A model generated the notes under the pieces. That model had not been told where the DNA came from, did no database searches, and was given only the letters and a program-made list of their open reading frames with translations. Below are positions 1-64,000 of a DNA stretch of 64,000 bases, piece after piece; within the stretch, counting starts at the first letter, position 1; each line of letters opens with the position of its first letter. The translations under genes were made by a program, and so were the position numbers. The stretch covers positions 3,472,001 through 3,536,000 of the forward strand of contig NZ_CP011371.1 of NCBI RefSeq assembly GCF_001017435.1, written 5' to 3'. Source of the stretch: Caldimonas brevitalea (lineage in GTDB: Bacteria > Pseudomonadota > Gammaproteobacteria > Burkholderiales > Burkholderiaceae_C).

Positions 1-1485
1 CCGCGCCTCGGGTTGTATCCGGGGCACGACCGGGCCGAGCGGCGGCGTGTCGGGCAGCTGCGGATAGCCCACCACCCGGATCACCTCTTCGATCAGATCT
101 TCTTCGATCTGCAGGTCGAAGCGCCAGCTGGGCGGCGTGACGGTCAGCACGCCAGGCGCCTCGGTGAAGGCCAGCCCGAGGCGGCGGAACACCTCCGCGC
201 ACTGGGCCTGCGTGACGGGCATGCCGATGACCTTGGCGGCACGCTCGACCCGCAGCGACACCGGCGGCCGCTGCGGAAGGCGCACCACCTGGTCGTCCAT
301 CGGGCCCGCTTCACCGCCGCAGATCTCCAGCACCAGCTGCGAAATGCGTTCGATGTGCTCGACGGTCAACGCCGGGTCGACGCCGCGCTCGAAGCGATGC
401 CCGGCGTCGGTCGAGAAGTTGTAGCGTCGCGAACGGCCGGCCACCGCCTGGGGCCACCAGAACGCAGCTTCGACATAGATGTTGCGGGTGGCGTCCGAGA
501 CGGCCGTGGCGTCGCCGCCCATGATGCCGGCGAGCGACTCGACCGCCTGGTCGTCGGCGATCACGCCGACCTTGTCGTCGACTTCGATGGTGTTGCCGTT
601 CAGCAATTGCAAACGCTCGCCCGCACGGCCCCAGCGCACCGTCAGCCCGCCATGAATTTTGTCCAAGTCGAAGATGTGCGACGGACGGCCGAACTCGAAC
701 ATCACATAGTTGGAGATGTCGACGAGCGCCGTCACCGACCGTTGGCCGCAGCGCTCGAGCCGCTCGACCATCCACGCCGGCGTCTTGGCCTGCGTGTTCA
801 CGTTGCGGATCACACGACCGGAGAAGCGGCCGCACAGGTCGGGCGCTTCGATGCGCACGGGCAGACGCGTGTCGTGCTGCACCGGCACCGGCGGGAACTC
901 GGGCTGCCGCAGCGGCGCCCCGGTCAGCGCCGAGACTTCGCGGGCGATGCCGTAAACGCTCAGGCAGTGCGCCAGGTTGGGCGTGAGCTTGAGCGTGAAC
1001 AGCGTGTCGTCGAGGCGCAGGTGTTCGCGGATGTCGCGGCCGACCGGCGCATCGTCGTCGAGGATCAGCAGACCGCCGTGGTCCTCGGACAGTTTCAGCT
1101 CGCGCGCGGAGCACAGCATGCCTTGGCTCTCGACGCCGCGCAGCTTGCCCAGCTTGATCTGAAACGGCTTGCCGTCATCACCCGGCGGCAACTCTGCACC
1201 GACGAGTGCACAAGGCACCTTGATACCGGGGCGCACGTTGGGCGCACCGCAGACGATGTTGAGCGTCTCGCCGGTGCCGGCGTCGACCTGGCACACGTTC
1301 AGGCGGTCGGCGTTGGGGTGCTTGGCGACTTCGACCACCCGCGCCACGACGATGCGGCTGAACGGCGGCGCGACCGGGCGCAGTTCTTCGACCTCCAGGC
1401 CGGCCATCGTCAGCAGTTCGGCCAACGCTTGGGTGCCGAGCGGCGGATTGCAGAATTCGCGCAACCACGATTCTGGGAATTGCAT
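1..1485 (-). CDS. pheT: Phenylalanyl-tRNA synthetase beta subunit, 3' part beyond the window
   Basis: This is the first 495 codons of PheT, the beta chain of the alpha2-beta2 enzyme that charges tRNA-Phe. The protein starts [19 protein letters not shown]. It then shows the EMAP/OB-fold tRNA-binding segment (CGAPNVRPG, then [19 protein letters not shown]) at about residues 45-150. The B3/B4 editing region follows, with [18 protein letters not shown] near residue 260. Family members are about 800 residues long, so roughly 300 C-terminal residues lie left of the window; no stop codon is seen. The ATG at 1485 is 15 nt after the pheS stop, so the two genes are co-transcribed and probably translationally linked. 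The reading frame is intact. Confidence 0.95.
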
Positions 1486-1500
1486 GGATCGGACCTCTTA

Positions 1501-2538
1501 CTACTTGAACTGCGACAGGAAGCGCAGGTCGCCGTCGAAAAACAGTCGCAGGTCGTTGACGCCGTAGCGCAACATGGCCAAACGGTCGATGCCGGAGCCG
1601 AACGCGAAGCCGATGTAGCGCTCGGGGTCCAGGCCCATGTTGCGGATCACCTGCGGGTGCACCTGACCCGAGCCGGACACCTCCAGCCAGCGGCCCTTCA
1701 GCGGCCCGCTGTTGAACATCATGTCGATCTCGGCGCTGGGCTCGGTGAACGGGAAGTAGCTCGGCCGGAAACGGATCTGCATGTCGTCCGTTTCGAAGAA
1801 CACGCGCAGGAAATTGACGTAGACCGACTTCAGGTCCTTGAAGCTGACGTTCTCGCCCACCCACAGGCCTTCGACCTGGTGAAACATCGGCGAATGGGTG
1901 GCGTCGCTGTCGACACGGTAGGTGCGGCCAGGCGCGATGACGCGGATGTCGGGCATGGCCTGCCCGGCCTCGAGCAGCGCGCGGTGGCGCTTCACATGCT
2001 GCACCGCATAACGAATCTGCATCGGGCTGGTGTGGGTGCGCAGCAGATGACCGCCTTCGACATAGAAGGTGTCGTGCATCGAGCGCGCCGGATGGTCGGC
2101 CGGGGTGTTCAATGCGGTGAAGTTGAACCAGTCGACCTCGATCTCGGGGCCATCGGCGACATCAAAGCCCATCGACCCGAAGATAGCCTCGATGCGTTCC
2201 ATCGCGCGGGTGATCGGATGCAAACCACCCGTGCCCCGCTTGCGCCCCGGCAGCGTCACGTCGAGCGCCTCGGCCTTCAACTGCGACGCCAGTTCGGCGT
2301 CGGCCAGTGCCTGGCGGCGCTCGTTCAGCGCCTGCTCGACCTGCTGCTTGACCTCGTTGATCGCGGCGCCGCGCGCCTTCTTCTCTTCGGGCGCCAGCTG
2401 CGCCAGCCCCTTCAACAATTCGGTCAGGCGGCCGGCCTTGCCCAGATAGCGCGCCTTGGCGTTCTCGAGGTCGGCCGGCGTCTGCGCCTGGCCAAACTCG
2501 GAGCGCGCCTGCGCAACCAATTGATCGAGCTCGTTCAT
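1501..2538 (-). CDS. pheS: Phenylalanyl-tRNA synthetase alpha subunit
   Basis: PheS, 345 residues, is the catalytic class II chain of phenylalanyl-tRNA synthetase. It has an N-terminal coiled coil (residues 1-90), class II motif 2 around [12 protein letters not shown] and motif 3 [13 protein letters not shown] near the C terminus; length and order are normal. The start [12 protein letters not shown] is the one seen in beta-proteobacterial PheS, yet no Shine-Dalgarno lies just before it. The only strong one (AAGGAG, about 40 nt upstream) faces an out-of-frame GTG that runs into pheS. The gene follows rplT after a terminator-like hairpin and precedes pheT by 15 nt. Phe-rich leader peptides control pheST in enterobacteria, but none is visible here. 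Confidence 0.97.
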
Positions 2539-2591
2539 GTTGTGGGGGCGGACCAGCGGCTCGCGCCACCGATCTCCTTGGGTCTGGACAT

Positions 2592-2621
2592 AAAAAAAGG
2601 CCGCACCAGGTGTCGGCCTTT
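2592..2621 (-). terminator. Intrinsic terminator or attenuator between rplT and pheS
   Basis: On the minus strand GGCCG and CGGCC pair (inner CAC/GTG can extend the stem), followed directly by seven T residues. It lies 54 nt before the pheS start and about 65 nt after the rplT stop, so it should reduce read-through from the ribosomal protein genes into pheST. Confidence 0.75.
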
Positions 2622-2628
2622 GATGCTG

Positions 2629-2646
2629 ACCCCGCCGAAGCGGGGT
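2629..2646 (-). other. UUCG-type stem-loop upstream of the pheS terminator
   Basis: ACCCCGC pairs perfectly with GCGGGGT around a TTCG tetraloop as read on the minus strand. No T-run follows. It sits between the rplT stop and the terminator at 2592-2621. It could be an mRNA 3' stabiliser for rplT or part of an attenuation switch. Confidence 0.6.
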
Positions 2647-2685
2647 GCTGCAGTGGTCAGGACATTCCCGACGAAATCACGGCAA

Positions 2686-3045
2686 TCAAGCAGCGAATTG
2701 AGCCTTCACCTTGGCGACGATGCTGCCAAAAGCGGCCGGATCGTTGACAGCCAGATCGGCCAGGACCTTACGATCGATGTCGATCGCGGCCTTCTTGATG
2801 CCGTTCATGAACTTGCTGTAGGTGATGCCCTGCTCACGGGCCGCCGCGTTGATACGGGCGATCCAGAGACGGCGGAACTCACGCTTCTTGGCACGGCGAT
2901 CGCGATAGGCGTACTGGCCAGCCTTCATCACCGCCTGTTTGGCGATGCGGAATACGTTCTTGCGGCGACCGCGGAAACCCTTGGCCAGGGCCAAGACCTT
3001 CTTGTGACGGGCGCGTGCGGTGACACCACGTTTGACGCGAGGCAT
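2686..3045 (-). CDS. rplT: 50S ribosomal protein L20
   Basis: L20, 119 residues, binds 23S rRNA early in assembly of the large subunit. The very basic N-terminal arm ([18 protein letters not shown]) and the core segment [21 protein letters not shown] are characteristic of the family, and the length is normal. A Shine-Dalgarno-like AAGGAG precedes the ATG. The gene follows rpmI by 43 nt; that gap contains five tandem GTT triplets on the coding strand (3071-3085). In enterobacteria L20 represses rpmI-rplT translation by binding an mRNA structure between infC and rpmI. A strong hairpin in the corresponding gap here (3406-3425) is a candidate for a similar role, by position only. Confidence 0.98.
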
Positions 3046-3088
3046 GTCTTTTCTCCTTCAGACCTAGATCAACAACAACAACAACCGA

Positions 3089-3292
3089 TCAGAGACCGGC
3101 GAAGGGCATCATCTGTGCGATGTGGCCCATGTTGGTGTCGTGCACGTTCACGGCGCCGCGCAGCTGGCGCTTACGGGTCGTGGACTTCTTGGTAAGGATG
3201 TGACGCTTGAACGCCTGACCGCGCTTGACGGTGCCACCCGGACGAACGCGGAAACGTTTGGCCGCGCTCTTCTTGGTCTTCATTTTGGGCAT
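3089..3292 (-). CDS. rpmI: 50S ribosomal protein L35
   Basis: L35, 67 residues, is a small basic protein of the large ribosomal subunit. The sequence [20 protein letters not shown] followed by [13 protein letters not shown] is diagnostic. The start at 3292 is fixed by family length and by an AAGGAG Shine-Dalgarno 5 nt upstream; a longer open frame exists but has no support. It lies in the usual infC-rpmI-rplT order, 155 nt after infC and 43 nt before rplT. Confidence 0.97.
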
Positions 3293-3405
3293 GACTGCTC
3301 CTTCTTTGTTGTGCCCGTGAGGCGCCGCGAACCTTTCGCGGTCTTGTCGGCCCCGGGCCACTTGCCTCACCGCCCGTGACCAAACCGGCGGCAAGGTGAT
3401 GGCGC

Positions 3406-3425
3406 AAGGGCTGTGTACAGCCCTT
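3406..3425 (-). other. Strong hairpin in the infC-rpmI gap
   Basis: AAGGGCTGT and ACAGCCCTT form a perfect 9-bp stem with a 2-nt spacer, extended by GCG/CGC flanks. It starts 22 nt after the infC stop and is not followed by a T-run, so it is not an obvious terminator. Its position matches where L20-dependent translational control acts in enterobacteria; the function here is inference. Confidence 0.55.
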
Positions 3426-3447
3426 CGCGCGTGATCCGTCTTCTTGC

Positions 3448-3996
3448 TTACTTCCGCTTCTTCGGCGCCAGCACCATGATCATCTGGCGGCCTTCGAGCT
3501 TGGGCATGTTCTCGACCACGCTGACATCGGTCAGGTCGTCGCGGACCCGCTCCAGCAGGCGCATGCCCAGTTCCTGGTGGGTGATCTCGCGGCCGCGGAA
3601 GCGCAGCGTGACCTTGCCCTTGTCGCCTTCTTCAAGGAAGCGGCGCAGATTGCGCAGCTTGATCTGGTAGTCGCCCTCGTCGGTGCCGGGGCGGAACTTC
3701 ACTTCCTTGATGTCGATGACGTGCTGTTTCGCCTTCGCCTCGGCCGCCTTCTTCTGCTCCTGGTACTTGAACTTGCCATAGTCCATCAGGCGGCAGACCG
3801 GCGGCGTCGCCGTGGGCGCGATCTCGACCAGGTCCACGTCGTGTTCCTGTGAAAGCCGCAGTGCCTCCTGCAAGCTCACGATGCCGATCGGCTCATTGTC
3901 GGGCCCGTTCAGCCGGACTTCCGGCGCCGTGATTTCCCGATTCAGACGATGCTTGCGCTCCACGTTGGGAGTGCGCCGGTCCATGAAAGTAGCGAT
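3448..3996 (-). CDS. infC: Translation initiation factor IF-3, probable ATC start
   Basis: IF-3 binds the 30S subunit, keeps subunits apart and checks the start codon. The N domain ([16 protein letters not shown]), the lysine-rich linker ([13 protein letters not shown]) and the C domain ending LAPKKRK are all present. The first ATG at 3984 would give 178 residues but has no Shine-Dalgarno at proper distance. TGAGGA lies 8 nt before an in-frame ATC at 3996, giving 182 residues ([14 protein letters not shown]). IF-3 genes are known for rare AUU/AUC starts, which IF-3 itself discriminates against and so autoregulates. I therefore place the start at ATC 3996. The thrS stop is about 86 nt upstream and the gap holds a terminator-like structure. 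Confidence 0.93.
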
Positions 3997-4026
3997 GGTC
4001 TAGATCCTCAGGGGTCCCGCCCCAAT

Positions 4027-4078
4027 AACAAAAAACACATAGCCCGCCCCGGTCGGCCCAGGCGGCGGGCAGCCGCCT
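4027..4078 (-). promoter_or_regulatory. Terminator/anti-terminator-like pair between thrS and infC
   Basis: Reading the minus strand, GCCCGCC (4070-4064) pairs with GGCGGGC (4048-4042) and a T-rich tract with six consecutive T follows (4040-4027), as in an intrinsic terminator. An upstream hairpin, AGGCGGC (4078-4072) with GCCGCCT (4066-4060), uses part of the same strand, so the two cannot form together. The first hairpin begins 4 nt after the thrS stop, where a terminating ribosome would cover it. This may uncouple infC from thrS or make read-through depend on thrS translation; that logic is inference. Confidence 0.6.
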
Positions 4079-4082
4079 GAAC

Positions 4083-6002
4083 TCACACCTTTTGGGCAAT
4101 GTCGCTTGCAATCTTCTGGGAGAAGGTGTCGAGTGCCATCACACCGAGGTCTTGGTTGCCCCGGGCGCGCACTGCGACGGTTCCCGCCGCTTTCTCTTTG
4201 TCGCCGACAACGAGGATGTAGGGAACCTTCTGCAACGAATGCTCGCGGATTTTATACGTGATTTTTTCATTGCGCAAATCGGCCTCTGCCCTAAGTCCTT
4301 GTTTTTGCAGCGTTTTGACTACTTCTCGAACGTAATCCGCCTGCGCGTCGGTGATATTGAGTACAGACACCTGCTGCGGCGCCAGCCAGACCGGCAGCGC
4401 GCCGGCGTGCTGCTCGATCAGGATGCCGATGAACCGCTCCATGCTGCCGACGATCGCGCGGTGCAACATGACCGGCACCTGGCGGTCGCCACTTTCCGTG
4501 ACGAATTCCGCACCCAGCCGGCCCGGCATCGAGAAGTCGACCTGGATCGTGCCCACCTGCCACTGGCGCCCGATCGCGTCCTTCAGCGTGTACTCGATCT
4601 TCGGCCCGTAGAAGGCCCCCTCGCCGGGCGAGATCGCGAATTCGCAGCCGGATGCGCGCAGGCTCTCGATCAGCGCCGCTTCGGCCTTGTCCCACACCTC
4701 GTCCGAGCCGATGCGGGCGTCGGGCCGGGTCGCGACCTTGTAGATGATGTCGGTGAAACCGAAATCACGATAGACACGCTGCAGCAGCGCCGTGAACTCG
4801 GTGCACTCGGGCAGGATCTGGTCTTCGGTGCAGAAGATGTGGCCATCGTCCTGCGTGAAGCCGCGCACCCGCATGATGCCGTGCAAGCCACCCGTCGGCT
4901 CGTTGCGGTGGCACTGGCCGAACTCGCCGTAGCGCAGCGGCAGATCGCGGTAGCTCTTGATGCCCTGCTTGTAGATCAGCACATGGCCGGGGCAGTTCAT
5001 CGGCTTGAGAGCATAGTCGCGCTTCTCGCTCTCGGTCGTGAACATGTTGTCGCGGTACTTGTCCCAGTGGCCGGTCTTCTCCCACAGCGCGCGGTCCAGC
5101 AACTGCGGGCCCTTGACCTCGCGGTAGCCGTTGTCGCGGTACACGCCGCGCATGTACTGCTCGACGCACTGCCAGACCGTCCAGCCCTTGGGATGCCAGA
5201 ACACCACCCCCGGCGCGTGATCGTCGATGTGGAACAGATCGAGCTCACGCCCGAGCTTGCGGTGGTCGCGCTTTTCGGCTTCCTCCAACATGTGCAGATA
5301 CTGCTGCAGCTCGTCCTTGCCGGCCCAGGCGGTGCCGTAGATGCGCTGCAGCTGCTCGTTGCGATGGTCGCCGCGCCAATAGGCGCCGGCCACCTTCATC
5401 AGCTTGAAGTGCTTGAGCTTGCCGGTGCTCGGCACGTGCGGGCCGCGGCACAGGTCGGTGAAGCCGCCTTCGCTGTAGAGCGACACGTCTTCGTTGGCCG
5501 GAATGCTGGCGATGATCTCGGCCTTGTAGTGCTCGCCCAGGCTCTTGAAGTACGCCACCGCCTCGTCGCGCGGCAGCACACGGCGCTCGACCTTCTCGTC
5601 TTTCTTGGCCAGCTCGGTCATCTTCTTTTCGATGGCCTGCAGGTCTTCGGGCGTGAACGGCCGCTTGTACGAGAAGTCGTAATAGAAGCCGTTCTCGATC
5701 ACCGGGCCGATCGTGACCTGAGCCTCGGGAAACAGCTCCTTGACGGCATAGGCCAGCAGGTGCGCCGTCGAATGGCGGATCACGTCCAGGCCGTCGGGGT
5801 CCTTGTCGGTGATGATGGCCAGCGTCGTGTCCTGCTCGATGCGGTAGCTGGTGTCGACCACGCGCGCCGCGTCGCCCTGCCCCACCCGCCCGGCCAATGC
5901 CGCCTTTGCCAGGCCGGCGCCGATCGACGCCGCCACCTCTGCCACGGTCACCGGGCCCGGAAACTCACGTCGGGACCCGTCGGGCAACTGAACTGAAACC
6001 AT
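4083..6002 (-). CDS. thrS: Threonyl-tRNA synthetase
   Basis: ThrRS, 639 residues, charges tRNA-Thr. The TGS domain (residues 1-65) is followed by the editing domain with [10 protein letters not shown] (His77, His81) and DLCRGPHV (Cys185, His189). The class II core has the zinc ligand in MNCPGH (Cys337), and the anticodon-binding domain is C-terminal. Length equals the bacterial norm. AGAGG lies 5 nt before the ATG at 6002. The 5' leader is long and contains a threonine-rich 13-residue peptide, a competing antiterminator, an intrinsic terminator and three 11-bp tandem repeats. This points to control by charged tRNA-Thr. The gene heads the infC-rpmI-rplT-pheST block. Confidence 0.98.
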
Positions 6003-6028
6003 CTTGACCTCTCACCGGCGCCGCCAGC

Positions 6029-6061
6029 GCCACAAACAAGCCACAAACAAGCCACAAACAA
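6029..6061 (-). repeat. Three perfect 11-bp tandem repeats in the thrS leader
   Basis: GCCACAAACAA occurs three times in perfect tandem on the plus strand (TTGTTTGTGGC on the thrS coding strand). The array directly follows the U-tract of the thrS leader terminator and ends 27 nt before the thrS start. The units are U/G-rich in RNA and could extend the terminator's U-tract or serve as a protein-binding site. No function is proven. Confidence 0.9.
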
Positions 6062-6086
6062 AAAAGCGCGGTGGTCGCCGCGCTTT
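6060..6086 (-). terminator. thrS leader terminator (attenuator hairpin)
   Basis: On the minus strand AAAGCGCGG (6086-6078) pairs perfectly with CCGCGCTTT (6071-6063) and the T-run continues into the tandem repeats. It lies inside the untranslated leader, about 45 nt after the leader peptide stop and 58 nt before thrS. The 5' arm is also complementary to GCCGCGGCTTTC at 6124-6113 (11 bp with one bulge), which would form an antiterminator. Confidence 0.8.
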
Positions 6087-6131
6087 CTTGGATTCGAAAA
6101 AGACAAACAAACGAAAGCCGCGGCCGACCGA

Positions 6132-6173
6132 CTAGACCTCAAAAACGTCAGCGGTGGTAGTTCGCGGTGTCAT
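6132..6173 (-). CDS. Threonine-rich leader peptide upstream of thrS
   Basis: A 13-codon frame, ATG to TAG, encodes MTPRTTTADVFEV: four threonine codons (ACA, ACT, ACC, ACC), three of them consecutive. AAAGG lies 11 nt upstream. The frame stops 8 nt before the 5' arm of a predicted antiterminator, which is followed by a perfect intrinsic terminator before thrS. The layout is that of classical translation-controlled attenuation. A ribosome stalled on the Thr codons would cover the CCGCG segment (6167-6163) that can pair with the antiterminator arm. That would free the arm to disrupt the terminator, so thrS is read when charged tRNA-Thr is scarce. The peptide is too short for homology, so the call rests on composition and RNA architecture. 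Confidence 0.7.
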   Translation of the reverse strand: MTPRTTTADVFEV

Positions 6174-6219
6174 AACCCGTTGTGCCTTTCTCGCTCTTGA
6201 CTGGGTGAAGAAGAGCGCA

Positions 6220-6225
6220 ATTCTA
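6220..6225 (-). promoter_or_regulatory. Possible -10 element of the thrS leader promoter
   Basis: TAGAAT on the minus strand (5 of 6 matches to TATAAT) lies 47 nt upstream of the leader peptide start. The -35 region would overlap the T-tract of the aceA terminator and is a poor match, so this is only a candidate. Confidence 0.3.
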
Positions 6226-6238
6226 ACGCAATAGACGC

Positions 6239-6267
6239 AAAAAAGCCCGGCAGCGTCGCTGCCGGGC
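6239..6267 (-). terminator. Intrinsic terminator of aceA
   Basis: GCCCGGCAGCG and CGCTGCCGGGC form an almost continuous 11-bp inverted repeat followed by six T on the minus strand. It lies 112 nt after the aceA stop and separates aceA from the thrS leader. The 111 nt between the aceA stop and this hairpin show no other feature. Confidence 0.88.
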
Positions 6268-6378
6268 CAATGCATCTTCACATCAGATGCTTCGCGCGTC
6301 TCACGAGCGCGCCGCCCAGCGGCGCGCAACGGAGTCAGGACATCGGCGCCGCCGGCTCGAGGCCGGCGACGGGGCCGA

Positions 6379-7677
<1,299 letters not shown>

Positions 7678-7753
7678 GAAGACCTCCAGTAAGTGAAAAC
7701 AAGGTGTTGATGGGCTCTAGCTTACGGCGGCCGGGGGCGGAAGGGAACACTTA

Positions 7754-7769
7754 TGTCTTATATAAGACA
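7754..7769. promoter_or_regulatory. 16-bp perfect palindrome in the aceA promoter region
   Basis: TGTCTTATATAAGACA is perfectly self-complementary and lies 77 nt upstream of the aceA start. A weak promoter (TTGCTG, 17 nt, TTATAT on the minus strand) would place the -10 inside the palindrome, as expected for a repressor site. The binding protein is unknown; form and AT-rich core resemble GntR-type operators. Confidence 0.65.
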
Positions 7770-7810
7770 CCCAGGCTACACCCAGCAAAATCAATGACTT
7801 GGCGAGCACA

Positions 7811-7888
7811 TTTCGCGATGCGGAAACCAATTTTTCACAATGAAAGATTTTTCTGCAGTGCACCAAAGCACTTTTCCGCATTGTGAAA
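7811..7888. promoter_or_regulatory. Three related operator-like elements upstream of aceA
   Basis: The element TTTCACAATGCGGAAA is present on the minus strand at 7888-7873. TTTCGCGATGCGGAAA (two differences) is on the plus strand at 7811-7826, and a half-matching copy TTTCACAATGAAAGAT is at 7833-7848. The near-palindromic shape with TTTC/GAAA ends resembles IclR-family operators, and IclR controls aceA in E. coli. The identity of the regulator here is inference. The remaining 7889-8074 shows no gene. Confidence 0.55.
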
Positions 7889-8074
7889 TGGCAAGGTCTC
7901 CATGTAAAAAAGACGCACCCACCGGTGCACCAAGAGCGTGTGCTGCCTCATGGGCCTGCACCAACGTCGCGCGGTGCGTCGGCCCGTCGGCGCGCCCCAC
8001 CAGCCATCCTGTGGCGCATGTCGCCTGGACTTCTTTGTGCGGACCGGGCGGCCGACGGGGGCTGATGCCGGGCG

Positions 8075-8554
8075 TCAGATGTTGAGCGCGGTGGTGCGTT
8101 TCACCGTGCGCAACACCAACATCGAGTTGGAGCGCACCACGCCGGGCAATCGCGCCAGCACCTCGGTATGGAACTGCTCCAGGTCTTCGGCATCGCGATA
8201 GGTGAAGCGCAGCAGGTAGTCATTGCTGCCCGCCACATAGAAACAATCGAGGATCTGCGGCTCGTCGCGCACCGCCTGCTCGAAGCTGCGCAAGGTCTCG
8301 GGTGTGGTCCGCTCGACGTTGACGATGGTGTACGACGTGCCCGGCTGGCCGACGGCCTTGGGGTTGAGCAAGGCGACGTACTGGGCGATCACGCCGCTCT
8401 CCTCCAGCTGCTTGACGCGTCGCAAACAGGCCGACGGCGACAGGTGCACCTTGTCGGCCAACTCCACGTTGGTCAGGCTCGCGTCTTCCTGCAGCGTCTG
8501 CAGAATCGCGCGGTCGATGGCATCGAGTTGCACGGTACGGGCAGGGCTTCGCAT
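8075..8554 (-). CDS. Lrp/AsnC family transcriptional regulator
   Basis: A 159-residue Lrp/AsnC regulator. The N-terminal helix-turn-helix is LTNVELADKVHLSPSACLRR (residues 27-46) and the C-terminal RAM ligand-binding domain includes the glycine turn VAGSNDYLLRF. Members sense amino acids and related compounds and bind DNA as octamers. The gene is divergent from the polyamine cluster. Three palindromes lie in the shared region, one of them over its own start codon, so it probably represses itself and controls the omega-aminotransferase gene at 8731. The ligand might be a polyamine product such as beta-alanine or GABA, but the sequence does not show it. Confidence 0.93.
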   Translation of the reverse strand: MRSPARTVQLDAIDRAILQTLQEDASLTNVELADKVHLSPSACLRRVKQLEESGVIAQYVALLNPKAVGQPGTSYTIVNVERTTPETLRSFEQAVRDEPQILDCFYVAGSNDYLLRFTYRDAEDLEQFHTEVLARLPGVVRSNSMLVLRTVKRTTALNI

Positions 8555-8635
8555 GAAATGCAGTGGTAGGCCGGTTGTTTCGCATGATATGCGAAGGGTC
8601 CCGCCGCGGCGGCTGCAATGCGCAATCCGATTGCG
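8548..8635. promoter_or_regulatory. Phased palindromes between the Lrp-type regulator and the polyamine cluster
   Basis: TTCGCATGATATGCGAA (8579-8595) is a 7-3-7 perfect inverted repeat. A related copy, TTCGCATGAAATGC, covers the regulator's start codon (8548-8561). CGCAATCCGATTGCG (8621-8635) is a 6-3-6 inverted repeat. The centres are about 31 and 41 bp apart, close to three and four helical turns, which suits cooperative binding by an Lrp-type octamer. The rest of the 176-bp divergent region shows no confident promoter. Confidence 0.65.
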
Positions 8636-8730
8636 ACCGCTGCGGCATAGACTGACCCAACGCCTGCCGGGCCGGCTGGCCGATCCCTGCCGCTTGCCCT
8701 GCTCCCCTCGCCCACCGAACCACCGCTGCC

Positions 8731-10041
8731 ATGGACCAAGACCTCGACGCCTACTGGATGCCCTTCACCGCCAACCGGCAGTTCAAGAAGTCGCCGCGGC
8801 TGCTGGCCCGCGCCGAAGGCATGCATTTCTGGACGCCGGAAGGGCGCCAGGTGCTCGACGGGGTGGCCGGCTTGTGGTGCGTCAATGCCGGCCATGCGCG
8901 ACCCAGGATCGTCGAGGCGATCCGGCAGCAGGCCGGCGAGCTCGATTACGCGCCGCCCTTCCAGATGGGGCACCCCAAGGCTTTCGAGCTGGCCGAACGG
9001 CTCGTGAAGCTGACCCCCGCGGAGCTCAACAAGGTCTTCTACACCAACTCCGGCTCTGAATCCGTCGAGACGGCCCTCAAGATGGCGCTGGCCTACCATC
9101 GTGTGCGCGGCGAAGGCCAGCGCACCCGGTTGATCGGGCGCGAGCGTGGCTACCACGGTGTCAACTTCGGCGGCATCTCGGTGGGCGGCATGGTGGCCAA
9201 CCGCAAGATGTTCGGCACCTTGTTGGCCGGCGTCGACCACATCCGCCACACCCACGACCTGCAGCGCAACGCGTTCTCGCGCGAGCAGCCGGCCCATGGC
9301 GCGGAGTTGGCCGACGACCTCGAACGCCTGATCGCACTGCACGACGCCTCCACCATCGCCGCCGTGATCGTCGAGCCGGTGGCCGGCTCCACTGGCGTGC
9401 TGATTCCCCCGCAAGGCTATCTGCAGCGGCTGCGCGAGATTTGCGACCGGCACGGCATCCTGCTCATCTTCGACGAGGTCATCACCGGCTTCGGACGGCT
9501 CGGCTCGCCGTTCGCCGCCGAGCACTTCGGCGTCACACCCGACCTGATGACGGTCGCCAAGGGCATCACCAACGGCGCCGTGCCAATGGGGGCGGTGTTC
9601 GTGCGCCAAGCCGTGCACGACGCCTTCATGAACGGGCCGGAGCATTTGATCGAGTTCTTCCACGGCTACACCTATTCGGCGCATCCGCTGGCCTGCGCTG
9701 CGGCGCTCGGCACGCTCGACACCTACGAGGAAGAGGGCCTGCTGACGCGTGGTCGTGGTGAGCTGGCGCGCTACTTCGCGGATGCTGTGCACGCCCTCAA
9801 AGGCCAGCCGCACGTGATCGACGTGCGCAACATCGGCCTGGTCGGCGGCATCGAGTTGGCACCGCTGCCCGGCGAGCCCGGCAAACGTGCCTTCTCGGTA
9901 TTCCTCGACTGCTGGGAGCGCGGCGTGCTGATCCGCACCACCGGCGACACGATCGCGCTGTCGCCTCCGCTGATCATCGAGAAGAGCCACATCGACCAGA
10001 TCGTCGGCACCGTCGCCGACGCGCTCAAGCGGGCGGCCTGA
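8731..10041 (+). CDS. Omega-amino acid--pyruvate aminotransferase (class III)
   Basis: A 436-residue class III PLP aminotransferase closest in character to beta-alanine/omega-amino acid:pyruvate transaminases. It shows the N-terminal YWMPFTANRQFK, the NSGSESVETALKMA cofactor-binding stretch, FDEVITGFGR, and the PLP lysine in LMTVAKGITNG (Lys277). These enzymes move the terminal amino group of beta-alanine, GABA or putrescine to pyruvate. As first gene of the polyamine cluster next to an Lrp-type regulator, it may handle the later amino acid (GABA or beta-alanine), leaving putrescine itself to the SpuC-like enzyme at 13866. Substrate choice cannot be read from the sequence. No clear Shine-Dalgarno is seen before the ATG. 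Confidence 0.9.
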   Translation: MDQDLDAYWMPFTANRQFKKSPRLLARAEGMHFWTPEGRQVLDGVAGLWCVNAGHARPRIVEAIRQQAGELDYAPPFQMGHPKAFELAERLVKLTPAELNKVFYTNSGSESVETALKMALAYHRVRGEGQRTRLIGRERGYHGVNFGGISVGGMVANRKMFGTLLAGVDHIRHTHDLQRNAFSREQPAHGAELADDLERLIALHDASTIAAVIVEPVAGSTGVLIPPQGYLQRLREICDRHGILLIFDEVITGFGRLGSPFAAEHFGVTPDLMTVAKGITNGAVPMGAVFVRQAVHDAFMNGPEHLIEFFHGYTYSAHPLACAAALGTLDTYEEEGLLTRGRGELARYFADAVHALKGQPHVIDVRNIGLVGGIELAPLPGEPGKRAFSVFLDCWERGVLIRTTGDTIALSPPLIIEKSHIDQIVGTVADALKRAA

Positions 10042-10075
10042 AGGCGGCGCGGCGGGCTGGCGTGAGGCCGCACGC

Positions 10076-11410
10076 ATGCGCATTCTGCACACCGACCTCG
10101 ACCTCGCGCGTGACAGCTACTACGCTGCGACCGCGCCACAAGGTGCCCGCCAGCCGCCGTTGCAAGGCGAGCTCGCCGTCGACGTGGCGGTGATCGGTGC
10201 CGGCCTGGCCGGCTTGTCGGCCGCGCTCGAACTCGCCGAGCGCGGCCTGCAGGTGGCCCTGCTCGAGGCACATGAGGTCGGCTACGGCGCCTCGGGCCGC
10301 AACGGCGGCCAGGCGATCGCGGGCCTGGCGTGCGAACTGTCGACGATCGAAGCGCAACTGGGGCTGGCCGACGCACGCCGCGTCTTCGGCATGACGCTGG
10401 AGGCACTCGACCTCCTCCACGAACGGTGCCGGCGCTACGGCATCGATTGTGAATGGCAGCCGGGCTTTCTGAACGTGGCGGTGAATGCTCGCAAGGCACG
10501 CGCACTGCGGGCGACACACGACCGTTTGCAAGTGGTGTACGGTGACGCCTACGCCGCCGCCTCGCAATGGGTCGCACCAGCCGATCTGCCACGCTGGATC
10601 GTCAGTCCGCGCTACCACAGCGCCGTGCACGATGGCCGCAGCGGCCATCTGCATCCTCTCAAATACTGTCGCGGGCTCGCGCGGGCGGCCGTGGAGCGAG
10701 GCGTTCGGCTGCATGAAGGCACGCCAGTCGTGCGGCTCGAGCACGGGCCGCAGCCGCGCTTGCACACGCCGGAGGGCAGCGTACGTTGCGAGCAGGTGCT
10801 GCTGGCCGGCAACGTCTATCTGCAGGGCGTCGCGCCGCAGTTGGCGGCGCGCATCATGCCGGTCGCCACCTATCTCGTCGGCACCCGGCGTGTCGCGCCC
10901 GCACGGCTGAAGGCGCTGCTGCCGACAGAGGCCGCGGTATGCGACACCAATGTCGTGCTCGACTACTTTCGCCCGACGCGTGACGGCCGGGTGCTGTTCG
11001 GCGGCGGCGTCAGTTACAGCCGCCGCACACCGCGCAGCGTCGCCGACAAGTTACGGCGACGCTTGGTCGCCACCTTTCCGTCTCTGCAGGACGTCGAGGT
11101 CGAGTACGCCTGGGGTGGTTTTGTCGACATCACGATGAACCGTGCGCCCGATTTCGGGCGCTTGCGCGCCGACGGTGCGCCTGGCGCATCTCGCAGCAGC
11201 AACGTGTACTACGTCCAGGGCTTCTCGGGCCACGGCCTGGCGCTCACCGGCCTGGCCGGCCGATTGGTGGCGGAGGCCATGGCCGGCGATGCCGGCCGCT
11301 TCGACACGTTTGCACGGCTGCGGCATCGTGCCTTTCCCGGTGGCAGCTATTTGCGCACCCCGGCACTGGTCCTCGCGATGGCGTACTACCGCTTGTTGGA
11401 CCTTTGGTGA
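10076..11410 (+). CDS. puuB: Gamma-glutamylputrescine oxidase-like FAD oxidoreductase
   Basis: A 444-residue D-amino-acid-oxidase-fold flavoprotein (OrdL/PuuB group). The Rossmann motif VAVIGAGLAGLSAALELAERG spans residues 37-57 and is followed by the family segment GYGASGRNGGQ. The C-terminal FAD-binding part includes YYVQGFSGHGLALTG. PuuB oxidises gamma-glutamylputrescine to gamma-glutamyl-aminobutyraldehyde, releasing ammonia and H2O2. Adjacent PuuD-, PuuA- and PuuC-type genes support this role strongly. The start is 34 nt after the upstream aminotransferase stop, so it is probably co-transcribed. The 169 nt after its stop hold no other gene. Confidence 0.88.
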   Translation: MRILHTDLDLARDSYYAATAPQGARQPPLQGELAVDVAVIGAGLAGLSAALELAERGLQVALLEAHEVGYGASGRNGGQAIAGLACELSTIEAQLGLADARRVFGMTLEALDLLHERCRRYGIDCEWQPGFLNVAVNARKARALRATHDRLQVVYGDAYAAASQWVAPADLPRWIVSPRYHSAVHDGRSGHLHPLKYCRGLARAAVERGVRLHEGTPVVRLEHGPQPRLHTPEGSVRCEQVLLAGNVYLQGVAPQLAARIMPVATYLVGTRRVAPARLKALLPTEAAVCDTNVVLDYFRPTRDGRVLFGGGVSYSRRTPRSVADKLRRRLVATFPSLQDVEVEYAWGGFVDITMNRAPDFGRLRADGAPGASRSSNVYYVQGFSGHGLALTGLAGRLVAEAMAGDAGRFDTFARLRHRAFPGGSYLRTPALVLAMAYYRLLDLW

Positions 11411-11579
11411 ACGACTTGTCGCGATGTCCCCTGCCGTCAGGGGCCGGGGACTCTTGCCATTGACACCCGCCCGGGCTTTGGCACACTCATTGCAATCGAA
11501 CGAACAGCTCGACACTCGGCAACAGCAAGCCCAGTGCGTCGTGTCGCAAGACCGGGACCCCACCCACGCAGCAAGCCCA

Positions 11580-12368
11580 ATGACCGCCCAGACCTCGTCC
11601 TCCTCCCGATCACGCCCCGTCGTGCTCGTCCCCGCCTGCAACAAGATGGTGGGGCCCTACCCGTCCCATGTGGTCGGCAAGAAATATGTCGACGCCGTGC
11701 GCCTGGCCGGTGCGCTGCCGCTGGTGGTGCCCTCCGCCGACGCGCAAGAGGTGGACGAACTGCTGACGTTGGCTGACGGCGTGCTGTTGACCGGCTCCCC
11801 CTCCAATGTCGACCCCCGCCATTTCGGCGAATCGGTGCTCGACGAAACGCTGCCGCTCGACCCCGAACGCGACGCCTGGACGCTCGCGCTGATCCCCGCC
11901 GCCTTGCTGCGCGGCGTGCCGTTGTTCGCGATCTGTCGCGGCTTGCAGGAGGCCAACGTGGCACTCGGCGGCTCGCTGCACCAGGCGGTGCACGAGCTGG
12001 CCGACATGCGTGACCACCGTGAGCCCGAACAGGCCGAACTCGAGGTGCAGTACGGCCCGGCCCACCGGGTGCAAGTGCAGCCGGGCGGCTTGCTCGCGTC
12101 GCTCCTCGGCGGCGCGACCGAGATCGAGGTCAACAGCCTGCACGGCCAGGGTGTCAAACAGCTCGGCCCGGGCCTGCACGTCGAGGCGCTCGCGCCCGAC
12201 GGCCTGATCGAAGCCTTTTCCAACCCGCAGGCCTCCGCCTTCAATCTCTTTGTGCAATGGCACCCGGAATGGCAGGCCGAGCACAACCCGGTCTCGCTCA
12301 AACTCTTCAAGGCCTTCGGCGCGGCCTGCCAGGCCTACCGGGACCGACGCCGCGACCCGCTCACCTAG
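11580..12368 (+). CDS. puuD: Gamma-glutamyl-GABA hydrolase, class I glutamine amidotransferase-like
   Basis: A 262-residue peptidase C26 protein. The nucleophile elbow is PLFAICRGLQEANVALGG (Cys119) and the catalytic histidine lies in FVQWHPEWQ. The N-terminal VVLVPACNK and TGSPSNVDPRHFG are typical of PuuD, which hydrolyses gamma-glutamyl-GABA to GABA and glutamate in the cytoplasm. The start ATG at 11580 (MTAQTSSSS) fits family length; the open frame extends further upstream but overlaps puuB and is not conserved-looking. It lies between the oxidase and the synthetase of the same pathway. Confidence 0.9.
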   Translation: MTAQTSSSSRSRPVVLVPACNKMVGPYPSHVVGKKYVDAVRLAGALPLVVPSADAQEVDELLTLADGVLLTGSPSNVDPRHFGESVLDETLPLDPERDAWTLALIPAALLRGVPLFAICRGLQEANVALGGSLHQAVHELADMRDHREPEQAELEVQYGPAHRVQVQPGGLLASLLGGATEIEVNSLHGQGVKQLGPGLHVEALAPDGLIEAFSNPQASAFNLFVQWHPEWQAEHNPVSLKLFKAFGAACQAYRDRRRDPLT

Positions 12369-12433
12369 TGACACCCTGACATCGATCCGGTCCACAAGGC
12401 GGGCGGCGCCCGCGATGCAAGAAACGGGGATGT

Positions 12434-13801
12434 ATGGTGGTGCGAGACAACTTCACTTTCAGCGAGCTCGAGCAGTGGCTGAACGAACGCCGCGTGACCG
12501 AGATCGAGTGCCTGGTGCCCGATCTGACCGGCGTCGCGCGCGGCAAGATCCTGCCGCGCGAAAAGTTCACCGAAGACCGCGGCATGCGGCTGCCCGAGGC
12601 CATCGTGGCGATCGGCGTGACGGGCGAGTTCCCCGATCAGGGGCCGTACTACGACGTGATCACGCCGACCGACCGCGACATGCATTTGCAGCCCGACCCC
12701 GCCACGGTGCGCATCGTGCCCTGGGCGGTCGACCCGACCGCACAGGTCATCCACGATTGTTTCGACCGTGCCGGCAACCTGATCCCGTATGCACCCCGCT
12801 CGGTGTTGCGGCGCGTCTGCCAGCTGTTCGAAGTGGAAGGCTGGCAGCCGGTGGTGGCCCCCGAGCTCGAGTTCTATTTGATCGAGCGCAGCATCGACCC
12901 CAACCAGCCGCTGCGGCCACCGCGCGGGCGCAGCGGCCGGGCCGAGACCTCACGCCAGGCCTATTCGATCGACGCAGTCAACGAGTTCGACCCATTGTTC
13001 GAAGACATCTACGCCTATTGCGAGCAGATGGAGCTCAACGTCGACACGCTGATCCACGAGGTGGGCGCGGGCCAGATGGAGATCAACTTCTTCCACGACC
13101 ATCCGCTGCAGCTCGCCGACGAGGTGTTTTTCTTCAAGCGCACCATCCGCGAAACCGCGCTGCGCCACGAGATGTACGCCACCTTCATGGCCAAGCCGAT
13201 GGCTCACGAGCCGGGCAGTGCGATGCACGTACACCAGAGCCTGGTCGACAAGGCCACCGGGCGCAACCTGTTCAGCAACGAGGATGGCAGCCCTTCGAAG
13301 CTCTTCTATTGGTACATCGGCGGCCTGCAGCGTTACGTGCCGGCGGCGATGGCCCTGTTCGCGCCATATGTGAACTCCTACCGGCGCCTGGCCCGCTCCA
13401 CTGCAGCACCGATCAACATCCAGTGGGGCACCGACAACCGCACCGTCGGCATCCGTTCGCCGGTGGCCTCGCCGGCGGCACGGCGCATCGAAAACCGTGT
13501 CATCGGGGCCGACGCCAACCCCTATGTCGCGCTGGCGGCCACACTGGCCTGCGGCTACCTCGGCATCAAGAACCGCATCGAGCCGAGCCCCGAATGCAAA
13601 GGCGATGCCTATCTCGGCGAGTACACGCTGCCGCGCAGCCTCGGCGATGCGCTTGACAAGCTGAAGGACGAAACCGACCTGCACGAGGTCCTCGGGCGGC
13701 CCTTCATCACCGTCTACACCGAAGTGAAGGAGATCGAGCACGAAGAGTTCATGAAGGTGATCTCGCCTTGGGAGCGCGAGCACCTGCTCCTGCACGTCTG
13801 A
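12434..13801 (+). CDS. puuA: Gamma-glutamylputrescine synthetase, glutamine synthetase family
   Basis: A 455-residue glutamine-synthetase-family ligase. The N-terminal beta-grasp segment EIECLVPDLTGVARGK has replaced the usual GS start. The catalytic domain shows the metal-binding VAPELEFYL and GAGQMEINF, MHVHQSL, and the ATP/phosphate segment NRTVGIRSPVASP. PuuA joins glutamate to putrescine with ATP, the committed step of the glutamylated putrescine pathway. The divergent N terminus and the puuB/puuD neighbours favour PuuA over housekeeping GlnA. It begins 65 nt after puuD. Confidence 0.92.
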   Translation: MVVRDNFTFSELEQWLNERRVTEIECLVPDLTGVARGKILPREKFTEDRGMRLPEAIVAIGVTGEFPDQGPYYDVITPTDRDMHLQPDPATVRIVPWAVDPTAQVIHDCFDRAGNLIPYAPRSVLRRVCQLFEVEGWQPVVAPELEFYLIERSIDPNQPLRPPRGRSGRAETSRQAYSIDAVNEFDPLFEDIYAYCEQMELNVDTLIHEVGAGQMEINFFHDHPLQLADEVFFFKRTIRETALRHEMYATFMAKPMAHEPGSAMHVHQSLVDKATGRNLFSNEDGSPSKLFYWYIGGLQRYVPAAMALFAPYVNSYRRLARSTAAPINIQWGTDNRTVGIRSPVASPAARRIENRVIGADANPYVALAATLACGYLGIKNRIEPSPECKGDAYLGEYTLPRSLGDALDKLKDETDLHEVLGRPFITVYTEVKEIEHEEFMKVISPWEREHLLLHV

Positions 13802-13865
13802 TGACCGGGCCTCGTTCCGGCGGCTCACCGCCGCCCTGCCCGGTGCCACCTTCTCGGGAGACCCC

Positions 13866-15269
13866 ATGAACGCCCTCACCCAACAGCCTTTGCTCACCAC
13901 CCGCAGCACCCGCGAGTGGCAGGCCGCCGACGCGGCCCACTTCCTGCATCCGTTCACCGACTTCCAGTCGCTGGCGCGCAAAGGCTCGCGCATCATCACG
14001 CGCGCCGACAACATCTACCTGTGGGACAGCGACGGCCGCAAGATCCTCGACGCGATGAGCGGGCTGTGGTGTGTCAACGTCGGCTACGGCCAGCAGGCCC
14101 TGATCGACGCTGCGACGCGCCAGCTGCGCGAGCTGCCCTTCTACAACAGCTTCTTCCAGACCGCCACGCCGCCGGCGATCGAACTCGCCGAGCTGCTGGC
14201 CGAGATCACGCCGCCGCAGTTCCAGCACGTGTTCTTCACCGGCTCCGGCTCGGAGGCCAGCGACACGGTCGTGCGCATGGTGCGCCGCTACTGGGACATC
14301 CTCGGTCAGCCGCAGCGCCACACCATCATCAGCCGCAAGAACGCCTATCACGGGTCGACGATGGCCGGCGCCTCGCTCGGCGGCATGGGGGCGATGCACG
14401 CACAAGGCGGCCTGCCCATCCCCGGCATCGTGCACATCGAGCAGCCGCACGCATACCAGCTGGCCCGCGAGATGGCGCCTGACGCGTTCGGCCGGCTGGC
14501 CGCCAGCTGGCTCGAAGACAAGATCATCGAACTCGGTCCCGACCGCGTCGCCGCCTTCATCGGCGAGCCGGTGCAAGGTGCCGGCGGGGTCATCATCCCG
14601 CCCGACACCTATTGGCCCGAAGTGCAGCGCATCTGCGACCGCCACGGCATCTTGCTCGTCAGCGACGAAGTGGTGTGCGGCTTCGGCCGCACCGGCCACT
14701 GGTTCGGCTGCGAACGGTTCGGCACCCGCCCCGACCTGATGAGCTTTGCCAAGGGCGTGACGTCGGGCTACGTGCCGCTGGGCGGCGTGATGGTCGGCGA
14801 ACGGGTCGCGCGCGTGCTGATCGAGCAAGGCGGCGATTTTGAGCACGGCTACACCTACTCGGGCCACCCGGTGGCCTGTGCGGTGGCGCTGGCCAACATC
14901 CGTTTGATGCAGCAGCTGAAGCTGGTGGAGCGCGTACGCGACGACACCGGCCCGCATCTTGCATCGCTCTACGCCAGCCTGGCCGAGCACCCGCTCGTCG
15001 GCCGGGCCGAGACCTGCGGCTTGATGGCGGCGCTGCAGTTGGTGCGCGACAAGGCGAGCGGCACGCCGTTCCCGCCGGAGCGCCAGGTCGGCCTGTTGTG
15101 CCGCTCGCACTGTTTTGCCAACGGACTCGTGATGCGCGCGGTCGGCGACCGGATGATCGTCGCCCCGCCCCTCGTGATGACACGGGCTCAGGTGGATGAA
15201 ATGGGAGCGCTGATCCGCCTGTGCCTGGACAAGACCTGGGCCGATGTGCAGCACCAGGGATGGCGGTGA
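13866..15269 (+). CDS. spuC: Putrescine--pyruvate aminotransferase, SpuC-like (class III)
   Basis: A 467-residue class III aminotransferase. It contains HFLHPFTDFQSLARKG near the N terminus, the TGSGSEASDTVVRM cofactor loop, SDEVVCGFGRTG, and the PLP lysine in MSFAKGVTSG (Lys296). These features match SpuC, which converts putrescine and pyruvate to 4-aminobutyraldehyde and alanine. GGGAG lies 5 nt before the ATG. Together with PuuABCD the cell has two entry routes from putrescine to GABA. The gene directly precedes the transporter genes and is on the same strand. The name is by similarity of sequence features and context. Confidence 0.85.
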   Translation: MNALTQQPLLTTRSTREWQAADAAHFLHPFTDFQSLARKGSRIITRADNIYLWDSDGRKILDAMSGLWCVNVGYGQQALIDAATRQLRELPFYNSFFQTATPPAIELAELLAEITPPQFQHVFFTGSGSEASDTVVRMVRRYWDILGQPQRHTIISRKNAYHGSTMAGASLGGMGAMHAQGGLPIPGIVHIEQPHAYQLAREMAPDAFGRLAASWLEDKIIELGPDRVAAFIGEPVQGAGGVIIPPDTYWPEVQRICDRHGILLVSDEVVCGFGRTGHWFGCERFGTRPDLMSFAKGVTSGYVPLGGVMVGERVARVLIEQGGDFEHGYTYSGHPVACAVALANIRLMQQLKLVERVRDDTGPHLASLYASLAEHPLVGRAETCGLMAALQLVRDKASGTPFPPERQVGLLCRSHCFANGLVMRAVGDRMIVAPPLVMTRAQVDEMGALIRLCLDKTWADVQHQGWR

Positions 15270-15345
15270 GCCCGACGGCTCACCCCGACCCCGGGGGCCC
15301 TGTTTCGACAACAGCAACCACACCACCCTCAGAGGAGGACAGAAG

Positions 15346-16479
15346 ATGAGGTTGAAGCACACTGCCCCCGGTCTACCGCACGCCGCGGCCGCCCTGTTGT
15401 TGGCCGCCGCCTCGCTGGCGGGCCCGGCGCCCCTGCGCGCCCAGGAAGAAGAAAAGGTCCTGAACGTCTACAACTGGTCCGACTACATCGCACCGGACAC
15501 GCTGGCGAACTTCGAGAAGGAAACCGGCATCAAGGTGCGCTACGACAACTTCGACAACAACGAGATCGTGCATGCCAAGCTGGTGGCGGGCAGGACCGGC
15601 TACGACGTGGTGGTGCCGTCGTCGTACTGGGCCAAGCTGCAGGCCGACGGCGGCCTGCTGCGCAAGATCGACAAGTCGCTGCTGCCCAACTACAAGTACC
15701 TCGACCCAGCGCTGCAGCAGCAGCTGGCCAAGCTCGACCCGGGCAATCAATACCAGGTCAACTGGCTGTGGGGCTACACCACGGTCGGCATCAACGTCGA
15801 CAAGGTGAAGGCGGCGCTGGGCAACCTGCCGATGCCCGACAACGCCTGGGACCTGTTGTTCAAGCCCGAATACATCTCCAAGCTCAAGTCCTGCGGCGTC
15901 AGCTTTCTCGACTCCGCCACCGAGGTGGTGCCGGCCGCGCTGCACTACCTGGGCAAGCCGCCCTACAGCCGGCAGGCCGCCGACTATGCCGCGGTGGGGC
16001 CGCTGCTCAAATCGATCCGCCCCTACGTCACGCTGTTCAGCTCGTCGGGCTACATCAACGACATGGCCAACGGCTCGATCTGCGCCGCGCTCGGTTGGTC
16101 GGGTGACATCAACATCGCGCGCCAGCGTGCCATCGACGGCAAGACCGGCCAGAAGATCGAGGCGCTGATCCCCAAGACCGGCGGCCTGCTGTTCTTCGAC
16201 GTGATGGTGATCCCGGCCGACGCGCCCCACCCGCTCAACGCCCACAAGTTCATCAACTACATCCTGCGGCCCGAGGTGCACGCCGCATTGACCAACAAGG
16301 TCTTCTACGCCAACCCCAACCAGGCGTCGCGCCCCCACATCAAGCCGGAGGTGGCGAGCAACCCGACGGTGTTCCCGAGCGAGGCCGACATGAAAAAGAT
16401 GACGGCGCCGGACGCGTTGAACAACGACACCCGGCGCACCATCACGCGTTTGTACACGTCGTTCAAGACCGGCCTGTAA
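15346..16479 (+). CDS. potF: Putrescine-binding periplasmic protein of ABC transporter
   Basis: A 377-residue extracellular solute-binding protein of the PotF/PotD type. A signal peptide ends about residue 32 (PLRAQ), followed by the mature start VLNVYNWSDYIAPDTLANFEKETG. NWSDYI and the later DVMVIPADAPHP are hallmarks of polyamine binders. It delivers putrescine or a related polyamine to PotHI. The strong AGGAGG just before the ATG at 15346 fixes the start. It is the first of four transporter genes. Confidence 0.92.
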   Translation: MRLKHTAPGLPHAAAALLLAAASLAGPAPLRAQEEEKVLNVYNWSDYIAPDTLANFEKETGIKVRYDNFDNNEIVHAKLVAGRTGYDVVVPSSYWAKLQADGGLLRKIDKSLLPNYKYLDPALQQQLAKLDPGNQYQVNWLWGYTTVGINVDKVKAALGNLPMPDNAWDLLFKPEYISKLKSCGVSFLDSATEVVPAALHYLGKPPYSRQAADYAAVGPLLKSIRPYVTLFSSSGYINDMANGSICAALGWSGDINIARQRAIDGKTGQKIEALIPKTGGLLFFDVMVIPADAPHPLNAHKFINYILRPEVHAALTNKVFYANPNQASRPHIKPEVASNPTVFPSEADMKKMTAPDALNNDTRRTITRLYTSFKTGL

Positions 16480-16515
16480 GACGCCGCTCCGGCGCACCAG
16501 GGAGGAGGACACCGG

Positions 16516-16602
16516 ATGGCAACACCGGCAGGCTCGGGCCGCGCCGCTGCGGCGACCCGTCGCGCTCGCATCGCAGCGCGCAGCACGAAGGTGGACCCAT
16601 GA
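16516..16602 (+). CDS. Short basic peptide overlapping potG start
   Basis: A 28-codon frame (MATPAGSGRAAAATRRARIA, then ARSTKVDP) begins after a strong GGAGGAGG Shine-Dalgarno. It ends with TGA overlapping the potG ATG (ATGA). It fills nearly the whole potF-potG gap. The clean ribosome site and stop/start overlap suggest translational coupling to potG. The peptide is Ala/Arg-rich with no recognisable domain. It could be a non-functional coupling leader, or chance in a GC-rich gap. Confidence 0.4.
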   Translation: MATPAGSGRAAAATRRARIAARSTKVDP

Positions 16603-17696
16603 ACGGCGGGCCGGGCAGCGCGTTCCTGCAGATCGACCAGGTCGTCAAGGACTTCGACGGTGTGAAGGCCGTCGACCATGTCAGCCTCGACATCCACCAG
16701 GGAGAAATCTTCGCGCTGCTGGGTTCGTCCGGCTGCGGCAAGACCACCCTGCTGCGCATGCTGGCCGGCTTCGAGACGCCGACCGCCGGTCGTATCGTGC
16801 TGGCGGGCCGGGACCTGGGCGAGCTGGCGCCGTGGCAGCGGCCGATCAACATGATGTTCCAGTCCTATGCGCTGTTCCCCCACCTCAACGTCTGGGACAA
16901 CGTCGCCTTCGGCCTCCGGCGCGACGGCCTGGCCCGTGGCGAACTGGCCGACCGCGTCGCCGCCATGCTGAAGCTGGTGCAACTGGACACGCATGCCAAA
17001 CGCCGGCCGCACCAGCTGTCGGGCGGCCAGCAGCAACGGGTCGCGCTGGCCCGCAGCCTCGCCAAGCAACCCCAGCTGCTGCTGCTCGACGAACCGCTCG
17101 GCGCGCTGGACAAAAAACTGCGGGAAGAAACGCAGATCGAACTGGTGCGCATCATCGAAGAGGTGGGCGTCACCTGCGTGATGGTCACGCACGACCAGGA
17201 GGAGGCGATGGCCATCGCGTCGCGCATCGCGGTGATGAGCGTCGGTCGCATCCTGCAGGTCGGCACGCCGGCCGACGTCTACGAAACGCCGGCCAACCGG
17301 TTCGTGGCCGACTTCATCGGCAACGTCAACCTGATGGACGGCACCGTGGTCGAAGATCAGCCCGACCATGTGGTGATCGACTGCGCCGATTGCCGGCACT
17401 ATGTCGGCCACGGCATCACCGGGTCGGTGGGCATGCCCGTGAGCGTCGCGGTGCGGCCCGAGAAGATCCGGTTGCAGCGGCACCCGCCCACCCAGACCGT
17501 CAACTGCGTGAGTGGCAGGGTGCGAGGCATGTCGTACTTCGGCAGCTACACGCTCTACCAGCTGCAGCTGCCGAGCGGCCAAGTGCTCAGGGTCAGCCAG
17601 AGCCACCAGGAGCGGCACGCCGACGACCCGCCGCCCTGGAACGACGAGGTGTGGGCCACCTGGCCCGACACTGCTCAAGTGGTGTTGACCGGCTGA
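16599..17696 (+). CDS. potG: Polyamine ABC transporter ATP-binding protein
   Basis: A 365-residue ABC ATPase. Walker A is GSSGCGKTT (residues 42-50), the signature LSGGQQQR starts at 139, the Walker B Asp-Glu is at 163-164, and MVTHDQEEAM contains the switch histidine. The C-terminal TOBE domain (about 280-360) is typical of PotA/PotG proteins. It drives import by PotHI in the inner membrane. The ATG overlaps the stop of a short upstream frame; a weaker AAGGTGG lies 4 nt upstream. Six nt separate it from potH. Confidence 0.93.
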   Translation: MNGGPGSAFLQIDQVVKDFDGVKAVDHVSLDIHQGEIFALLGSSGCGKTTLLRMLAGFETPTAGRIVLAGRDLGELAPWQRPINMMFQSYALFPHLNVWDNVAFGLRRDGLARGELADRVAAMLKLVQLDTHAKRRPHQLSGGQQQRVALARSLAKQPQLLLLDEPLGALDKKLREETQIELVRIIEEVGVTCVMVTHDQEEAMAIASRIAVMSVGRILQVGTPADVYETPANRFVADFIGNVNLMDGTVVEDQPDHVVIDCADCRHYVGHGITGSVGMPVSVAVRPEKIRLQRHPPTQTVNCVSGRVRGMSYFGSYTLYQLQLPSGQVLRVSQSHQERHADDPPPWNDEVWATWPDTAQVVLTG

Positions 17697-17702
17697 TCGC
17701 GC

Positions 17703-18671
17703 ATGCAAGGCGCTGCCGCCCCCACACCGAGGTCGACCGAGAAGAAGGCCGCGCCAGCGCCATGGCAGGCCGGCAGCGGCCGACGCTGGGTGATCGCGCT
17801 GCCCTATGCCTGGCTGCTGCTGTTTTTCCTGCTCCCCTTCCTGATCGTCGTCAAGATCAGCGTCTCCGAGATGGAGACGGTGACCCTGAAAGACCTGCTG
17901 ACGTACCAGGACGACGTGCTGCAACTCACCGTGCGTTTCAACAACTACCGCTTCCTGCTGCAGGACGACCTGTACTTCAAGACCTACCTCGCCAGCCTGC
18001 GTTATGCCGCCATCGCCACCGCGTGCTGTCTGCTGCTCGGCTACCCGTTCGCCTACTTCATGGCACGGGCGCGCTCCAGCCTGCAGCCCGTCCTCGTGAT
18101 GGGCGTGATGCTGCCGTTCTGGACCTCCTTCTTGCTGCGCGTCTATGCCTGGAAGGGCCTGCTCAGCGAGCACGGCTGGGTGGCGGAGATGGCCGTCGCG
18201 CTCGGGCTCGACCAGCTGCTGTGGTGGGCCGGCGCCATCCCCGCCCCGGGGAAGCTGATGCACACGCCCTTCTCCCTCGTGCTGGGCATGGTCTACACCT
18301 ATCTGCCTTTCATGGTGCTGCCGCTATACGCCACGCTGTCCAAGCTCGATCCACGCTTGCTCGAGGCGGCACAAGACCTCGGCGCCACCCGCTGGGTGGC
18401 CTTCTGGACCGTCACGGTGCCGCTGTCGAAGGCCGGCATCGTGGCCGGCGCCATGCTGGTGTTCATCCCCTGCGTCGGCGAATTCGTGATCCCCGAGCTG
18501 CTCGGTGGCCCTCAGACCTTGATGATCGGCCGCGTGCTGTGGGACGAGTTCTTCAGCAACAACGACTGGCCGATGGCGTCGAGCGTAGCCGTGGTGGTGG
18601 TGCTGCTCATCACGGTGCCGCTCGCGTTGTTCCACAAGTACGAGGCCGAGGCGCAGGAGGCGCGTCGATGA
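17703..18671 (+). CDS. potH: Polyamine ABC transporter permease
   Basis: A 322-residue inner-membrane permease of the PotB/PotH group with about six transmembrane segments, the first at WVIALPYAWLLLFFLLPFL. The EAA loop that docks on the ATPase is LLEAAQDLGATRWVAFW. The periplasmic loop after the first segment (KISVSEMETVTLKDLL) is normal for PotH. Its stop overlaps the potI start (ATGA), so the permease pair is translationally coupled. Confidence 0.92.
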   Translation: MQGAAAPTPRSTEKKAAPAPWQAGSGRRWVIALPYAWLLLFFLLPFLIVVKISVSEMETVTLKDLLTYQDDVLQLTVRFNNYRFLLQDDLYFKTYLASLRYAAIATACCLLLGYPFAYFMARARSSLQPVLVMGVMLPFWTSFLLRVYAWKGLLSEHGWVAEMAVALGLDQLLWWAGAIPAPGKLMHTPFSLVLGMVYTYLPFMVLPLYATLSKLDPRLLEAAQDLGATRWVAFWTVTVPLSKAGIVAGAMLVFIPCVGEFVIPELLGGPQTLMIGRVLWDEFFSNNDWPMASSVAVVVVLLITVPLALFHKYEAEAQEARR

Positions 18672-19522
18672 AGCGCGGCGCTCGCGACCGGTGGGCCCGC
18701 GGTTTGGGCGTGGCCTGGCTGCTCATGGGCTACGCCTTCCTCTACCTGCCCATCGTCGCGCTGGCGCTTTTCTCGTTCAGCGACTCGCCGCTGCCCAACC
18801 GCTGGGGCGACTTCACGTTGAAGTGGTACGCCGCGCTGTGGGGCGACCGCGAGATCCTGGCCGGCTTGTGGCTCTCGCTGAAGATCGCCTTCTGGTCTGC
18901 CAGTGCGGCCGTGGTGCTGGGCACACTGGCCGCCTACACGCTGGTGAAGTACCGGCACTTCGGGGGCCGCACGCTGTTTTCGGGCATGGTCAGCGCGCCG
19001 CTGGTGATGCCCGAAGTCATCGTCGGCCTGTCCTTGCTGCTGATGCTGGTGTCGTTGCAGCGCGTGCTCGGCTTCCCCGAGCGCGGCATGCTGACGATCT
19101 GGCTCGGCCATCTGCTGGTCGGCCTGGCCTACGCCACCGTGGTGGTGCAGGCCCGGCTGCGCGAGATGAACCCCGAGCTGGAAGAGGCGGCGATGGACCT
19201 GGGCGCGCGCCCGGCCCAGGTGTTCGGCCTGGTCACCCTGCCCTTGCTGGCCCCGTCGTTGGGCTCGGCCTGGCTGCTGACGTTCACGCTGTCGCTCGAC
19301 GACGTCGTGCTGTCGGCCTTTTTGTCCGGCCCTGGCGCCACCACGCTGCCGCTGGTCATCTTCTCTCGCGCCCGCCTCGGACTCGATCCGAGCGTGAATG
19401 CCGTGGCCACCGTCATCGTCGCGCTGGTCGCGGTGGGGGTGACGGCTGCGGGCTACCTGATCGCACGTGCCGAGCGCGGGCGTTTGCGCGCCGCGTCGAT
19501 GGAGCGGCGTGCTTCCGGTTGA
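18668..19522 (+). CDS. potI: Polyamine ABC transporter permease
   Basis: A 284-residue permease of the PotC/PotI group, partner of PotH. It has six predicted transmembrane segments (first AWLLMGYAFLYLPIVALALF) and the EAA loop LEEAAMDLGARPAQVFG. The segment DDVVLSAFLSGPGATTLP is conserved in PotC/PotI. The start at 18668 overlaps the potH stop by ATGA, which fixes it within a much longer open frame. Confidence 0.92.
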   Translation: MKRGARDRWARGLGVAWLLMGYAFLYLPIVALALFSFSDSPLPNRWGDFTLKWYAALWGDREILAGLWLSLKIAFWSASAAVVLGTLAAYTLVKYRHFGGRTLFSGMVSAPLVMPEVIVGLSLLLMLVSLQRVLGFPERGMLTIWLGHLLVGLAYATVVVQARLREMNPELEEAAMDLGARPAQVFGLVTLPLLAPSLGSAWLLTFTLSLDDVVLSAFLSGPGATTLPLVIFSRARLGLDPSVNAVATVIVALVAVGVTAAGYLIARAERGRLRAASMERRASG

Positions 19523-19566
19523 TCCTTCGTGTCGTCCCCATCCCCACAACGCAGAGGAGGAAGTCG

Positions 19567-21012
19567 ATGATGTATACCTGGAAGCACCCCGCCTTGGCGG
19601 CGGCCCTCGTCGCCGGCCTCGCGGCGCCCGCGGCGGCCCAATCGAATGCCGCGCTGCTGAAGGAGCTCAAAGCGCTGCGCGAACGCGTCGACCAGCTCGA
19701 ACGCAAGCTGCGCGACCAGGAGAGCCGAACCGGGTCGGCGCCGGCGGCAGCTGCACCGGCAGCCCCGATGGTGGTGGCTCCCGCCGCACCGCCCACCACC
19801 GCCCCAGACACACCGAGCGGCATGACCGCCGAGCAACAACAGGAGTTCAACCGCGTCGTCGTCAAGACCGAAGCGCTCGAAGACGCGCGTGAAGCTTCGG
19901 GCTTCAAGGGACTGAAGATCAGCGGCTACATGGACCCGACCTACATCTACAACCACCTGCAGGACCGGGCCGGCTTCCAGTTTCTCAACCGGGTCGACGA
20001 CGACGGCTACAACTACGACAACTCCTACTTCGGGGCTGCGGTGCTCGACTTGCAGAAGGAGACCGACAGCAACACCCGCTGGCGTTTGACGCTGGCGCCC
20101 AACCGCGGCGTGGGCGCCGTGTTCGACGGCACCTCCATCGTCCACGAGGCGTCGGTGTCGGTGCCGCTGGGCAACCTGCAGACCCGGTTCATCGCCGGCC
20201 AGCTGCCCGACTGGTCGGGCTACGAATACCTGCAGCCCACGCTCAACAAGCTGATCACGCACAACCTGCTGTTCGACTTCACCTTGCCCACCGCCTACAC
20301 CGGCGCCGGCATGGAAATCACGCGGGGCAAGTGGATCACCAAGTGGATGGTGGCCAACATGAACGCGTCCAAGCGCAGCTCGGGCAACAAGTCGCCGGTG
20401 CTGGCCTACCGTGTCGACTATTCGCGCGGTGAGTTCAAGGGCTTCGGCTTCGCCGGCGTACACGGCAAGGCCGCCAATTTCAGCGAGAACGTCGTCGACG
20501 ACCAAGGTGAGGTGGTGCCGCAGCGCGACTCGGTGCTGCACCTGTTCGAGTTCGATGCCTATTTCATCCGCGGCGACTGGACCGTGCAGGGCCAGGCCAG
20601 CATCGGCACACAACGGCGCGCCGCCATCACGCCCGACCCGGACACCGGCGCCTTGCGCAATGCACACTGGTGGGGCCTGTCGGGGCTGGCCGCCTACAAG
20701 ATCACGCCGCGCTTCGAAACCATCGCGCGGCTGGACTACCTGCACAACAAGCGCCACGGCGGCGGCCTGCTGGGCTATACCGCGGCGGACGACCGCAATG
20801 GCATCGGACCGGCGCCCGACGGAGACCCGGAACGCGGCGCCAACCGGTATGCGTTGTCGCTCGGCGCCAGCTATCTGTTCAACCTGAACACCACCCTCAA
20901 GGCCGAGTACCGGCTCGACCGCGCCAACCTGCCGGTGTTCCTCGACGTCGACGACGGTGGCTACAAGAAGACCAACCACCTCCTCGGCGCCTCGGTGCTG
21001 GTGAGCTTCTGA
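19567..21012 (+). CDS. Outer-membrane porin-like protein (DUF3138-like) of the polyamine cluster
   Basis: A 481-residue secreted protein. The signal peptide ends near residue 24 (APAAA), followed by a short coiled coil (LLKELKALRERVDQLERKL, 29-47) and an Ala/Pro linker. A beta-rich domain follows, with the C-terminal phenylalanine typical of outer-membrane barrels (ASVLVSF). The coiled-coil-plus-barrel layout suggests a trimeric or peptidoglycan-anchored porin. It looks like the beta-proteobacterial DUF3138 family; this identification is from memory. GAGGAGGA precedes the ATG. Position between potI and the aldehyde dehydrogenase suggests it lets polyamines across the outer membrane. An alternative start is the next codon. 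Confidence 0.72.
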   Translation: MMYTWKHPALAAALVAGLAAPAAAQSNAALLKELKALRERVDQLERKLRDQESRTGSAPAAAAPAAPMVVAPAAPPTTAPDTPSGMTAEQQQEFNRVVVKTEALEDAREASGFKGLKISGYMDPTYIYNHLQDRAGFQFLNRVDDDGYNYDNSYFGAAVLDLQKETDSNTRWRLTLAPNRGVGAVFDGTSIVHEASVSVPLGNLQTRFIAGQLPDWSGYEYLQPTLNKLITHNLLFDFTLPTAYTGAGMEITRGKWITKWMVANMNASKRSSGNKSPVLAYRVDYSRGEFKGFGFAGVHGKAANFSENVVDDQGEVVPQRDSVLHLFEFDAYFIRGDWTVQGQASIGTQRRAAITPDPDTGALRNAHWWGLSGLAAYKITPRFETIARLDYLHNKRHGGGLLGYTAADDRNGIGPAPDGDPERGANRYALSLGASYLFNLNTTLKAEYRLDRANLPVFLDVDDGGYKKTNHLLGASVLVSF

Positions 21013-21057
21013 GCCGGCGCGGCGTGATACGGCAGGCGGAACACGACAAGGAGTTCG

Positions 21058-22569
21058 ATGATGACCACAGCCCCCTCCCCGACCTCCCCCGATTGGCATG
21101 CGCGTGCCGGCGCCTTGCGTGCGGATGGGCGCGCCGTCGTCGACGGCCGCCGTGTGCCTGCGGCCGACGGCGCCGAATTCGAGAAGCGGTCACCGGTCGA
21201 CGGCCGCATCCTCGGCGTCGTGGCGCGCTGCGGCAGCACCGACGTCGACCGTGCAGTGGCCGCGGCCCGCGCCGCCTTCGACGACGGTCGCTGGGCACGC
21301 CAGCCGCCGGCCGCACGCAAGAAGGTGCTGTTGCGCTTCGCCGAGCACATCCTCGCCGCGCGCGACGAACTGGCACTGCTCGACACGCTCGACATGGGCA
21401 AGCCGATCCGCTACAGCACCAGCGTCGACGTGCCCGCGACCGCCCGCTGCATCGCCTGGTATGCCGAGGCGATCGACAAGCTCTACGACGAGATCGCGCC
21501 GACCGGGCCGGGTGCGCTGGCCTTGGTCACGCGCGAGCCGATGGGCGTGATCGGCGCCATCGTGCCGTGGAACTACCCGATGATCATGGCGGCCTGGAAG
21601 CTGGGCCCGGCGCTGGCCAGCGGCAACAGCGTGGTGCTGAAGCCGTCCGAGAAATCACCCTTCAGCGCGACCCGGTTGGCCGAGCTGGCCCTGGAAGCCG
21701 GCCTGCCGCCGGGGGTGTTCAACGTCGTGCCCGGCTTTGGCCACGAGGCCGGCGAGGCCCTCGCGCTGCACCCCGATGTCGACGCGATCGGGTTCACCGG
21801 CTCGACCCGGGTCGGCCGTCGCATGCTGGAATATGCCGGCCGGTCCAACCTGAAGCGGGTCTACAACGAACTGGGCGGCAAGTCGGCCTTCATTGTGTTT
21901 CCCGACTTCCACGACCTCGACCGGGCTGCCGCGACTGCCGCCGGCGCCATGTTCTTCAACCAGGGCGAGTCGTGCAACGCGCCGTCCCGGTTGCTGGTGC
22001 ACCGCAGCATCGCCGACGATTTCGTCCAGCGCGTGTCGGCGCTGGCCCCCCGCTACCAGCCCGGGGACCCGCTGGACGGCAACACCGAAATGGGCGCCCT
22101 GGTCGATGCGACCCAGTTGCGGACCGTGCTCGGCTACATCGAGGCCGGGCACGACGAGGGTGCGCGCTGCGTGACGGGCGGACGGCAGGTGCGGGCCGAG
22201 AGCGGCGGGCATTACGTCGAGCCGACGGTGTTCGACGGCGTGCGCAACGACATGAAGATCGCCCGCGAAGAAATCTTCGGCCCCGTGCTGTCGGTCATCC
22301 GCTTTGCAGACGAGGCGGAGGCGGTGCGGCTGGCGAACGAATCGAGCTACGGCCTACAGGCGAGCGTCTGGAGCAGTGGGCTGGACCGGGCACACCGCGT
22401 CGCCCGCGCCTTGCGCGCCGGCACGGTGCACGTGAACCAGTACGACGAGGACGACATCACCGTGCCCTTCGGCGGCTACAAACAGTCGGGCAACGGGCGC
22501 GACAAGTCGCTGCATGCCTTCGACAAGTACACCGAGCTGAAAACCACTTGGCTGCGGCTCGACCCGTGA
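21058..22569 (+). CDS. puuC: Gamma-glutamyl-aminobutyraldehyde dehydrogenase (PuuC-like)
   Basis: A 503-residue NAD(P)-dependent aldehyde dehydrogenase. The cofactor-binding segment is VPWNYPMIMAAWKLGPALA, the general base motif is NELGGKS, and the catalytic cysteine lies in FNQGESCNAPSR (Cys306). The GES-C form is typical of PuuC/AldH enzymes. In this cluster it should oxidise gamma-glutamyl-gamma-aminobutyraldehyde, and perhaps 4-aminobutyraldehyde from the SpuC route. AAGGAG lies 4 nt before the first of two adjacent ATG codons. It closes the polyamine cluster. Confidence 0.92.
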   Translation: MMTTAPSPTSPDWHARAGALRADGRAVVDGRRVPAADGAEFEKRSPVDGRILGVVARCGSTDVDRAVAAARAAFDDGRWARQPPAARKKVLLRFAEHILAARDELALLDTLDMGKPIRYSTSVDVPATARCIAWYAEAIDKLYDEIAPTGPGALALVTREPMGVIGAIVPWNYPMIMAAWKLGPALASGNSVVLKPSEKSPFSATRLAELALEAGLPPGVFNVVPGFGHEAGEALALHPDVDAIGFTGSTRVGRRMLEYAGRSNLKRVYNELGGKSAFIVFPDFHDLDRAAATAAGAMFFNQGESCNAPSRLLVHRSIADDFVQRVSALAPRYQPGDPLDGNTEMGALVDATQLRTVLGYIEAGHDEGARCVTGGRQVRAESGGHYVEPTVFDGVRNDMKIAREEIFGPVLSVIRFADEAEAVRLANESSYGLQASVWSSGLDRAHRVARALRAGTVHVNQYDEDDITVPFGGYKQSGNGRDKSLHAFDKYTELKTTWLRLDP

Positions 22570-22577
22570 CGACACAC

Positions 22578-22639
22578 GCAGCGGCCAGGGGGCGCCGAAC
22601 AACCCATCGGCAGCTTGCCCGGCCGCTGCAGGAGCGGCC
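22578..22639 (+). other. Overlapping inverted repeats after puuC
   Basis: GCAGCGGCC (22578-22586) can pair with GGCCGCTGC (22621-22629). The same segment can instead pair with AGCGGCC (22633-22639) as GGCCGCT/AGCGGCC. No T-run follows, so this is not a standard intrinsic terminator. It may stabilise the 3' end or aid Rho-dependent termination. Confidence 0.4.
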
Positions 22640-22737
22640 CAACTCCGGCATCATCTCCCCCGCGGGCCTCCCATCCGCCTGACCCGTCCCCACCCTCAAC
22701 CTTGCGCCTGCCACCCGGCGGGCGCCCGCCGTTGCCG

Positions 22738-23685
22738 ATGACCGTCTCCGCCGTCCCCTCTCGCCCGCCCCTGCTCGCCTATGCCGCCCTCGCCTCCAGC
22801 ATGGCCCTGGTCGGCAGCTACGTCGGCCTGTCCAAACTGTTGGTGCAAGTGTTCCCGGTCCTGCTGCTGGCCTGGCTGCGCTTCGGTATCGGCGGCGTCG
22901 CCATGGTCGGTTGGCTCAAGCGCCAACCCGGCGAGGCGGCGCTGTCGCCGCAAGACCGCCGGCTGTTGTTCTGGGAGTCGTTCTTCGGCAACTTCCTGTT
23001 CTCGGTCTGCATGCTGTTCGGCGTCTCGCTCACCTCGGCGCTGGCCGCCGGCGTGATCATGGCGGCCATCCCCGCCGTCGTCGCGGTGTTGTCGTGGTGG
23101 CTGCTGGGCGAGCGTGTGCTGGGCCGGGTCAAGCTGGGCATCGCCTGTGCGGTGGCCGGCATCGTGCTGCTGTCGGTCGCCAAGGCATGGCACACCGAGC
23201 CGGCCGACAGCGCCACGACGGGCCTTGCGACCAGCCTGTGGGGCGAGCTGCTGCTGTTCGCCGCGGTCTGCTGCGAAGCCACCTACGTCGTGATCGGCAA
23301 AAAGCTGACGGCCAACGTGTCGGCCAAGCGCATCAGCGCGCTCGTCAACCTGTGGGGCTGGGTCCTGGTGACGCCGTTCGGCCTCTACCTCGCCTGGCGT
23401 TTCGACTTCGCCACCGTCAGCGCCTCCCACTGGCTGCTGCTGCTGTTCTATTCGCTGGCCGCCAGCATGGTGACGGTCTGGCTGTGGATGTCGGGGCTGA
23501 AGCAGGTGCCGGCGGCCTCGGCCGGCGTCTTCACCGTGATGCTGCCGGTCAGCGCGGCCGCCGTCGGCGTGCTGTTTCTCGGCGAGCAGTTCAGCACCGC
23601 TCACGGCGCCGCCTTCGCCCTCGCGATGGCCGGCCTCGTGCTCGCCACCTGGCCGACGCAAAAACGCGACGACCACGGCATCTGA
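22738..23685 (+). CDS. EamA-family (DMT) transporter
   Basis: A 315-residue inner-membrane protein with about ten transmembrane helices in two EamA repeats (VPVLLLAWLRFGIGGVAM-like first half; ISALVNLWGWVL-like second half). Members export amino acids, metabolites or drugs; the substrate cannot be read here. The ATG at 22738 (MTVSAVPSRP) starts just before the first helix; a longer upstream frame is proline-rich and unlikely to be coding. It lies 168 nt after puuC on the same strand and could belong to the same transcript, perhaps as an efflux partner, but this is only positional. Confidence 0.85.
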   Translation: MTVSAVPSRPPLLAYAALASSMALVGSYVGLSKLLVQVFPVLLLAWLRFGIGGVAMVGWLKRQPGEAALSPQDRRLLFWESFFGNFLFSVCMLFGVSLTSALAAGVIMAAIPAVVAVLSWWLLGERVLGRVKLGIACAVAGIVLLSVAKAWHTEPADSATTGLATSLWGELLLFAAVCCEATYVVIGKKLTANVSAKRISALVNLWGWVLVTPFGLYLAWRFDFATVSASHWLLLLFYSLAASMVTVWLWMSGLKQVPAASAGVFTVMLPVSAAAVGVLFLGEQFSTAHGAAFALAMAGLVLATWPTQKRDDHGI

Positions 23686-23752
23686 AACAACTTCTTTCGA
23701 TGTTCCTGACCACGCGCCTCACCCCCCTCTCATGGGGGAAAGGTCGCACTCC

Positions 23753-23767
23753 CCCTAGAACCTAGGG
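23753..23767. promoter_or_regulatory. 15-bp palindrome upstream of vgrG
   Basis: CCCTAGAACCTAGGG is a 6-3-6 perfect inverted repeat 131 nt before the vgrG start. Just before it, CCCCC and GGGGG (about 23723-23738) can form a hairpin after the EamA gene. CTAG-containing palindromes are rare in GC-rich genomes, so this may be an operator for the type VI island. Confidence 0.4.
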
Positions 23768-23898
23768 ATGGGAACAGCCGCCGCTTTGAGGCACCGTCAT
23801 GCCCGTGCCTGACCGTGGGTCGGGCGCACACCGAGCGCCGGCATCTGCAGTCCGCGGCGCGCCTTCTTCCATCATCTGGAGCCGAGGAACGCGACACC

Positions 23899-26154
23899 GT
23901 GGACGTGCTGGCCGAACTGACCCACCCGCTGGGCGACGAGTTGTACTTTTATCGCCTGCAGGGCGTCGAAGCGCTGTCGCAGCCTTACGACTACACGCTC
24001 GAACTCCTGAGCGAGTCGGCCGACATCGCGTTCGACCAGCTCATTGGCCAGGGGCTCCAGGTCGCCCTGAAACTGCCGGGCGGCGCGAAGCGCCACTTCC
24101 ACGGCCTGGTGTCACGCTTCGAGCTGGTGGGCCGACGCGACCGCTACTTCCGCTACGAGGCCCGCTTGAGGCCCTGGCTCTGGACCTTGAGCCGCACCCA
24201 CGACTGCCGCATCTTCCAGGCCAAAACCACGCTGCAGATCGTCAAGGAGGTGTTCGACGACCACACGGTGGCCGTGTTCGAAGACCGCACCACCGGCAGC
24301 TACGAGCCCTGGGAGTACTGCGTGCAGTACCGCGAGAGCGACCTGCAGTTCGTCAGTCGGCTGCTGGAGCACGAGGGCATCTACTTCTACTTCGAGCACA
24401 AGCCGGGGCAGCACACCTTGGTGCTGGCTGACGGGCCGCCCGCCCACAAGAAGACGCCGGGCTACGAACAGCTGCTGTACGAAGAAGTGGCCGGTGGCGA
24501 CCGCACCGACCGCGAAGCGGTGCGCACCTGGCGTATGGTCGAAGAGATGCTGCCCGGCAAGACCGCGCTGAACGACTTCGATTTCGAGCGCCCCAGCGTC
24601 AAGCTGCTGCAGCAGCGCGCCTCACCGCGCCAGCACGATCTGGCCGACCACGAGGTGTACGACTACCCCGGCGAGTACACGCAGGCCGACCGCGGCGAAC
24701 AGTTCGCGCGCACCCGGCTCGAAGAGCTGCAGTGCCGCTACCGGGTGGCCCGGGCCACCAGCGACGCGCGCGGCGTCACCTGCGGCGCCATCTTCGGGCT
24801 CACCGGCTTCGACCGCCAGGACCAGAACACCGGCTATCTGATCACCCGCACCGAGATCGAGATGCTGCAGTCGGACCCGCAGAGCGTCTTGTCGGCCGGC
24901 AGCAGCTTTCATTGCAGCTTCGAGTCCATTTCGGCGGACGAGCCCTTCCGCGCGGTGCGCACCACCCCCAAGCCAGTCGTGCAAGGCCCGCAGACCGCCA
25001 TCGTGGTCGGCCCCGACGGTGACGAGATCTACACCGACAAGTACGGCCGGGTGAAGGTGCAGTTCCACTGGGACCGTTATGGCAAGCGCGACGCCAACAG
25101 CTCCTGCTGGGTGCGGGTGTCGCAGCCTTGGGCCGGAAAGAACTTCGGCTTCATGGCGATCCCGCGTATCGGCCAGGAGGTCATCGTCGACTTTCTCGAA
25201 GGCGACCCCAACCGGCCCATCATCACCGGCCGGGTCTACAACGCCGAGCAGATGCCGCCCTGGGCGCTGCCGGCCAACGCGACGCAGACCGGCCTGCTGA
25301 CGCGCTCCAGCAAGGGCGGCAGCGGCGCCAATGCCAACGAGCTGCGCTTCGAAGACAAAAAGGGCAGCGAGCAGGTCTATCTGCACGCCGAGAAAAACCA
25401 GGACATCGAGGTCGAGAACGACGAAACACACTGGGTCGGACATGACCGCAGCAAGACCGTCGACCACAACGAGACGGTGCTGGTGAAAAACGACCGCACC
25501 GAGACGGTCGGCCACAACGAAAGCATCACCATCGGCGTCGACCGCACCGAGAAGGTGGGGGCCAACGAAACCGTGACCATCGGCGCCAACCGCACCAAGC
25601 AGGTGGTGCTGAACGACAGCCTGACGGTGGGCGCCAACCAGACCTACGGCATCACGGCCAACCAGACCGGCACCGTGGGCGGCGCGCGCAGCACCGCGGT
25701 GGCGCTGAACGACGCACTCGCGGTCGGGCTGGCGCAGGAGATCGCGATCGGGGCGGCGCAGGTGGTGGCGATCGGGGCGGCGCAGACCACCAAGATCGGC
25801 GCGATGCAGGACATCACCGTGGGCGCGACCCAGTCGGTGACCGTGGGGCGCGACCAGTCAGTCAAAGTGGGCGCGACGCTGTCGACCGAAGTGGCCTCCG
25901 ACGAGGGGCGCAAGGTGGGCGGCGCCCGCACCACCTCCGTGAGCAAAAACGACACGCTGACCGTCGGCAAGGACCTGGTGATCACAGCCGGCGACTCGAT
26001 CACCATCCGGGTCGGCAAGGCCATCCTCTATATGAAGAAGGACGGCACGATCAACTTCAACGGCAACGACATCACGATGGACGGCTCCGGGAAGATCGGC
26101 GTCAAGGCGACCAAAGACGTGGTGATCAAGGGCAAGAAGATCTGCAACAACTGA
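23899..26154 (+). CDS. vgrG: Type VI secretion spike protein VgrG
   Basis: A 751-residue VgrG. The gp27-like base (ELTHPLGDELYFYRLQGVE onward, residues 6-360) is followed by the gp5-like OB fold (EIYTDKYGRVKVQFHWDRYG) and the beta-helical needle. The needle has many VGxNETVTIGANRT-like repeats (about 510-700). It ends KGKKICNN with no added toxin domain. The spike trimer carries cargo through the type VI system. I chose GTG 23899 because GAGGA lies 9 nt upstream and VgrG proteins usually start a few residues before this motif; an in-frame ATG at 23815 is the alternative. Two copies of an 18-bp sequence 24 nt apart (25744, 25768) show recent repeat duplication in the needle. No tss core genes lie in the window. 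Confidence 0.93.
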   Translation: MDVLAELTHPLGDELYFYRLQGVEALSQPYDYTLELLSESADIAFDQLIGQGLQVALKLPGGAKRHFHGLVSRFELVGRRDRYFRYEARLRPWLWTLSRTHDCRIFQAKTTLQIVKEVFDDHTVAVFEDRTTGSYEPWEYCVQYRESDLQFVSRLLEHEGIYFYFEHKPGQHTLVLADGPPAHKKTPGYEQLLYEEVAGGDRTDREAVRTWRMVEEMLPGKTALNDFDFERPSVKLLQQRASPRQHDLADHEVYDYPGEYTQADRGEQFARTRLEELQCRYRVARATSDARGVTCGAIFGLTGFDRQDQNTGYLITRTEIEMLQSDPQSVLSAGSSFHCSFESISADEPFRAVRTTPKPVVQGPQTAIVVGPDGDEIYTDKYGRVKVQFHWDRYGKRDANSSCWVRVSQPWAGKNFGFMAIPRIGQEVIVDFLEGDPNRPIITGRVYNAEQMPPWALPANATQTGLLTRSSKGGSGANANELRFEDKKGSEQVYLHAEKNQDIEVENDETHWVGHDRSKTVDHNETVLVKNDRTETVGHNESITIGVDRTEKVGANETVTIGANRTKQVVLNDSLTVGANQTYGITANQTGTVGGARSTAVALNDALAVGLAQEIAIGAAQVVAIGAAQTTKIGAMQDITVGATQSVTVGRDQSVKVGATLSTEVASDEGRKVGGARTTSVSKNDTLTVGKDLVITAGDSITIRVGKAILYMKKDGTINFNGNDITMDGSGKIGVKATKDVVIKGKKICNN

Positions 26155-26171
26155 ACGGGCAGGAAGGCACG

Positions 26172-26711
26172 ATGGGCACCTCCACGAAGATCGAGAACGA
26201 ACAGGTGGCACTGGCGGACGACGCGCAAGGGCCGGACCTGCTGCGTCCCTTGATGCAAGCACCGTTGGTCGCCGCGGCACCGGCTCCGCAAGGCGTGGTC
26301 GTCGGCGAACTGCTGGCCCTGTCGGCCGAAGGCGGCCACCCGCTCGTGGTCTACCCCGGCCAGCCCGGCAGCGCTGCGCTGCGCGCCCGCACGGTGGTCG
26401 ACCTGCACGGGGCGCACATCGGCCGGCAGGTGGTCCTGATGTTCGAAGCAGGCGACGCGGCCAGACCGATCGTGATGGGCGTGTTGCGTGACGGCGCCGG
26501 CTGGCCGCTCGAGCAACGCCCGGGCGAGGTGCAGGTCGAGGCGGACGGTGAACGGCTGACCGTCAGCGCACAGCACCAGCTGGTGCTGCGCTGCGGCAAG
26601 GCCAGCATCACGCTGACCGCGGCAGGCAAGGTGCTGGTGCAAGGCACTTATGTCTCCAGCCGCTCCACCGGCGTCAACCGCATCAAGGGCGGGTCGGTGC
26701 AACTCAACTGA
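26172..26711 (+). CDS. DUF6484-type protein, type VI secretion associated
   Basis: A 179-residue protein whose core APQGVVVGELLALSAEGGHP then RPIVMGVLRDG resembles the small DUF6484 proteins found directly after vgrG. The second half (VQVEADGERLTVSAQHQLVL) is beta-rich and repeats features of a VgrG needle tip. AGGAAGG lies 4 nt before the ATG and the gene starts 17 nt after vgrG, so it is co-expressed. It may cap or extend the spike or help load the effector. The domain name is from memory; the context is firm. Confidence 0.75.
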   Translation: MGTSTKIENEQVALADDAQGPDLLRPLMQAPLVAAAPAPQGVVVGELLALSAEGGHPLVVYPGQPGSAALRARTVVDLHGAHIGRQVVLMFEAGDAARPIVMGVLRDGAGWPLEQRPGEVQVEADGERLTVSAQHQLVLRCGKASITLTAAGKVLVQGTYVSSRSTGVNRIKGGSVQLN

Positions 26712-26717
26712 TCGGCC

Positions 26718-27830
26718 ATGGAACTCGTCAACGCCACGCGCATGGAAGTGGGCCACACGCTGGGCCTGGAGCCGAGCGGGCGCGAGCTGCTGGTGATCGT
26801 CATCAAGGGCACCTTCCGGCTGCCGGCCACCGGCGAGCCGGTGCAGCTGCACGACGAGCAGCTGCCGCTGGTGATGGCCGACACCTTCACCGGTGAGCCC
26901 GGCTACTCGGCGCCGTATTTCGAGATCGACTTCGCCCCCCGCAAACACCGCTGCGACATCCTGCTGCAAGGCAGCGCCTACGCGCCGCAAGGGCGCCCGG
27001 TCGAGCGGGTCGGCGTGGGCCTGCAGGTCGGGCCGCTGCGCAAGACCTTTTCGGTGGTCGGCAACCGTCGCTGGGAGACCGGGCTGAGCGGCATCGGGTC
27101 CACCCCGCCGACGCCGTTCACCCGATGCTCGATTTCGTATGACGTCGCCTACGGCGGCGTGGACCAGGAACACGAGGACCCGGCGAAACACGACGCCTAT
27201 GCGCTCAACCCGGCTGGGCGCGGCTTCCGCAAGCACTTCAAGAGCGAATGGGTGGACGGCCGGCCGCTGCCCAATACGGAGGAGATCGGCCAGGAGGTGC
27301 GCCAGCCCGATGGCGACTACCGCCCGATGGCCTTCGGCCCCGTCGGCCGCGGCTGGGAGCCGAGGCGCCAGTGGGCGGGCACCTATGACCAGCAATGGCT
27401 CGACGACCACTTCCCCTTCCTGCCGCCCGACTTCGACGAACGCTACTACCAGGCGGCGCCGCCGGACCAGCAGATCGAGGTGCCCAGGGCTGCGCACGAA
27501 GTGGTGCTCTTGAACCTGACGGACGACGGCCACCGTCGGTTTCTGCTGCCGCACTTCGAGGCGCCCGTGCACATCTTCCCCCGCCACGGTGAACGCGAGA
27601 ACCTGAACGCGGCGCTGGACACCATCTGCTTCGAACCCGACCAGGGGCGCTTCACGATGAGCTGGCGGGTGACGCGCCCCTTGAAGAAGAACCTGTTCGA
27701 GATTGCACAGGTGCTGGTCGGCAAAAAGGGCCGCGAATGGTGGCAACGCCGTGATGAACTGAGCTTCCCGATTCCCGTCGTCATGGTGCCCATGCCGCCG
27801 GCGGAGGCGGCGCCCGCGAGCCCTGCATGA
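26718..27830 (+). CDS. DUF2169 family type VI effector adaptor
   Basis: A 370-residue DUF2169-type protein. The N-terminal ELLVIVIKGTFRLPATG and the middle RCSISYDVAYGGVDQEHE are typical of this family. In other bacteria DUF2169 proteins act as adaptors or chaperones that load PAAR-containing effectors onto VgrG. The gene starts 6 nt after the previous stop without its own Shine-Dalgarno, and its stop overlaps the next start (ATGA), so translation is coupled. Its place between vgrG and the PAAR-like effector gene supports the loading role. Confidence 0.85.
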   Translation: MELVNATRMEVGHTLGLEPSGRELLVIVIKGTFRLPATGEPVQLHDEQLPLVMADTFTGEPGYSAPYFEIDFAPRKHRCDILLQGSAYAPQGRPVERVGVGLQVGPLRKTFSVVGNRRWETGLSGIGSTPPTPFTRCSISYDVAYGGVDQEHEDPAKHDAYALNPAGRGFRKHFKSEWVDGRPLPNTEEIGQEVRQPDGDYRPMAFGPVGRGWEPRRQWAGTYDQQWLDDHFPFLPPDFDERYYQAAPPDQQIEVPRAAHEVVLLNLTDDGHRRFLLPHFEAPVHIFPRHGERENLNAALDTICFEPDQGRFTMSWRVTRPLKKNLFEIAQVLVGKKGREWWQRRDELSFPIPVVMVPMPPAEAAPASPA

Positions 27831-28855
27831 GCACCTACCCCCTCGCCTTTCACCGCACCGGGCTCGTGACCGCGGTCGGCCTCGAAGCCGCGTCGGCTTG
27901 CGCTGCAATGCGCTGCAAGCTCACCAACCCGAGCGAAACCCGCTTCATCGACTCGCGCGGCGAGTGGATCATGGCCCACCAGGTGCCGCTCGAGCAGCCG
28001 TGGCTGGGCCGGGCCAAGCTTGCCAAGATGGCGGCGATGGCGATACGCGAGGCCTTGAGCGACGTGCCCGCCGTCGACTGGCCGAACATCCCGCTGCTCT
28101 TGTGCGTGGCCGAGAAGGAGCGCCCCGGGCGCACGGATGGACTGGACGACACGCTGCCGCGCGACATCGAGCGTGAACTCGGTCAGTGCTTCGACGCACG
28201 CTCGGCCGTCGTGCCGCACGGACGGGTGGCGGTCGCTGTCGCGCTGTCGCAGGCCCGCGCCTTGATCTACCAGCAACGTGTGCCCTACGTCCTGATCGCT
28301 GCAGCCGACAGCCTGCTCAGCTGGCCCACGCTCTCTCATTACGACCAGCGACGGCGTTTGCTGACGGCGACCAACTCGAATGGGTTCCTCCCGGGCGAAG
28401 GCGCCGGTGCCCTGCTGGTCGGCCAGCCCAGCGGATCATCCTTTGAGCTGCACTGCCAAGGACTCGGCTTCGCGGTGGAGGACGCCCACATCGACTCCGA
28501 AGAACCGTTGCGGGCCGAGGGGCTGACGCAGGCCGTCAAGCACGCGCTCGCCGAGGCCGGTTGCGAGATGCACGACATCGACTACCGCATCACCGACCTC
28601 TCGGGCGAGCAGTACTACTTCAAGGAGGCGGCACTGGCACTGGCGCGCACCTTGCGGCGCCGCAAGGAAGAGTTCGACCTGTGGCATCCGGCCGAATGCA
28701 CCGGCGAGGCGGGCGCGCTGGCCGGCGCGGCCGTCATCGCCTTGGCCGACGCCGCGGGCCGCAAGGGCTACACGCGCGGCCCGGCGATCCTGGCCCACAT
28801 GGCGAACGACGGCGGCCAGCGCGCGGCCCTCGCCCTTCACTTCAGGAGCACCTAG
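27827..28855 (+). CDS. Degenerate beta-ketoacyl synthase-like protein of the type VI island
   Basis: A 342-residue thiolase-fold protein resembling 3-oxoacyl-ACP synthases (LIAAADSLLSWPTLSHYD; NSNGFLPGEGAGALLV). At the nucleophile position the usual ACSSS-like Cys motif is replaced by AVVPHGRVAVAVAL, so a condensing reaction is unlikely. Similar proteins sit between DUF2169 and PAAR effector genes in type VI loci such as the P. aeruginosa vgrG1b cluster. A structural role in effector loading is likely; that is inference. Its ATG overlaps the DUF2169 stop, and its TAG shares one base with the GTG start of the effector gene. Confidence 0.75.
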   Translation: MSTYPLAFHRTGLVTAVGLEAASACAAMRCKLTNPSETRFIDSRGEWIMAHQVPLEQPWLGRAKLAKMAAMAIREALSDVPAVDWPNIPLLLCVAEKERPGRTDGLDDTLPRDIERELGQCFDARSAVVPHGRVAVAVALSQARALIYQQRVPYVLIAAADSLLSWPTLSHYDQRRRLLTATNSNGFLPGEGAGALLVGQPSGSSFELHCQGLGFAVEDAHIDSEEPLRAEGLTQAVKHALAEAGCEMHDIDYRITDLSGEQYYFKEAALALARTLRRRKEEFDLWHPAECTGEAGALAGAAVIALADAAGRKGYTRGPAILAHMANDGGQRAALALHFRST

Positions 28856-30039
28856 TGGCGAACGAAGTTTTTGCCAACAACATGGAGGTGTCGTGCAAGG
28901 CCGCCGACGGCAAGTCGATTTGCGCCTTTCCCGACGTGTGCTTCACACCGCCCCAAACCCCCGCCACACCGCCCGGCGTTCCCATCCCCTACCCGAACAC
29001 CGGCATGGCCTCGGATTGCACCGATGGCTCGAGCACGGTCAAGATCTCGGGTCGAGAGGTGATGCTGAAGAACAAGTCGTACTTCAAGAGGAGCATGGGC
29101 GACGAAGCGGGTTGCGCGCCGAAGAAGGGGGTGATCACCAGCAAGAACATGGGCAAGGTGTATTTCATCGCCTGGTCCATGGACGTGAAGGTGGAAGGCG
29201 AGAACGTGGTCCGCAACATGGACATGACCACGCACAACCACGGGTCCACCGGCAACACCGGGCCGCAGATCTACCTGGACCGGATGGCGATGGCCAACAT
29301 CCCGGGCTGCGAAACCGAACGCCAGAACGTGAAGGACGCCTGCGAGCCGCCGGACGAGAAGGCGAAATGCCCGGACAACAAGGCGGTGGCAGACGCGAAG
29401 ACACGCAAGGACGCGCTGGGCACGGCGGCCAAGGGCAAACCGAAGGGCAGCCCCGCAGTGCTCGCCCATGAAGCGGCCAAGACGGCGTGGAACACCGAGA
29501 TGGACACCTTCTCGGCCGCCGTCAGCGCCGATCCTTGTCAGAAAAAACTGCGGTGTCTGTTGTCGCCGTACAGCCCGAAGAAGTGCTGCCCCGGCCAGAC
29601 CCCCCACCACCTCGTCGAGGCGGGCGCGTTCCACGACCAGGGTCGCGGCGGGAAAACCTGGAAGGACCTCGAGGAGGGTGGCTTCAAATACCAGGGCCGG
29701 TCGATCGCCGGCACGGAAAAGTACGACGCGAACAAGGCGCCCTGCATCTGTGTCGAAGGCGAAAGCCAACACCAGGCCAGCCACAAGCTGATGCACGAGG
29801 CGCAGAATGACTTGACCAACGACAGCCCGGCGGGCCCGCTGGCCCTGTGCGGCTCGTCGTTCTTGTCGGAAAAGACCGTCACGCTCGGACGGGCCCAGAG
29901 CAATGGCGCGCAAGCGGTGGTGACCGTGTTCCCCGACAGCGGCTGTGACCCGGGCTGCATCGAGGCCCAGTTGAAGAACTACCACGAGAAAACGTGCGGC
30001 ATGGCGCCCGGCCAGCCGATCCGCGCCGTGGAAGTGTGA
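28855..30039 (+). CDS. PAAR-like (DUF4150) effector with C-terminal HNH/GHH-type nuclease
   Basis: A 394-residue putative secreted toxin. Residues 1-140 are a DUF4150 PAAR-like tip (VFANNMEVSCKAADGKSICAF; SVCFTPPQTP-type Pro segment; DMTTHNHGSTGN). An Ala/Lys linker follows (about 160-230). The C-terminal domain contains TPHHLVEAGAFHD (His251-His252) and GESQHQASHKLMHE (His306, 310, 314), in the style of the GHH/HNH endonuclease superfamily. A Cys pair in KKCCPG could bind metal. The layout matches Tse7 of P. aeruginosa, a DNase. The GTG start has AGGAG 6 nt upstream. The next gene is the probable immunity gene. Confidence 0.8.
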   Translation: MANEVFANNMEVSCKAADGKSICAFPDVCFTPPQTPATPPGVPIPYPNTGMASDCTDGSSTVKISGREVMLKNKSYFKRSMGDEAGCAPKKGVITSKNMGKVYFIAWSMDVKVEGENVVRNMDMTTHNHGSTGNTGPQIYLDRMAMANIPGCETERQNVKDACEPPDEKAKCPDNKAVADAKTRKDALGTAAKGKPKGSPAVLAHEAAKTAWNTEMDTFSAAVSADPCQKKLRCLLSPYSPKKCCPGQTPHHLVEAGAFHDQGRGGKTWKDLEEGGFKYQGRSIAGTEKYDANKAPCICVEGESQHQASHKLMHEAQNDLTNDSPAGPLALCGSSFLSEKTVTLGRAQSNGAQAVVTVFPDSGCDPGCIEAQLKNYHEKTCGMAPGQPIRAVEV

Positions 30040-30059
30040 ACTGCAAGGAGCGACAGGCG

Positions 30060-30959
30060 ATGAACCTCGACGACACCCGCTACGTGCACATCACAGGCGC
30101 CGTCAATGCGGCCGGCCAGGGTATGGTGGTCTGCATCGAGGAGGAGTACGCCGAAGAGCGCGTGCAGCATGCGCATTTGATCGAATGGGACACCAAGCAA
30201 TGGCGCTACCGGACACGTGTGGATTGGGCGGCCGTGAGCGTCTGCGACACCGACTTCGGCTGGGTGGTCCTCGGCCCCCGGGGCCAGGCACTGGCGCTCA
30301 CGCCCGGCAGTGCCACGCAAGAGTCGGTTGACACGCCGGAAGAAGGCCCGGCGACCACCGGCCTGATGAGCCGCGTCAGGAACATCGACGGCGGCGTCTA
30401 TGCGGTCGGGATGCGGCGTCAACTCTACCTGCGCCACGCGACGGGCGTGTGGGAGCGGCAGGACGAAGGGCTACGGCGGACCTCGGCCGCCGAAGGTGTG
30501 GTCGGGCTGCAATCGATCGACGGCTTTGCCCGCGACGACCTCTACGCGGTGGGCTGGAAAGGCGAGATCTGGCGCGGCCGTCCCTCGCACTGGGAGCGCA
30601 TCGCCTCGCCCACCAACTTCGTGCTGGCCGACGTCTGTTGCGCCCCCGATGGGCAGGTGTACGCCGTCGGACAACGCGGGACTTTGCTGCGAGGCCGCGA
30701 ATCGAGGTGGGAACAACTCGAGTTCGAGGGGCCGAAGGAAGACTTCTGGGGCGCCGCATGGTACGGCGACCGGTTGCTGCTCAGCAGCCTCCGTTCGGTG
30801 TATGCCTACGACGGCCGCGAGTTGCAGCGCCTCGACATGGGCGAGATCGGCCTGCCCAGCTGCTACCACCTGAGTTCGCGCGGCGCCTGGTTGTGGTCGG
30901 TCGGATTGCGCTCCATCTCGGCGTTCGACGGCACGACATGGACGGAGCTTTCGGCATGA
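30060..30959 (+). CDS. Putative immunity protein with beta-propeller repeats (Tsi7 position)
   Basis: A 299-residue cytoplasmic protein without signal peptide. It contains blade-like repeats: VYAVGMRRQLYLRHATGVWE, LYAVGWKGEIWRGRPSHWER, VYAVGQRGTLLRGRESRWEQ and LLSSLRSVYAYDGRELQRL. The spacing (about 45 residues) suggests a beta-propeller. AAGGAG lies 11 nt before the ATG, 20 nt after the effector stop. Immediate position after a PAAR-nuclease gene is where its immunity gene is expected; in P. aeruginosa this slot is tsi7. Direct proof of neutralisation is absent. Confidence 0.65.
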   Translation: MNLDDTRYVHITGAVNAAGQGMVVCIEEEYAEERVQHAHLIEWDTKQWRYRTRVDWAAVSVCDTDFGWVVLGPRGQALALTPGSATQESVDTPEEGPATTGLMSRVRNIDGGVYAVGMRRQLYLRHATGVWERQDEGLRRTSAAEGVVGLQSIDGFARDDLYAVGWKGEIWRGRPSHWERIASPTNFVLADVCCAPDGQVYAVGQRGTLLRGRESRWEQLEFEGPKEDFWGAAWYGDRLLLSSLRSVYAYDGRELQRLDMGEIGLPSCYHLSSRGAWLWSVGLRSISAFDGTTWTELSA

Positions 30960-30972
30960 CGGAGCGACAGCC

Positions 30973-32223
30973 GTGAGTTCGCCGATTGTGTTGGTGGTCG
31001 AGCAGCACGCCGAAGACGCCGTTGCGTTGTTCAACGCCCGCTCGGCGCTGATCCAGGCCCCCCATGTCAAGCTGCACCATTTGGCCCGGCTGGACGAGCG
31101 CCTGGCGGCACACCTGGACGGATTGAAGGTGGCCGGCGACCTGGGCAGCCGCCTGGCGCTGCGCGCCCTCGAGCGCCCCGGCTCCGGCGAGATGTTCGTC
31201 GCCACCGCCACAGCGCTGACCGAACAGCATCATGGCGCGCTGCAGAAGTTGCTCGCCGTCGTGGAGACGGAAGCAGCGGCCCGGGCGGGATTGGCGGGCG
31301 CCTTCGGTTGGGTATCGGCTTTTCAGCTGCGCGACATCGCCGCCTCGCTGCTGGCCTCGAGCCACCCGTTCCAACGTCATCTGGGGCTGGTCGCCTGCGC
31401 CTTGCACCGGGTGGACCCCGGTGCGCCGATGGAAGCGGCGCTGACCGACCCCAACGCGAGCCTGAGGGCGCAAGCGCTGCGGATCGCGGGCGAGCTGGGG
31501 CGGGTCGACCTGCGGGAGCGCTGCCTCCTCGCGCTCGCCGACCCCCACGACGGCTGTCGCTTTCAGGCCGCCCGGTCGGCGCTACTCCTCGGCGACCGCC
31601 GCGCGGCGGTCACCGCGTTGGAAGGCTCCGCTTTGTCTCCTGGGCCGCGTCAACGGCCGGCCTTGCGTGTGCTGCTGAAGGCAGTGGCGCCGGACCATGC
31701 GCGCGCACTGTTGACCCGACTGACCGAGTCCGGCGCGCACCCGCGCGTGCTGGTCGATGCCATTGCCACGTCTGGAGATGTGCACTACGCCCCTTGGCTC
31801 CTCGAGCAGATGCAGGACCCGCGCCTTGCACGATTGTGCGGTGAGGCGTTCTGTACGCTGACCGGCCTGGACCTCGCCGCGTTGGACTTCGACACCCCTC
31901 CACCCGAGAACCTTGCTACCGGCCCGAACGACGAGCCCGACGACACCGACGTGGCACTGGACGAAGACGACGGCCTGGCCTGGCCGGACGCCGACAAGTT
32001 GAACGCCTGGTGGCAAACCAAAGGCCAGCAAACGCTGTGCAACGCGCCGACCTTCATCGGCAAGCCGCCCACGTCTTCGCACTGCCTGGACGTGCTGAAG
32101 ACCGGCTTCCAGCGGCAGCGCATCGCCGCCGCACAGCATCGGTGTCTGATCGAACCCGGCACCGCCCTGTTCAACACGTCGGCCCCCGCCCGCCGCCAGC
32201 AACGCCTGCTCGCGGCCCTGTAG
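30973..32223 (+). CDS. TIGR02270-type HEAT-repeat-like protein of the type VI island
   Basis: A 416-residue, largely alpha-helical protein. The middle part has HEAT-like helical pairs (HPFQRHLGLVACALHRVDPG; DPNASLRAQALRIAGELGRV; DPHDGCRFQAARSALLLGDR). An acidic linker (about 310-335) precedes the C-terminal WWQTKGQQTLCNAPTFIG segment. It resembles the TIGR02270 family that accompanies VgrG/PAAR loci; the function is unknown. The GTG at 30973 follows the immunity gene by 13 nt, with a GGAG nearby. It ends the island; the next gene is convergent. Confidence 0.7.
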   Translation: MSSPIVLVVEQHAEDAVALFNARSALIQAPHVKLHHLARLDERLAAHLDGLKVAGDLGSRLALRALERPGSGEMFVATATALTEQHHGALQKLLAVVETEAAARAGLAGAFGWVSAFQLRDIAASLLASSHPFQRHLGLVACALHRVDPGAPMEAALTDPNASLRAQALRIAGELGRVDLRERCLLALADPHDGCRFQAARSALLLGDRRAAVTALEGSALSPGPRQRPALRVLLKAVAPDHARALLTRLTESGAHPRVLVDAIATSGDVHYAPWLLEQMQDPRLARLCGEAFCTLTGLDLAALDFDTPPPENLATGPNDEPDDTDVALDEDDGLAWPDADKLNAWWQTKGQQTLCNAPTFIGKPPTSSHCLDVLKTGFQRQRIAAAQHRCLIEPGTALFNTSAPARRQQRLLAAL

Positions 32224-32313
32224 CGACAGCCCGCCGCGATGGCAGGCCGCTCCCGCATCTAGCGCGTGCCGCGCCTGGCCAGCGACAGCGCCGGCACTTG
32301 CGAACCTTTGCAA

Positions 32314-32346
32314 GGCACCCCGGGTCTCGCTCAGACCCGAGGTGCC
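32314..32346. terminator. Hairpin between convergent genes
   Basis: GGCACC-C-CGGGTCT and AGACCCG-A-GGTGCC form a 13-bp stem with one mismatch and a 5-nt loop between the type VI island and the peroxidase gene. No T-run follows on either side, so it is a possible bidirectional or Rho-assisted terminator. Confidence 0.5.
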
Positions 32347-32370
32347 GCTGTCGAACGCGCCGACCGGACC

Positions 32371-33819
32371 TTACGACGCCACGCCGGCGATCTTCAGGAA
32401 GTCACCCATCCGGAACCCGGGCCCCGTGATCGGCTTGAACGCCTTGTTGTCGCCGTGCAGCAAGCCGGTCTTGTCTTTCTTCAGCAGGCCGACCGTCACG
32501 TCCGCCACGATGGCCGCCCCCATCGGCCCGAGGCGTGCGCCGTTCTGCGTCACCTGGGCTTCCGCCAGCACGTAGTACCACAGCGGCGCCTCGCCGCCGA
32601 AGCGAGGATCGGTGAGGCCGATCTGGTCGTTGCTGAGGGGCGTTAGGCCGAGCTCACGTGCCACCGCCTGGCCGCTTGGGAGGCCGTAGCTCTTGCCGCG
32701 GATCAAGTTGCGCTGTGCCAGAACGGCTGCACCGCCGGACGGGATCGCAATCGGAGGCAGAGTGAACAGACCCGACGACAGCAAGGTGTCCACCTTGCGT
32801 GACACGTTGACCGGCGGCTGCGGATTGGACGTGCCGGGAATGTCGAAGAAGTTCGACCACTGGATGATGTTGGCCGCGGGAATCGGGCGCCCGCCCCGCA
32901 GGTCGTTGCCATCCGGGCTGAACACCTGCACGAACGCGGCCTGGGCCGCGCCGAGCGCATAAGCCCGACGCACCATCGAGTGACCGAAACGATAGGCCGC
33001 GACGCTGTACTCGACCGGCATCACCTTCTTGTTGGGGTTGTCGACGTCGTAGATGCCCAGCTCGCCTTTCACGGCGGCCGTCACGTTCGCCTGGCCGACG
33101 AAGCGGGGCAGGAAGTCGTGCAGGATCACCCACTGGTAGTGGAGGATGGTGGCCTGACGCGCTTGCGCGAAGTTCATGCCCCGGTCGATCATGGCGTTGT
33201 GGAACCGCGCGATGGCCACGTGCACCTGGGCCACCACCATGTTCTCGTCGTTGCGCCCTTCGAACAGCACCGCCGATCCATCCGGCCTGCGCTGCAGGTC
33301 GCGGCCGTCCGCACTCAGGCGGATACGTCCTTGCGCGTCATAGAGCTCGGGGTTGGCCACCGGGCCGCCGCCATAAACCGAGTCGAGATTCAAGTTGGGC
33401 TCGCGGCTGTTCTCCAACTCGCTCAGTGGCACCGGCGCGTCCTGCAAGGGCCGCCGGTCCAACGTCATGTCGTGGTCGATGAACTGGCCCAGGTAGGTGA
33501 AGCCTGCCGGCTCTCGGTTCGGGTTGTTGTTCTCGGGCGCGTTGAGGTCGAACATCGGACCTGCCGGCGAGCCGAGATCCACCAGCGCGGCGCTCGGTGG
33601 GCTGAATGGCGGCAGGTTGAACAGATGGCCGAAGGTGCCGGGCTTGGGCTTGGCCAGTTGTGGCGCCGCGACGGGGGCCACCTCGGCGCGACTTGCGACA
33701 GCCCCACGATGTGTAGCTTGACCAGAGTCGCCTCCGCCACAGGCACTCAGTAGCGCCGTGGCGAGTGCGACCAGCGTGAGTGTGCCCGCTTGGGGCACAC
33801 AAGGTTTGAGCTTGAACAT
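32371..33819 (-). CDS. Heme peroxidase family lipoprotein
   Basis: A 482-residue protein with a lipoprotein signal (LTLVALATALLSAC, lipid-modified Cys27) and an animal-type heme peroxidase domain. The distal side is FTYLGQFIDHDMTLD (Asp115, His116) and the proximal histidine lies in VAAYRFGHSMVRRAY (His280). Such bacterial peroxidases oxidise halides or small organics with H2O2. Residues 40-75 form a Pro/Ala linker that places the enzyme off the membrane. The start at 33819 follows AAGGAGGA by 7 nt; an upstream in-frame ATG is less likely. It is divergent from a DoxX-like membrane protein across a 531-bp gap. Physiological substrate unknown. Confidence 0.88.
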   Translation of the reverse strand: MFKLKPCVPQAGTLTLVALATALLSACGGGDSGQATHRGAVASRAEVAPVAAPQLAKPKPGTFGHLFNLPPFSPPSAALVDLGSPAGPMFDLNAPENNNPNREPAGFTYLGQFIDHDMTLDRRPLQDAPVPLSELENSREPNLNLDSVYGGGPVANPELYDAQGRIRLSADGRDLQRRPDGSAVLFEGRNDENMVVAQVHVAIARFHNAMIDRGMNFAQARQATILHYQWVILHDFLPRFVGQANVTAAVKGELGIYDVDNPNKKVMPVEYSVAAYRFGHSMVRRAYALGAAQAAFVQVFSPDGNDLRGGRPIPAANIIQWSNFFDIPGTSNPQPPVNVSRKVDTLLSSGLFTLPPIAIPSGGAAVLAQRNLIRGKSYGLPSGQAVARELGLTPLSNDQIGLTDPRFGGEAPLWYYVLAEAQVTQNGARLGPMGAAIVADVTVGLLKKDKTGLLHGDNKAFKPITGPGFRMGDFLKIAGVAS

Positions 33820-34350
33820 GAAGGGTTCCTCCTTGAACGGCATCTCTTGTGCCGTGATGCATCGAACATTCAAACCAAGTCCTGCACTGGTTCGACATTC
33901 GGTGCAGGTGCATCTACCTTAGGCTGAGCTTCCGGAAAATCCACCCTGTCCCCGCGGTCAAGGGGGCCCTCGAATCGATGCGCATCGGAACGATGGTGTC
34001 GTCCCGGTTCAGTCGTTCGATCGACTCATACGCGATGTGTGTAGTTGCACTCGCTCCATGCTTTGCGCATCGATCGCACGCAGAGGACCGTCCCTCCTCC
34101 GGGTGCGAACGCGATCACATTGCACCTGTTCATGATCGAGCAGCGAGTGACACAACGTTCGTGTTTACCCTTCCCGTGAGCAAGTGTTGCCGGCGCTGTC
34201 GGAGCCGAAGGGCCGCGACTATCTTCAAGGCAGCTCACGGCGCGTGTCTCGTTAGGTGCGAGACACGGCGGGATCGTGGGCGACGGATGGCGGCCTCCCT
34301 GGTCGCCTCGATCTGCAACCCACCAACCCTTTCGAGATCCGGTGTGCATC
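33820..34350. other. 531-bp divergent intergenic region without a gene
   Basis: This region separates the peroxidase and the DoxX-like gene. I see no open frame with coding character. It holds CGATGCGCATCG (12-bp palindrome, 33976-33987) and a hairpin at 34243-34267. Base composition is less GC-rich than its neighbours. Promoters for both genes must lie here but no confident -35/-10 pair stands out. Confidence 0.6.
34243..34267. promoter_or_regulatory. 9-bp inverted repeat upstream of the DoxX-like gene
   Basis: CGTGTCTCG and CGAGACACG are perfectly complementary with a 7-nt spacer, 84 nt before the start of the DoxX-like gene. This could be an operator for a dimeric regulator (TetR-like geometry) or an RNA hairpin in the leader. 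No cognate regulator gene is next to it. Confidence 0.5.
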
Positions 34351-35535
34351 ATGAAGAGTAGAAGCGCCTCTCCCCGCGAACGCGTTGCTGTGGCCTGCGT
34401 CGCCGCGACCGCCCTCTTGCTGAACTGCACGGGGGCATACGCTCACGTGAAGTGGTTCTCCAAGGTGGTCAACTGCACGTCGACCCCGCTGAACATCGGC
34501 AGCATCCTGGCGTCGCCGATGTTCGTCGCCTTGTTCATCGCTGCGCTCGCGGTGATGGCCGGGGTCTGCCGTGTCGACAAGTTGGCGGCCGAACGGTACC
34601 CCTACCTTCACCGATCGCCGTCCGTGCTGGAGCATCGGCGGGCAGACCGAGCGGCACTGCTGCTGCGGGTCGGCGTCGGCATCTACTTCCTCAGCGTGTT
34701 CCTGTATCGCGACGAGCGCCCTTTCATCCTCACGCCCGAGCTGTGGACGAAGGCGACCTGGGTGCCGCTGGTGCAACTGGCGATCGCCGCCGCGGTGCTG
34801 TCACGACACACGGTGCCGTTGGCAGCAGCCGGCATCTTGCTGCTGTATGGCAACGCGGTGGCGCTGTATGGCTGGTTCCACATGCTCGACTATCTCTACT
34901 TCATCGGCGTGGCGTCATTCCTGGCCATCAGTGTCAGCGAAGGACAGGTGCGGCCCTCGCTCGGCTTCACCTTGCTGCGCGTGTTGACCGGCTTCAGCCT
35001 GATGTGGGTGAGCGTCGAGAAGTGGGTCTACCCGTCGTGGACCTATGACATCCTCGCCCGCGACCTTGCCAACATCACGATGGGCCTCGACCCCCGATTC
35101 GTCGTGATGGCCGCCGGCTTCGTCGAGTTCAGCCTGGCCTTTCTGATCGTCTTCGGGCGACTGTCGGCCCGGGTGGCGGCGGTGGCGCTGCTGGCGCTCT
35201 TGATCGGCGCCATCCCGCTGGTGGGTATGCTGGACGCGGTCGGCCATGCCCCGCTGATCGTCGTCTTGCTCGTCTTCGCCGCCGGACCGAATCCTTTGGG
35301 CGCGGCGGGCCCGAACCATCTGCCGTGGAACGGACGCGCGCACGCGATCTCGTTTGCGGCCGGTGTCGTCGGGCTGATCGGCCTGTATCACGTGACGCAC
35401 GCCCTCGCCTATCCGCGGCTCGATAACGTCCTGTCGCTGAACATGCTGGTCGCCGCCGCGATGCTGATCCCACTGCGATGGGTCACGACGGTCGGTTGTG
35501 GGGTGCCCGCGCGACGGTATGCGGCGCAGATCTGA
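34351..35535 (+). CDS. DoxX-like integral membrane protein
   Basis: A 394-residue membrane protein of unknown function. A signal-like first segment (VAVACVAATALLLNCTGAYA) is followed by AHVKWFSKVVNC and about nine further hydrophobic helices, among them LLRVGVGIYFLSVFL and FVEFSLAFLIVFGRL. The helix pattern and LLRVLTGFSLMWVSVEKW recall the DoxX/DoxD group, which is linked in some bacteria to thiol or oxidative stress. No catalytic motif is visible. The start at ATG 34351 lacks a clear Shine-Dalgarno. Being divergent from a peroxidase may hint at shared oxidative control. Confidence 0.6.
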   Translation: MKSRSASPRERVAVACVAATALLLNCTGAYAHVKWFSKVVNCTSTPLNIGSILASPMFVALFIAALAVMAGVCRVDKLAAERYPYLHRSPSVLEHRRADRAALLLRVGVGIYFLSVFLYRDERPFILTPELWTKATWVPLVQLAIAAAVLSRHTVPLAAAGILLLYGNAVALYGWFHMLDYLYFIGVASFLAISVSEGQVRPSLGFTLLRVLTGFSLMWVSVEKWVYPSWTYDILARDLANITMGLDPRFVVMAAGFVEFSLAFLIVFGRLSARVAAVALLALLIGAIPLVGMLDAVGHAPLIVVLLVFAAGPNPLGAAGPNHLPWNGRAHAISFAAGVVGLIGLYHVTHALAYPRLDNVLSLNMLVAAAMLIPLRWVTTVGCGVPARRYAAQI

Positions 35536-35596
35536 GAGAACTGCTGCACAGGTGCACTTCAGCGACGACACCCCTGGCTGCGCGTCGCTGACAGAA

Positions 35597-35620
35597 GCGC
35601 CAACGTCAGGCCGTTGGCGC
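35597..35620. terminator. Hairpin at the dusA 3' end
   Basis: GCGCCAACG and CGTTGGCGC form a 9-bp stem around a 6-nt loop that contains the dusA stop codon. It lies between the convergent DoxX-like gene and dusA and may protect or end either transcript. No clear T-run follows. Confidence 0.45.
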
Positions 35621-36634
35621 AGCAGCTTCTTGCCCGAGCCGTGCCGCTTGCGCCAGACGGCTGACCTCGGCCGCCGGCAGGCTTTTGAGCCGATGGTCCG
35701 ACCACACCTGCCGCCATCGGCGGGCGCCGGGCAGTCCGTTGTACAGCCCGAGCACGTGCCGCATCACATGGGCCCACGGCACGCCCAACGTCGCCTGCCG
35801 CTCGCAGTAGCGCACCATCTCGGCCTCCACCGCCTCGCGCGTCGGCGCTGCCGCATCGGTGTCGCCGTAGACCTCGGCGTCCCAGGTCGCCATCACGTAG
35901 GGGTTGTGGTACGCCTCGCGCCCGACCATCACGCCGTCCAGCCCGCCCTGCAGTTGCTCCAGCACCTGCGCGGTGGTCGTGACGCCGCCGTTGAGTCCGA
36001 CGGTCAGGCCGGGAAACTCGCGCTTCAAGCGGTGCACCAACTCGTACCGCAGCGGCGGCACCTCGCGGTTTTCCTTCGGGCTCAAGCCCTGCAGCCAGGC
36101 ATTGCGGGCATGCACGATGAACACTTCGCAGCCCGCTTCGGCCAGGGTGCCGACAAAATCGCGCACGAACTCGTAGCGCTCGACCTTGTCGATGCCGATG
36201 CGGTGCTTCACGGTCACGGGGATGTCGACCGCGTCGCGCATCGCCTTCACGCAGTCAGCCACCAGCTGCGGCTCGGCCATCAGACAGGCGCCGAACGCGC
36301 CGCGCTGCACCCGCTCGCTGGGACAACCGCAGTTCAGGTTGACCTCGTCATAGCCCCATTGCTGCGCCAGCTTCGCACAGGCCTCCAGGTCGGCCGGCTC
36401 GCTGCCGCCGAGTTGCAGTGCGAGGGGATGCTCTTCGGGGTTGAAGTCGAGATGGCGCGGCACGTCGCCGTGCAGCAGCGCGCCGGTGGTCACCATCTCG
36501 GTGTAGAGGCGGGTGTGCCGGGTCAGCAGGCGGTGGAAATAGCGGCAATGGAGGTCGGTCCATGCCATCATCGGTGCGACGCTGAGCCGCCAGGGACTGG
36601 CTTCCTCACGGGTCGAGCACTTGGCGTCTGTCAT
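35606..36634 (-). CDS. dusA: tRNA-dihydrouridine(20/20a) synthase
   Basis: DusA, 342 residues, is an FMN enzyme that reduces uridine in the D-loop of tRNAs. The N-terminal SVAPMMAWTDLHCRYF, the active-site NCGCPSERVQRGAFGACLM (Cys104) and the FMN phosphate site VGLNGGVTT / VMVGREAYHNP are all present. The length is normal. It is a single-gene unit, convergent with the DoxX-like gene. The 5' end of dusA is a known integration site for some genomic islands, but no integrase or att duplication is seen here. Confidence 0.96.
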   Translation of the reverse strand: MTDAKCSTREEASPWRLSVAPMMAWTDLHCRYFHRLLTRHTRLYTEMVTTGALLHGDVPRHLDFNPEEHPLALQLGGSEPADLEACAKLAQQWGYDEVNLNCGCPSERVQRGAFGACLMAEPQLVADCVKAMRDAVDIPVTVKHRIGIDKVERYEFVRDFVGTLAEAGCEVFIVHARNAWLQGLSPKENREVPPLRYELVHRLKREFPGLTVGLNGGVTTTAQVLEQLQGGLDGVMVGREAYHNPYVMATWDAEVYGDTDAAAPTREAVEAEMVRYCERQATLGVPWAHVMRHVLGLYNGLPGARRWRQVWSDHRLKSLPAAEVSRLAQAARLGQEAAAPTA

Positions 36635-36881
36635 TTTGTGAAGCGACTACGGGGCAGACTGCATTTTCAACCATTCGCAGTGCCCAAAAATGGGTTGGGC
36701 CCTTCTGAACAAAAGACAGACGAGCGAGTTGACGCGATACGAGGACTTTGCACGAAGCCCGCGACCAGCGCAGCGCTCTGTCCTCCACTCGATGGTTCGG
36801 GCAAGACGGGAAGGCGCCCCGAGCCGACCGGCTGGCGGGGTGGTGTTCATCAGGGATCGAGGGATGAAGCTCCGCGGCCCG
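36635..36881. other. 247-bp intergenic region upstream of dusA
   Basis: No gene is supported. The part nearest dusA (36640-36720) is clearly less GC-rich than the rest and contains GCCCAA/TTGGGC flanking AAATGGG (36687-36705), a possible hairpin. I looked for a tRNA cloverleaf and found none. The dusA promoter should be here. Confidence 0.5.
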
Positions 36882-37994
36882 TCACGCCAAATGCCGCAAC
36901 GGATGCGCAAACGCCGGCCACGGGCTGCGGAAGAAATCCTGCACCATCTCGGGCGTGACAGCCTCCACCGTCGCCGGGTTCCAGCGCGGGTTCTGGTCCT
37001 TGTCGACTGCCAACGCACGGACGCCTTCCACGGTCTCGCTGGCCGTGCCGGAACGCAGCGCGAAACAATGGCGCACCAGGTCGCGCTCCATGCGCAGGTC
37101 GTCGGCCAAACTCATCTCACGGGCACGGCGGATCTGCTCGAGCGTCACGGCCATCATCAGCGGCGAACGCTTGCGCAAAACGGCGGGCAGTTCGGCCGCC
37201 CAGCTTTCCGTCGCGCGGTTGAGCGAGACGAGGATGCCGGCGACGTCCGCGCCCGAGAAGTGGCGGTCGATCGCGTCACGCCGCTCGGCCCAGGCCAGCG
37301 GCGGGGCTGCCTTGCATCGCGCGCGCACTGCGGCCATGGCCTGCTCGCCGTTCTCGCACGGCTGGTCGGCCAAGGACTCCAGCAGGGCCGGCAGGTCGCC
37401 GCTGTCCAGATAGGTGTCGGCCAGGCCCCAGGCGATCGCATCGCCGGCGCCGATCACCTGCCCCGTCAGTGCGAGAAACTCGCCGACATGGCCGGGGCAG
37501 CGCGACAAGAAATAGCCGCCGCCGACGTCGGGGAACAGCCCGATGTTGGTCTCCGGCATCGCCATCTTGGTCCGCTCGGTCACCACCCGCAACGTGGCTC
37601 CCTGGCTGATGCCCATGCCGCCGCCCATCACGACGCCGTCCATCAGTGCGATGTAGGGCTTGGGGTAGACGTGGATCAGGTGGTTGAGGCTGTATTCCTC
37701 GGTGAAGAAGTCGTCCAGCTGGGGGTTGCCTGCCAGGGCCGCGGTGTGGAAGAAGCGGATGTCGCCGCCGGCGCAAAAGGCGACGCCCTTGCCTTCTTGC
37801 GTGGCGCCGCGCACGACCACTGCCTTCACCGCCGGATCGTCGCGCCAGGTCAGCAGCGCCTCGGTCAGGTCGCGGATCATCGCGAGCGACAGGGCATGCA
37901 GCGCCTGCGGGCGGTTCAGCGTGATGAAGCCGAGGTCGCCGGCGGTATGGGCCAGCACCAGGCCGTCCGAGTGGGGCAATGGCAAATGGTTCAT
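36882..37994 (-). CDS. 3-hydroxyisobutyryl-CoA hydrolase / enoyl-CoA hydratase family
   Basis: A 370-residue crotonase-fold protein. The oxyanion-hole segments are VAFCAGGDIRFF and DGVVMGGGMGISQGA, and the catalytic-region motif PETNIGLFPDVGGGYFLSR is typical of 3-hydroxyisobutyryl-CoA hydrolases, which act in valine breakdown. The C-terminal extension (beyond 260) also fits that subgroup better than plain enoyl-CoA hydratases (about 260 residues). GGAG lies 5 nt before the ATG. No other valine catabolism gene is adjacent, so the assignment rests on motifs and length. Confidence 0.85.
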   Translation of the reverse strand: MNHLPLPHSDGLVLAHTAGDLGFITLNRPQALHALSLAMIRDLTEALLTWRDDPAVKAVVVRGATQEGKGVAFCAGGDIRFFHTAALAGNPQLDDFFTEEYSLNHLIHVYPKPYIALMDGVVMGGGMGISQGATLRVVTERTKMAMPETNIGLFPDVGGGYFLSRCPGHVGEFLALTGQVIGAGDAIAWGLADTYLDSGDLPALLESLADQPCENGEQAMAAVRARCKAAPPLAWAERRDAIDRHFSGADVAGILVSLNRATESWAAELPAVLRKRSPLMMAVTLEQIRRAREMSLADDLRMERDLVRHCFALRSGTASETVEGVRALAVDKDQNPRWNPATVEAVTPEMVQDFFRSPWPAFAHPLRHLA

Positions 37995-38066
37995 GTTGTC
38001 TCCGGAGTTCTTCCGGGTGTCATGATGCCAGCGACGGCGCCGCAGCGCTGTCTCCCGAGCGAGGTC

Positions 38067-38960
38067 TCAGAGGCGCTTGCGCAGGCCGAGCACTTCGTTG
38101 CCGACCAGCGAGAGCAGCACCAGCGCACCGCCGCCGAGCACGGCGAGCGATGGCGCCTCGTTGGCCCCGAGCCAGGCCCACGCGACGCCGAACACCACTT
38201 CGAGCAGTGCCAGCAGCGCGACCTCGGGTGCCGGCAGCACGCGGGCGATCCCCACCGCCAGCAAACACGGGATGGCGAGCTGGAACACGCCGAGGCCGGC
38301 GAGCAGCGACAGGTCGTAGGCCGAGGCTTGCAGCGGCCACGCGAGCGGCAGCGACACGAGCGACGACAGCAACGCGCCGATCAGCACCGCCGGCAGCATG
38401 TCCTGCCCTTCCCCACCGTCGACCGAGGTGCGGCTGCCGCGCTGGATCACCGTCCAGTTGATGGCCGACGCGAGCGGGACGGCCAGGGCGACCAGCGTGC
38501 CGAGCAGATGGCGTGCATCGCCGCCGGCGATCTGCTGCCCATACATCCAGCCGATGCCGACCCCCGCGACCAGAATGGCAGCCCAGGTGCGCACCGGCAG
38601 CCGCTGGCCCAGCGTAAAGCGGGCAATCAACGCGGTGAGCAACGGCGACAGCGCCATCGTGACCAGCACGTTGGCCACCGTGGTCAGCGTCAGCGCCACC
38701 ATGAAGCAGGTGTACATCACGGCCCACATCAGGCCCGACATCCACAGCGGCCAGCCGCCTTGTGCGACTCGCTGCCACAGCCCGCGCCCGCGCCAGGCCG
38801 TCAGCACCAACAGCAAGAAGGCGGCGTTGAAGCAGCTGCGCCAGAAGGTCACCTCGAAGGCGCGCGCGGCTTCGAGGTGGCGGGTCACGACGCCGGCAAT
38901 GCTCCATAGCAGCGTGACGCCGACCATGGCCCACGCCGCCTGCCCGTGGCTCAGGCGCAT
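38067..38960 (-). CDS. EamA-family (DMT) transporter
   Basis: A 297-residue membrane protein with about ten helices in two EamA halves (AAWAMVGVTLLWSIAGVVTR; LLGTLVALAVPLASAINW). It belongs to the drug/metabolite exporter superfamily; substrate unknown. The ATG at 38960 starts 10 nt after the typA stop codon and directly before the first helix. A GTG at 38993 would overlap typA. It is probably the last gene of the rimP-typA transcript. It is not closely similar to the EamA protein at 22738. Confidence 0.85.
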   Translation of the reverse strand: MRLSHGQAAWAMVGVTLLWSIAGVVTRHLEAARAFEVTFWRSCFNAAFLLLVLTAWRGRGLWQRVAQGGWPLWMSGLMWAVMYTCFMVALTLTTVANVLVTMALSPLLTALIARFTLGQRLPVRTWAAILVAGVGIGWMYGQQIAGGDARHLLGTLVALAVPLASAINWTVIQRGSRTSVDGGEGQDMLPAVLIGALLSSLVSLPLAWPLQASAYDLSLLAGLGVFQLAIPCLLAVGIARVLPAPEVALLALLEVVFGVAWAWLGANEAPSLAVLGGGALVLLSLVGNEVLGLRKRL

Positions 38961-38970
38961 GACGGACCGA

Positions 38971-40800
38971 TCAGGCGCCGTCGCGCGAGGCACGCTTGCG
39001 CTCGTGCTCCTTCAGGAAACGCTTGCGCAAACGGATGGACTTGGGCGTGATCTCGACCAGTTCGTCGTCTTCGATGAACTCGACCGCGTACTCCAGCGTC
39101 AGCTCGATCGGCGGCGTGATCTTGATCGCGTCTTCCTTGCCCGAAACGCGGAAGTTGGTCAGCTGCTTCTGACGCACGGCGTTGACCACCAGGTCGTTCT
39201 CGCGGCTGTGGATGCCGACGACCATGCCTTCGTAGACCGGGTCGCCGGCCTTGACGAACATGCGGCCGCGGTCGTCCAGCTTGCCGAGCGCGTAGGTCAC
39301 GATCTCGCCGTCGTCCTGGCTGATCAGCACGCCGTTCTTGCGGCCTTCGATCTCGCCCTTGTAGGCCTCGTAGCCGTCGAAGATGTTGCTGATCAGGCCG
39401 GTGCCACGCGTCAGGTTCAGGAACTCGTTCTGGAAGCCGATCAGGCCGCGCGCCGGAATGCGGTATTCGAGGCGCACGCGGCCCATGCCGTCCGGCTCCA
39501 TGTTGACCAGCTCGGCCTTGCGCAGGCCCAGCGCCTGCATCACGCCGCCCTGGTGCTGCTCTTCGACGTCGGCGGTGACCATCTCGATCGGCTCGTGGCG
39601 CTCGCCGTCGACGTCGTGGAACACCACGCGCGGCTTCGACACGGCCAGCTCGTAGCCTTCACGGCGCATGTTCTCGAGCAGGATGGTCAGGTGCAGTTCA
39701 CCCCGGCCCGACACTTCGAAAATGCCGTCCTCGGGCGTTTCGCGCACGCGCAACGCCACGTTGGACTGCAGTTCCTTCTGCAGCCGGTCCCACAGTTGGC
39801 GGCTGGTGACGAACTTGCCTTCGCGGCCGGCCAACGGCGAGGTGTTGACGCAGAAGTTCATCGTCAGCGTCGGCTCGTCGACCTTCAACATCGGCAGCGG
39901 CTGCGGGTTGAGCGGGTCGGTCACCGTCACGCCGATGCCGATGTCCTCGATGCCGTTGATCAGCACGATGTCGCCGGGGCCGGCCGAATCGGCCTGCTTG
40001 CGCTCGAGGCCTTCGAACTTCAGCACCTGGTTGATGCGGCCCTTGTAGGTCTTGCCGTCCGGCCCTTCCATCACCAGCACGTCCATCGACGGCTTGATGG
40101 TGCCGGCGTTGACGCGGCCGACACCGATACGGCCGACGTAGGTGGAATAGTCGAGCGACGAGATCTGCAGTTGCAGCGGCGCCGCAGGGTCGCCCTCGTG
40201 GGGCTGCACATGGCGGAGCACGGTGTCGAACAGCGGGCCCATGTCCTCACCCCAGCGCTCGCCGGACACGCCTTCCTTCAGTGAGGCCCAACCGTTGAGG
40301 CCGGAGGCGTAGACGACCGGGAAGTCGAGCTGCTCGTCGTTGGCGCCGAGCTTGTCGAACAGCTCGAACGCGGCGTTGATCACGTAGTCGGGGCGTGCGC
40401 CCGGCTTGTCGACCTTGTTGACGACGACGATGGGCTTCAGGCCCAGCGCCAGCGCCTTCTTGGTCACGAAGCGGGTCTGCGGCATCGGGCCTTCCTGGGC
40501 GTCGATCAGCAGCACGACACCGTCGACCATCGACAAGGCGCGCTCCACTTCGCCACCGAAGTCGGCGTGCCCCGGGGTGTCGACGATGTTGATGTGGGTG
40601 CCCTGCCAGCTGACGGCGCAGTTTTTGGCCAGGATGGTGATGCCACGCTCGCGTTCGAGGTCGTTGCTGTCCATCACACGTTCGCTGACCTGCTGGTTCT
40701 CGCGGAAGGTGCCCGATTGACGCAACAACTGATCCACCAGCGTCGTCTTGCCATGGTCGACGTGGGCGATGATGGCGATGTTGCGGATTTGCTTGCTCAT
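38971..40800 (-). CDS. typA: Ribosome-associated GTPase TypA/BipA
   Basis: TypA, 609 residues, is a translational GTPase that binds 70S ribosomes and supports 50S assembly and stress growth. The P-loop is AHVDHGKT (residues 12-19), with [23 protein letters not shown] and the [11 protein letters not shown]4 motif. The elongation-factor-like domains and the BipA-specific C-terminal domain (ending [20 protein letters not shown]) follow. The length is normal. It follows truB by 34 nt; its own Shine-Dalgarno is weak. Confidence 0.98.
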
Positions 40801-40834
40801 AGTTCGCTCTTGAAGACGTGCTCGTATCGACGAG

Positions 40835-41800
40835 TCACTGTGATGCTTGAGCGTTCAGGAGGCCTTGGACCTCCAGCGGGCTCAACAACCGCAGGGATAT
40901 CAATTCACCGGCCTTGACGCTGCCGCTGCCCAAAAAGGCACCGGCCTGCGGGCCGTAGACGCGCAACTGGGGCGCGTCGGGGTGGGCGGTGCGTCGCCGC
41001 ATGCCGCTCAGGAAGCGACCGGCGTCTTCCGCTTCGAGTCGCAGCACCGGCCAGTCGTTCAACAAAGCGTCGACCGGTTGGAGCACTGCGTCACGCTCGG
41101 CCTCGCTCATCGCTTCGAGCTGCGCCAGCGTGTAGGCGCCCTCCAGCGTCAGCGGACCGCTGCCGGTGCGGCGCAGCGCCGTCAGGTGGGCGCCGCAACC
41201 GAGCGCTTCGCCGATGTCCTCGGCCAGCGTGCGGATATAGGTGCCCTTGCTGCAGCGCACCTCGATCTCGAGCGCACCTTCTTGCCAGCGCAACAGCTCG
41301 ATCCAGTGGATCACCACCTGGCGCGGCTCGCGCTCCACCTCGATGCCGGCCCGGGCGTATTCATACAAGGCCTTGCCGTCGCGCTTGAGCGCCGAATACA
41401 TCGGCGGCACCTGCTGGATCGGCCCCATGAAGCGCATGCAGGCCTGCAGCAGGTGCTGCGGCGTCACGTCGACCGGGCGCTCTTCGAGCACCTCACCTTC
41501 GGCGTCGCCGGTGGTCGTGCGCACGCCAAGCTTCAAAGTCGCCCGGTAGGTCTTGTCGGCCTCCAGGCTGATCTGGGAAAACTTGGTGGCAGCACCGAAA
41601 CACAGCGGCAGCAAGCCGGTGGCCAGCGGGTCGAGCGTGCCGGTGTGGCCGGCCTTCTCGGCGCGGAACAAACGCTTGACCTTCTGCAGGGCGTCGTTGC
41701 TGCTCAGGCCCAGCGGCTTGTCGAGCAGCAGCACGCCGTGCACCGCACGGCGCGGCACCCGGGGGCGCGCGACGGGAGAAGAACTGGCTTCGGCTTGCAC
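40835..41800 (-). CDS. truB: tRNA pseudouridine(55) synthase
   Basis: TruB, 321 residues, makes pseudouridine 55 in the T-arm of tRNAs. The catalytic aspartate lies in GHTGTLDPLATG (Asp57), preceded by GVLLLDKPLGLSSN, and the C-terminal PUA-like region follows. The start GTG at 41800 has GAGGA 8 nt upstream and is 11 nt after the rbfA stop; a longer open frame overlaps rbfA. Operon order rbfA-truB-typA is usual in this group. Confidence 0.96.
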   Translation of the reverse strand: MQAEASSSPVARPRVPRRAVHGVLLLDKPLGLSSNDALQKVKRLFRAEKAGHTGTLDPLATGLLPLCFGAATKFSQISLEADKTYRATLKLGVRTTTGDAEGEVLEERPVDVTPQHLLQACMRFMGPIQQVPPMYSALKRDGKALYEYARAGIEVEREPRQVVIHWIELLRWQEGALEIEVRCSKGTYIRTLAEDIGEALGCGAHLTALRRTGSGPLTLEGAYTLAQLEAMSEAERDAVLQPVDALLNDWPVLRLEAEDAGRFLSGMRRRTAHPDAPQLRVYGPQAGAFLGSGSVKAGELISLRLLSPLEVQGLLNAQASQ

Positions 41801-41811
41801 GGGCAGCGTCC

Positions 41812-42177
41812 TCAGTCGTCCTTGGCCCGGTTCGCGTTGGCCTGATTGATCAGCGCATTCATGTCGGCCGCACGCTCGGTGGTGCGGTCGAAACTGAAAT
41901 GCAGCGTCGGCACCGTGTGGATCTGCAGCCGCTTGAACAAGCCGTTGCGCAAGAATCCGGCCGCCTCGTTCAGGGCCTCCTCGCATGCTTCCGGGTCGCC
42001 CACCAGCAGCGAGAAAAACACCTTGGCATGGGCGTAGTCAGGCGTGACCTCGACCGCGTTGATCGTCACCATGCCGATGCGCGGATCTTTCAGGTCGCGG
42101 ATCAGTTCAGCCACGTCGCGCTGGATCTGGTCGGCCACGCGGTAGCTGCGGTTCGGGATAGCTCGCTTGTGTCGCAT
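41812..42177 (-). CDS. rbfA: 30S ribosome-binding factor A
   Basis: RbfA, 121 residues, binds immature 30S subunits and helps finish 16S rRNA processing and cold growth. The KH-like fold is evident from [20 protein letters not shown] and the hallmark FFSLLVGD...[17 protein letters not shown] lies 7 nt before ATG 42177 ([13 protein letters not shown]), which fixes the start. A hairpin with a T-rich tail separates it from infB. Confidence 0.96.
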
Positions 42178-42210
42178 CGTGAGACTCCTGTGCCGCCGGC
42201 CGCTCCCTCC

Positions 42211-42244
42211 AAACACAAACCCCGCCATCTTTCGATCGGCGGGG
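42211..42244 (-). terminator. Hairpin between infB and rbfA
   Basis: On the minus strand CCCCGCC pairs with GGCGGGG (7 bp, 11-nt loop), followed by TTTGTGTTTG. It lies about 25 nt after the infB stop and 34 nt before rbfA. It would act as a weak internal terminator or processing site that lowers rbfA-truB-typA relative to infB. Confidence 0.55.
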
Positions 42245-42268
42245 CTTGCAGGAGCAGCCGGGTCCGCC

Positions 42269-45232
42269 TTACAGCGTGCGCGCCACTTCCTTGATCTCGA
42301 AGAACTCCAACTGATCGCCTTCGGCAATGTCGTTGTAGTTCTTGATGTTCAAACCACACTCGAAGCCCTCTTTGACTTCGCGGACATCGTCCTTGAAGCG
42401 CTTGAGCGAATCGAGCTCGCCGGTGAACACCACCACGTTGTCGCGCAGCAGACGCAGACGCGCGTTGCGGCGGACGATGCCCGACAGCACCATACAGCCG
42501 GCGATCGCACCGACCTTGGACGAGCGGAACACCTGGCGGATCTCGGCGACGCCGATGACCTCTTCCTTCTGTTCCGGTGCCAACATGCCGGACATCGCCG
42601 CGCGGATCTCGTCGACCGCGTCGTAGATGATGTTGTAGTAGCGGATGTCCACGCCGTTGTTCTCGGCCAGCTTGCGCGCACCGGCGTCGGCGCGCGTGTT
42701 GAAGCCGATGATGACCGCCTTGGACGCGATCGCGAGGTTGACGTCGCTCTCGCTGATACCGCCCACCGCCGCGTGCACGATCTGCACCTTCACCTCTTCC
42801 GTCGACAGCTTCAGCAGCGAAGCGGCCAGCGCTTCCTGCGAACCCTGCACGTCGGCCTTGATGATCAGTGCCAGCGTCTGCGACCCGCCCTGGCCCATCT
42901 GCTCGAACATGTTCTCGAGCTTGGCGGCCTGCTGGCGTGCCAGCTTGACGTCGCGGTACTTGCCCTGGCGGAAGGTGGCGATTTCACGGGCCCGGCGCTC
43001 GTCGGCCAGCACCATGAATTCGTCGCCGGCCTGCGGCACCTCGGTGAGGCCCTGGATTTCGACCGGGATCGACGGACCCGCTTCCTGCGTCGGCTTGCCG
43101 GTTTCGTCCAGCATGGCGCGCACGCGGCCATAGCTCGAACCCGCCAGCACGACGTCGCCGCGCTTGAGCGTGCCCGACTGCACCAGCACCGTGGCCACTG
43201 GGCCGCGGCCCTTGTCCAGCTGGGCTTCGATCACCAGGCCCTTGGCCGGCGATTCCTTGGCCGCGGTCAGTTCCAGCACCTCGGCCTGCAGCAGCACGTT
43301 CTCGAGCAGCTCGTCGACACCCTGGCCGGTCTTGGCCGACACCGGGCAGAACGGCGAGTCGCCGCCGAATTCTTCAGGCACCACCTGCTCGGCCACCAGC
43401 TCGGACTTGACACGTTCGAGGTTGGCTTCGGGCTTGTCGATCTTGTTCACCGCCACGACGATGGGCACGCCCGCCGCCTTGGCATGGTGGATCGCTTCCT
43501 TGGTCTGCGGCATCACGCCGTCGTCGGCGGCCACCACCAGGATGACGATGTCGGTCGCCTTGGCACCGCGCGCACGCATGGCCGTGAAGGCCTCGTGACC
43601 CGGGGTGTCGAGGAAGGTGATCATGCCGCGCGGCGTGTCGACGTGGTAAGCGCCGATGTGCTGCGTGATGCCGCCCGCTTCACCGGCCGCCACGCGGCTG
43701 CGCCGGATGTAGTCGAGCAGCGAGGTCTTGCCGTGGTCGACGTGACCCATCACGGTCACCACCGGCGCACGCGGCAGCACCTCGGCGCCGGCCGTCGCGA
43801 CGTCTTCCTCGAGGAAGGCCTCGGGGTCGTCGAGCTTGGCGGCAAACGCCTTGTGGCCCATCTCCTCGACCACGATCATCGCGGTTTCCTGGTCGAGCTG
43901 CTGGTTGATGGTGACCATCTGGCCCAGCTTCATCAACTGCTTGATGACCTCGGAGGCCTTGACCGACATCTTGTGCGCCAGGTCGGCGACGCTGATCGTC
44001 TCCGGCACATGCACTTCATGGATCTGGGCCTCGGTCGGCGCGATGAAGTTGGAGCCGTTGCCCGCACCGCGATCGCCACGGCGACCGCCGCGTGCCCCGG
44101 CCGGCGCACGCCAGCCCGGACGTGCGCCGCCCGACGAATCGCCACGGGTCTTGAGCGCACGCTTCTTGGCGGCATCGTCGGCCCAGCTCGACGACAGCTT
44201 CTCGGACTTGACCGATTTCTTGTCGCCCGGCTTGGCCGTGGTGCTGCCCGGCGCCGCGGCTGCAGGCGCAGCGCCCGGAGCGCCGGGGACGGCCTTGGGC
44301 TTGTGGATCGTGCCCTTGATGCCTTCCTTGCTCGGGTCGACCTTCGGCTTTTCTTCCTCGGGCTTCTTGGCGGTCAGCACCTTGCGGGGGGCCGCCATCA
44401 TCGCGCGGATCGCCGCCGCTTCGGCTTCAGCAGCCTTGCGGCGCTTTTCAAGGTCCATCAAACGTTGTTTCTCCTCGGCCTCGACTTCGGCGGCCTTGAT
44501 GACACGCACGCCCGGCCGCGGCGTTTCGGCCGGGGCTGCAGGCGCGGCAGCAGGGGCCGCAGCTGCGGCCGGCGGTTGCACCGGCGCCGGCGCGGGAGCC
44601 GGTGCAGCGCGGGATGCTTCTTGGGCCTCGGCACCGACGGTGACAGCGGCTGCCGCCGCTGCCGCACGCTGAGCCTCGGCAGCACGCGCAGCCGCTTCAG
44701 CGGCGGCCTTCTCGGCCTCTTCGCGCGCGCGCGCTTCGGCCGCCTCGGCTTCTTCGCGGCGGCGGCGCTCTTCCTCTTCGCGCTGGCGGCGCTGCTCGGC
44801 CAGTTCTTCTTCCTGGCGGCGCAGCAACTCGGCCTGGCGGTTGGCCTCTTCCTCGCGGCGAATCAACTCGGACTCGTCCACCGCAGCGGCTGCCGGTGCG
44901 GCGGCCTCTTCAGCCACGCTCGCCGGCGTCTCGTCGCGCTTCACGAACACGCGCTTCTTGCGCACTTCCACCTGGATGGTGCGCGCCTTGCCGGACGAAT
45001 CGGCCTGTTTGATCTCGGTGGTCGACTTCTTCGTCAAGGTGATTTTCTTGCGCTCGCTGCCGGCGGTGCCGTGCGACGAGCGGAGATAGTCGAGCAGACG
45101 TTCCTTGTCTGCCTCGGTCAGGGAGTCCTCCGGCGATCCCTTCGTCACCCCGGCGGCTTTCAGCTGGTCAAGCAGCGCCGTCGCGGGGCGATTCAGTTCG
45201 GAGGCGAACTGTGCGACTGTGGTAACGGCCAT
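42269..45232 (-). CDS. infB: Translation initiation factor IF-2
   Basis: IF-2, 987 residues, brings fMet-tRNA to the 30S subunit and drives subunit joining. The IF2-N domain (about 1-55) is followed by a long Ala/Glu/Arg-rich linker and a second IF2-N-like segment ([18 protein letters not shown]). The G domain has GHVDHGKT at residues 496-503, [15 protein letters not shown] and NKIDKP, then the C1-C2 domains. AAGGA lies 8 nt before the ATG. It is third in rimP-nusA-infB. Confidence 0.98.
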
Positions 45233-45297
45233 TGTGTGTGTCCTTGGGGCGGCGAGTGCAGTGTGTGCTGGTTCGGTCAGTGCGGCGGGGTGCGGCG

Positions 45298-46776
45298 TCA
45301 GGCGGTGAACCAGTGTTCACGTGCCTTCATGATCAGGCCCTTGGCCTGTGCCTCGTCCACGCCGGTGATCTCGGTCAGCTCGTCCACGGCCAGATCGGCC
45401 AGGTCGTCACGGGTGTGGATGCCCGCGTCGGCCAGCTTGGCGATCAGTTCGCCGGAAAGCCCGTCGAGATCGCGCAGGTCCTGCGACACCTCTTCGACCT
45501 TCTCTTCCTTGGCAATCTCCATCGTCAACAGCACATCCTTGGCACGGGTGCGCAGCTCGTTGACGGTGTCCTCGTCGAAGGATTCGATCTCCAGCATCTC
45601 CTGCAGTGGCACGTAGGCCACTTCCTCGAGGCTGGTGAAGCCTTCCTCGATCAGGATGTCGGCAACTTCCTCGTCGACATCGAGCTTGTCCATGAACAAC
45701 GCCCGGATCGCCGTGGTTTCCTCGGCCTGTTTGGCCTGCGATTCCTCGGCGGTCATGATGTTGATGCGCCAGCCGGTCAGCTCGGACGCAAGGCGCACAT
45801 TCTGCCCGCCGCGGCCGATCGCGATTGCCAGGTTTTCTTCGTCGACGACGACGTCCATCGCGTGACGCTCTTCGTCCACGACGATCGACACCACATTGGC
45901 CGGCGCCAGCGCGCCGATCACGAACTGCGCCGGGTCTTCCGACCACAGCACGATGTCGACGCGTTCGCCGGCCAGCTCGTTGGTGACGGCGTTGACACGC
46001 GAGCCGCGCACACCGACACACGTGCCGATCGGGTCGACGCGCTTGTCATGGGACAGCACGGCGATCTTGGCGCGCGAGCCGGGGTCACGTGCGCAGCTCT
46101 TGATCTCCAGCAGGCCTTGCTCGATCTCGGGCACTTCCTGGCCGAACAGCTCGATCATGAAGGCCGGGGCGCTGCGCGACAGCATGATCTGCGGGCCGCG
46201 AGCGGTCGGGTCGACCTCGGCGATCACCGCGCGGACGCGGTCGCCACTGCGCAGGTTTTCCTTCGGGATCATCTCGCTGCGCTTCAGACGGCCCTCGACA
46301 CGCCCGGACTCGACGATCAAATCGCCTTTGTCCATGCGTTTGACGGTGCCGACGAAGATCTTGTCGCCGCGCGACAGGAAATCGTTGAGCAGCTGCTCGC
46401 GCTCGGCATCGCGGATTTTCTGCAGGATCACCTGCTTGGCGGCCTGCGCGCCGATACGACCGATCGGCACCGACTCGACCGGCTCCTCGATGTAGTCGTC
46501 GACCTCGATGTCGCCGATCTGTTCTTTGGCTTCGAACAGCAGGATCTCGGCATCGGGCAGCTGCAGGCCGGCTTCGTCCGGCACCACGTGCCAGCGACGG
46601 AAGGTCTCGTATTCGCCGGTGTTGCGGTCCACCGACACGCGAATGTCGACTTCCCCTTCGTACAGCTTCTTGGTCGCGGAGGCCAGCGCTGCTTCAACGG
46701 CGCCAAACACCACCTCGCGGTCCACGCTCTTTTCGCGGGAAATCGCGTCGACCAGCATCAACAGTTCGCGGTTCAT
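45298..46776 (-). CDS. nusA: Transcription termination/antitermination factor NusA
   Basis: NusA, 492 residues, binds RNA polymerase and nascent RNA in pausing, termination and antitermination. The N-terminal polymerase-binding domain ([18 protein letters not shown]) is followed by S1 ([18 protein letters not shown]) and KH domains ([33 protein letters not shown]). Two C-terminal acidic repeats are present (about 360-490). The ATG overlaps the rimP stop (ATGA). Full-length and regular. Confidence 0.98.
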
Positions 46777-47336
46777 GATTCCTGACCTCCGTCTTCTTGT
46801 GCGTTCGTCTCGGGCGCAGCGTCACCGGCGGCCGGCTGGTTGCGGCGTCGACCCTTGAAGTCGACCACCGGCACCAACCGCGCCTCACGCACTTCGTCGA
46901 GCGAAAAGTTCAAAGCTTGATCTTCCTTGCCGTCGTTGAACACGAGACGCCAGCCATCTCCCTCGGCCTCCAGCACACCGCGATATTTCTTGCGGTTCTG
47001 GAATGCCAGCTTCAGGGTGATGTCGACTTCGTGCCCGGCAAAACGCTGGTAGTCGGCCAGCTTGCGCAGCGGGCGGTCCAGACCGGGGGAGGACACTTCG
47101 AGACGCTCGTAGGGCACACCTTCGACTTCCAGTGCGTACTGGAGCTGCCGCGTGACCTTCTCGCAGTCGTCGACCGTGATGAACTCGCCGCTCGGGTCGC
47201 CCGGGACGCGATCGATAAAAACGCGCAGCAGACCGCGCGGGCTGCGCTCAGTGTCGACGAGCTCGTAACCCAAGCCCGCCACCGTGCTCTCGACCAATAC
47301 CTGCCACCCAACCTGCTGCACCACTGCCGTGTTCAA
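46773..47336 (-). CDS. rimP: Ribosome maturation factor RimP
   Basis: RimP, about 187 residues, is needed for 30S maturation. [22 protein letters not shown] and the middle [16 protein letters not shown] / [21 protein letters not shown] are diagnostic. The C-terminal tail after residue 160 is low-complexity. The start is uncertain: TTG at 47336 (weak TTAGG 7 nt upstream) or GTG codons at 47324/47321. It is the first gene of the rimP-nusA-infB-rbfA-truB-typA operon and overlaps nusA by 4 nt. A long, highly structured leader with an internal terminator precedes it. Confidence 0.94.
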
Positions 47337-47361
47337 CTCCGTGCCTAATGCCGTTGCTCAT

Positions 47362-47473
47362 GCCGGCGGCTGACGCCGCCGGCGCCCGCCAGCACATACC
47401 TTTGCTTCGCTTGACGACCCGCCCCCCGCCAGGAGCGGGACCCGCTCTGCGCGGGGCGCCGGCTCCGAGAGCC
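47362..47473 (-). promoter_or_regulatory. Cluster of hairpins in the rimP leader
   Basis: Three compact palindromes lie just upstream of rimP: GCCGGCGGC/GCCGCCGGC with a 4-nt loop (47362-47383), GAGCGGG/CCCGCTC (47433-47447) and GGCTC/GAGCC (47461-47473). None has a T-run. They would fold the mRNA between the leader terminator and the start codon and may affect rimP translation or RNA stability. Confidence 0.5.
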
Positions 47474-47541
47474 CGGTCGGCGCGTTCGCCTTAAGTTCAG
47501 TGTTCAGATAACCACTTGGATATCCGAATTCCCGATCAAGC

Positions 47542-47570
47542 AAAAAAAATGGGCTGGATTTCCCCGCCCA
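47542..47570 (-). terminator. Terminator-like hairpin in the rimP operon leader
   Basis: On the minus strand TGGGC pairs with GCCCA (11-nt loop), followed by eight T. No gene lies upstream on this strand and a good promoter is 26 nt before it. It therefore acts within the leader of rimP, as an attenuator that nascent transcripts must pass. Leader attenuators before rimP are known in enterobacteria; homology is not implied. Confidence 0.6.
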
Positions 47571-47595
47571 CTGACTATGACTTAGCGAAAGTCGG

Positions 47596-47624
47596 ATTGT
47601 ACTCCGGCGAACATCCCTAAGCAA
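47596..47624 (-). promoter_or_regulatory. Candidate promoter of the rimP-nusA-infB operon
   Basis: TTGCTT and TACAAT are separated by exactly 17 nt on the minus strand; the -10 matches the consensus at five of six positions. The predicted start is near 47588, giving a leader of about 250 nt to rimP. The rest of 47625-47768 should hold the fabI promoter on the plus strand; I see no clear match. Confidence 0.55.
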
Positions 47625-47768
47625 GTCCTGGGCCCGCTATTTCCTTCTGGAGCCGCAGCGTACAAGCCACGCCCCCAGGACGCCTGGCAGCCCCGGAGCC
47701 CTCCAGGCCTCACCCGGGAGCCAGTCTGCCATGCCAGAATGACGGGCTCTAGACACTGTGGAGACATT

Positions 47769-48554
47769 ATGGGATTTCTCGCAGGCAAGCGCCTCCTGAT
47801 CACCGGCCTGCTCTCGAACCGCTCGATCGCGTACGGCATTGCCAAGGCCTGCCGTCGCGAAGGCGCCGAGCTGGCATTCAGCTACGTCGGTGAGCGTTTC
47901 AAGGACCGGATCACCGAGTTCGCCCGCGAGTTCGATTCCGACCTGATTTTCGACTGCGACGTGGGCGACGATGTGCAGATCGAAGCCCTCTTCACACAGC
48001 TTCGCGAGCGCTGGCCTAGCTTCGACGGCTTTGTGCACTCGATCGGCTTCGCGCCGCGTGAAGCCATCGCCGGCGATTTCCTCGAGGGCTTGTCGCGCGA
48101 GTCCTTCCGCATCGCGCACGACATCTCGTCGTACAGCTTCCCGGCGCTCGCGAAGGCGGCCGCCCCGATGCTCAAGCCCAACGCCGCGCTGCTGACCCTC
48201 ACCTACCTCGGCGCCGAGCGCTATGTGCCCAACTACAACACGATGGGCCTGGCCAAGGCCTCGCTGGAGGCAAGCGTGCGCTACCTCGCCCACAGCCTGG
48301 GCCAGAAAGGCGTGCGGGTGAACGGCATCTCGGCCGGTCCGATCAAGACGCTGGCTGCCAGCGGCATCAAGGGCTTCGGCAAGATCCTCGACGTCGTCGA
48401 GCAGAACGCACCGTTGCGTCGCAACGTCACGATCGACGACGTGGGCAACGTCGCCGCCTTCCTGCTGTCCGATCTGGCCGCGGGCGTGACCTCGGAGATC
48501 ATGTATGTAGACGGCGGCTTCAGCCATGTGATGGCGGCGCCGGAGAGCGCCTGA
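47769..48554 (+). CDS. fabI: Enoyl-ACP reductase (NADH)
   Basis: FabI, 261 residues, reduces trans-2-enoyl-ACP in the last step of each fatty-acid elongation cycle; it is the target of triclosan-type inhibitors. The cofactor segment [17 protein letters not shown], the catalytic pair Tyr156/Lys163 in YNTMGLAK and the C-terminal [10 protein letters not shown] are typical. GGAG lies 6 nt before ATG 47769. It is a single gene ended by a strong bidirectional terminator. Confidence 0.97.
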
Positions 48555-48621
48555 GCGAGTTCGACCGGCCCAGCGGCAGGACGCTGCCGCGGCTTTCAAA
48601 CCGCTGATCTTGTCGAGCAGC

Positions 48622-48649
48622 AAAAAGACCCGCCGCGGCGGGTCTTTTT
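48622..48649. terminator. Bidirectional intrinsic terminator
   Basis: AAAAAGACCCGCC and GGCGGGTCTTTTT form a perfect palindrome around GC, with T-runs on both strands. It ends fabI (plus) and the SHOCT protein/glk transcript (minus). Confidence 0.93.
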
Positions 48650-48670
48650 CGTGCCGGCGCGCCAGGCGCG

Positions 48671-49615
48671 TCAGAGCGTCTGCAGGATCTCGCGGCGCTT
48701 CTGCTGATATTCCTCTTCGCTGATCAGGTTCTGATCGCGCAAGCGCTTGAGCGTGCGAAGGCGCTGTTCCTGCTCCTCGTAAAAGCGCCCGTCGCGTGAC
48801 GCTGCGGGCGCCGGGGCGGGGGCCGCGGCCGGCACTGCCGGCGTAGCGGCGGGCACGGGCGCAGGCGCAGCATTCGCGGGTGCCGGGGCCACGCCGGGGG
48901 CCGGGGGCGCGGCAGGGGTGGCAGCCGCCCCAGCCGGGGCCGCGACCGGGTTGCCGGCCTGCTGCGACAGCGGGAACGACAGCCAGTCGGGCCGGCGCGC
49001 CGCGCCGGCGGACGAGGTCAGTTGGGCGGTGCCTGCCGACGCCCGTGAGCCGAACTTGAAATCGGGCAGGATGCGGCTGCCGCGGTAGGCATCGACGAAG
49101 TCGAGCCGGGTGTCGTGGACGATGACCTGCAGCCGCCCGTCCTGCACGAACAGGCGTGCGGTCACGCCGTAGGCCGTGCTGAAGATGCCCGCGCCGCGCT
49201 TCGAGGTGCTCAGCAGCAGCACGTCGTGACCTGGGCTGGCGTGCTTGAAGGCGCTCGACAGCGCCCACACCACATCCTTCAGTTCCTCGGGGTGGAACAG
49301 CGGCTCGTTTTGGCCCTTGACGCTGATGGTGATGCTGCCCAGCGATTGCGTCAGCACGTCCTGCGGCACGTTGGCGGGGTGCTGATTGGCGGCACCCGGC
49401 TCTGCCGCATCGAGTTTGACCTTGCTGAATTCACCCAGCGTCCATTCGCGGCGGCTGCTGGCCGGCGCCGCTTGCTCCTGGGTGGCCTGGCTGTTGCCCT
49501 TGTCGGACGAGCCGAACAAGAAGTCCATCACGCCCGCTCGTGCAGGCGCGGAGAACAAGACCAGGGCGGCGGCCGCAGCGCAGACGGCGGCGGCCGGATG
49601 GGGACGTTGAACCAT
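48671..49615 (-). CDS. Exported SHOCT-domain protein
   Basis: A 314-residue protein of unknown function. A signal peptide (AAVCAAAAALVLFSAPARA, cleavage near 27) is followed by a globular domain (about 85-200; LGSITISVKGQNEPLFHPEE, VIVHDTRLDFVDAYRGSRIL). A Pro/Ala linker of some 60 residues (205-275) leads to a C-terminal SHOCT motif (LRTLKRLRDQNLISEEEYQQ), a short oligomerisation or binding helix pair. GAGGAG lies 4 nt before the ATG. It follows glucokinase by 50 nt on the same strand, so they are probably co-transcribed. No enzymatic motif is visible; a cell-envelope role is only a guess. Confidence 0.75.
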   Translation of the reverse strand: MVQRPHPAAAVCAAAAALVLFSAPARAGVMDFLFGSSDKGNSQATQEQAAPASSRREWTLGEFSKVKLDAAEPGAANQHPANVPQDVLTQSLGSITISVKGQNEPLFHPEELKDVVWALSSAFKHASPGHDVLLLSTSKRGAGIFSTAYGVTARLFVQDGRLQVIVHDTRLDFVDAYRGSRILPDFKFGSRASAGTAQLTSSAGAARRPDWLSFPLSQQAGNPVAAPAGAAATPAAPPAPGVAPAPANAAPAPVPAATPAVPAAAPAPAPAASRDGRFYEEQEQRLRTLKRLRDQNLISEEEYQQKRREILQTL

Positions 49616-49665
49616 GTTGCTCCTCGTTGTGGCTCTACTGGGATGGCGACGGGGTGCGCATCGCG

Positions 49666-50613
49666 CTACGGCAGTTCATCCAACGCGCGTGCGGCGCCGA
49701 TCAAGGCCGGCGCGCGCGCCTGCACGACAAAGGTGGCGATGCCTTCGAGATACGGCCGGAACCGCCCCTTGTCTTCGAAGCGCTGCCGGAACGTCGAGCG
49801 GTCGAACCACTCGCCCAGGCGCGGAACGATACCACCACCGATGTAGACGCCACCCAGGGCGCCCAGCGTCAGCGCGATGTTGCCGGCGACGTTGCCGAGG
49901 AAACTGCAGAACAGCGCCAACGCGGTGACGCACTGGCGATTCGCGCCAACCACTGCCGCAGCCGAAATGTCGGCTGCAGTCATCGGTTGCGCCACCACAC
50001 CGTCAACGTCGCACACCGCCTGATAGAGGTTGAGCAGGCCCATCCCGGACACCGCTCGCTCTGCCGACACATGGCCGAACCGTTGGCGCAGCACCCGCAG
50101 CACCGCCTCCTCGAGATCGTCCATGGCCGCGAGGGTGGCATGGCCGCCTTCGCCGTTGATGGGGATGGCCCCGTGCCCCGCCACGGCCGGCAGCAGGCCG
50201 GACACGCCGAGGCCGGTACCCGGGCCGACCAGGCCGAGCGGCGCATGCGGCACTGCAGAACCTCCCCCGACCTGGCGGACTTCGTCGGCGCCCAACGCCG
50301 GCAGCGACAGCGCCAGCGCGGTGAAGTCGTTGATGACCAGAAAGCGGTCCATCGCCAGACGCCGCTGAACCTCGGAGATCGAGAACGACCAGTGGTGGTT
50401 GGTCATCTGCACCCGGTCACCCACCACCGGATTGGCGATGCCGATCGCACACCAGCGCGGCGAACCCAGCCGGTGATCGTCGAGGAATCGCTGCATCGCG
50501 TCCTGCAGCGTGGCGTGCTCGGCACACGCATAGGTGGTGGTGTGGAGGAGCGGCGCGCCGCGCTCGGTGATCCACGCAAAACGCGCGTTGGTGCCACCGA
50601 CGTCGCCCACCAT
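49666..50613 (-). CDS. glk: Glucokinase, catalytically intact stand-alone copy
   Basis: An ATP-dependent glucokinase of the ROK-independent Glk family, 315 residues from ATG 50613 (324 if TTG 50640 is used). The phosphate loop VGDVGGTNARFA, the catalytic aspartate in VINDFTAL (Asp96), the sugar-binding EGGH (Glu155, His158) and SAERAVSG are all intact. It should phosphorylate glucose freed by the alpha-glucosidase. Its paralogue fused to HexR (61545) has lost the catalytic Asp, so this is likely the working kinase. No good Shine-Dalgarno fits either start. It is divergent from the maltose genes, sharing a region with HexR-type sites. Confidence 0.93.
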   Translation of the reverse strand: MVGDVGGTNARFAWITERGAPLLHTTTYACAEHATLQDAMQRFLDDHRLGSPRWCAIGIANPVVGDRVQMTNHHWSFSISEVQRRLAMDRFLVINDFTALALSLPALGADEVRQVGGGSAVPHAPLGLVGPGTGLGVSGLLPAVAGHGAIPINGEGGHATLAAMDDLEEAVLRVLRQRFGHVSAERAVSGMGLLNLYQAVCDVDGVVAQPMTAADISAAAVVGANRQCVTALALFCSFLGNVAGNIALTLGALGGVYIGGGIVPRLGEWFDRSTFRQRFEDKGRFRPYLEGIATFVVQARAPALIGAARALDELP

Positions 50614-50788
50614 GCGTGGGAATGTTGTTGTTGCTTGCAATCGAACCCCGCGTGAACGGAAGGAAGGAGGATGGGTTGAAGACCTCGAGCGGCGACGCAA
50701 GAAGGCGCCGCCCGGGCCGAGCATGCCGGAGCAGCGGACGACGACGGACACCCGCAGACACCGACGACAGGCGCGACACCGCCGCTCC

Positions 50789-50803
50789 TGTAGCCAAACT
50801 ACA
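50789..50803. promoter_or_regulatory. HexR-type operator, perfect copy
   Basis: TGTAGCCAAACTACA: TGTA and TACA ends separated by 7 nt, the geometry of HexR operators known from gamma-proteobacteria (TGTAATTAAATTACA). It lies 176 nt upstream of glk. A HexR-domain protein is encoded at 61545-63482. Confidence 0.65.
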
Positions 50804-50904
50804 GCGTCATGGTAGTCAAGGGAAATGTCGATGTCCAGCCCAACCGATGTTGTTCTCCGTCGATCGTGCACTGCAACACGCGGCAAGACCCGGGTTAACC
50901 CTCG

Positions 50905-50933
50905 TTCACGCGCCGTAGTTTCGTTACTAAAGT
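50905..50933 (+). promoter_or_regulatory. Candidate promoter of the maltoporin operon
   Basis: TTCACG, 17 nt, TAAAGT: each hexamer matches consensus at four of six positions. A HexR-like element (50914-50928) sits in the spacer and another over the predicted start, as expected for a repressed promoter. The mRNA leader would be about 425 nt. Confidence 0.4.
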
Positions 50934-50977
50934 TCGCCCCGTTGGAAAACTACAGGGCCCGATGTAGTCGGGCTACT
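50914..50977. promoter_or_regulatory. Three further HexR-like elements
   Basis: CGTAGTTTCGTTACT (50914-50928), CGTTGGAAAACTACA (50940-50954) and TGTAGTCGGGCTACT (50963-50977) each match the perfect site at 50789 at one or both half-sites. Starts are 26 and 23 bp apart. Clustering of four related 15-mers in 190 bp is unlikely by chance, but the last three are imperfect. Confidence 0.5.
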
Positions 50978-51171
50978 GGTTGCTGCATAACGGAGACGGC
51001 CCTCGTGATCCCCCTGCCCTTCGTCCTAGACCCTATGCCCGGCACGTCGGGCGGCTGTGCTCGCACCGCCACGGGTCCCTGGCAGTTGTCGCGGTGCCGT
51101 ACGGCCCCGTGCTCCTCCACTGGACGGCGATCGGCCCCTTTCTCCCGGAGTTCTTCTCAAGAGAGCGAGTT

Positions 51172-51203
51172 GGCGGCGCCCCTCGGGGCGTCGCCTCTTT
51201 TTT
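51172..51203 (+). terminator. Intrinsic terminator in the maltoporin leader
   Basis: GGCGGCGCCCC and GGGGCGTCGCC form an 11-bp stem with one G-T pair and a CTCG loop, followed by TCTTTTTT on the plus strand. It is 162 nt before the maltoporin start and about 230 nt after the predicted promoter. It either attenuates the operon or ends a short separate RNA. Between 50978 and 51171 I found no convincing leader peptide. Confidence 0.75.
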
Positions 51204-51364
51204 CGACGCCTGCTGCTCGCCGCGACGGCCCGAGCCCGGTGCTGCTTTCTTGTCGTGGCGCGACGTCGCCGCGCCGCACCCCATCCCCAACCGCTGGAGC
51301 CCGAGCCTGAAGGCAGGCCGGACCCTGGCATTCACCACCCAAGCAGAAAACGAGGAGTATCCCG

Positions 51365-52672
51365 ATGAGAGGAACATTCAAGCTGTTGGCCGTCGCCGCT
51401 GCGGCAGCCAGCGCCGTGGGCGCCGCGCAGGCCCAAGGCATCGAGTTCACCGGCTATTTCCGCACCGGTGTCGGCAGTTCCGACGAGGGCAGCAAACAGG
51501 TGTGCTTCAGTGCGCCGAGCGCGGGGGCCAAGTACCGCCTGGGCAATGAGTGCGAAACCTACGGCGAGCTGGCGCTTGCGCTGCCGTTCGGCAAAAAGGA
51601 CGGCGGCGCCTGGGCCAAATACAACACGATGATCGCGACGATCGAGAAGAACGCCGCCAACACCTTCGAAAGCGTCAACGGCGGCAAGTACGACATCGCA
51701 AGCCGCCAGAACTACTTCGAAGGCGGCGGTTTCTTCGGCGAAGGCGCTTTGCGCAACGCCAAGGTCTGGGTCGGCAAGCGCTACTACAACCGGCACGACG
51801 TTCACATCAACGACTACTACTACTGGACCAACAGCGGACTGGGTGGCGGCATCGAAGATATCGCCATCGGTGCATCGACCAAGCTTGCCTTTGCCTACCA
51901 CCAAAAAGGCGACGACACCGCCGCGAACGACACCCTGAACGCCCTGAACACGCGCCGGATCTCTGCGAGGATTTATGACGTGCCGGTCAACCCGAACGGC
52001 ACGTTCGAGACGGAACTGGTCGTGCTCGACGGCGAGAGCGCGGGCGAACCGTACAAGACCAACCCGGACGCGACGCAGACCCTCGTCGGCACGGGCGAAG
52101 GCGTGGCCCTGTTCCTGCAGCACAAGCAAACCGGCATTTTGGGCGGCTACAACAAATTCGCCTTCATCTACGGCCAGGATGCGGGCGCCGGCGGCGACCC
52201 GACCGGACGCGACGCCGCGGATGTCAAAGGCAAGGAGTTCCGCCTCATCGAGCAACTCTTCATCGCCCCCGAGGGTTCGAACTGGTCCGGCCAGGGTGTG
52301 GTCGGCTACCAGCGCTTCAAGCCCGACGGCGGCGACAAGCTGACCTGGTTCACCATCGGCGTGCGTCCGCAGTACAACTTCAGCGACAACTTCAGCCTGG
52401 CGGTCGAACTCGGCCACGACCGCACGAAGGTCGACGGTGGCGGCACGGCCAATCTGACGAAGTTCACGATCGCCCCGCAACTGGCCCTCGCCCGGGGCTT
52501 CTGGTCGCGGCCGGTGTTCCGCGCCTTCGTCACCTATGCGAAGTGGAACGATGAACTGGTTGCCGCCCACGTCCGAGCCGATTCGGACGGCAAGCTGCCT
52601 TTCGAGGGCGTCTATGGCGACAAGGGCGGCAGCGGCGTGACCTACGGCCTCCAGGTAGAGGCCTGGTGGTAA
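51365..52672 (+). CDS. lamB: Maltoporin (LamB family)
   Basis: A 435-residue LamB-type outer-membrane channel. The signal peptide ends at AAQAQ (about residue 24), then GIEFTGYFRTGVGSS begins the barrel. The family hallmark RNAKVWVGKRYYNRHDVHIN is present, as is the C-terminal aromatic end (QVEAWW). It lets maltose and maltodextrins cross the outer membrane. GAGGAG lies 7 nt before the ATG. It heads the uptake operon; a MITE-like palindrome follows it before the alpha-glucosidase gene. Confidence 0.95.
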   Translation: MRGTFKLLAVAAAAASAVGAAQAQGIEFTGYFRTGVGSSDEGSKQVCFSAPSAGAKYRLGNECETYGELALALPFGKKDGGAWAKYNTMIATIEKNAANTFESVNGGKYDIASRQNYFEGGGFFGEGALRNAKVWVGKRYYNRHDVHINDYYYWTNSGLGGGIEDIAIGASTKLAFAYHQKGDDTAANDTLNALNTRRISARIYDVPVNPNGTFETELVVLDGESAGEPYKTNPDATQTLVGTGEGVALFLQHKQTGILGGYNKFAFIYGQDAGAGGDPTGRDAADVKGKEFRLIEQLFIAPEGSNWSGQGVVGYQRFKPDGGDKLTWFTIGVRPQYNFSDNFSLAVELGHDRTKVDGGGTANLTKFTIAPQLALARGFWSRPVFRAFVTYAKWNDELVAAHVRADSDGKLPFEGVYGDKGGSGVTYGLQVEAWW

Positions 52673-52697
52673 GCAGCCTTTGCTCATCGCGATGATG

Positions 52698-52863
52698 TAG
52701 TGGACTGTCACCCTGGAATGGGAGGCGAGGGACGCGCGAGACGGGGTGCGGTGCAAGGCGCAAAGCACAGCGATGCCCGTTGGCATCGCGAGCATTTGCA
52801 ACGCCGCACCGCGCCTCGTATCGCGTGGACAGCGACTTCCGATTCCAGGGTGACAGGCCACTA
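52698..52863. mobile_element. MITE-like 166-bp imperfect palindrome flanked by TA
   Basis: The outer 22 bp of each end are inverted repeats with one mismatch: TAGTGG(A)CTGTCACCC.. on the left (52698-52719) and its complement on the right (52842-52863). The inner 15 bp are perfect. The inside remains partly complementary up to a central GCGATGCC/GGCATCGC hairpin (52770-52789). Ends read TA-GTGG...CCAC-TA, the pattern left by TA-target elements of the IS630/mariner type. It has no coding capacity. In RNA it would form one long hairpin between maltoporin and the downstream operon genes. Confidence 0.6.
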
Positions 52864-52975
52864 GGGCGCACCAGGGCGGCTCCGCCGCCCTCACCGTCAT
52901 GTGCAGCGAGCCTGCACATGCCCGTGAGCTTCCCCGCCCTTCCCCTCCTCGAACCCACAACGCGTCTCGTCTCCT

Positions 52976-54661
52976 ATGGACCCGAAAGCACACAAGCAGC
53001 AGCCCATCGAAACCGCCTGGTGGCGCGGCGGCGTCATCTACCAGATCTACCCGCGCAGCTTTGCCGACAGCAATGGTGACGGTGTCGGCGACCTGCCGGG
53101 CATCATCGAGAAGCTGCCCTATGTGGCCAGCCTCGGCGTCGACGCCATCTGGATCTCGCCCTTCTTCCGCTCGCCGATGAAGGACTTCGGCTACGACATC
53201 GCCGACTACCGCGACGTCGACCCCCTGTTCGGACAGCTGGCCGATTTCGACCGCCTGATCGCCCGCGCCCACGAGCTGGGCCTGAAGGTCATGATCGACC
53301 AGGTCTTGTCGCACACCTCCGACCAACACGTCTGGTTCAAGGAAAGCCGCAAGAGCCGCACCAATCCCAAGGCCGACTGGTACGTCTGGGCCGACGCCCG
53401 TCCCGACGGCACGCCGCCGACCAACTGGCTCAGCGTGTTCGGCGGCTCGGCCTGGCAGTGGGATGCGCAGCGCCGCCAGTACTACCTGCACAACTTCCTG
53501 GCCAGCCAGCCCGACCTGAACTTCCACAGCGAAGAAGTGCAGCAGCAGGTGCTGGCCGACATCCGCTTCTGGCTGGAGCGCGGCGTCGACGGTTTCCGCT
53601 TCGACGCCTGCAACTTCCATTTCCATGACCGCAAGCTGCGCGACAACCCGCCGGCCAGCAAACGCGACACCAAGACCGTGCAGGACACCAACCCGTACGG
53701 CATGCAGGCCCACCACTACGACAAGACGCAGTTCGAGAACATCGCCTTCCTCGAAAAGATCCGCGAGCTGCTGAACGAATTCGGTGCGGCCAGCGTGGGC
53801 GAAGTCGGCGACGACAACTCGCTCGCGACGATGGCGGCCTACACCGCCAGCGGCAACAAGCTGCACATGGCCTACAGCTTCAACCTGCTGACCAGCGAAA
53901 ACACCGCCAGCTACATCCGCAGCCAGGTGGAAGAGTTGGAAGCGGCGATGGACGGCGGCTGGCCCTGCTGGTCGATCGGCAACCACGACGTGCCGCGCGT
54001 GCTGACGCGCTGGGGCGGCCCCGGCGCCAGCGCCGACTACAACAAGGTGGCGCTGGCCATGCTGCTATCGCTGCGCGGCAGCGCCTGCTGGTACCAGGGC
54101 GACGAACTGGGCCTGCCCGAGGCCGAGATCCCGTTCGAGAAGCTGCAAGACCCCTACGGCATCACCTTCTGGCCGGAGTTCAAGGGCCGCGACGGCTGCC
54201 GCACCCCGATGCCGTGGACGCATGACCTGCCCCATGCCGGCTTCAGCGGCCCGATCGCCGTCGAGCCCTGGCTGCCCGTGCCGCACGAACACGCCGAGCG
54301 CGCGGTCGACATCAGCGAAGCCGACCCCCGCTCGCCGCTGCATTTCACCCGGCGCTTCCTGGCGTGGCGCAAGGCGCAGGTCGCCCTGGTGTGCGGCGAC
54401 ATCCGCTTCTTCGACGCGCCCGAGCCGGTGCTGGCGCTGCTGCGCACCCCGGCGGCATCGGCCGGCGCGCCCGTGCTTGCCCTGTTCAACCTCGGCACGG
54501 CCCCCGTGACACTGACCCTGGACGACGCGCCCGCCACCCGCGTGATGGAAGGCCATGGCTTCGAGCCGGCGCAGTTCGGCGCGCGCAACGGCGCGACGTT
54601 CACGCTGCCGCCCTACGGCGCCTACTTCGGCGAAGTGGTCGCCACGGCCCGCCGCTCCTGA
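52976..54661 (+). CDS. Alpha-glucosidase, GH13 family
   Basis: A 561-residue cytoplasmic GH13 enzyme. The catalytic triad is Asp210 (GFRFDACNF), Glu276 (GEVGDD) and Asp338 (IGNHDVPR); the N-terminal VIYQIYPRSFADSNGDGVGD is the usual alpha-glucosidase start. It cuts glucose from maltose and maltodextrins. QPDLNFHSEEV and the WWRGGVIYQ opening fit oligo-alpha-glucosidases rather than amylases. No signal peptide. It lies in the maltose operon, 303 nt after maltoporin, with a MITE-like element between. Exact chain-length preference is not visible. Confidence 0.93.
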   Translation: MDPKAHKQQPIETAWWRGGVIYQIYPRSFADSNGDGVGDLPGIIEKLPYVASLGVDAIWISPFFRSPMKDFGYDIADYRDVDPLFGQLADFDRLIARAHELGLKVMIDQVLSHTSDQHVWFKESRKSRTNPKADWYVWADARPDGTPPTNWLSVFGGSAWQWDAQRRQYYLHNFLASQPDLNFHSEEVQQQVLADIRFWLERGVDGFRFDACNFHFHDRKLRDNPPASKRDTKTVQDTNPYGMQAHHYDKTQFENIAFLEKIRELLNEFGAASVGEVGDDNSLATMAAYTASGNKLHMAYSFNLLTSENTASYIRSQVEELEAAMDGGWPCWSIGNHDVPRVLTRWGGPGASADYNKVALAMLLSLRGSACWYQGDELGLPEAEIPFEKLQDPYGITFWPEFKGRDGCRTPMPWTHDLPHAGFSGPIAVEPWLPVPHEHAERAVDISEADPRSPLHFTRRFLAWRKAQVALVCGDIRFFDAPEPVLALLRTPAASAGAPVLALFNLGTAPVTLTLDDAPATRVMEGHGFEPAQFGARNGATFTLPPYGAYFGEVVATARRS

Positions 54662-54694
54662 CACGAACGATCGAACGCATCACCTGCAAGACCG

Positions 54695-55801
<1,107 letters not shown>

Positions 55802-55876
55802 GGCCGCGGCTTTGATGACTGCAGTCGATCCGAATTTCATCAGCGCCAAAAAGGCAATATCCAAAGGAGCAACGCT

Positions 55877-57079
55877 ATGAGCACCCAACGTCAACGAATC
55901 CGGCTGGTCGCCGCGGCCGCCGCGATGGCGCTGTCGGCCGGCTTCGCCAACACAGCCCTCGCCGCCGAAGCCGGCAAGCTGCTGATCTGGATCAACGGCG
56001 ACAAGGGCTACAACGGCTTGGCCAAGGTCGGCGAGGAGTTCACCAAGCAGACCGGCGTCCAAGTGATCGTCGAGCACCCTGAAGACGCCCCCAACAAATT
56101 CCAGCAAGCCGCCGCCGCCGGCAAGGGCCCCGACATCTGGATCTGGCCGCACGACCGCGTCGGCGAGTGGATCGCCGGTGGCCTGCTGCAGCCGGTCAAC
56201 CCGGGCAAGAAGGTGCAGGCCGACATCGACCCGCTGGGCTGGAAAGCCTTCACGGTGGGCGGGCGCACCTGGGGTTACCCGATCGCGATCGAAGCCGTCT
56301 CGCTGATCTACAACAAGGACCTGGTGCCGACCCCGCCCAAGTCGTTCGACGAGGTCATCGCGCTCGACAAGAAGCTGTCTGCGCAAGGCAAGAAGGCGAT
56401 CCTGTGGGACTACAACAACGCCTATTTCTCGTGGCCGCTGCTGGGCGCCAACGGCGCCTATCCGTTCAAGGCCAAGCCCGACGGCAGCTATGACGCGGCC
56501 GACACCGGCGTCAACAACGCAGGCGCGATCAAGGGCGCCGAGCTGCTGGCCAAGCTGGTCAAGGACGGCGTGATGCCGAAGGGCGCGAGCTATTCCGACA
56601 TGGAAGCCGGCGTCAACCAGGGCAAGGTCGCCATGATGATCAGCGGCCCTTGGGCGTGGGACAACCTGAAGAAGTCGAAGATCAACTTCGGTGTGACCAA
56701 GATCCCGACCGTGGCCGGCAAGAAGGCCACACCCTTCGTCGGCGTGCTGGGCGCCATGGTCTCCAAGGCCTCGCCCAACCGCGACATCGCGGTGGAATTC
56801 ATCGAGAACCACATGCTGACGCCCAAGGGCTTGAAGACCATCGACGCCGACGTGCCGCTCGGCACGCCGGCCAGCAAGGCGTTCTACAGCGAGCTGAAGT
56901 CCAACCCCCACATCCAGGCGACGATGGCCAGCGCGCAAGACGGCGCGCCGATGCCCAACAACACCGAGATGGGCCGCTTTTGGTCGTCGATGAACTCGGC
57001 GCTGCAAAACATCTCCGAGGGCCGCCAGAGCCCGAAGGAAGCGCTCGACGCGGCGGCCAAGCGCATCAGCGCCAAGTGA
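55877..57079 (+). CDS. malE: Maltose/maltodextrin-binding periplasmic protein
   Basis: A 400-residue MalE. The signal peptide ends near residue 29 (NTALA), then [20 protein letters not shown], which matches mature E. coli MalE closely in layout. [21 protein letters not shown] and [19 protein letters not shown] are further hallmarks. It binds maltodextrins in the periplasm and feeds MalFGK. AAAGGAG lies 8 nt before the ATG. A perfect 10-bp hairpin follows the gene. Confidence 0.96.
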
Positions 57080-57113
57080 CCGACCACACGCCGTTCCAGG
57101 CGTGAGCAACAAC

Positions 57114-57140
57114 GCAGCCCGGCGCGCAAGGCCGGGCTGC
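57114..57140 (+). other. Perfect hairpin in the malE-malF gap
   Basis: GCAGCCCGGC and GCCGGGCTGC pair over 10 bp with a 7-nt loop, 34 nt after the malE stop. No T-run follows. In E. coli REP hairpins in the same gap protect malE mRNA and give it higher levels than malF; this hairpin could do the same here. Confidence 0.6.
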
Positions 57141-57190
57141 GCCCCCGATGAGGCGCGGGCGCAGTCGCCGGCTTCGTGAACCTCTGCAAC

Positions 57191-58759
57191 ATGAACCCCT
57201 CTTACGGCTTTCAGCGTTGGGTGGGGCCTGCCGTCGGTCTGGCGCTGGCCCTCGTCTGTCTCTACTTCGTCACGGTCGTGTATGCCGCGGGCGAACTCCT
57301 GCTCGCCGGCACCATCTTGCTGGTGGTGGCGCTGGCCGCCTGGGTCTACAGCTCGCAGCGGCTGTACGCCTACCGCTATCTGTTCCCCGGCATCGCCGCC
57401 GTGGTGATCTTCGTCGTCTTCCCGATTCTCTACACGGTGGCCATCGGCTTCACCAACTACAGCACCAACAACCTGCTGAAGTTCGAGCGCGCGACCGCCT
57501 ATTTCCTCGACGAAACCTACCAGGCCGAAGGCCAGACCTACGGTTTCACGCTGCTGCAGCAAGGCGCCCGCTATCGCGCGCGGCTGGAGGACAGCGACAA
57601 CGACAAGCTCTACCTCACCGGCCCGCTCGACCTCTCGAAAGCCGCAGTCGACGCTGCCGCCGCGGCCAAGGCCGAACATCCCCGTGTGCAAGCCGAGCCT
57701 GCCGCCTCGGCCGCCGCCGCTGCCGCTGGCCAGCCGGTGCAGATCAAGGAACTGATCGCGCTGCAGCCGGCGCTGAAGGCCCTCACCGTCGCGCTGCCCG
57801 ATGGCACCGAAGTGGCGATGACCGGCTTGCGGCAGTTCGGGCCGGTCAAGAAGCTCTACCAGAAGGAAGCCGACGGCTCGCTGGTGAACCAGCAGAACGG
57901 CGAGGTGCTCAAGCCCGACTTCGAGGCCGGCTTCTACAAGCGCCCCGACGGCCAGCCCGTGCCCCCGGGCTTCCAGGTCAACGTCGGCTTTCAGCACTTC
58001 GAGCGCATCTTCACCGACGAAGCCTTTCGCGAACCGTTCTTGCGCATCTTCGGCTGGACCGTGGTGTTCGCCGGCCTGACCGTGCTGTTCGCCGCCTCGC
58101 TGGGCGTGCTGCTGGCGGTGCTGATGAGCTGGGAGGCGCTGCGCTTCAAAGGTGTCTACCAGACCCTGCTGTTTTTGCCCTACGCGGTGCCCGGCTTCAT
58201 TTCGATCCTGGTGTTCAAGGGCTTGTTCAACAACAACTTCGGCGAGATCAACCTGATCCTCGATGCCTTGTTCGGCCTCAAGCCGGCCTGGTTCTCCGAC
58301 CCGTTCCTGGCCAAGGTGATGATCCTGATCGTCAACACCTGGCTCGGCTATCCCTACATGATGGTGGTCACGATGGGCTTGATCAAAGCCATCCCGGCCG
58401 ACCTGTACGAAGCCTCGGCCGTGGCCGGCGCCGGACCGCTGACCAACTTCTTCCGCATCACCGCGCCGCTGGTGCTCAAGCCGCTGACGCCGCTGTTGAT
58501 CGCCGCCTTCGCGTTCAACTTCAACAACTTCGTGCTGATCAGCCTGCTGACCAACGGCCGGCCCGACTTCCTCGACACCAAGGTGCCAGCGGGCACCACC
58601 GACATCCTCGTGTCCTACACCTACCGCATCGCCTTCGAGGACTCGGGGCAGGACTTCGGCCTTGCAGCGGCCATCTCGACGGTGGTGTTCGCGATGGTCG
58701 CGCTGTTGTCGTGGATCAACCTGCGGGCCACCCGCATCACGAAGGAAGAGGCGCGCTGA
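57191..58759 (+). CDS. malF: Maltose ABC transporter permease MalF
   Basis: MalF, 522 residues from ATG 57191 (527 from GTG 57176; neither has a clear Shine-Dalgarno). Hydrophobic helices at the N terminus ([40 protein letters not shown]) are followed by the large periplasmic P2 loop typical of MalF (about 105-270) and the permease core. The EAA loop is [19 protein letters not shown]. It forms the membrane channel with MalG. An Ala-rich insert with about eight alanines sits in P2 ([20 protein letters not shown]). Confidence 0.94.
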
Positions 58760-58782
58760 GGGCGCCCGAAGGAGACACCCAG

Positions 58783-59673
58783 ATGGCCATCGTTCTCGAC
58801 AAGTCGCACCGCTGGCGTGTGGTCGCCGCGCATGCGTTTTTGATCGCACTGGTGTGCGTCGTGATCTTCCCGTTCCTGATGATCTTGTCGATCTCGCTGC
58901 GCCCCGGCAACTTCGCCGCCGGCAGCCTGATTCCCGACCAGATCAGCCTGGAACACTGGAAGCTCGCGCTCGGCTTCTCGTACGTGGACGCCGACGGCCG
59001 CACCGTCAACCCGCCCTTCCCGGTGCTGCTGTGGCTGTGGAACTCGGTCAAGGTCGCCACGCTGTCGGCGCTGCTGATGGTGCTGCTGTCGACCACCGCC
59101 GCCTATGCCTTCGCCCGCATGAAGTTCCGCGGCAAGTCGCAAGCGCTGTCGGCGCTGATGTTGATCCAGATGTTCCCCGCCGTGCTGGCGCTGGTGGCCA
59201 TCTATGCGATCTTCGACCGCATCGGCAACGTGTTCCCGCTGTTTGGCATCGACAGCCATGCGTCGTTGCTGCTCGCATATGCGGGCGGCATCGGGCTGCA
59301 TGTCTGGACCATCAAAGGGTACTTCGACACCATCCCGGCCGAGATCGAAGAGGCGGCCAAGGTCGACGGCGCGTCGCCGTGGCAGGCGTTCCGGCTGGTG
59401 CTGCTGCCGATGGCGGTGCCCATCCTGATGGTCGTGTTCCTGCTCGCCTTCATCGGCGCCATCATCGAATACCCGGTGGCCTCGGTGCTGTTGAGCGAGG
59501 AACGGCGCTTGACCTTGGCGGTCGGCTCGCGGCTGTTCCTCTACGAGCAGCGCTACCTGTGGGGCGACTTCGCGGCTGCCGCGATCCTGTCGGGTCTGCC
59601 GATCACCGCGGTGTTCATCCTGGCCCAGAAATGGATGGTCTCCGGCCTCACGGCCGGCGGCATCAAAGGCTGA
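58783..59673 (+). CDS. malG: Maltose ABC transporter permease MalG
   Basis: MalG, 296 residues, the same length as in E. coli. Six transmembrane helices, first at [20 protein letters not shown]; the EAA loop [20 protein letters not shown] contacts MalK; the C terminus ends [10 protein letters not shown] as in other MalG proteins. AAGGAG precedes the ATG at 58783, 23 nt after malF, and sets the start inside a longer open frame. Confidence 0.95.
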
Positions 59674-59736
59674 CCGTCCGGGCTGCCACCAGAGGCGCCA
59701 CAGCGGCGCCCTTCCCTTGTCGTCATCGGGACTTCC

Positions 59737-61479
59737 ATGCGCTACCGTCCGCTCTCGCGCCGCCTGGCCCTGTCGCTGCTGCTCGCCGCCGCGCTGGCCG
59801 GCTGCACCGCCACCCCGCCGGCTCCCGCCGCTGCAACTGCAACTGCTACTGCTGCTGCGCCCGCACCTGCTGTGCCGGTGGCGGTCCCCGGCAGTTTTGC
59901 CGACAACCCCATCGTCTACTTCGTCGTGACCGACCGTTTTCTCAACGGCAACCCGGCGAACGACCATGCTTACGGACGCCAGCGCGACGGCGAGCAGGAC
60001 ATCGGCACCTTCCATGGCGGCGACCTGAAGGGGCTGACGCAGAAGCTGCGCGAAGGATATTTCCGGGCGCTGGGCGTGAACGCCTTGTGGATCACCGCAC
60101 CGTATGAACAGATCCACGGCTGGACCGTCGGTGGGCAGAAAGAGTTCAAGCACTACGCCTACCACGGCTACTACGCGCTCGACTACACGGTGCTCGACCG
60201 CAACATGGGCACCCCGGAGGAACTGCGCGAGATGGTCGACGAGGCGCATGCCCAGGGCATTCGTGTGCTGTTCGACGTGGTGATGAACCACCCCGGCTAC
60301 CTCGACCTGCAGACCGCGCGCGACCTCGGCCTCAAGGTGCTATGGCCTGGCGCGGAGCAGGCGACGCTGCGCGACCAGCACAGCTACATCGACTACAACA
60401 ACTTCGCCTTCGGCGACTGGTGGGGACGCGACTGGGTGCGCGCCGACCTGCCCGGCTACCTTCCAGGCGGGCGCGACGACCTGACGATGCAGGTCGCCTA
60501 CCTGCCCGATTTCCGCACCGATCACCCGGCGCCGGTCAAACTGCCCAAGTTCCTGCGCGACAAGGCCGACACCCGGGCGACAGACCTGCCCGGCACCTCG
60601 GTTCGCGGCTACCTGGTGCACTGGTTGACGCAGTGGGTGCGCGAGTACGGCATCGACGGCTTCCGCGCCGACACGGTGAAGCACGTCGAGCCCGACGCGT
60701 GGCGCGAGCTGAAGGCCGCCGGCGTGAAGGCGCTGGCCGAGTGGAAGCGCGAGAACCCGAGCCGCAAGATCGACGATGCGCCGTTCTGGATGGTGGGCGA
60801 ATACTGGGGCCATGGCGCCCGCCGGAGCGAACTGCACGGGGCGGGCTTCGACGCGATGCTCGATTTCGACTTCCAGCAGCGTGGCGGCCAGTTCGACCAG
60901 CCCGAGGCCTTGTTTGCCGAATACGCCCAGGTCTACGCCGGCCGCCCCGGCTTCAACAACCTGGCCTATGTGTCGTCCCACGACACCACCTTGTTCGACC
61001 GCAGCCGGCTGTTCGCCGCCGGCACCGCGCTGATGCTCGCGCCCGGCGGCGTGCAGATCTACTACGGCGACGAGACCGGCCGCCCCGCCGGCCCCGCCCC
61101 GAAAGGCGACCCGCAGCAGGCGACGCGGTCCGACATGAACTGGGCCGCCATCGACACAGGCCTGCTCGACCACTGGCGCAAGCTGACGCGCTTCCGCGCC
61201 CGCCATGTGGCGCTCGCGCGTGGCGAACACCGCCAATTGCAAGACCGCCCCTACGCCTTCACCCGCCACGATGCCGCCACCGGCGACCGGGTGGTGGTGG
61301 TGATGGGCGTGACGGCCCCGCTGGTACTCGACGTCAGCGGCAGTTTTGCCGAAGGCGAGACCCTGCAGGACGCCTACAGCGGCCGCACAGTGACGGTGCG
61401 CGGCGGCAAGGTGAGCCTGCCCGAGGCACGTTTGGTCCTGCTCGAACGGTGGGCCGCCCCAGCCGCCCGCTCACGCTGA
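59737..61479 (+). CDS. Periplasmic alpha-amylase lipoprotein, GH13 family
   Basis: A 580-residue GH13 enzyme with a lipoprotein signal (LSLLLAAALAGC, Cys23) and an Ala/Thr/Pro-rich linker (24-50) coded by short CTGCAA-type repeats. The catalytic triad is Asp312 (GFRADTVKH), Glu355 (GEYWGHG) and Asp416 (SSHDTT). The motif FHGGDLKGLTQKL and the calcium-site region AYHGYYALDY resemble MalS-like periplasmic amylases. It trims long dextrins entering through maltoporin. It lies 63 nt after malG in the same operon. Confidence 0.9.
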   Translation: MRYRPLSRRLALSLLLAAALAGCTATPPAPAAATATATAAAPAPAVPVAVPGSFADNPIVYFVVTDRFLNGNPANDHAYGRQRDGEQDIGTFHGGDLKGLTQKLREGYFRALGVNALWITAPYEQIHGWTVGGQKEFKHYAYHGYYALDYTVLDRNMGTPEELREMVDEAHAQGIRVLFDVVMNHPGYLDLQTARDLGLKVLWPGAEQATLRDQHSYIDYNNFAFGDWWGRDWVRADLPGYLPGGRDDLTMQVAYLPDFRTDHPAPVKLPKFLRDKADTRATDLPGTSVRGYLVHWLTQWVREYGIDGFRADTVKHVEPDAWRELKAAGVKALAEWKRENPSRKIDDAPFWMVGEYWGHGARRSELHGAGFDAMLDFDFQQRGGQFDQPEALFAEYAQVYAGRPGFNNLAYVSSHDTTLFDRSRLFAAGTALMLAPGGVQIYYGDETGRPAGPAPKGDPQQATRSDMNWAAIDTGLLDHWRKLTRFRARHVALARGEHRQLQDRPYAFTRHDAATGDRVVVVMGVTAPLVLDVSGSFAEGETLQDAYSGRTVTVRGGKVSLPEARLVLLERWAAPAARSR

Positions 61480-61544
61480 AACGGGCAGGACCGCGATGGC
61501 AGCGACCGAAAACATGGTTACAGTGTGGGCAAAGAGCGAATTTC

Positions 61545-63482
61545 ATGCCCGCACTGCACTTGTCCACTTCCCTGTCGGTGCCAGCGCCGGCGCCCGGCGT
61601 CCTGCCCAGCGTCGTCCTGGAGCGTGACGTGGCGACCCACCCGATTCCCTACCCCGAGCCGCGGCTGCTGGCCGACATCGGTGCCACCTACGCCCGTTTC
61701 TGCCTCGAGCAGGTCAGCGGCCGTTTCGACTACGTGACGGTGCTGCCCTGCGCCGACTATCCCGGCTTCATCGCGGTGATGCAGGCCTATCTCGAGTCGC
61801 TGCCGGGCCTCAAGCCACGCCATGCGGCGGTGGCGATCGCCAACCCGATCGAAGGCGATTGGGTGCGCATGACCAACCGCGACTGGGCGTTTTCAATCGA
61901 GGAGGCCCAGCGCGCACTGGGCCTGGCCACGCTGCTGGTGGTCAACAATTTCACTGCACTGGCCATGTCGCTGCCCAAGGTCGGCGCGGAGGGGCGCGAG
62001 CAGGTCGGCAACGGCGAGCCGCAGACCAACGGCGTGATCGGCCTGCTCGGCCCCGGCACCGGCCTGGGCGTGTCCGGGCTGGTGCCGACCGGCGACCGCT
62101 GGACGACACTGGCCACCGAGGGTGGCCATGTGAGCTTTTCGCCGGCCGACGAGCGCGAGCTGAAGGTGCTGACCTACGCGTGGAAGAAGATGTCCCACGT
62201 GTCGGCCGAGCGTCTGGTCTCGGGCCCGGGCCTCGAAATCATCTACCAGGCGCTGACCGAGGCCGAGCCCGACGTCGCGCGCGACCTGAGCACGGCCGAC
62301 ATCGTGCAGCGGGCGATCCAGAAGCTGTGCCCGTGGTGCGCTCAGGCCGTCGACTGCTTCTGCAACATGCTGGGCACCGTCGCCTCCAACCTGGCGCTGA
62401 CGCTGGGCGCCACCGGCGGCATCTACATCGGCGGCGGCATCGTGCCGCGGCTGGGGAGTGCCTTTCTGGCGTCGGGGTTCCGCCAGCGTTTCGAGGCCAA
62501 GGGCCGTTTTTCAGGCTACGTGTCGCGCATCCCGACCTACGTGCTGACGGCCGAGAACTCGGTCTTCCACGGCGTCTCGTCGCTGCTGGCCGAGCATGTG
62601 CCGGCGCACGAGGGCGGCAATCCGCTGATGGAGCGGGTGCGCGTCGCGCGCAACAGCCTGTCGCCGGCCGAGAAGCGCGTCGCCGACGTGGTGCTGGAGA
62701 ACCCGCGCACGGTGCTCAACGACGCCATCGCGGTGATCGCGCAAATGGCCGAGGTGAGCCAGCCGACGGTGATCCGTTTTTGCCGGTCGCTGGGCTTTCA
62801 GGGATTGGCTGATTTCAAGCTCAAGCTCGCGTCCGGGCTGACCGGCAACATCCCCGTGCAGCGGACGCAGGTGCGCCGCCAGGACGCGACGCCCGATTTG
62901 TGCGCCAAGGTGCTCGACAACACCATCTCGGCCATCGTGCAGTTCCGCGAGTCGCTCAATGTCGACGCGGTCGACCGGGCCATCACGATCCTGCGTGACG
63001 CCAAGCGGGTCGAGTTCTATGCGATGGGCAATTCGGCGGTGGTGGCGGTCGACGCCCAGCACAAGCTGTTCCGCTTCCGCATCCCGTCGGTGGCCCACAC
63101 GGATGCGTCGATGCAGACGCTGGCCGCCGAGTTGCTGGGCCCGCAGGACGTTGCAGTGTTCATCTCCAGCTCCGGTCAGCCGCCCGAGCTGGTGCGCGCG
63201 GCCGGCATGGCGCACGAGCGCGGCGCCGCCGTCATCTGCATCACCTCCAGCAAGTCGCCGCTGGCGCGCAAGGCCACCGTGTGCGTGCCGGTCGACCATG
63301 GCGAGGAAGGCTCGACCTTCATCTCGATGATCTCGCGCATCCTCCACCTGCTGGTGGTCGACATGGTGTCGGTCGGGGTGGCGATGCGCCGCGAGACCGG
63401 CGGCAACGTGCCGCGCCTGGGAAGCCCGGGCGAAGGCGGGAGCGCCGGCGCGCCGGGCGTGCTGATCTCGCACGTCGTGTAG
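61545..63482 (+). CDS. Glucokinase-like domain fused to RpiR/HexR regulator, kinase site degenerate
   Basis: A 645-residue fusion. Residues about 38-350 are glucokinase-like; 362-445 form the RpiR helix-turn-helix (MAEVSQPTVIRFCRSLGFQG); 485-620 are the SIS sugar-phosphate domain (EFYAMGNSAVVAVD; ISSSGQPPELV). Such fusions occur in Burkholderia, where the kinase motifs are intact. Here the phosphate loop reads DIGATYAR instead of DIGGTNAR and the catalytic NDF is NNF (Asn135). The sugar-binding EGGH (Glu192, His195) and SAER (Glu222) remain. This suggests a sugar sensor rather than a kinase, with activity supplied by glk at 49666. HexR-type sites lie upstream of the same operon. Start ATG 61545, weak Shine-Dalgarno. 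Confidence 0.9.
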   Translation: MPALHLSTSLSVPAPAPGVLPSVVLERDVATHPIPYPEPRLLADIGATYARFCLEQVSGRFDYVTVLPCADYPGFIAVMQAYLESLPGLKPRHAAVAIANPIEGDWVRMTNRDWAFSIEEAQRALGLATLLVVNNFTALAMSLPKVGAEGREQVGNGEPQTNGVIGLLGPGTGLGVSGLVPTGDRWTTLATEGGHVSFSPADERELKVLTYAWKKMSHVSAERLVSGPGLEIIYQALTEAEPDVARDLSTADIVQRAIQKLCPWCAQAVDCFCNMLGTVASNLALTLGATGGIYIGGGIVPRLGSAFLASGFRQRFEAKGRFSGYVSRIPTYVLTAENSVFHGVSSLLAEHVPAHEGGNPLMERVRVARNSLSPAEKRVADVVLENPRTVLNDAIAVIAQMAEVSQPTVIRFCRSLGFQGLADFKLKLASGLTGNIPVQRTQVRRQDATPDLCAKVLDNTISAIVQFRESLNVDAVDRAITILRDAKRVEFYAMGNSAVVAVDAQHKLFRFRIPSVAHTDASMQTLAAELLGPQDVAVFISSSGQPPELVRAAGMAHERGAAVICITSSKSPLARKATVCVPVDHGEEGSTFISMISRILHLLVVDMVSVGVAMRRETGGNVPRLGSPGEGGSAGAPGVLISHVV

Positions 63483-63494
63483 CGCGCGGCGCCC

Positions 63495-63520
63495 CGCGGC
63501 CGCCGTACCTGGCGGCCGCG
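63495..63520. terminator. Strong hairpin between convergent genes
   Basis: CGCGGCCGCC and GGCGGCCGCG form a perfect 10-bp stem with a 6-nt loop, between the glucokinase-HexR fusion and the decarboxylase gene. No T-run on either strand; probably a bidirectional 3' structure. Confidence 0.55.
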
Positions 63521-63528
63521 ACGCCGCC

Positions 63529-64000
63529 TCAGTCCTGCTTCACGCAGTCGACGTAGTACACACCTTCGCCGGTGTCGTCGATCTCTTCCACCAGCCCGTG
63601 CACGTCGGTGTCGAAGCCCGGGAACTTGCGGTTGAACTCGCGTGCGAAGCGCAGGTAGTCGACGATCTTCTTGTTGAAGCGTTCCCCCGGGATCAGCAGC
63701 GGGATGCCCGGCGGGTACGGCGTCAGCAGCGAGGTCGTCACCCGGCCTTCGAGCAGATCGATCTCGACCCGCTCGGTCTCGCGGTGGGCGATGCGCGCAT
63801 AGGCGTCGCTCGGCTTCATCGCCGGGTGCAGGTCAGACAAATACATGTCGGTGACCAGCCGCGCGATGTCGCTCTTGGCGTACATCTCGTGGATGCTCTG
63901 GCACAGGTCGCGCAGGCCGACGCGCTCGTAGCGCGGCTGCTGCGCGCAGAACTCCGGCAGGATGCGCCACATCGGCTGGTTCTTGTCGTAGTCGTCCTTG
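63529..64000 (-). CDS. Orn/Lys/Arg decarboxylase, C-terminal part
   Basis: The last 156 codons of a PLP-dependent ornithine/lysine/arginine decarboxylase of the large bacterial class (about 750 residues); the 5' part lies right of the window and the frame stays open to position 64000. The conserved C-terminal segment SLLTPYPPGIPLLIPGERFN is unmistakable, as is the preceding AMKPSDAYARIAHRETERV. Members make putrescine, cadaverine or agmatine. Which substrate is used cannot be told from this end. It could supply the polyamines that the cluster at 8.7-22.6 kb degrades, though the two are far apart. Confidence 0.9.
   Translation of the reverse strand, partial: KDDYDKNQPMWRILPEFCAQQPRYERVGLRDLCQSIHEMYAKSDIARLVTDMYLSDLHPAMKPSDAYARIAHRETERVEIDLLEGRVTTSLLTPYPPGIPLLIPGERFNKKIVDYLRFAREFNRKFPGFDTDVHGLVEEIDDTGEGVYYVDCVKQD

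Follow-up and report, generated by a model that had tools for sequence, protein, structure and literature searches.

The window, by which we mean the whole stretch of 64,000 nucleotides that was analysed, carries the gene of threonine--tRNA ligase, thrS, on its minus strand. Upstream of thrS lies the isocitrate lyase gene aceA, and the sequence places a leader region between these two genes. The genes and the parts of the leader are as follows.

3448..3996, minus strand: infC, encoding IF3, the 3' neighbour of thrS (TIGR00168 match over 3448-3984, and sequence)
4083..6002, minus strand: thrS, threonine--tRNA ligase, the gene taken to be controlled (NCBIfam TIGR00418, 718.9 bits, cutoff 383.65)
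6060..6086, minus strand: predicted Rho-independent terminator, a 9-bp stem and a T-run (sequence and fold)
6077..6087, minus strand: segment 3, the terminator 5' arm GAAAGCGCGGC, common to the antiterminator (sequence and fold)
6113..6124, minus strand: segment 2, the antiterminator arm, or arm 2, GCCGCGGCTTTC (sequence and fold)
6132..6173, minus strand: leader peptide open reading frame MTPRTTTADVFEV, with ATG at 6173, TAG at 6134-6132 and the Thr codons ACA, ACT, ACC and ACC
6160..6177, minus strand: conserved core GGTTATGACACCGCGAAC, 18 nt, running from 4 nt before the ATG through codons 1-4 to the second base of codon 5
6163..6167, minus strand: segment 1, CCGCG within codons 3-4, predicted to pair with arm 2 when free of ribosomes (fold of 6200-6059)
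6185..6190, minus strand: Shine-Dalgarno sequence GAAAGG of the leader frame, in which AAAGG occupies 6189-6185 (sequence)
6220..6225, minus strand: predicted -10 element TAGAAT (sequence; TANAAT is conserved in leaders of family f1)
7677-6379, minus strand: aceA, isocitrate lyase, the 5' neighbour of the leader (NCBIfam)

Several observations concern the surroundings of the leader. The infC gene probably begins with the ATC at 3996-3994, four codons 5' of the ATG given in the list of open reading frames (on the 3984 side), and an ATC start is what is expected for IF3 genes. It could be carried on the same transcript as thrS. In the gap between rplT and pheS, a hairpin (AAAGGCCG..CGGCCTTT) is followed by a T-run at 2621-2596 of the window, which may be an attenuator or a terminator before pheS; no Phe-rich open reading frame was seen by eye. 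An 11-bp repeat stands in three perfect copies between the leader terminator and thrS (6029-6061). On the other side of the leader, aceA possesses a terminator-like hairpin of its own at 6268-6244, and the region of this terminator (6239-6329) gave a sub-threshold Rfam match to anti-hemB with 23.1 bits (gathering score 49.5, E 0.0027).

The leader transcript is predicted to start at about 6213. A TANAAT motif that ends 38-66 nt 5' of the leader ATG was found in 27 of the 32 leaders of the window's own family f1, against 0.9 expected. No good -35 element was seen for TAGAAT, and a consensus promoter scan of the leader region returned no promoter. An AAAGG-like site is present in 31 of the 32 f1 leaders.

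The codons of the leader frame are ATG ACA CCG CGA ACT ACC ACC GCT GAC GTT TTT GAG GTC, followed by TAG. A base-by-base check thereby agrees with the preliminary description, which had reported a frame of 13 codons with four Thr codons, three of them consecutive, and an AAAGG site of its own. The pairings given there were likewise recovered: GCCGCGGCTTTC (6124-6113) is complementary to GAAAGCGCGGC (6087-6077) over 11 bp with one bulged G, and CCGCG in codons 3-4 (6167-6163) is able to pair with CGCGG of arm 2. The perfect 9-bp terminator with a T-run was found at 6086-6060. Its stem is formed by AAAGCGCGG (6086-6078) and, beyond the loop, CCGCGCTTT (6071-6063) in nine perfect pairs, the T-run reaches 6060, and the stem as picked ends 58 nt 5' of thrS. 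What is found at this locus is a leader frame with a ribosome-binding site, a run of Thr codons, a terminator ahead of the gene, and an antiterminator, formed by segments 2 and 3 (2:3), that excludes the terminator.

The window RNA was folded as a naked strand at equilibrium, kinetics being outside the scope of these folds, and a ribosome was modelled by folding the RNA from its position onwards. When RNA 6200-6059 is folded whole, the pairing of segments 1 and 2 (1:2) forms together with the terminator. Folding from 6148, which corresponds to a ribosome on the Thr codons, yields the 2:3 antiterminator and no terminator, and folding from 6121, with the ribosome on the stop codon, yields the terminator, so that the antiterminator and terminator folds are mutually exclusive. 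The terminator probability amounts to 0.998 in the free RNA and 0.997 with a ribosome on the stop codon, and it is 0.11, 0.013 and 0.012 for a stall at codons 5, 6 and 7. When the spacer that separates the stop codon from the terminator was dinucleotide-shuffled, 19 of 1500 shuffles reached this three-state pattern. Taken alone, the 2:3 duplex of the window beats its shuffles (p 0.012), the 1:2 duplex does not do so significantly (p 0.136), and the antiterminator stretch 6148-6076 is no stabler than its shuffles (z -0.8). In the window transcript cut before the 3' arm of the terminator, the upstream pairing of the 5' arm was 0.91 in the stalled, 0.81 in the stop and 0.26 in the free state; that the stop state comes so close to the stalled one speaks against a clean switch.

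We are rather confident that transcription of thrS is attenuated in its leader, in the ribosome-mediated way, and that the signal sensed is charged tRNA-Thr. That the leader is transcribed and translated, that ribosomes stall on it and that it responds to Thr is what we infer, and the device would work in the following way. RNA polymerase would transcribe the leader, and a ribosome would initiate on MTPRTTT. With Thr-tRNA-Thr in plentiful supply, this ribosome would reach the stop codon, where it would partly cover arm 2, and then depart, upon which segment 1 could pair with segment 2. Whether the ribosome is at the stop codon or has departed, the terminator would form either way, and thrS would be off. 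If Thr-tRNA-Thr is scarce, the ribosome would stall on ACT or ACC at codons 5-7 and cover segment 1, arm 2 would be free to pair with the terminator 5' arm, and transcription would read through into thrS, perhaps also into infC and beyond, with the effect that more synthetase is made. A classical ribosome-mediated attenuator had already been suggested in the preliminary description, and this reading is supported by the parts themselves, by their conservation before thrS, and by the simulated stalling on the Thr codons, which frees arm 2.

Conservation was assessed in the DNA 5' of thrS from 130 genomes of Burkholderiales including the window's own, namely 59 of a first set of 60 and 71 of 80 further ones. 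From the first set G016 was left out, in which no thrS was found. Left out of the second were G084, G128, G091, G093 and G118, where a core before thrS had already been seen by the pattern search, as well as G095 and G108, in which thrS is split or partial, G110 (no thrS found) and G124 (match from residue 22). For G067 and G112 one thrS copy each was read and the second copies were left out. A terminator-like hairpin near thrS is present in 101 of the 130 genomes. An open reading frame before the thrS terminator with Arg-Thr near its start was detected in 48 genomes, against 1.7 expected from shuffles, and one with at least three Thr residues likewise in 48, an overlapping set, against 2.3 expected from shuffles. 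Either type of leader frame occurs in 56 genomes, two of which are doubtful (L137 and L154); these two are within the 56-leader counts and are excluded from the sets of 54 leaders used for folding and from the duplex-energy set. Three leaders that are visible by eye (L048, L120, L122) were missed by the detection rules and are uncounted. The remaining 54 leaders belong to 14 families (f1, f3, f5, f6, f8, f14, f20, f22, f23, f28, f39, f47, f49 and f51). In f1 the leader is present in 32 of 35 genomes, with 24 genera, and absent from L017, L027 and L030; outside f1, 24 of the 95 genomes of the order yielded a leader, including the two doubtful ones. The comparison of relatives that had been proposed as a check was thus positive in this respect, as numerous genomes of the order keep a Thr-rich peptide 5' of thrS. 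No leader frame was detected outside the order, where 29 genomes from the rest of the class were read; these come from 95 with thrS and are not a random sample, all being among the 33 best-scoring by ThrS.

The peptides vary (MTPRTTTT.., MSFRTTTTGTLNQG, MFKRTTTTRISR, MAVRTTTTHP, MNILRTATLM), and all are placed ahead of the terminator. In a few leaders only Thr2 and Thr5 are retained (MTPRTQGFGPGGNAGL, MTPRTQSSQGFIPLA). Leader length ranges from 9 to 27 codons among the 54 leaders, and with so few codons the leader probably escapes annotation. After codon 5, Thr accounts for 61 of 242 residues, against 33.4 expected when the same bases are shuffled (24 f1 genera, one leader each), and after MTPRT it accounts for 165 of 700 residues in 78 named loci.

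A scan of named genomes for the exact core GGTTATGACACCGCGAACT returned at least 118 stretches, and 80 of these loci were read. Among the matches listed, thrS follows on the same strand in 79 of the 80, identified in 78 cases by tblastn at 121-311 nt from the core and in the 79th by the thrS N-terminus where the stretch ends; in the remaining locus the stretch ends 47 nt past the core. Carriers of GGTTATGACACCGCGAACT, again among the matches listed, are Variovorax, Acidovorax, Comamonas, Polaromonas and Roseateles, which we take to be Comamonadaceae and their neighbours, Massilia, Janthinobacterium and Herbaspirillum, presumably Oxalobacteraceae, and Cupriavidus. The shorter pattern ATGACACCGCGAAC is less specific and has matches in 50 of 399 genomes; thrS lies downstream in 28 of the 30 such loci that were read, the exceptions being L061 and L064. 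An exact match to the core occurs once in the window's own genome. As possible further copies, five sites with 3 mismatches were considered there and rejected, the reversed control pattern giving 4 matches.

These results bear on a view in which there is no leader control at all, the reading frame being a product of chance and the hairpin a plain terminator of upstream transcription, from aceA here and from tRNA-Val elsewhere. A tRNA-Val gene does lie upstream in other families, and L103, L105, L107 and L113 have a similar hairpin without a detected reading frame (the tRNA was confirmed in L103). But aceA has its separate terminator at 6268-6244, a conserved -10 element lies between aceA and the leader, 48 leader frames stand against 1.7 expected, and the core is found just 5' of thrS, so that we give this view hardly any credence and keep to the attenuator.

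The tRNA-Val genes deserve a remark of their own. In L103, L105, L107 and L113 a tRNA-Val-like end is followed by the terminator-like hairpin AAAGTGCGG..CCGCACTTT and then by thrS, no leader frame being detected, and here the hairpin appears to be kept without the peptide. A tRNA-Val (GAC) gene was found 5' of thrS in all 11 of 11 hand-chosen loci (L042, L103, L108, L131, L132, L134, L151, L164, L178, L093 and L121), and tRNA-Val upstream of thrS occurs in other families of the order as well as in other orders of the class. It may represent the older arrangement, which would have been lost in genomes of the window's own family.

As the arms shift and differ between genera, duplex energies were compared with those of shuffled sequences instead of scoring base-by-base covariation. 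The set comprised 70 leaders, 16 of which were hand-picked among the 30 pattern-search loci; for the own family there were 39 leaders, 31 of them from distinct genera, and in both counts two leaders are included that belong to another family, f10 (the 31 thus being 29 from f1 and two from f10). The 2:3 duplex, formed by arm 2 with the terminator 5' arm and loop, lies below the mean energy of shuffled spacers in 63 of the 70 leaders, and an antiterminator in relatives, also named as a check in the preliminary description, is to this extent supported. For this duplex, p is 1.5e-6 in the 31 own-family leaders and 0.001 (t-test) or 1.6e-4 (Fisher) in 14 leaders taken one per other family; for the 1:2 duplex, p is about 1e-5 in the own-family set and 0.04 (t-test) or 0.25 (Fisher) with one leader per other family, all these values being too small since related genomes are not independent. 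Under a stricter setting, which uses the 5' arm without the loop, the pooled p is about 1e-6 for both duplexes, with the same reservation, and 21% (2:3) and 18% (1:2) of 56 leaders reach p < 0.05 singly. The 1:2 pairing is accordingly backed mainly in the window's own family and is weak in the others, and the antiterminator beats shuffles across families. Arm 2 itself differs by group (GGCCGCGGC, GTTCGCGC, TCCGCGCG, CTTTTTC) and still pairs with the terminator arm in most leaders.

The ribosome masks were also applied to the 54 leaders. A stall cut the terminator probability by at least 0.2 relative to both other states in 26% of them, against 6% in the null, and at equilibrium the full three-state switch is missing in 74%. 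With the transcripts truncated ahead of the 3' arm, the upstream pairing of the 5' arm was higher in the stalled than in the free state in 34 and lower in 3 of the 54 leaders; compared with the stop state, it was higher in 24 and lower in 2.

The most conserved part of the leader is the 18-nt core with its CGA-ACT/ACG codon pair, and not the run of Thr codons. Every column of GGTTATGACACCGCGAAC is at least 96% constant in the 24 f1 genera, and nearby columns range from 29 to 96%, the top value belonging to the AAAGG site. The exact core is found in 31 of 36 MTPRT leaders, and in these even synonymous positions are frozen, with ACA at codon 2 in 36 of 36 and CGA at codon 4 in 35 of 36. The core is constant while arm 2 varies, and pairing alone therefore does not account for it. 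In the 48 leaders with an Arg-Thr pair, the Arg codon is CGA in 47, and Thr is encoded 42 times by ACT and 6 times by ACG; in 30 thrS genes, CGA makes up 3.8% of 1266 Arg codons and ACT 3.6% of the Thr codons. The 36 MTPRT leaders share descent, and the other 12 of the 48, which have different peptides, also have CGA. Two other explanations of the core were discarded by eye: a second coding frame across it (GYDTANY), as the spacing from AAAGG to the core shifts by single bases between relatives, and mimicry of the tRNA-Thr anticodon by GGUU, as the preceding base varies.

The constancy of the core nucleotides exceeds what the peptide or the 1:2 pairing would need, and it could thus be proposed that a factor, ThrRS as in E. 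coli or another one, binds the leader RNA through the 18-nt core, with peptide and terminator as an output device only. There is a precedent in E. coli, where ThrRS binds hairpins of its own thrS leader mRNA and blocks the ribosome, according to a passage of PMC3858243. Yet no CGU-type anticodon hairpin was seen in the core, and the enrichment of Thr in the frame would be left without explanation. In addition, the pattern of the E. coli-type operator, an anticodon-like hairpin whose loop is of the CGU type, matched 0 of the 130 sequences of the order, as opposed to 16 of 29 sequences of other orders (L161-L189), in which it lies directly before thrS and after the reading of which the pattern was written. 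We therefore regard binding of a factor to the core as improbable and prefer the attenuator read by the ribosome; a mode of control unlike that of E. coli thrS had been anticipated in the preliminary description, and the 0 of 130 agrees with it. Beyond the 16, further operator-like hairpins were noticed by eye in L166, L174 and L186 of the other orders.

The near-invariant CGA could also mean that the signal is not Thr alone but slow translation in general, or the Arg-tRNA that reads CGA. The 47 of 48 leaders with this codon, set against its share of 3.8% in the thrS genes, would speak for it, but only a single Arg codon is conserved whereas Thr codons are enriched, the gene served is thrS, and some leaders of f3 and f23 (MTPLT, MRPPT) have no CGA at that place. 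We think this very improbable and retain charged tRNA-Thr as the signal. CGA is read slowly in bacteria, and it is our guess that, with such a slow codon in the P site, the ribosome stalls more sharply at the first Thr codon used for sensing. Going further, the invariant core GGUUAUGACACCGCGAAC might be a dedicated sensor module, in which the rare, slow CGA occupies the ribosomal P site at the moment when ACU or ACG, the first Thr codon to be sensed, moves into the A site, whereby a small drop in charged tRNA-Thr would cause a strong stall, or in which the core is read by a further factor; the translational operator of thrS would then have been replaced by transcription attenuation in the ancestry of the Burkholderiales. 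We put this extended proposal forward only tentatively and lean against it as it stands.

Attenuation of synthetase genes is already known, and what appears to be new is its use for thrS in Burkholderiales, with an unusual conserved core. The thr operon leader of threonine biosynthesis encodes a Thr-rich peptide that also has Ile codons and is part of an attenuator; the leader described here is alike in peptide and attenuator, but it has thrS as its gene and not a biosynthetic operon. The Rfam family Thr_leader (RF00506) gave no match at gathering score, the 16.2 bits obtained against the required 55 being at chance level and on the opposite strand. In E. coli and gamma-proteobacteria, the pheM leader of pheST contains Phe codons. 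This synthetase gene is under a classical attenuator, as stated in PMC1262725, and the thrS leader is similar in both respects but differs in the amino acid, Thr instead of Phe, in the gene, and in the sequence-invariant core. Classical attenuators are also predicted for trpS and leuS in Streptomyces (PMC1262725), again 5' of synthetase genes but with other amino acids and in another phylum. For hisS, part of PMC2965389 describes a leader peptide in some bacilli and a T-box in others, that is, an exchange of charging sensors between lineages; such an exchange would be the likeness to thrS, with His, Firmicutes and T-box versus peptide in the one case and operator versus peptide in the other. 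Codon bias in attenuation leaders, that of the thr operon included, is discussed in part of PMC1183508.

The E. coli thrS operator shares with the leader the gene and the control of enzyme supply, but it acts on translation, whereas the leader would be a transcription attenuator that reads charged tRNA. The T-box of Gram-positive thrS genes also senses tRNA-Thr charging 5' of thrS; unlike the leader, it binds the tRNA directly and has no peptide. T-boxes were not among the 10 Rfam matches up to E 10 in 5950-6350, nor did any reach the gathering score in the window. Literature searches yielded no account of a leader peptide that attenuates thrS in Burkholderiales; an earlier prediction is possible, most likely in Vitreschak 2004 (FEMS Microbiol Lett) or Lopatovskaya 2010 (Mol Biol).

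The invariant CGA-Thr pair offers a direct way to ask whether a slow codon tunes the sensitivity of an attenuator. More generally, thrS is a textbook case of translational autoregulation by a gene's own product, and it seems that in a large order numerous members instead control it by reading the charging of tRNA-Thr through a leader peptide. One and the same need on thrS would thereby be served by three unrelated devices, namely operator, T-box and attenuator.
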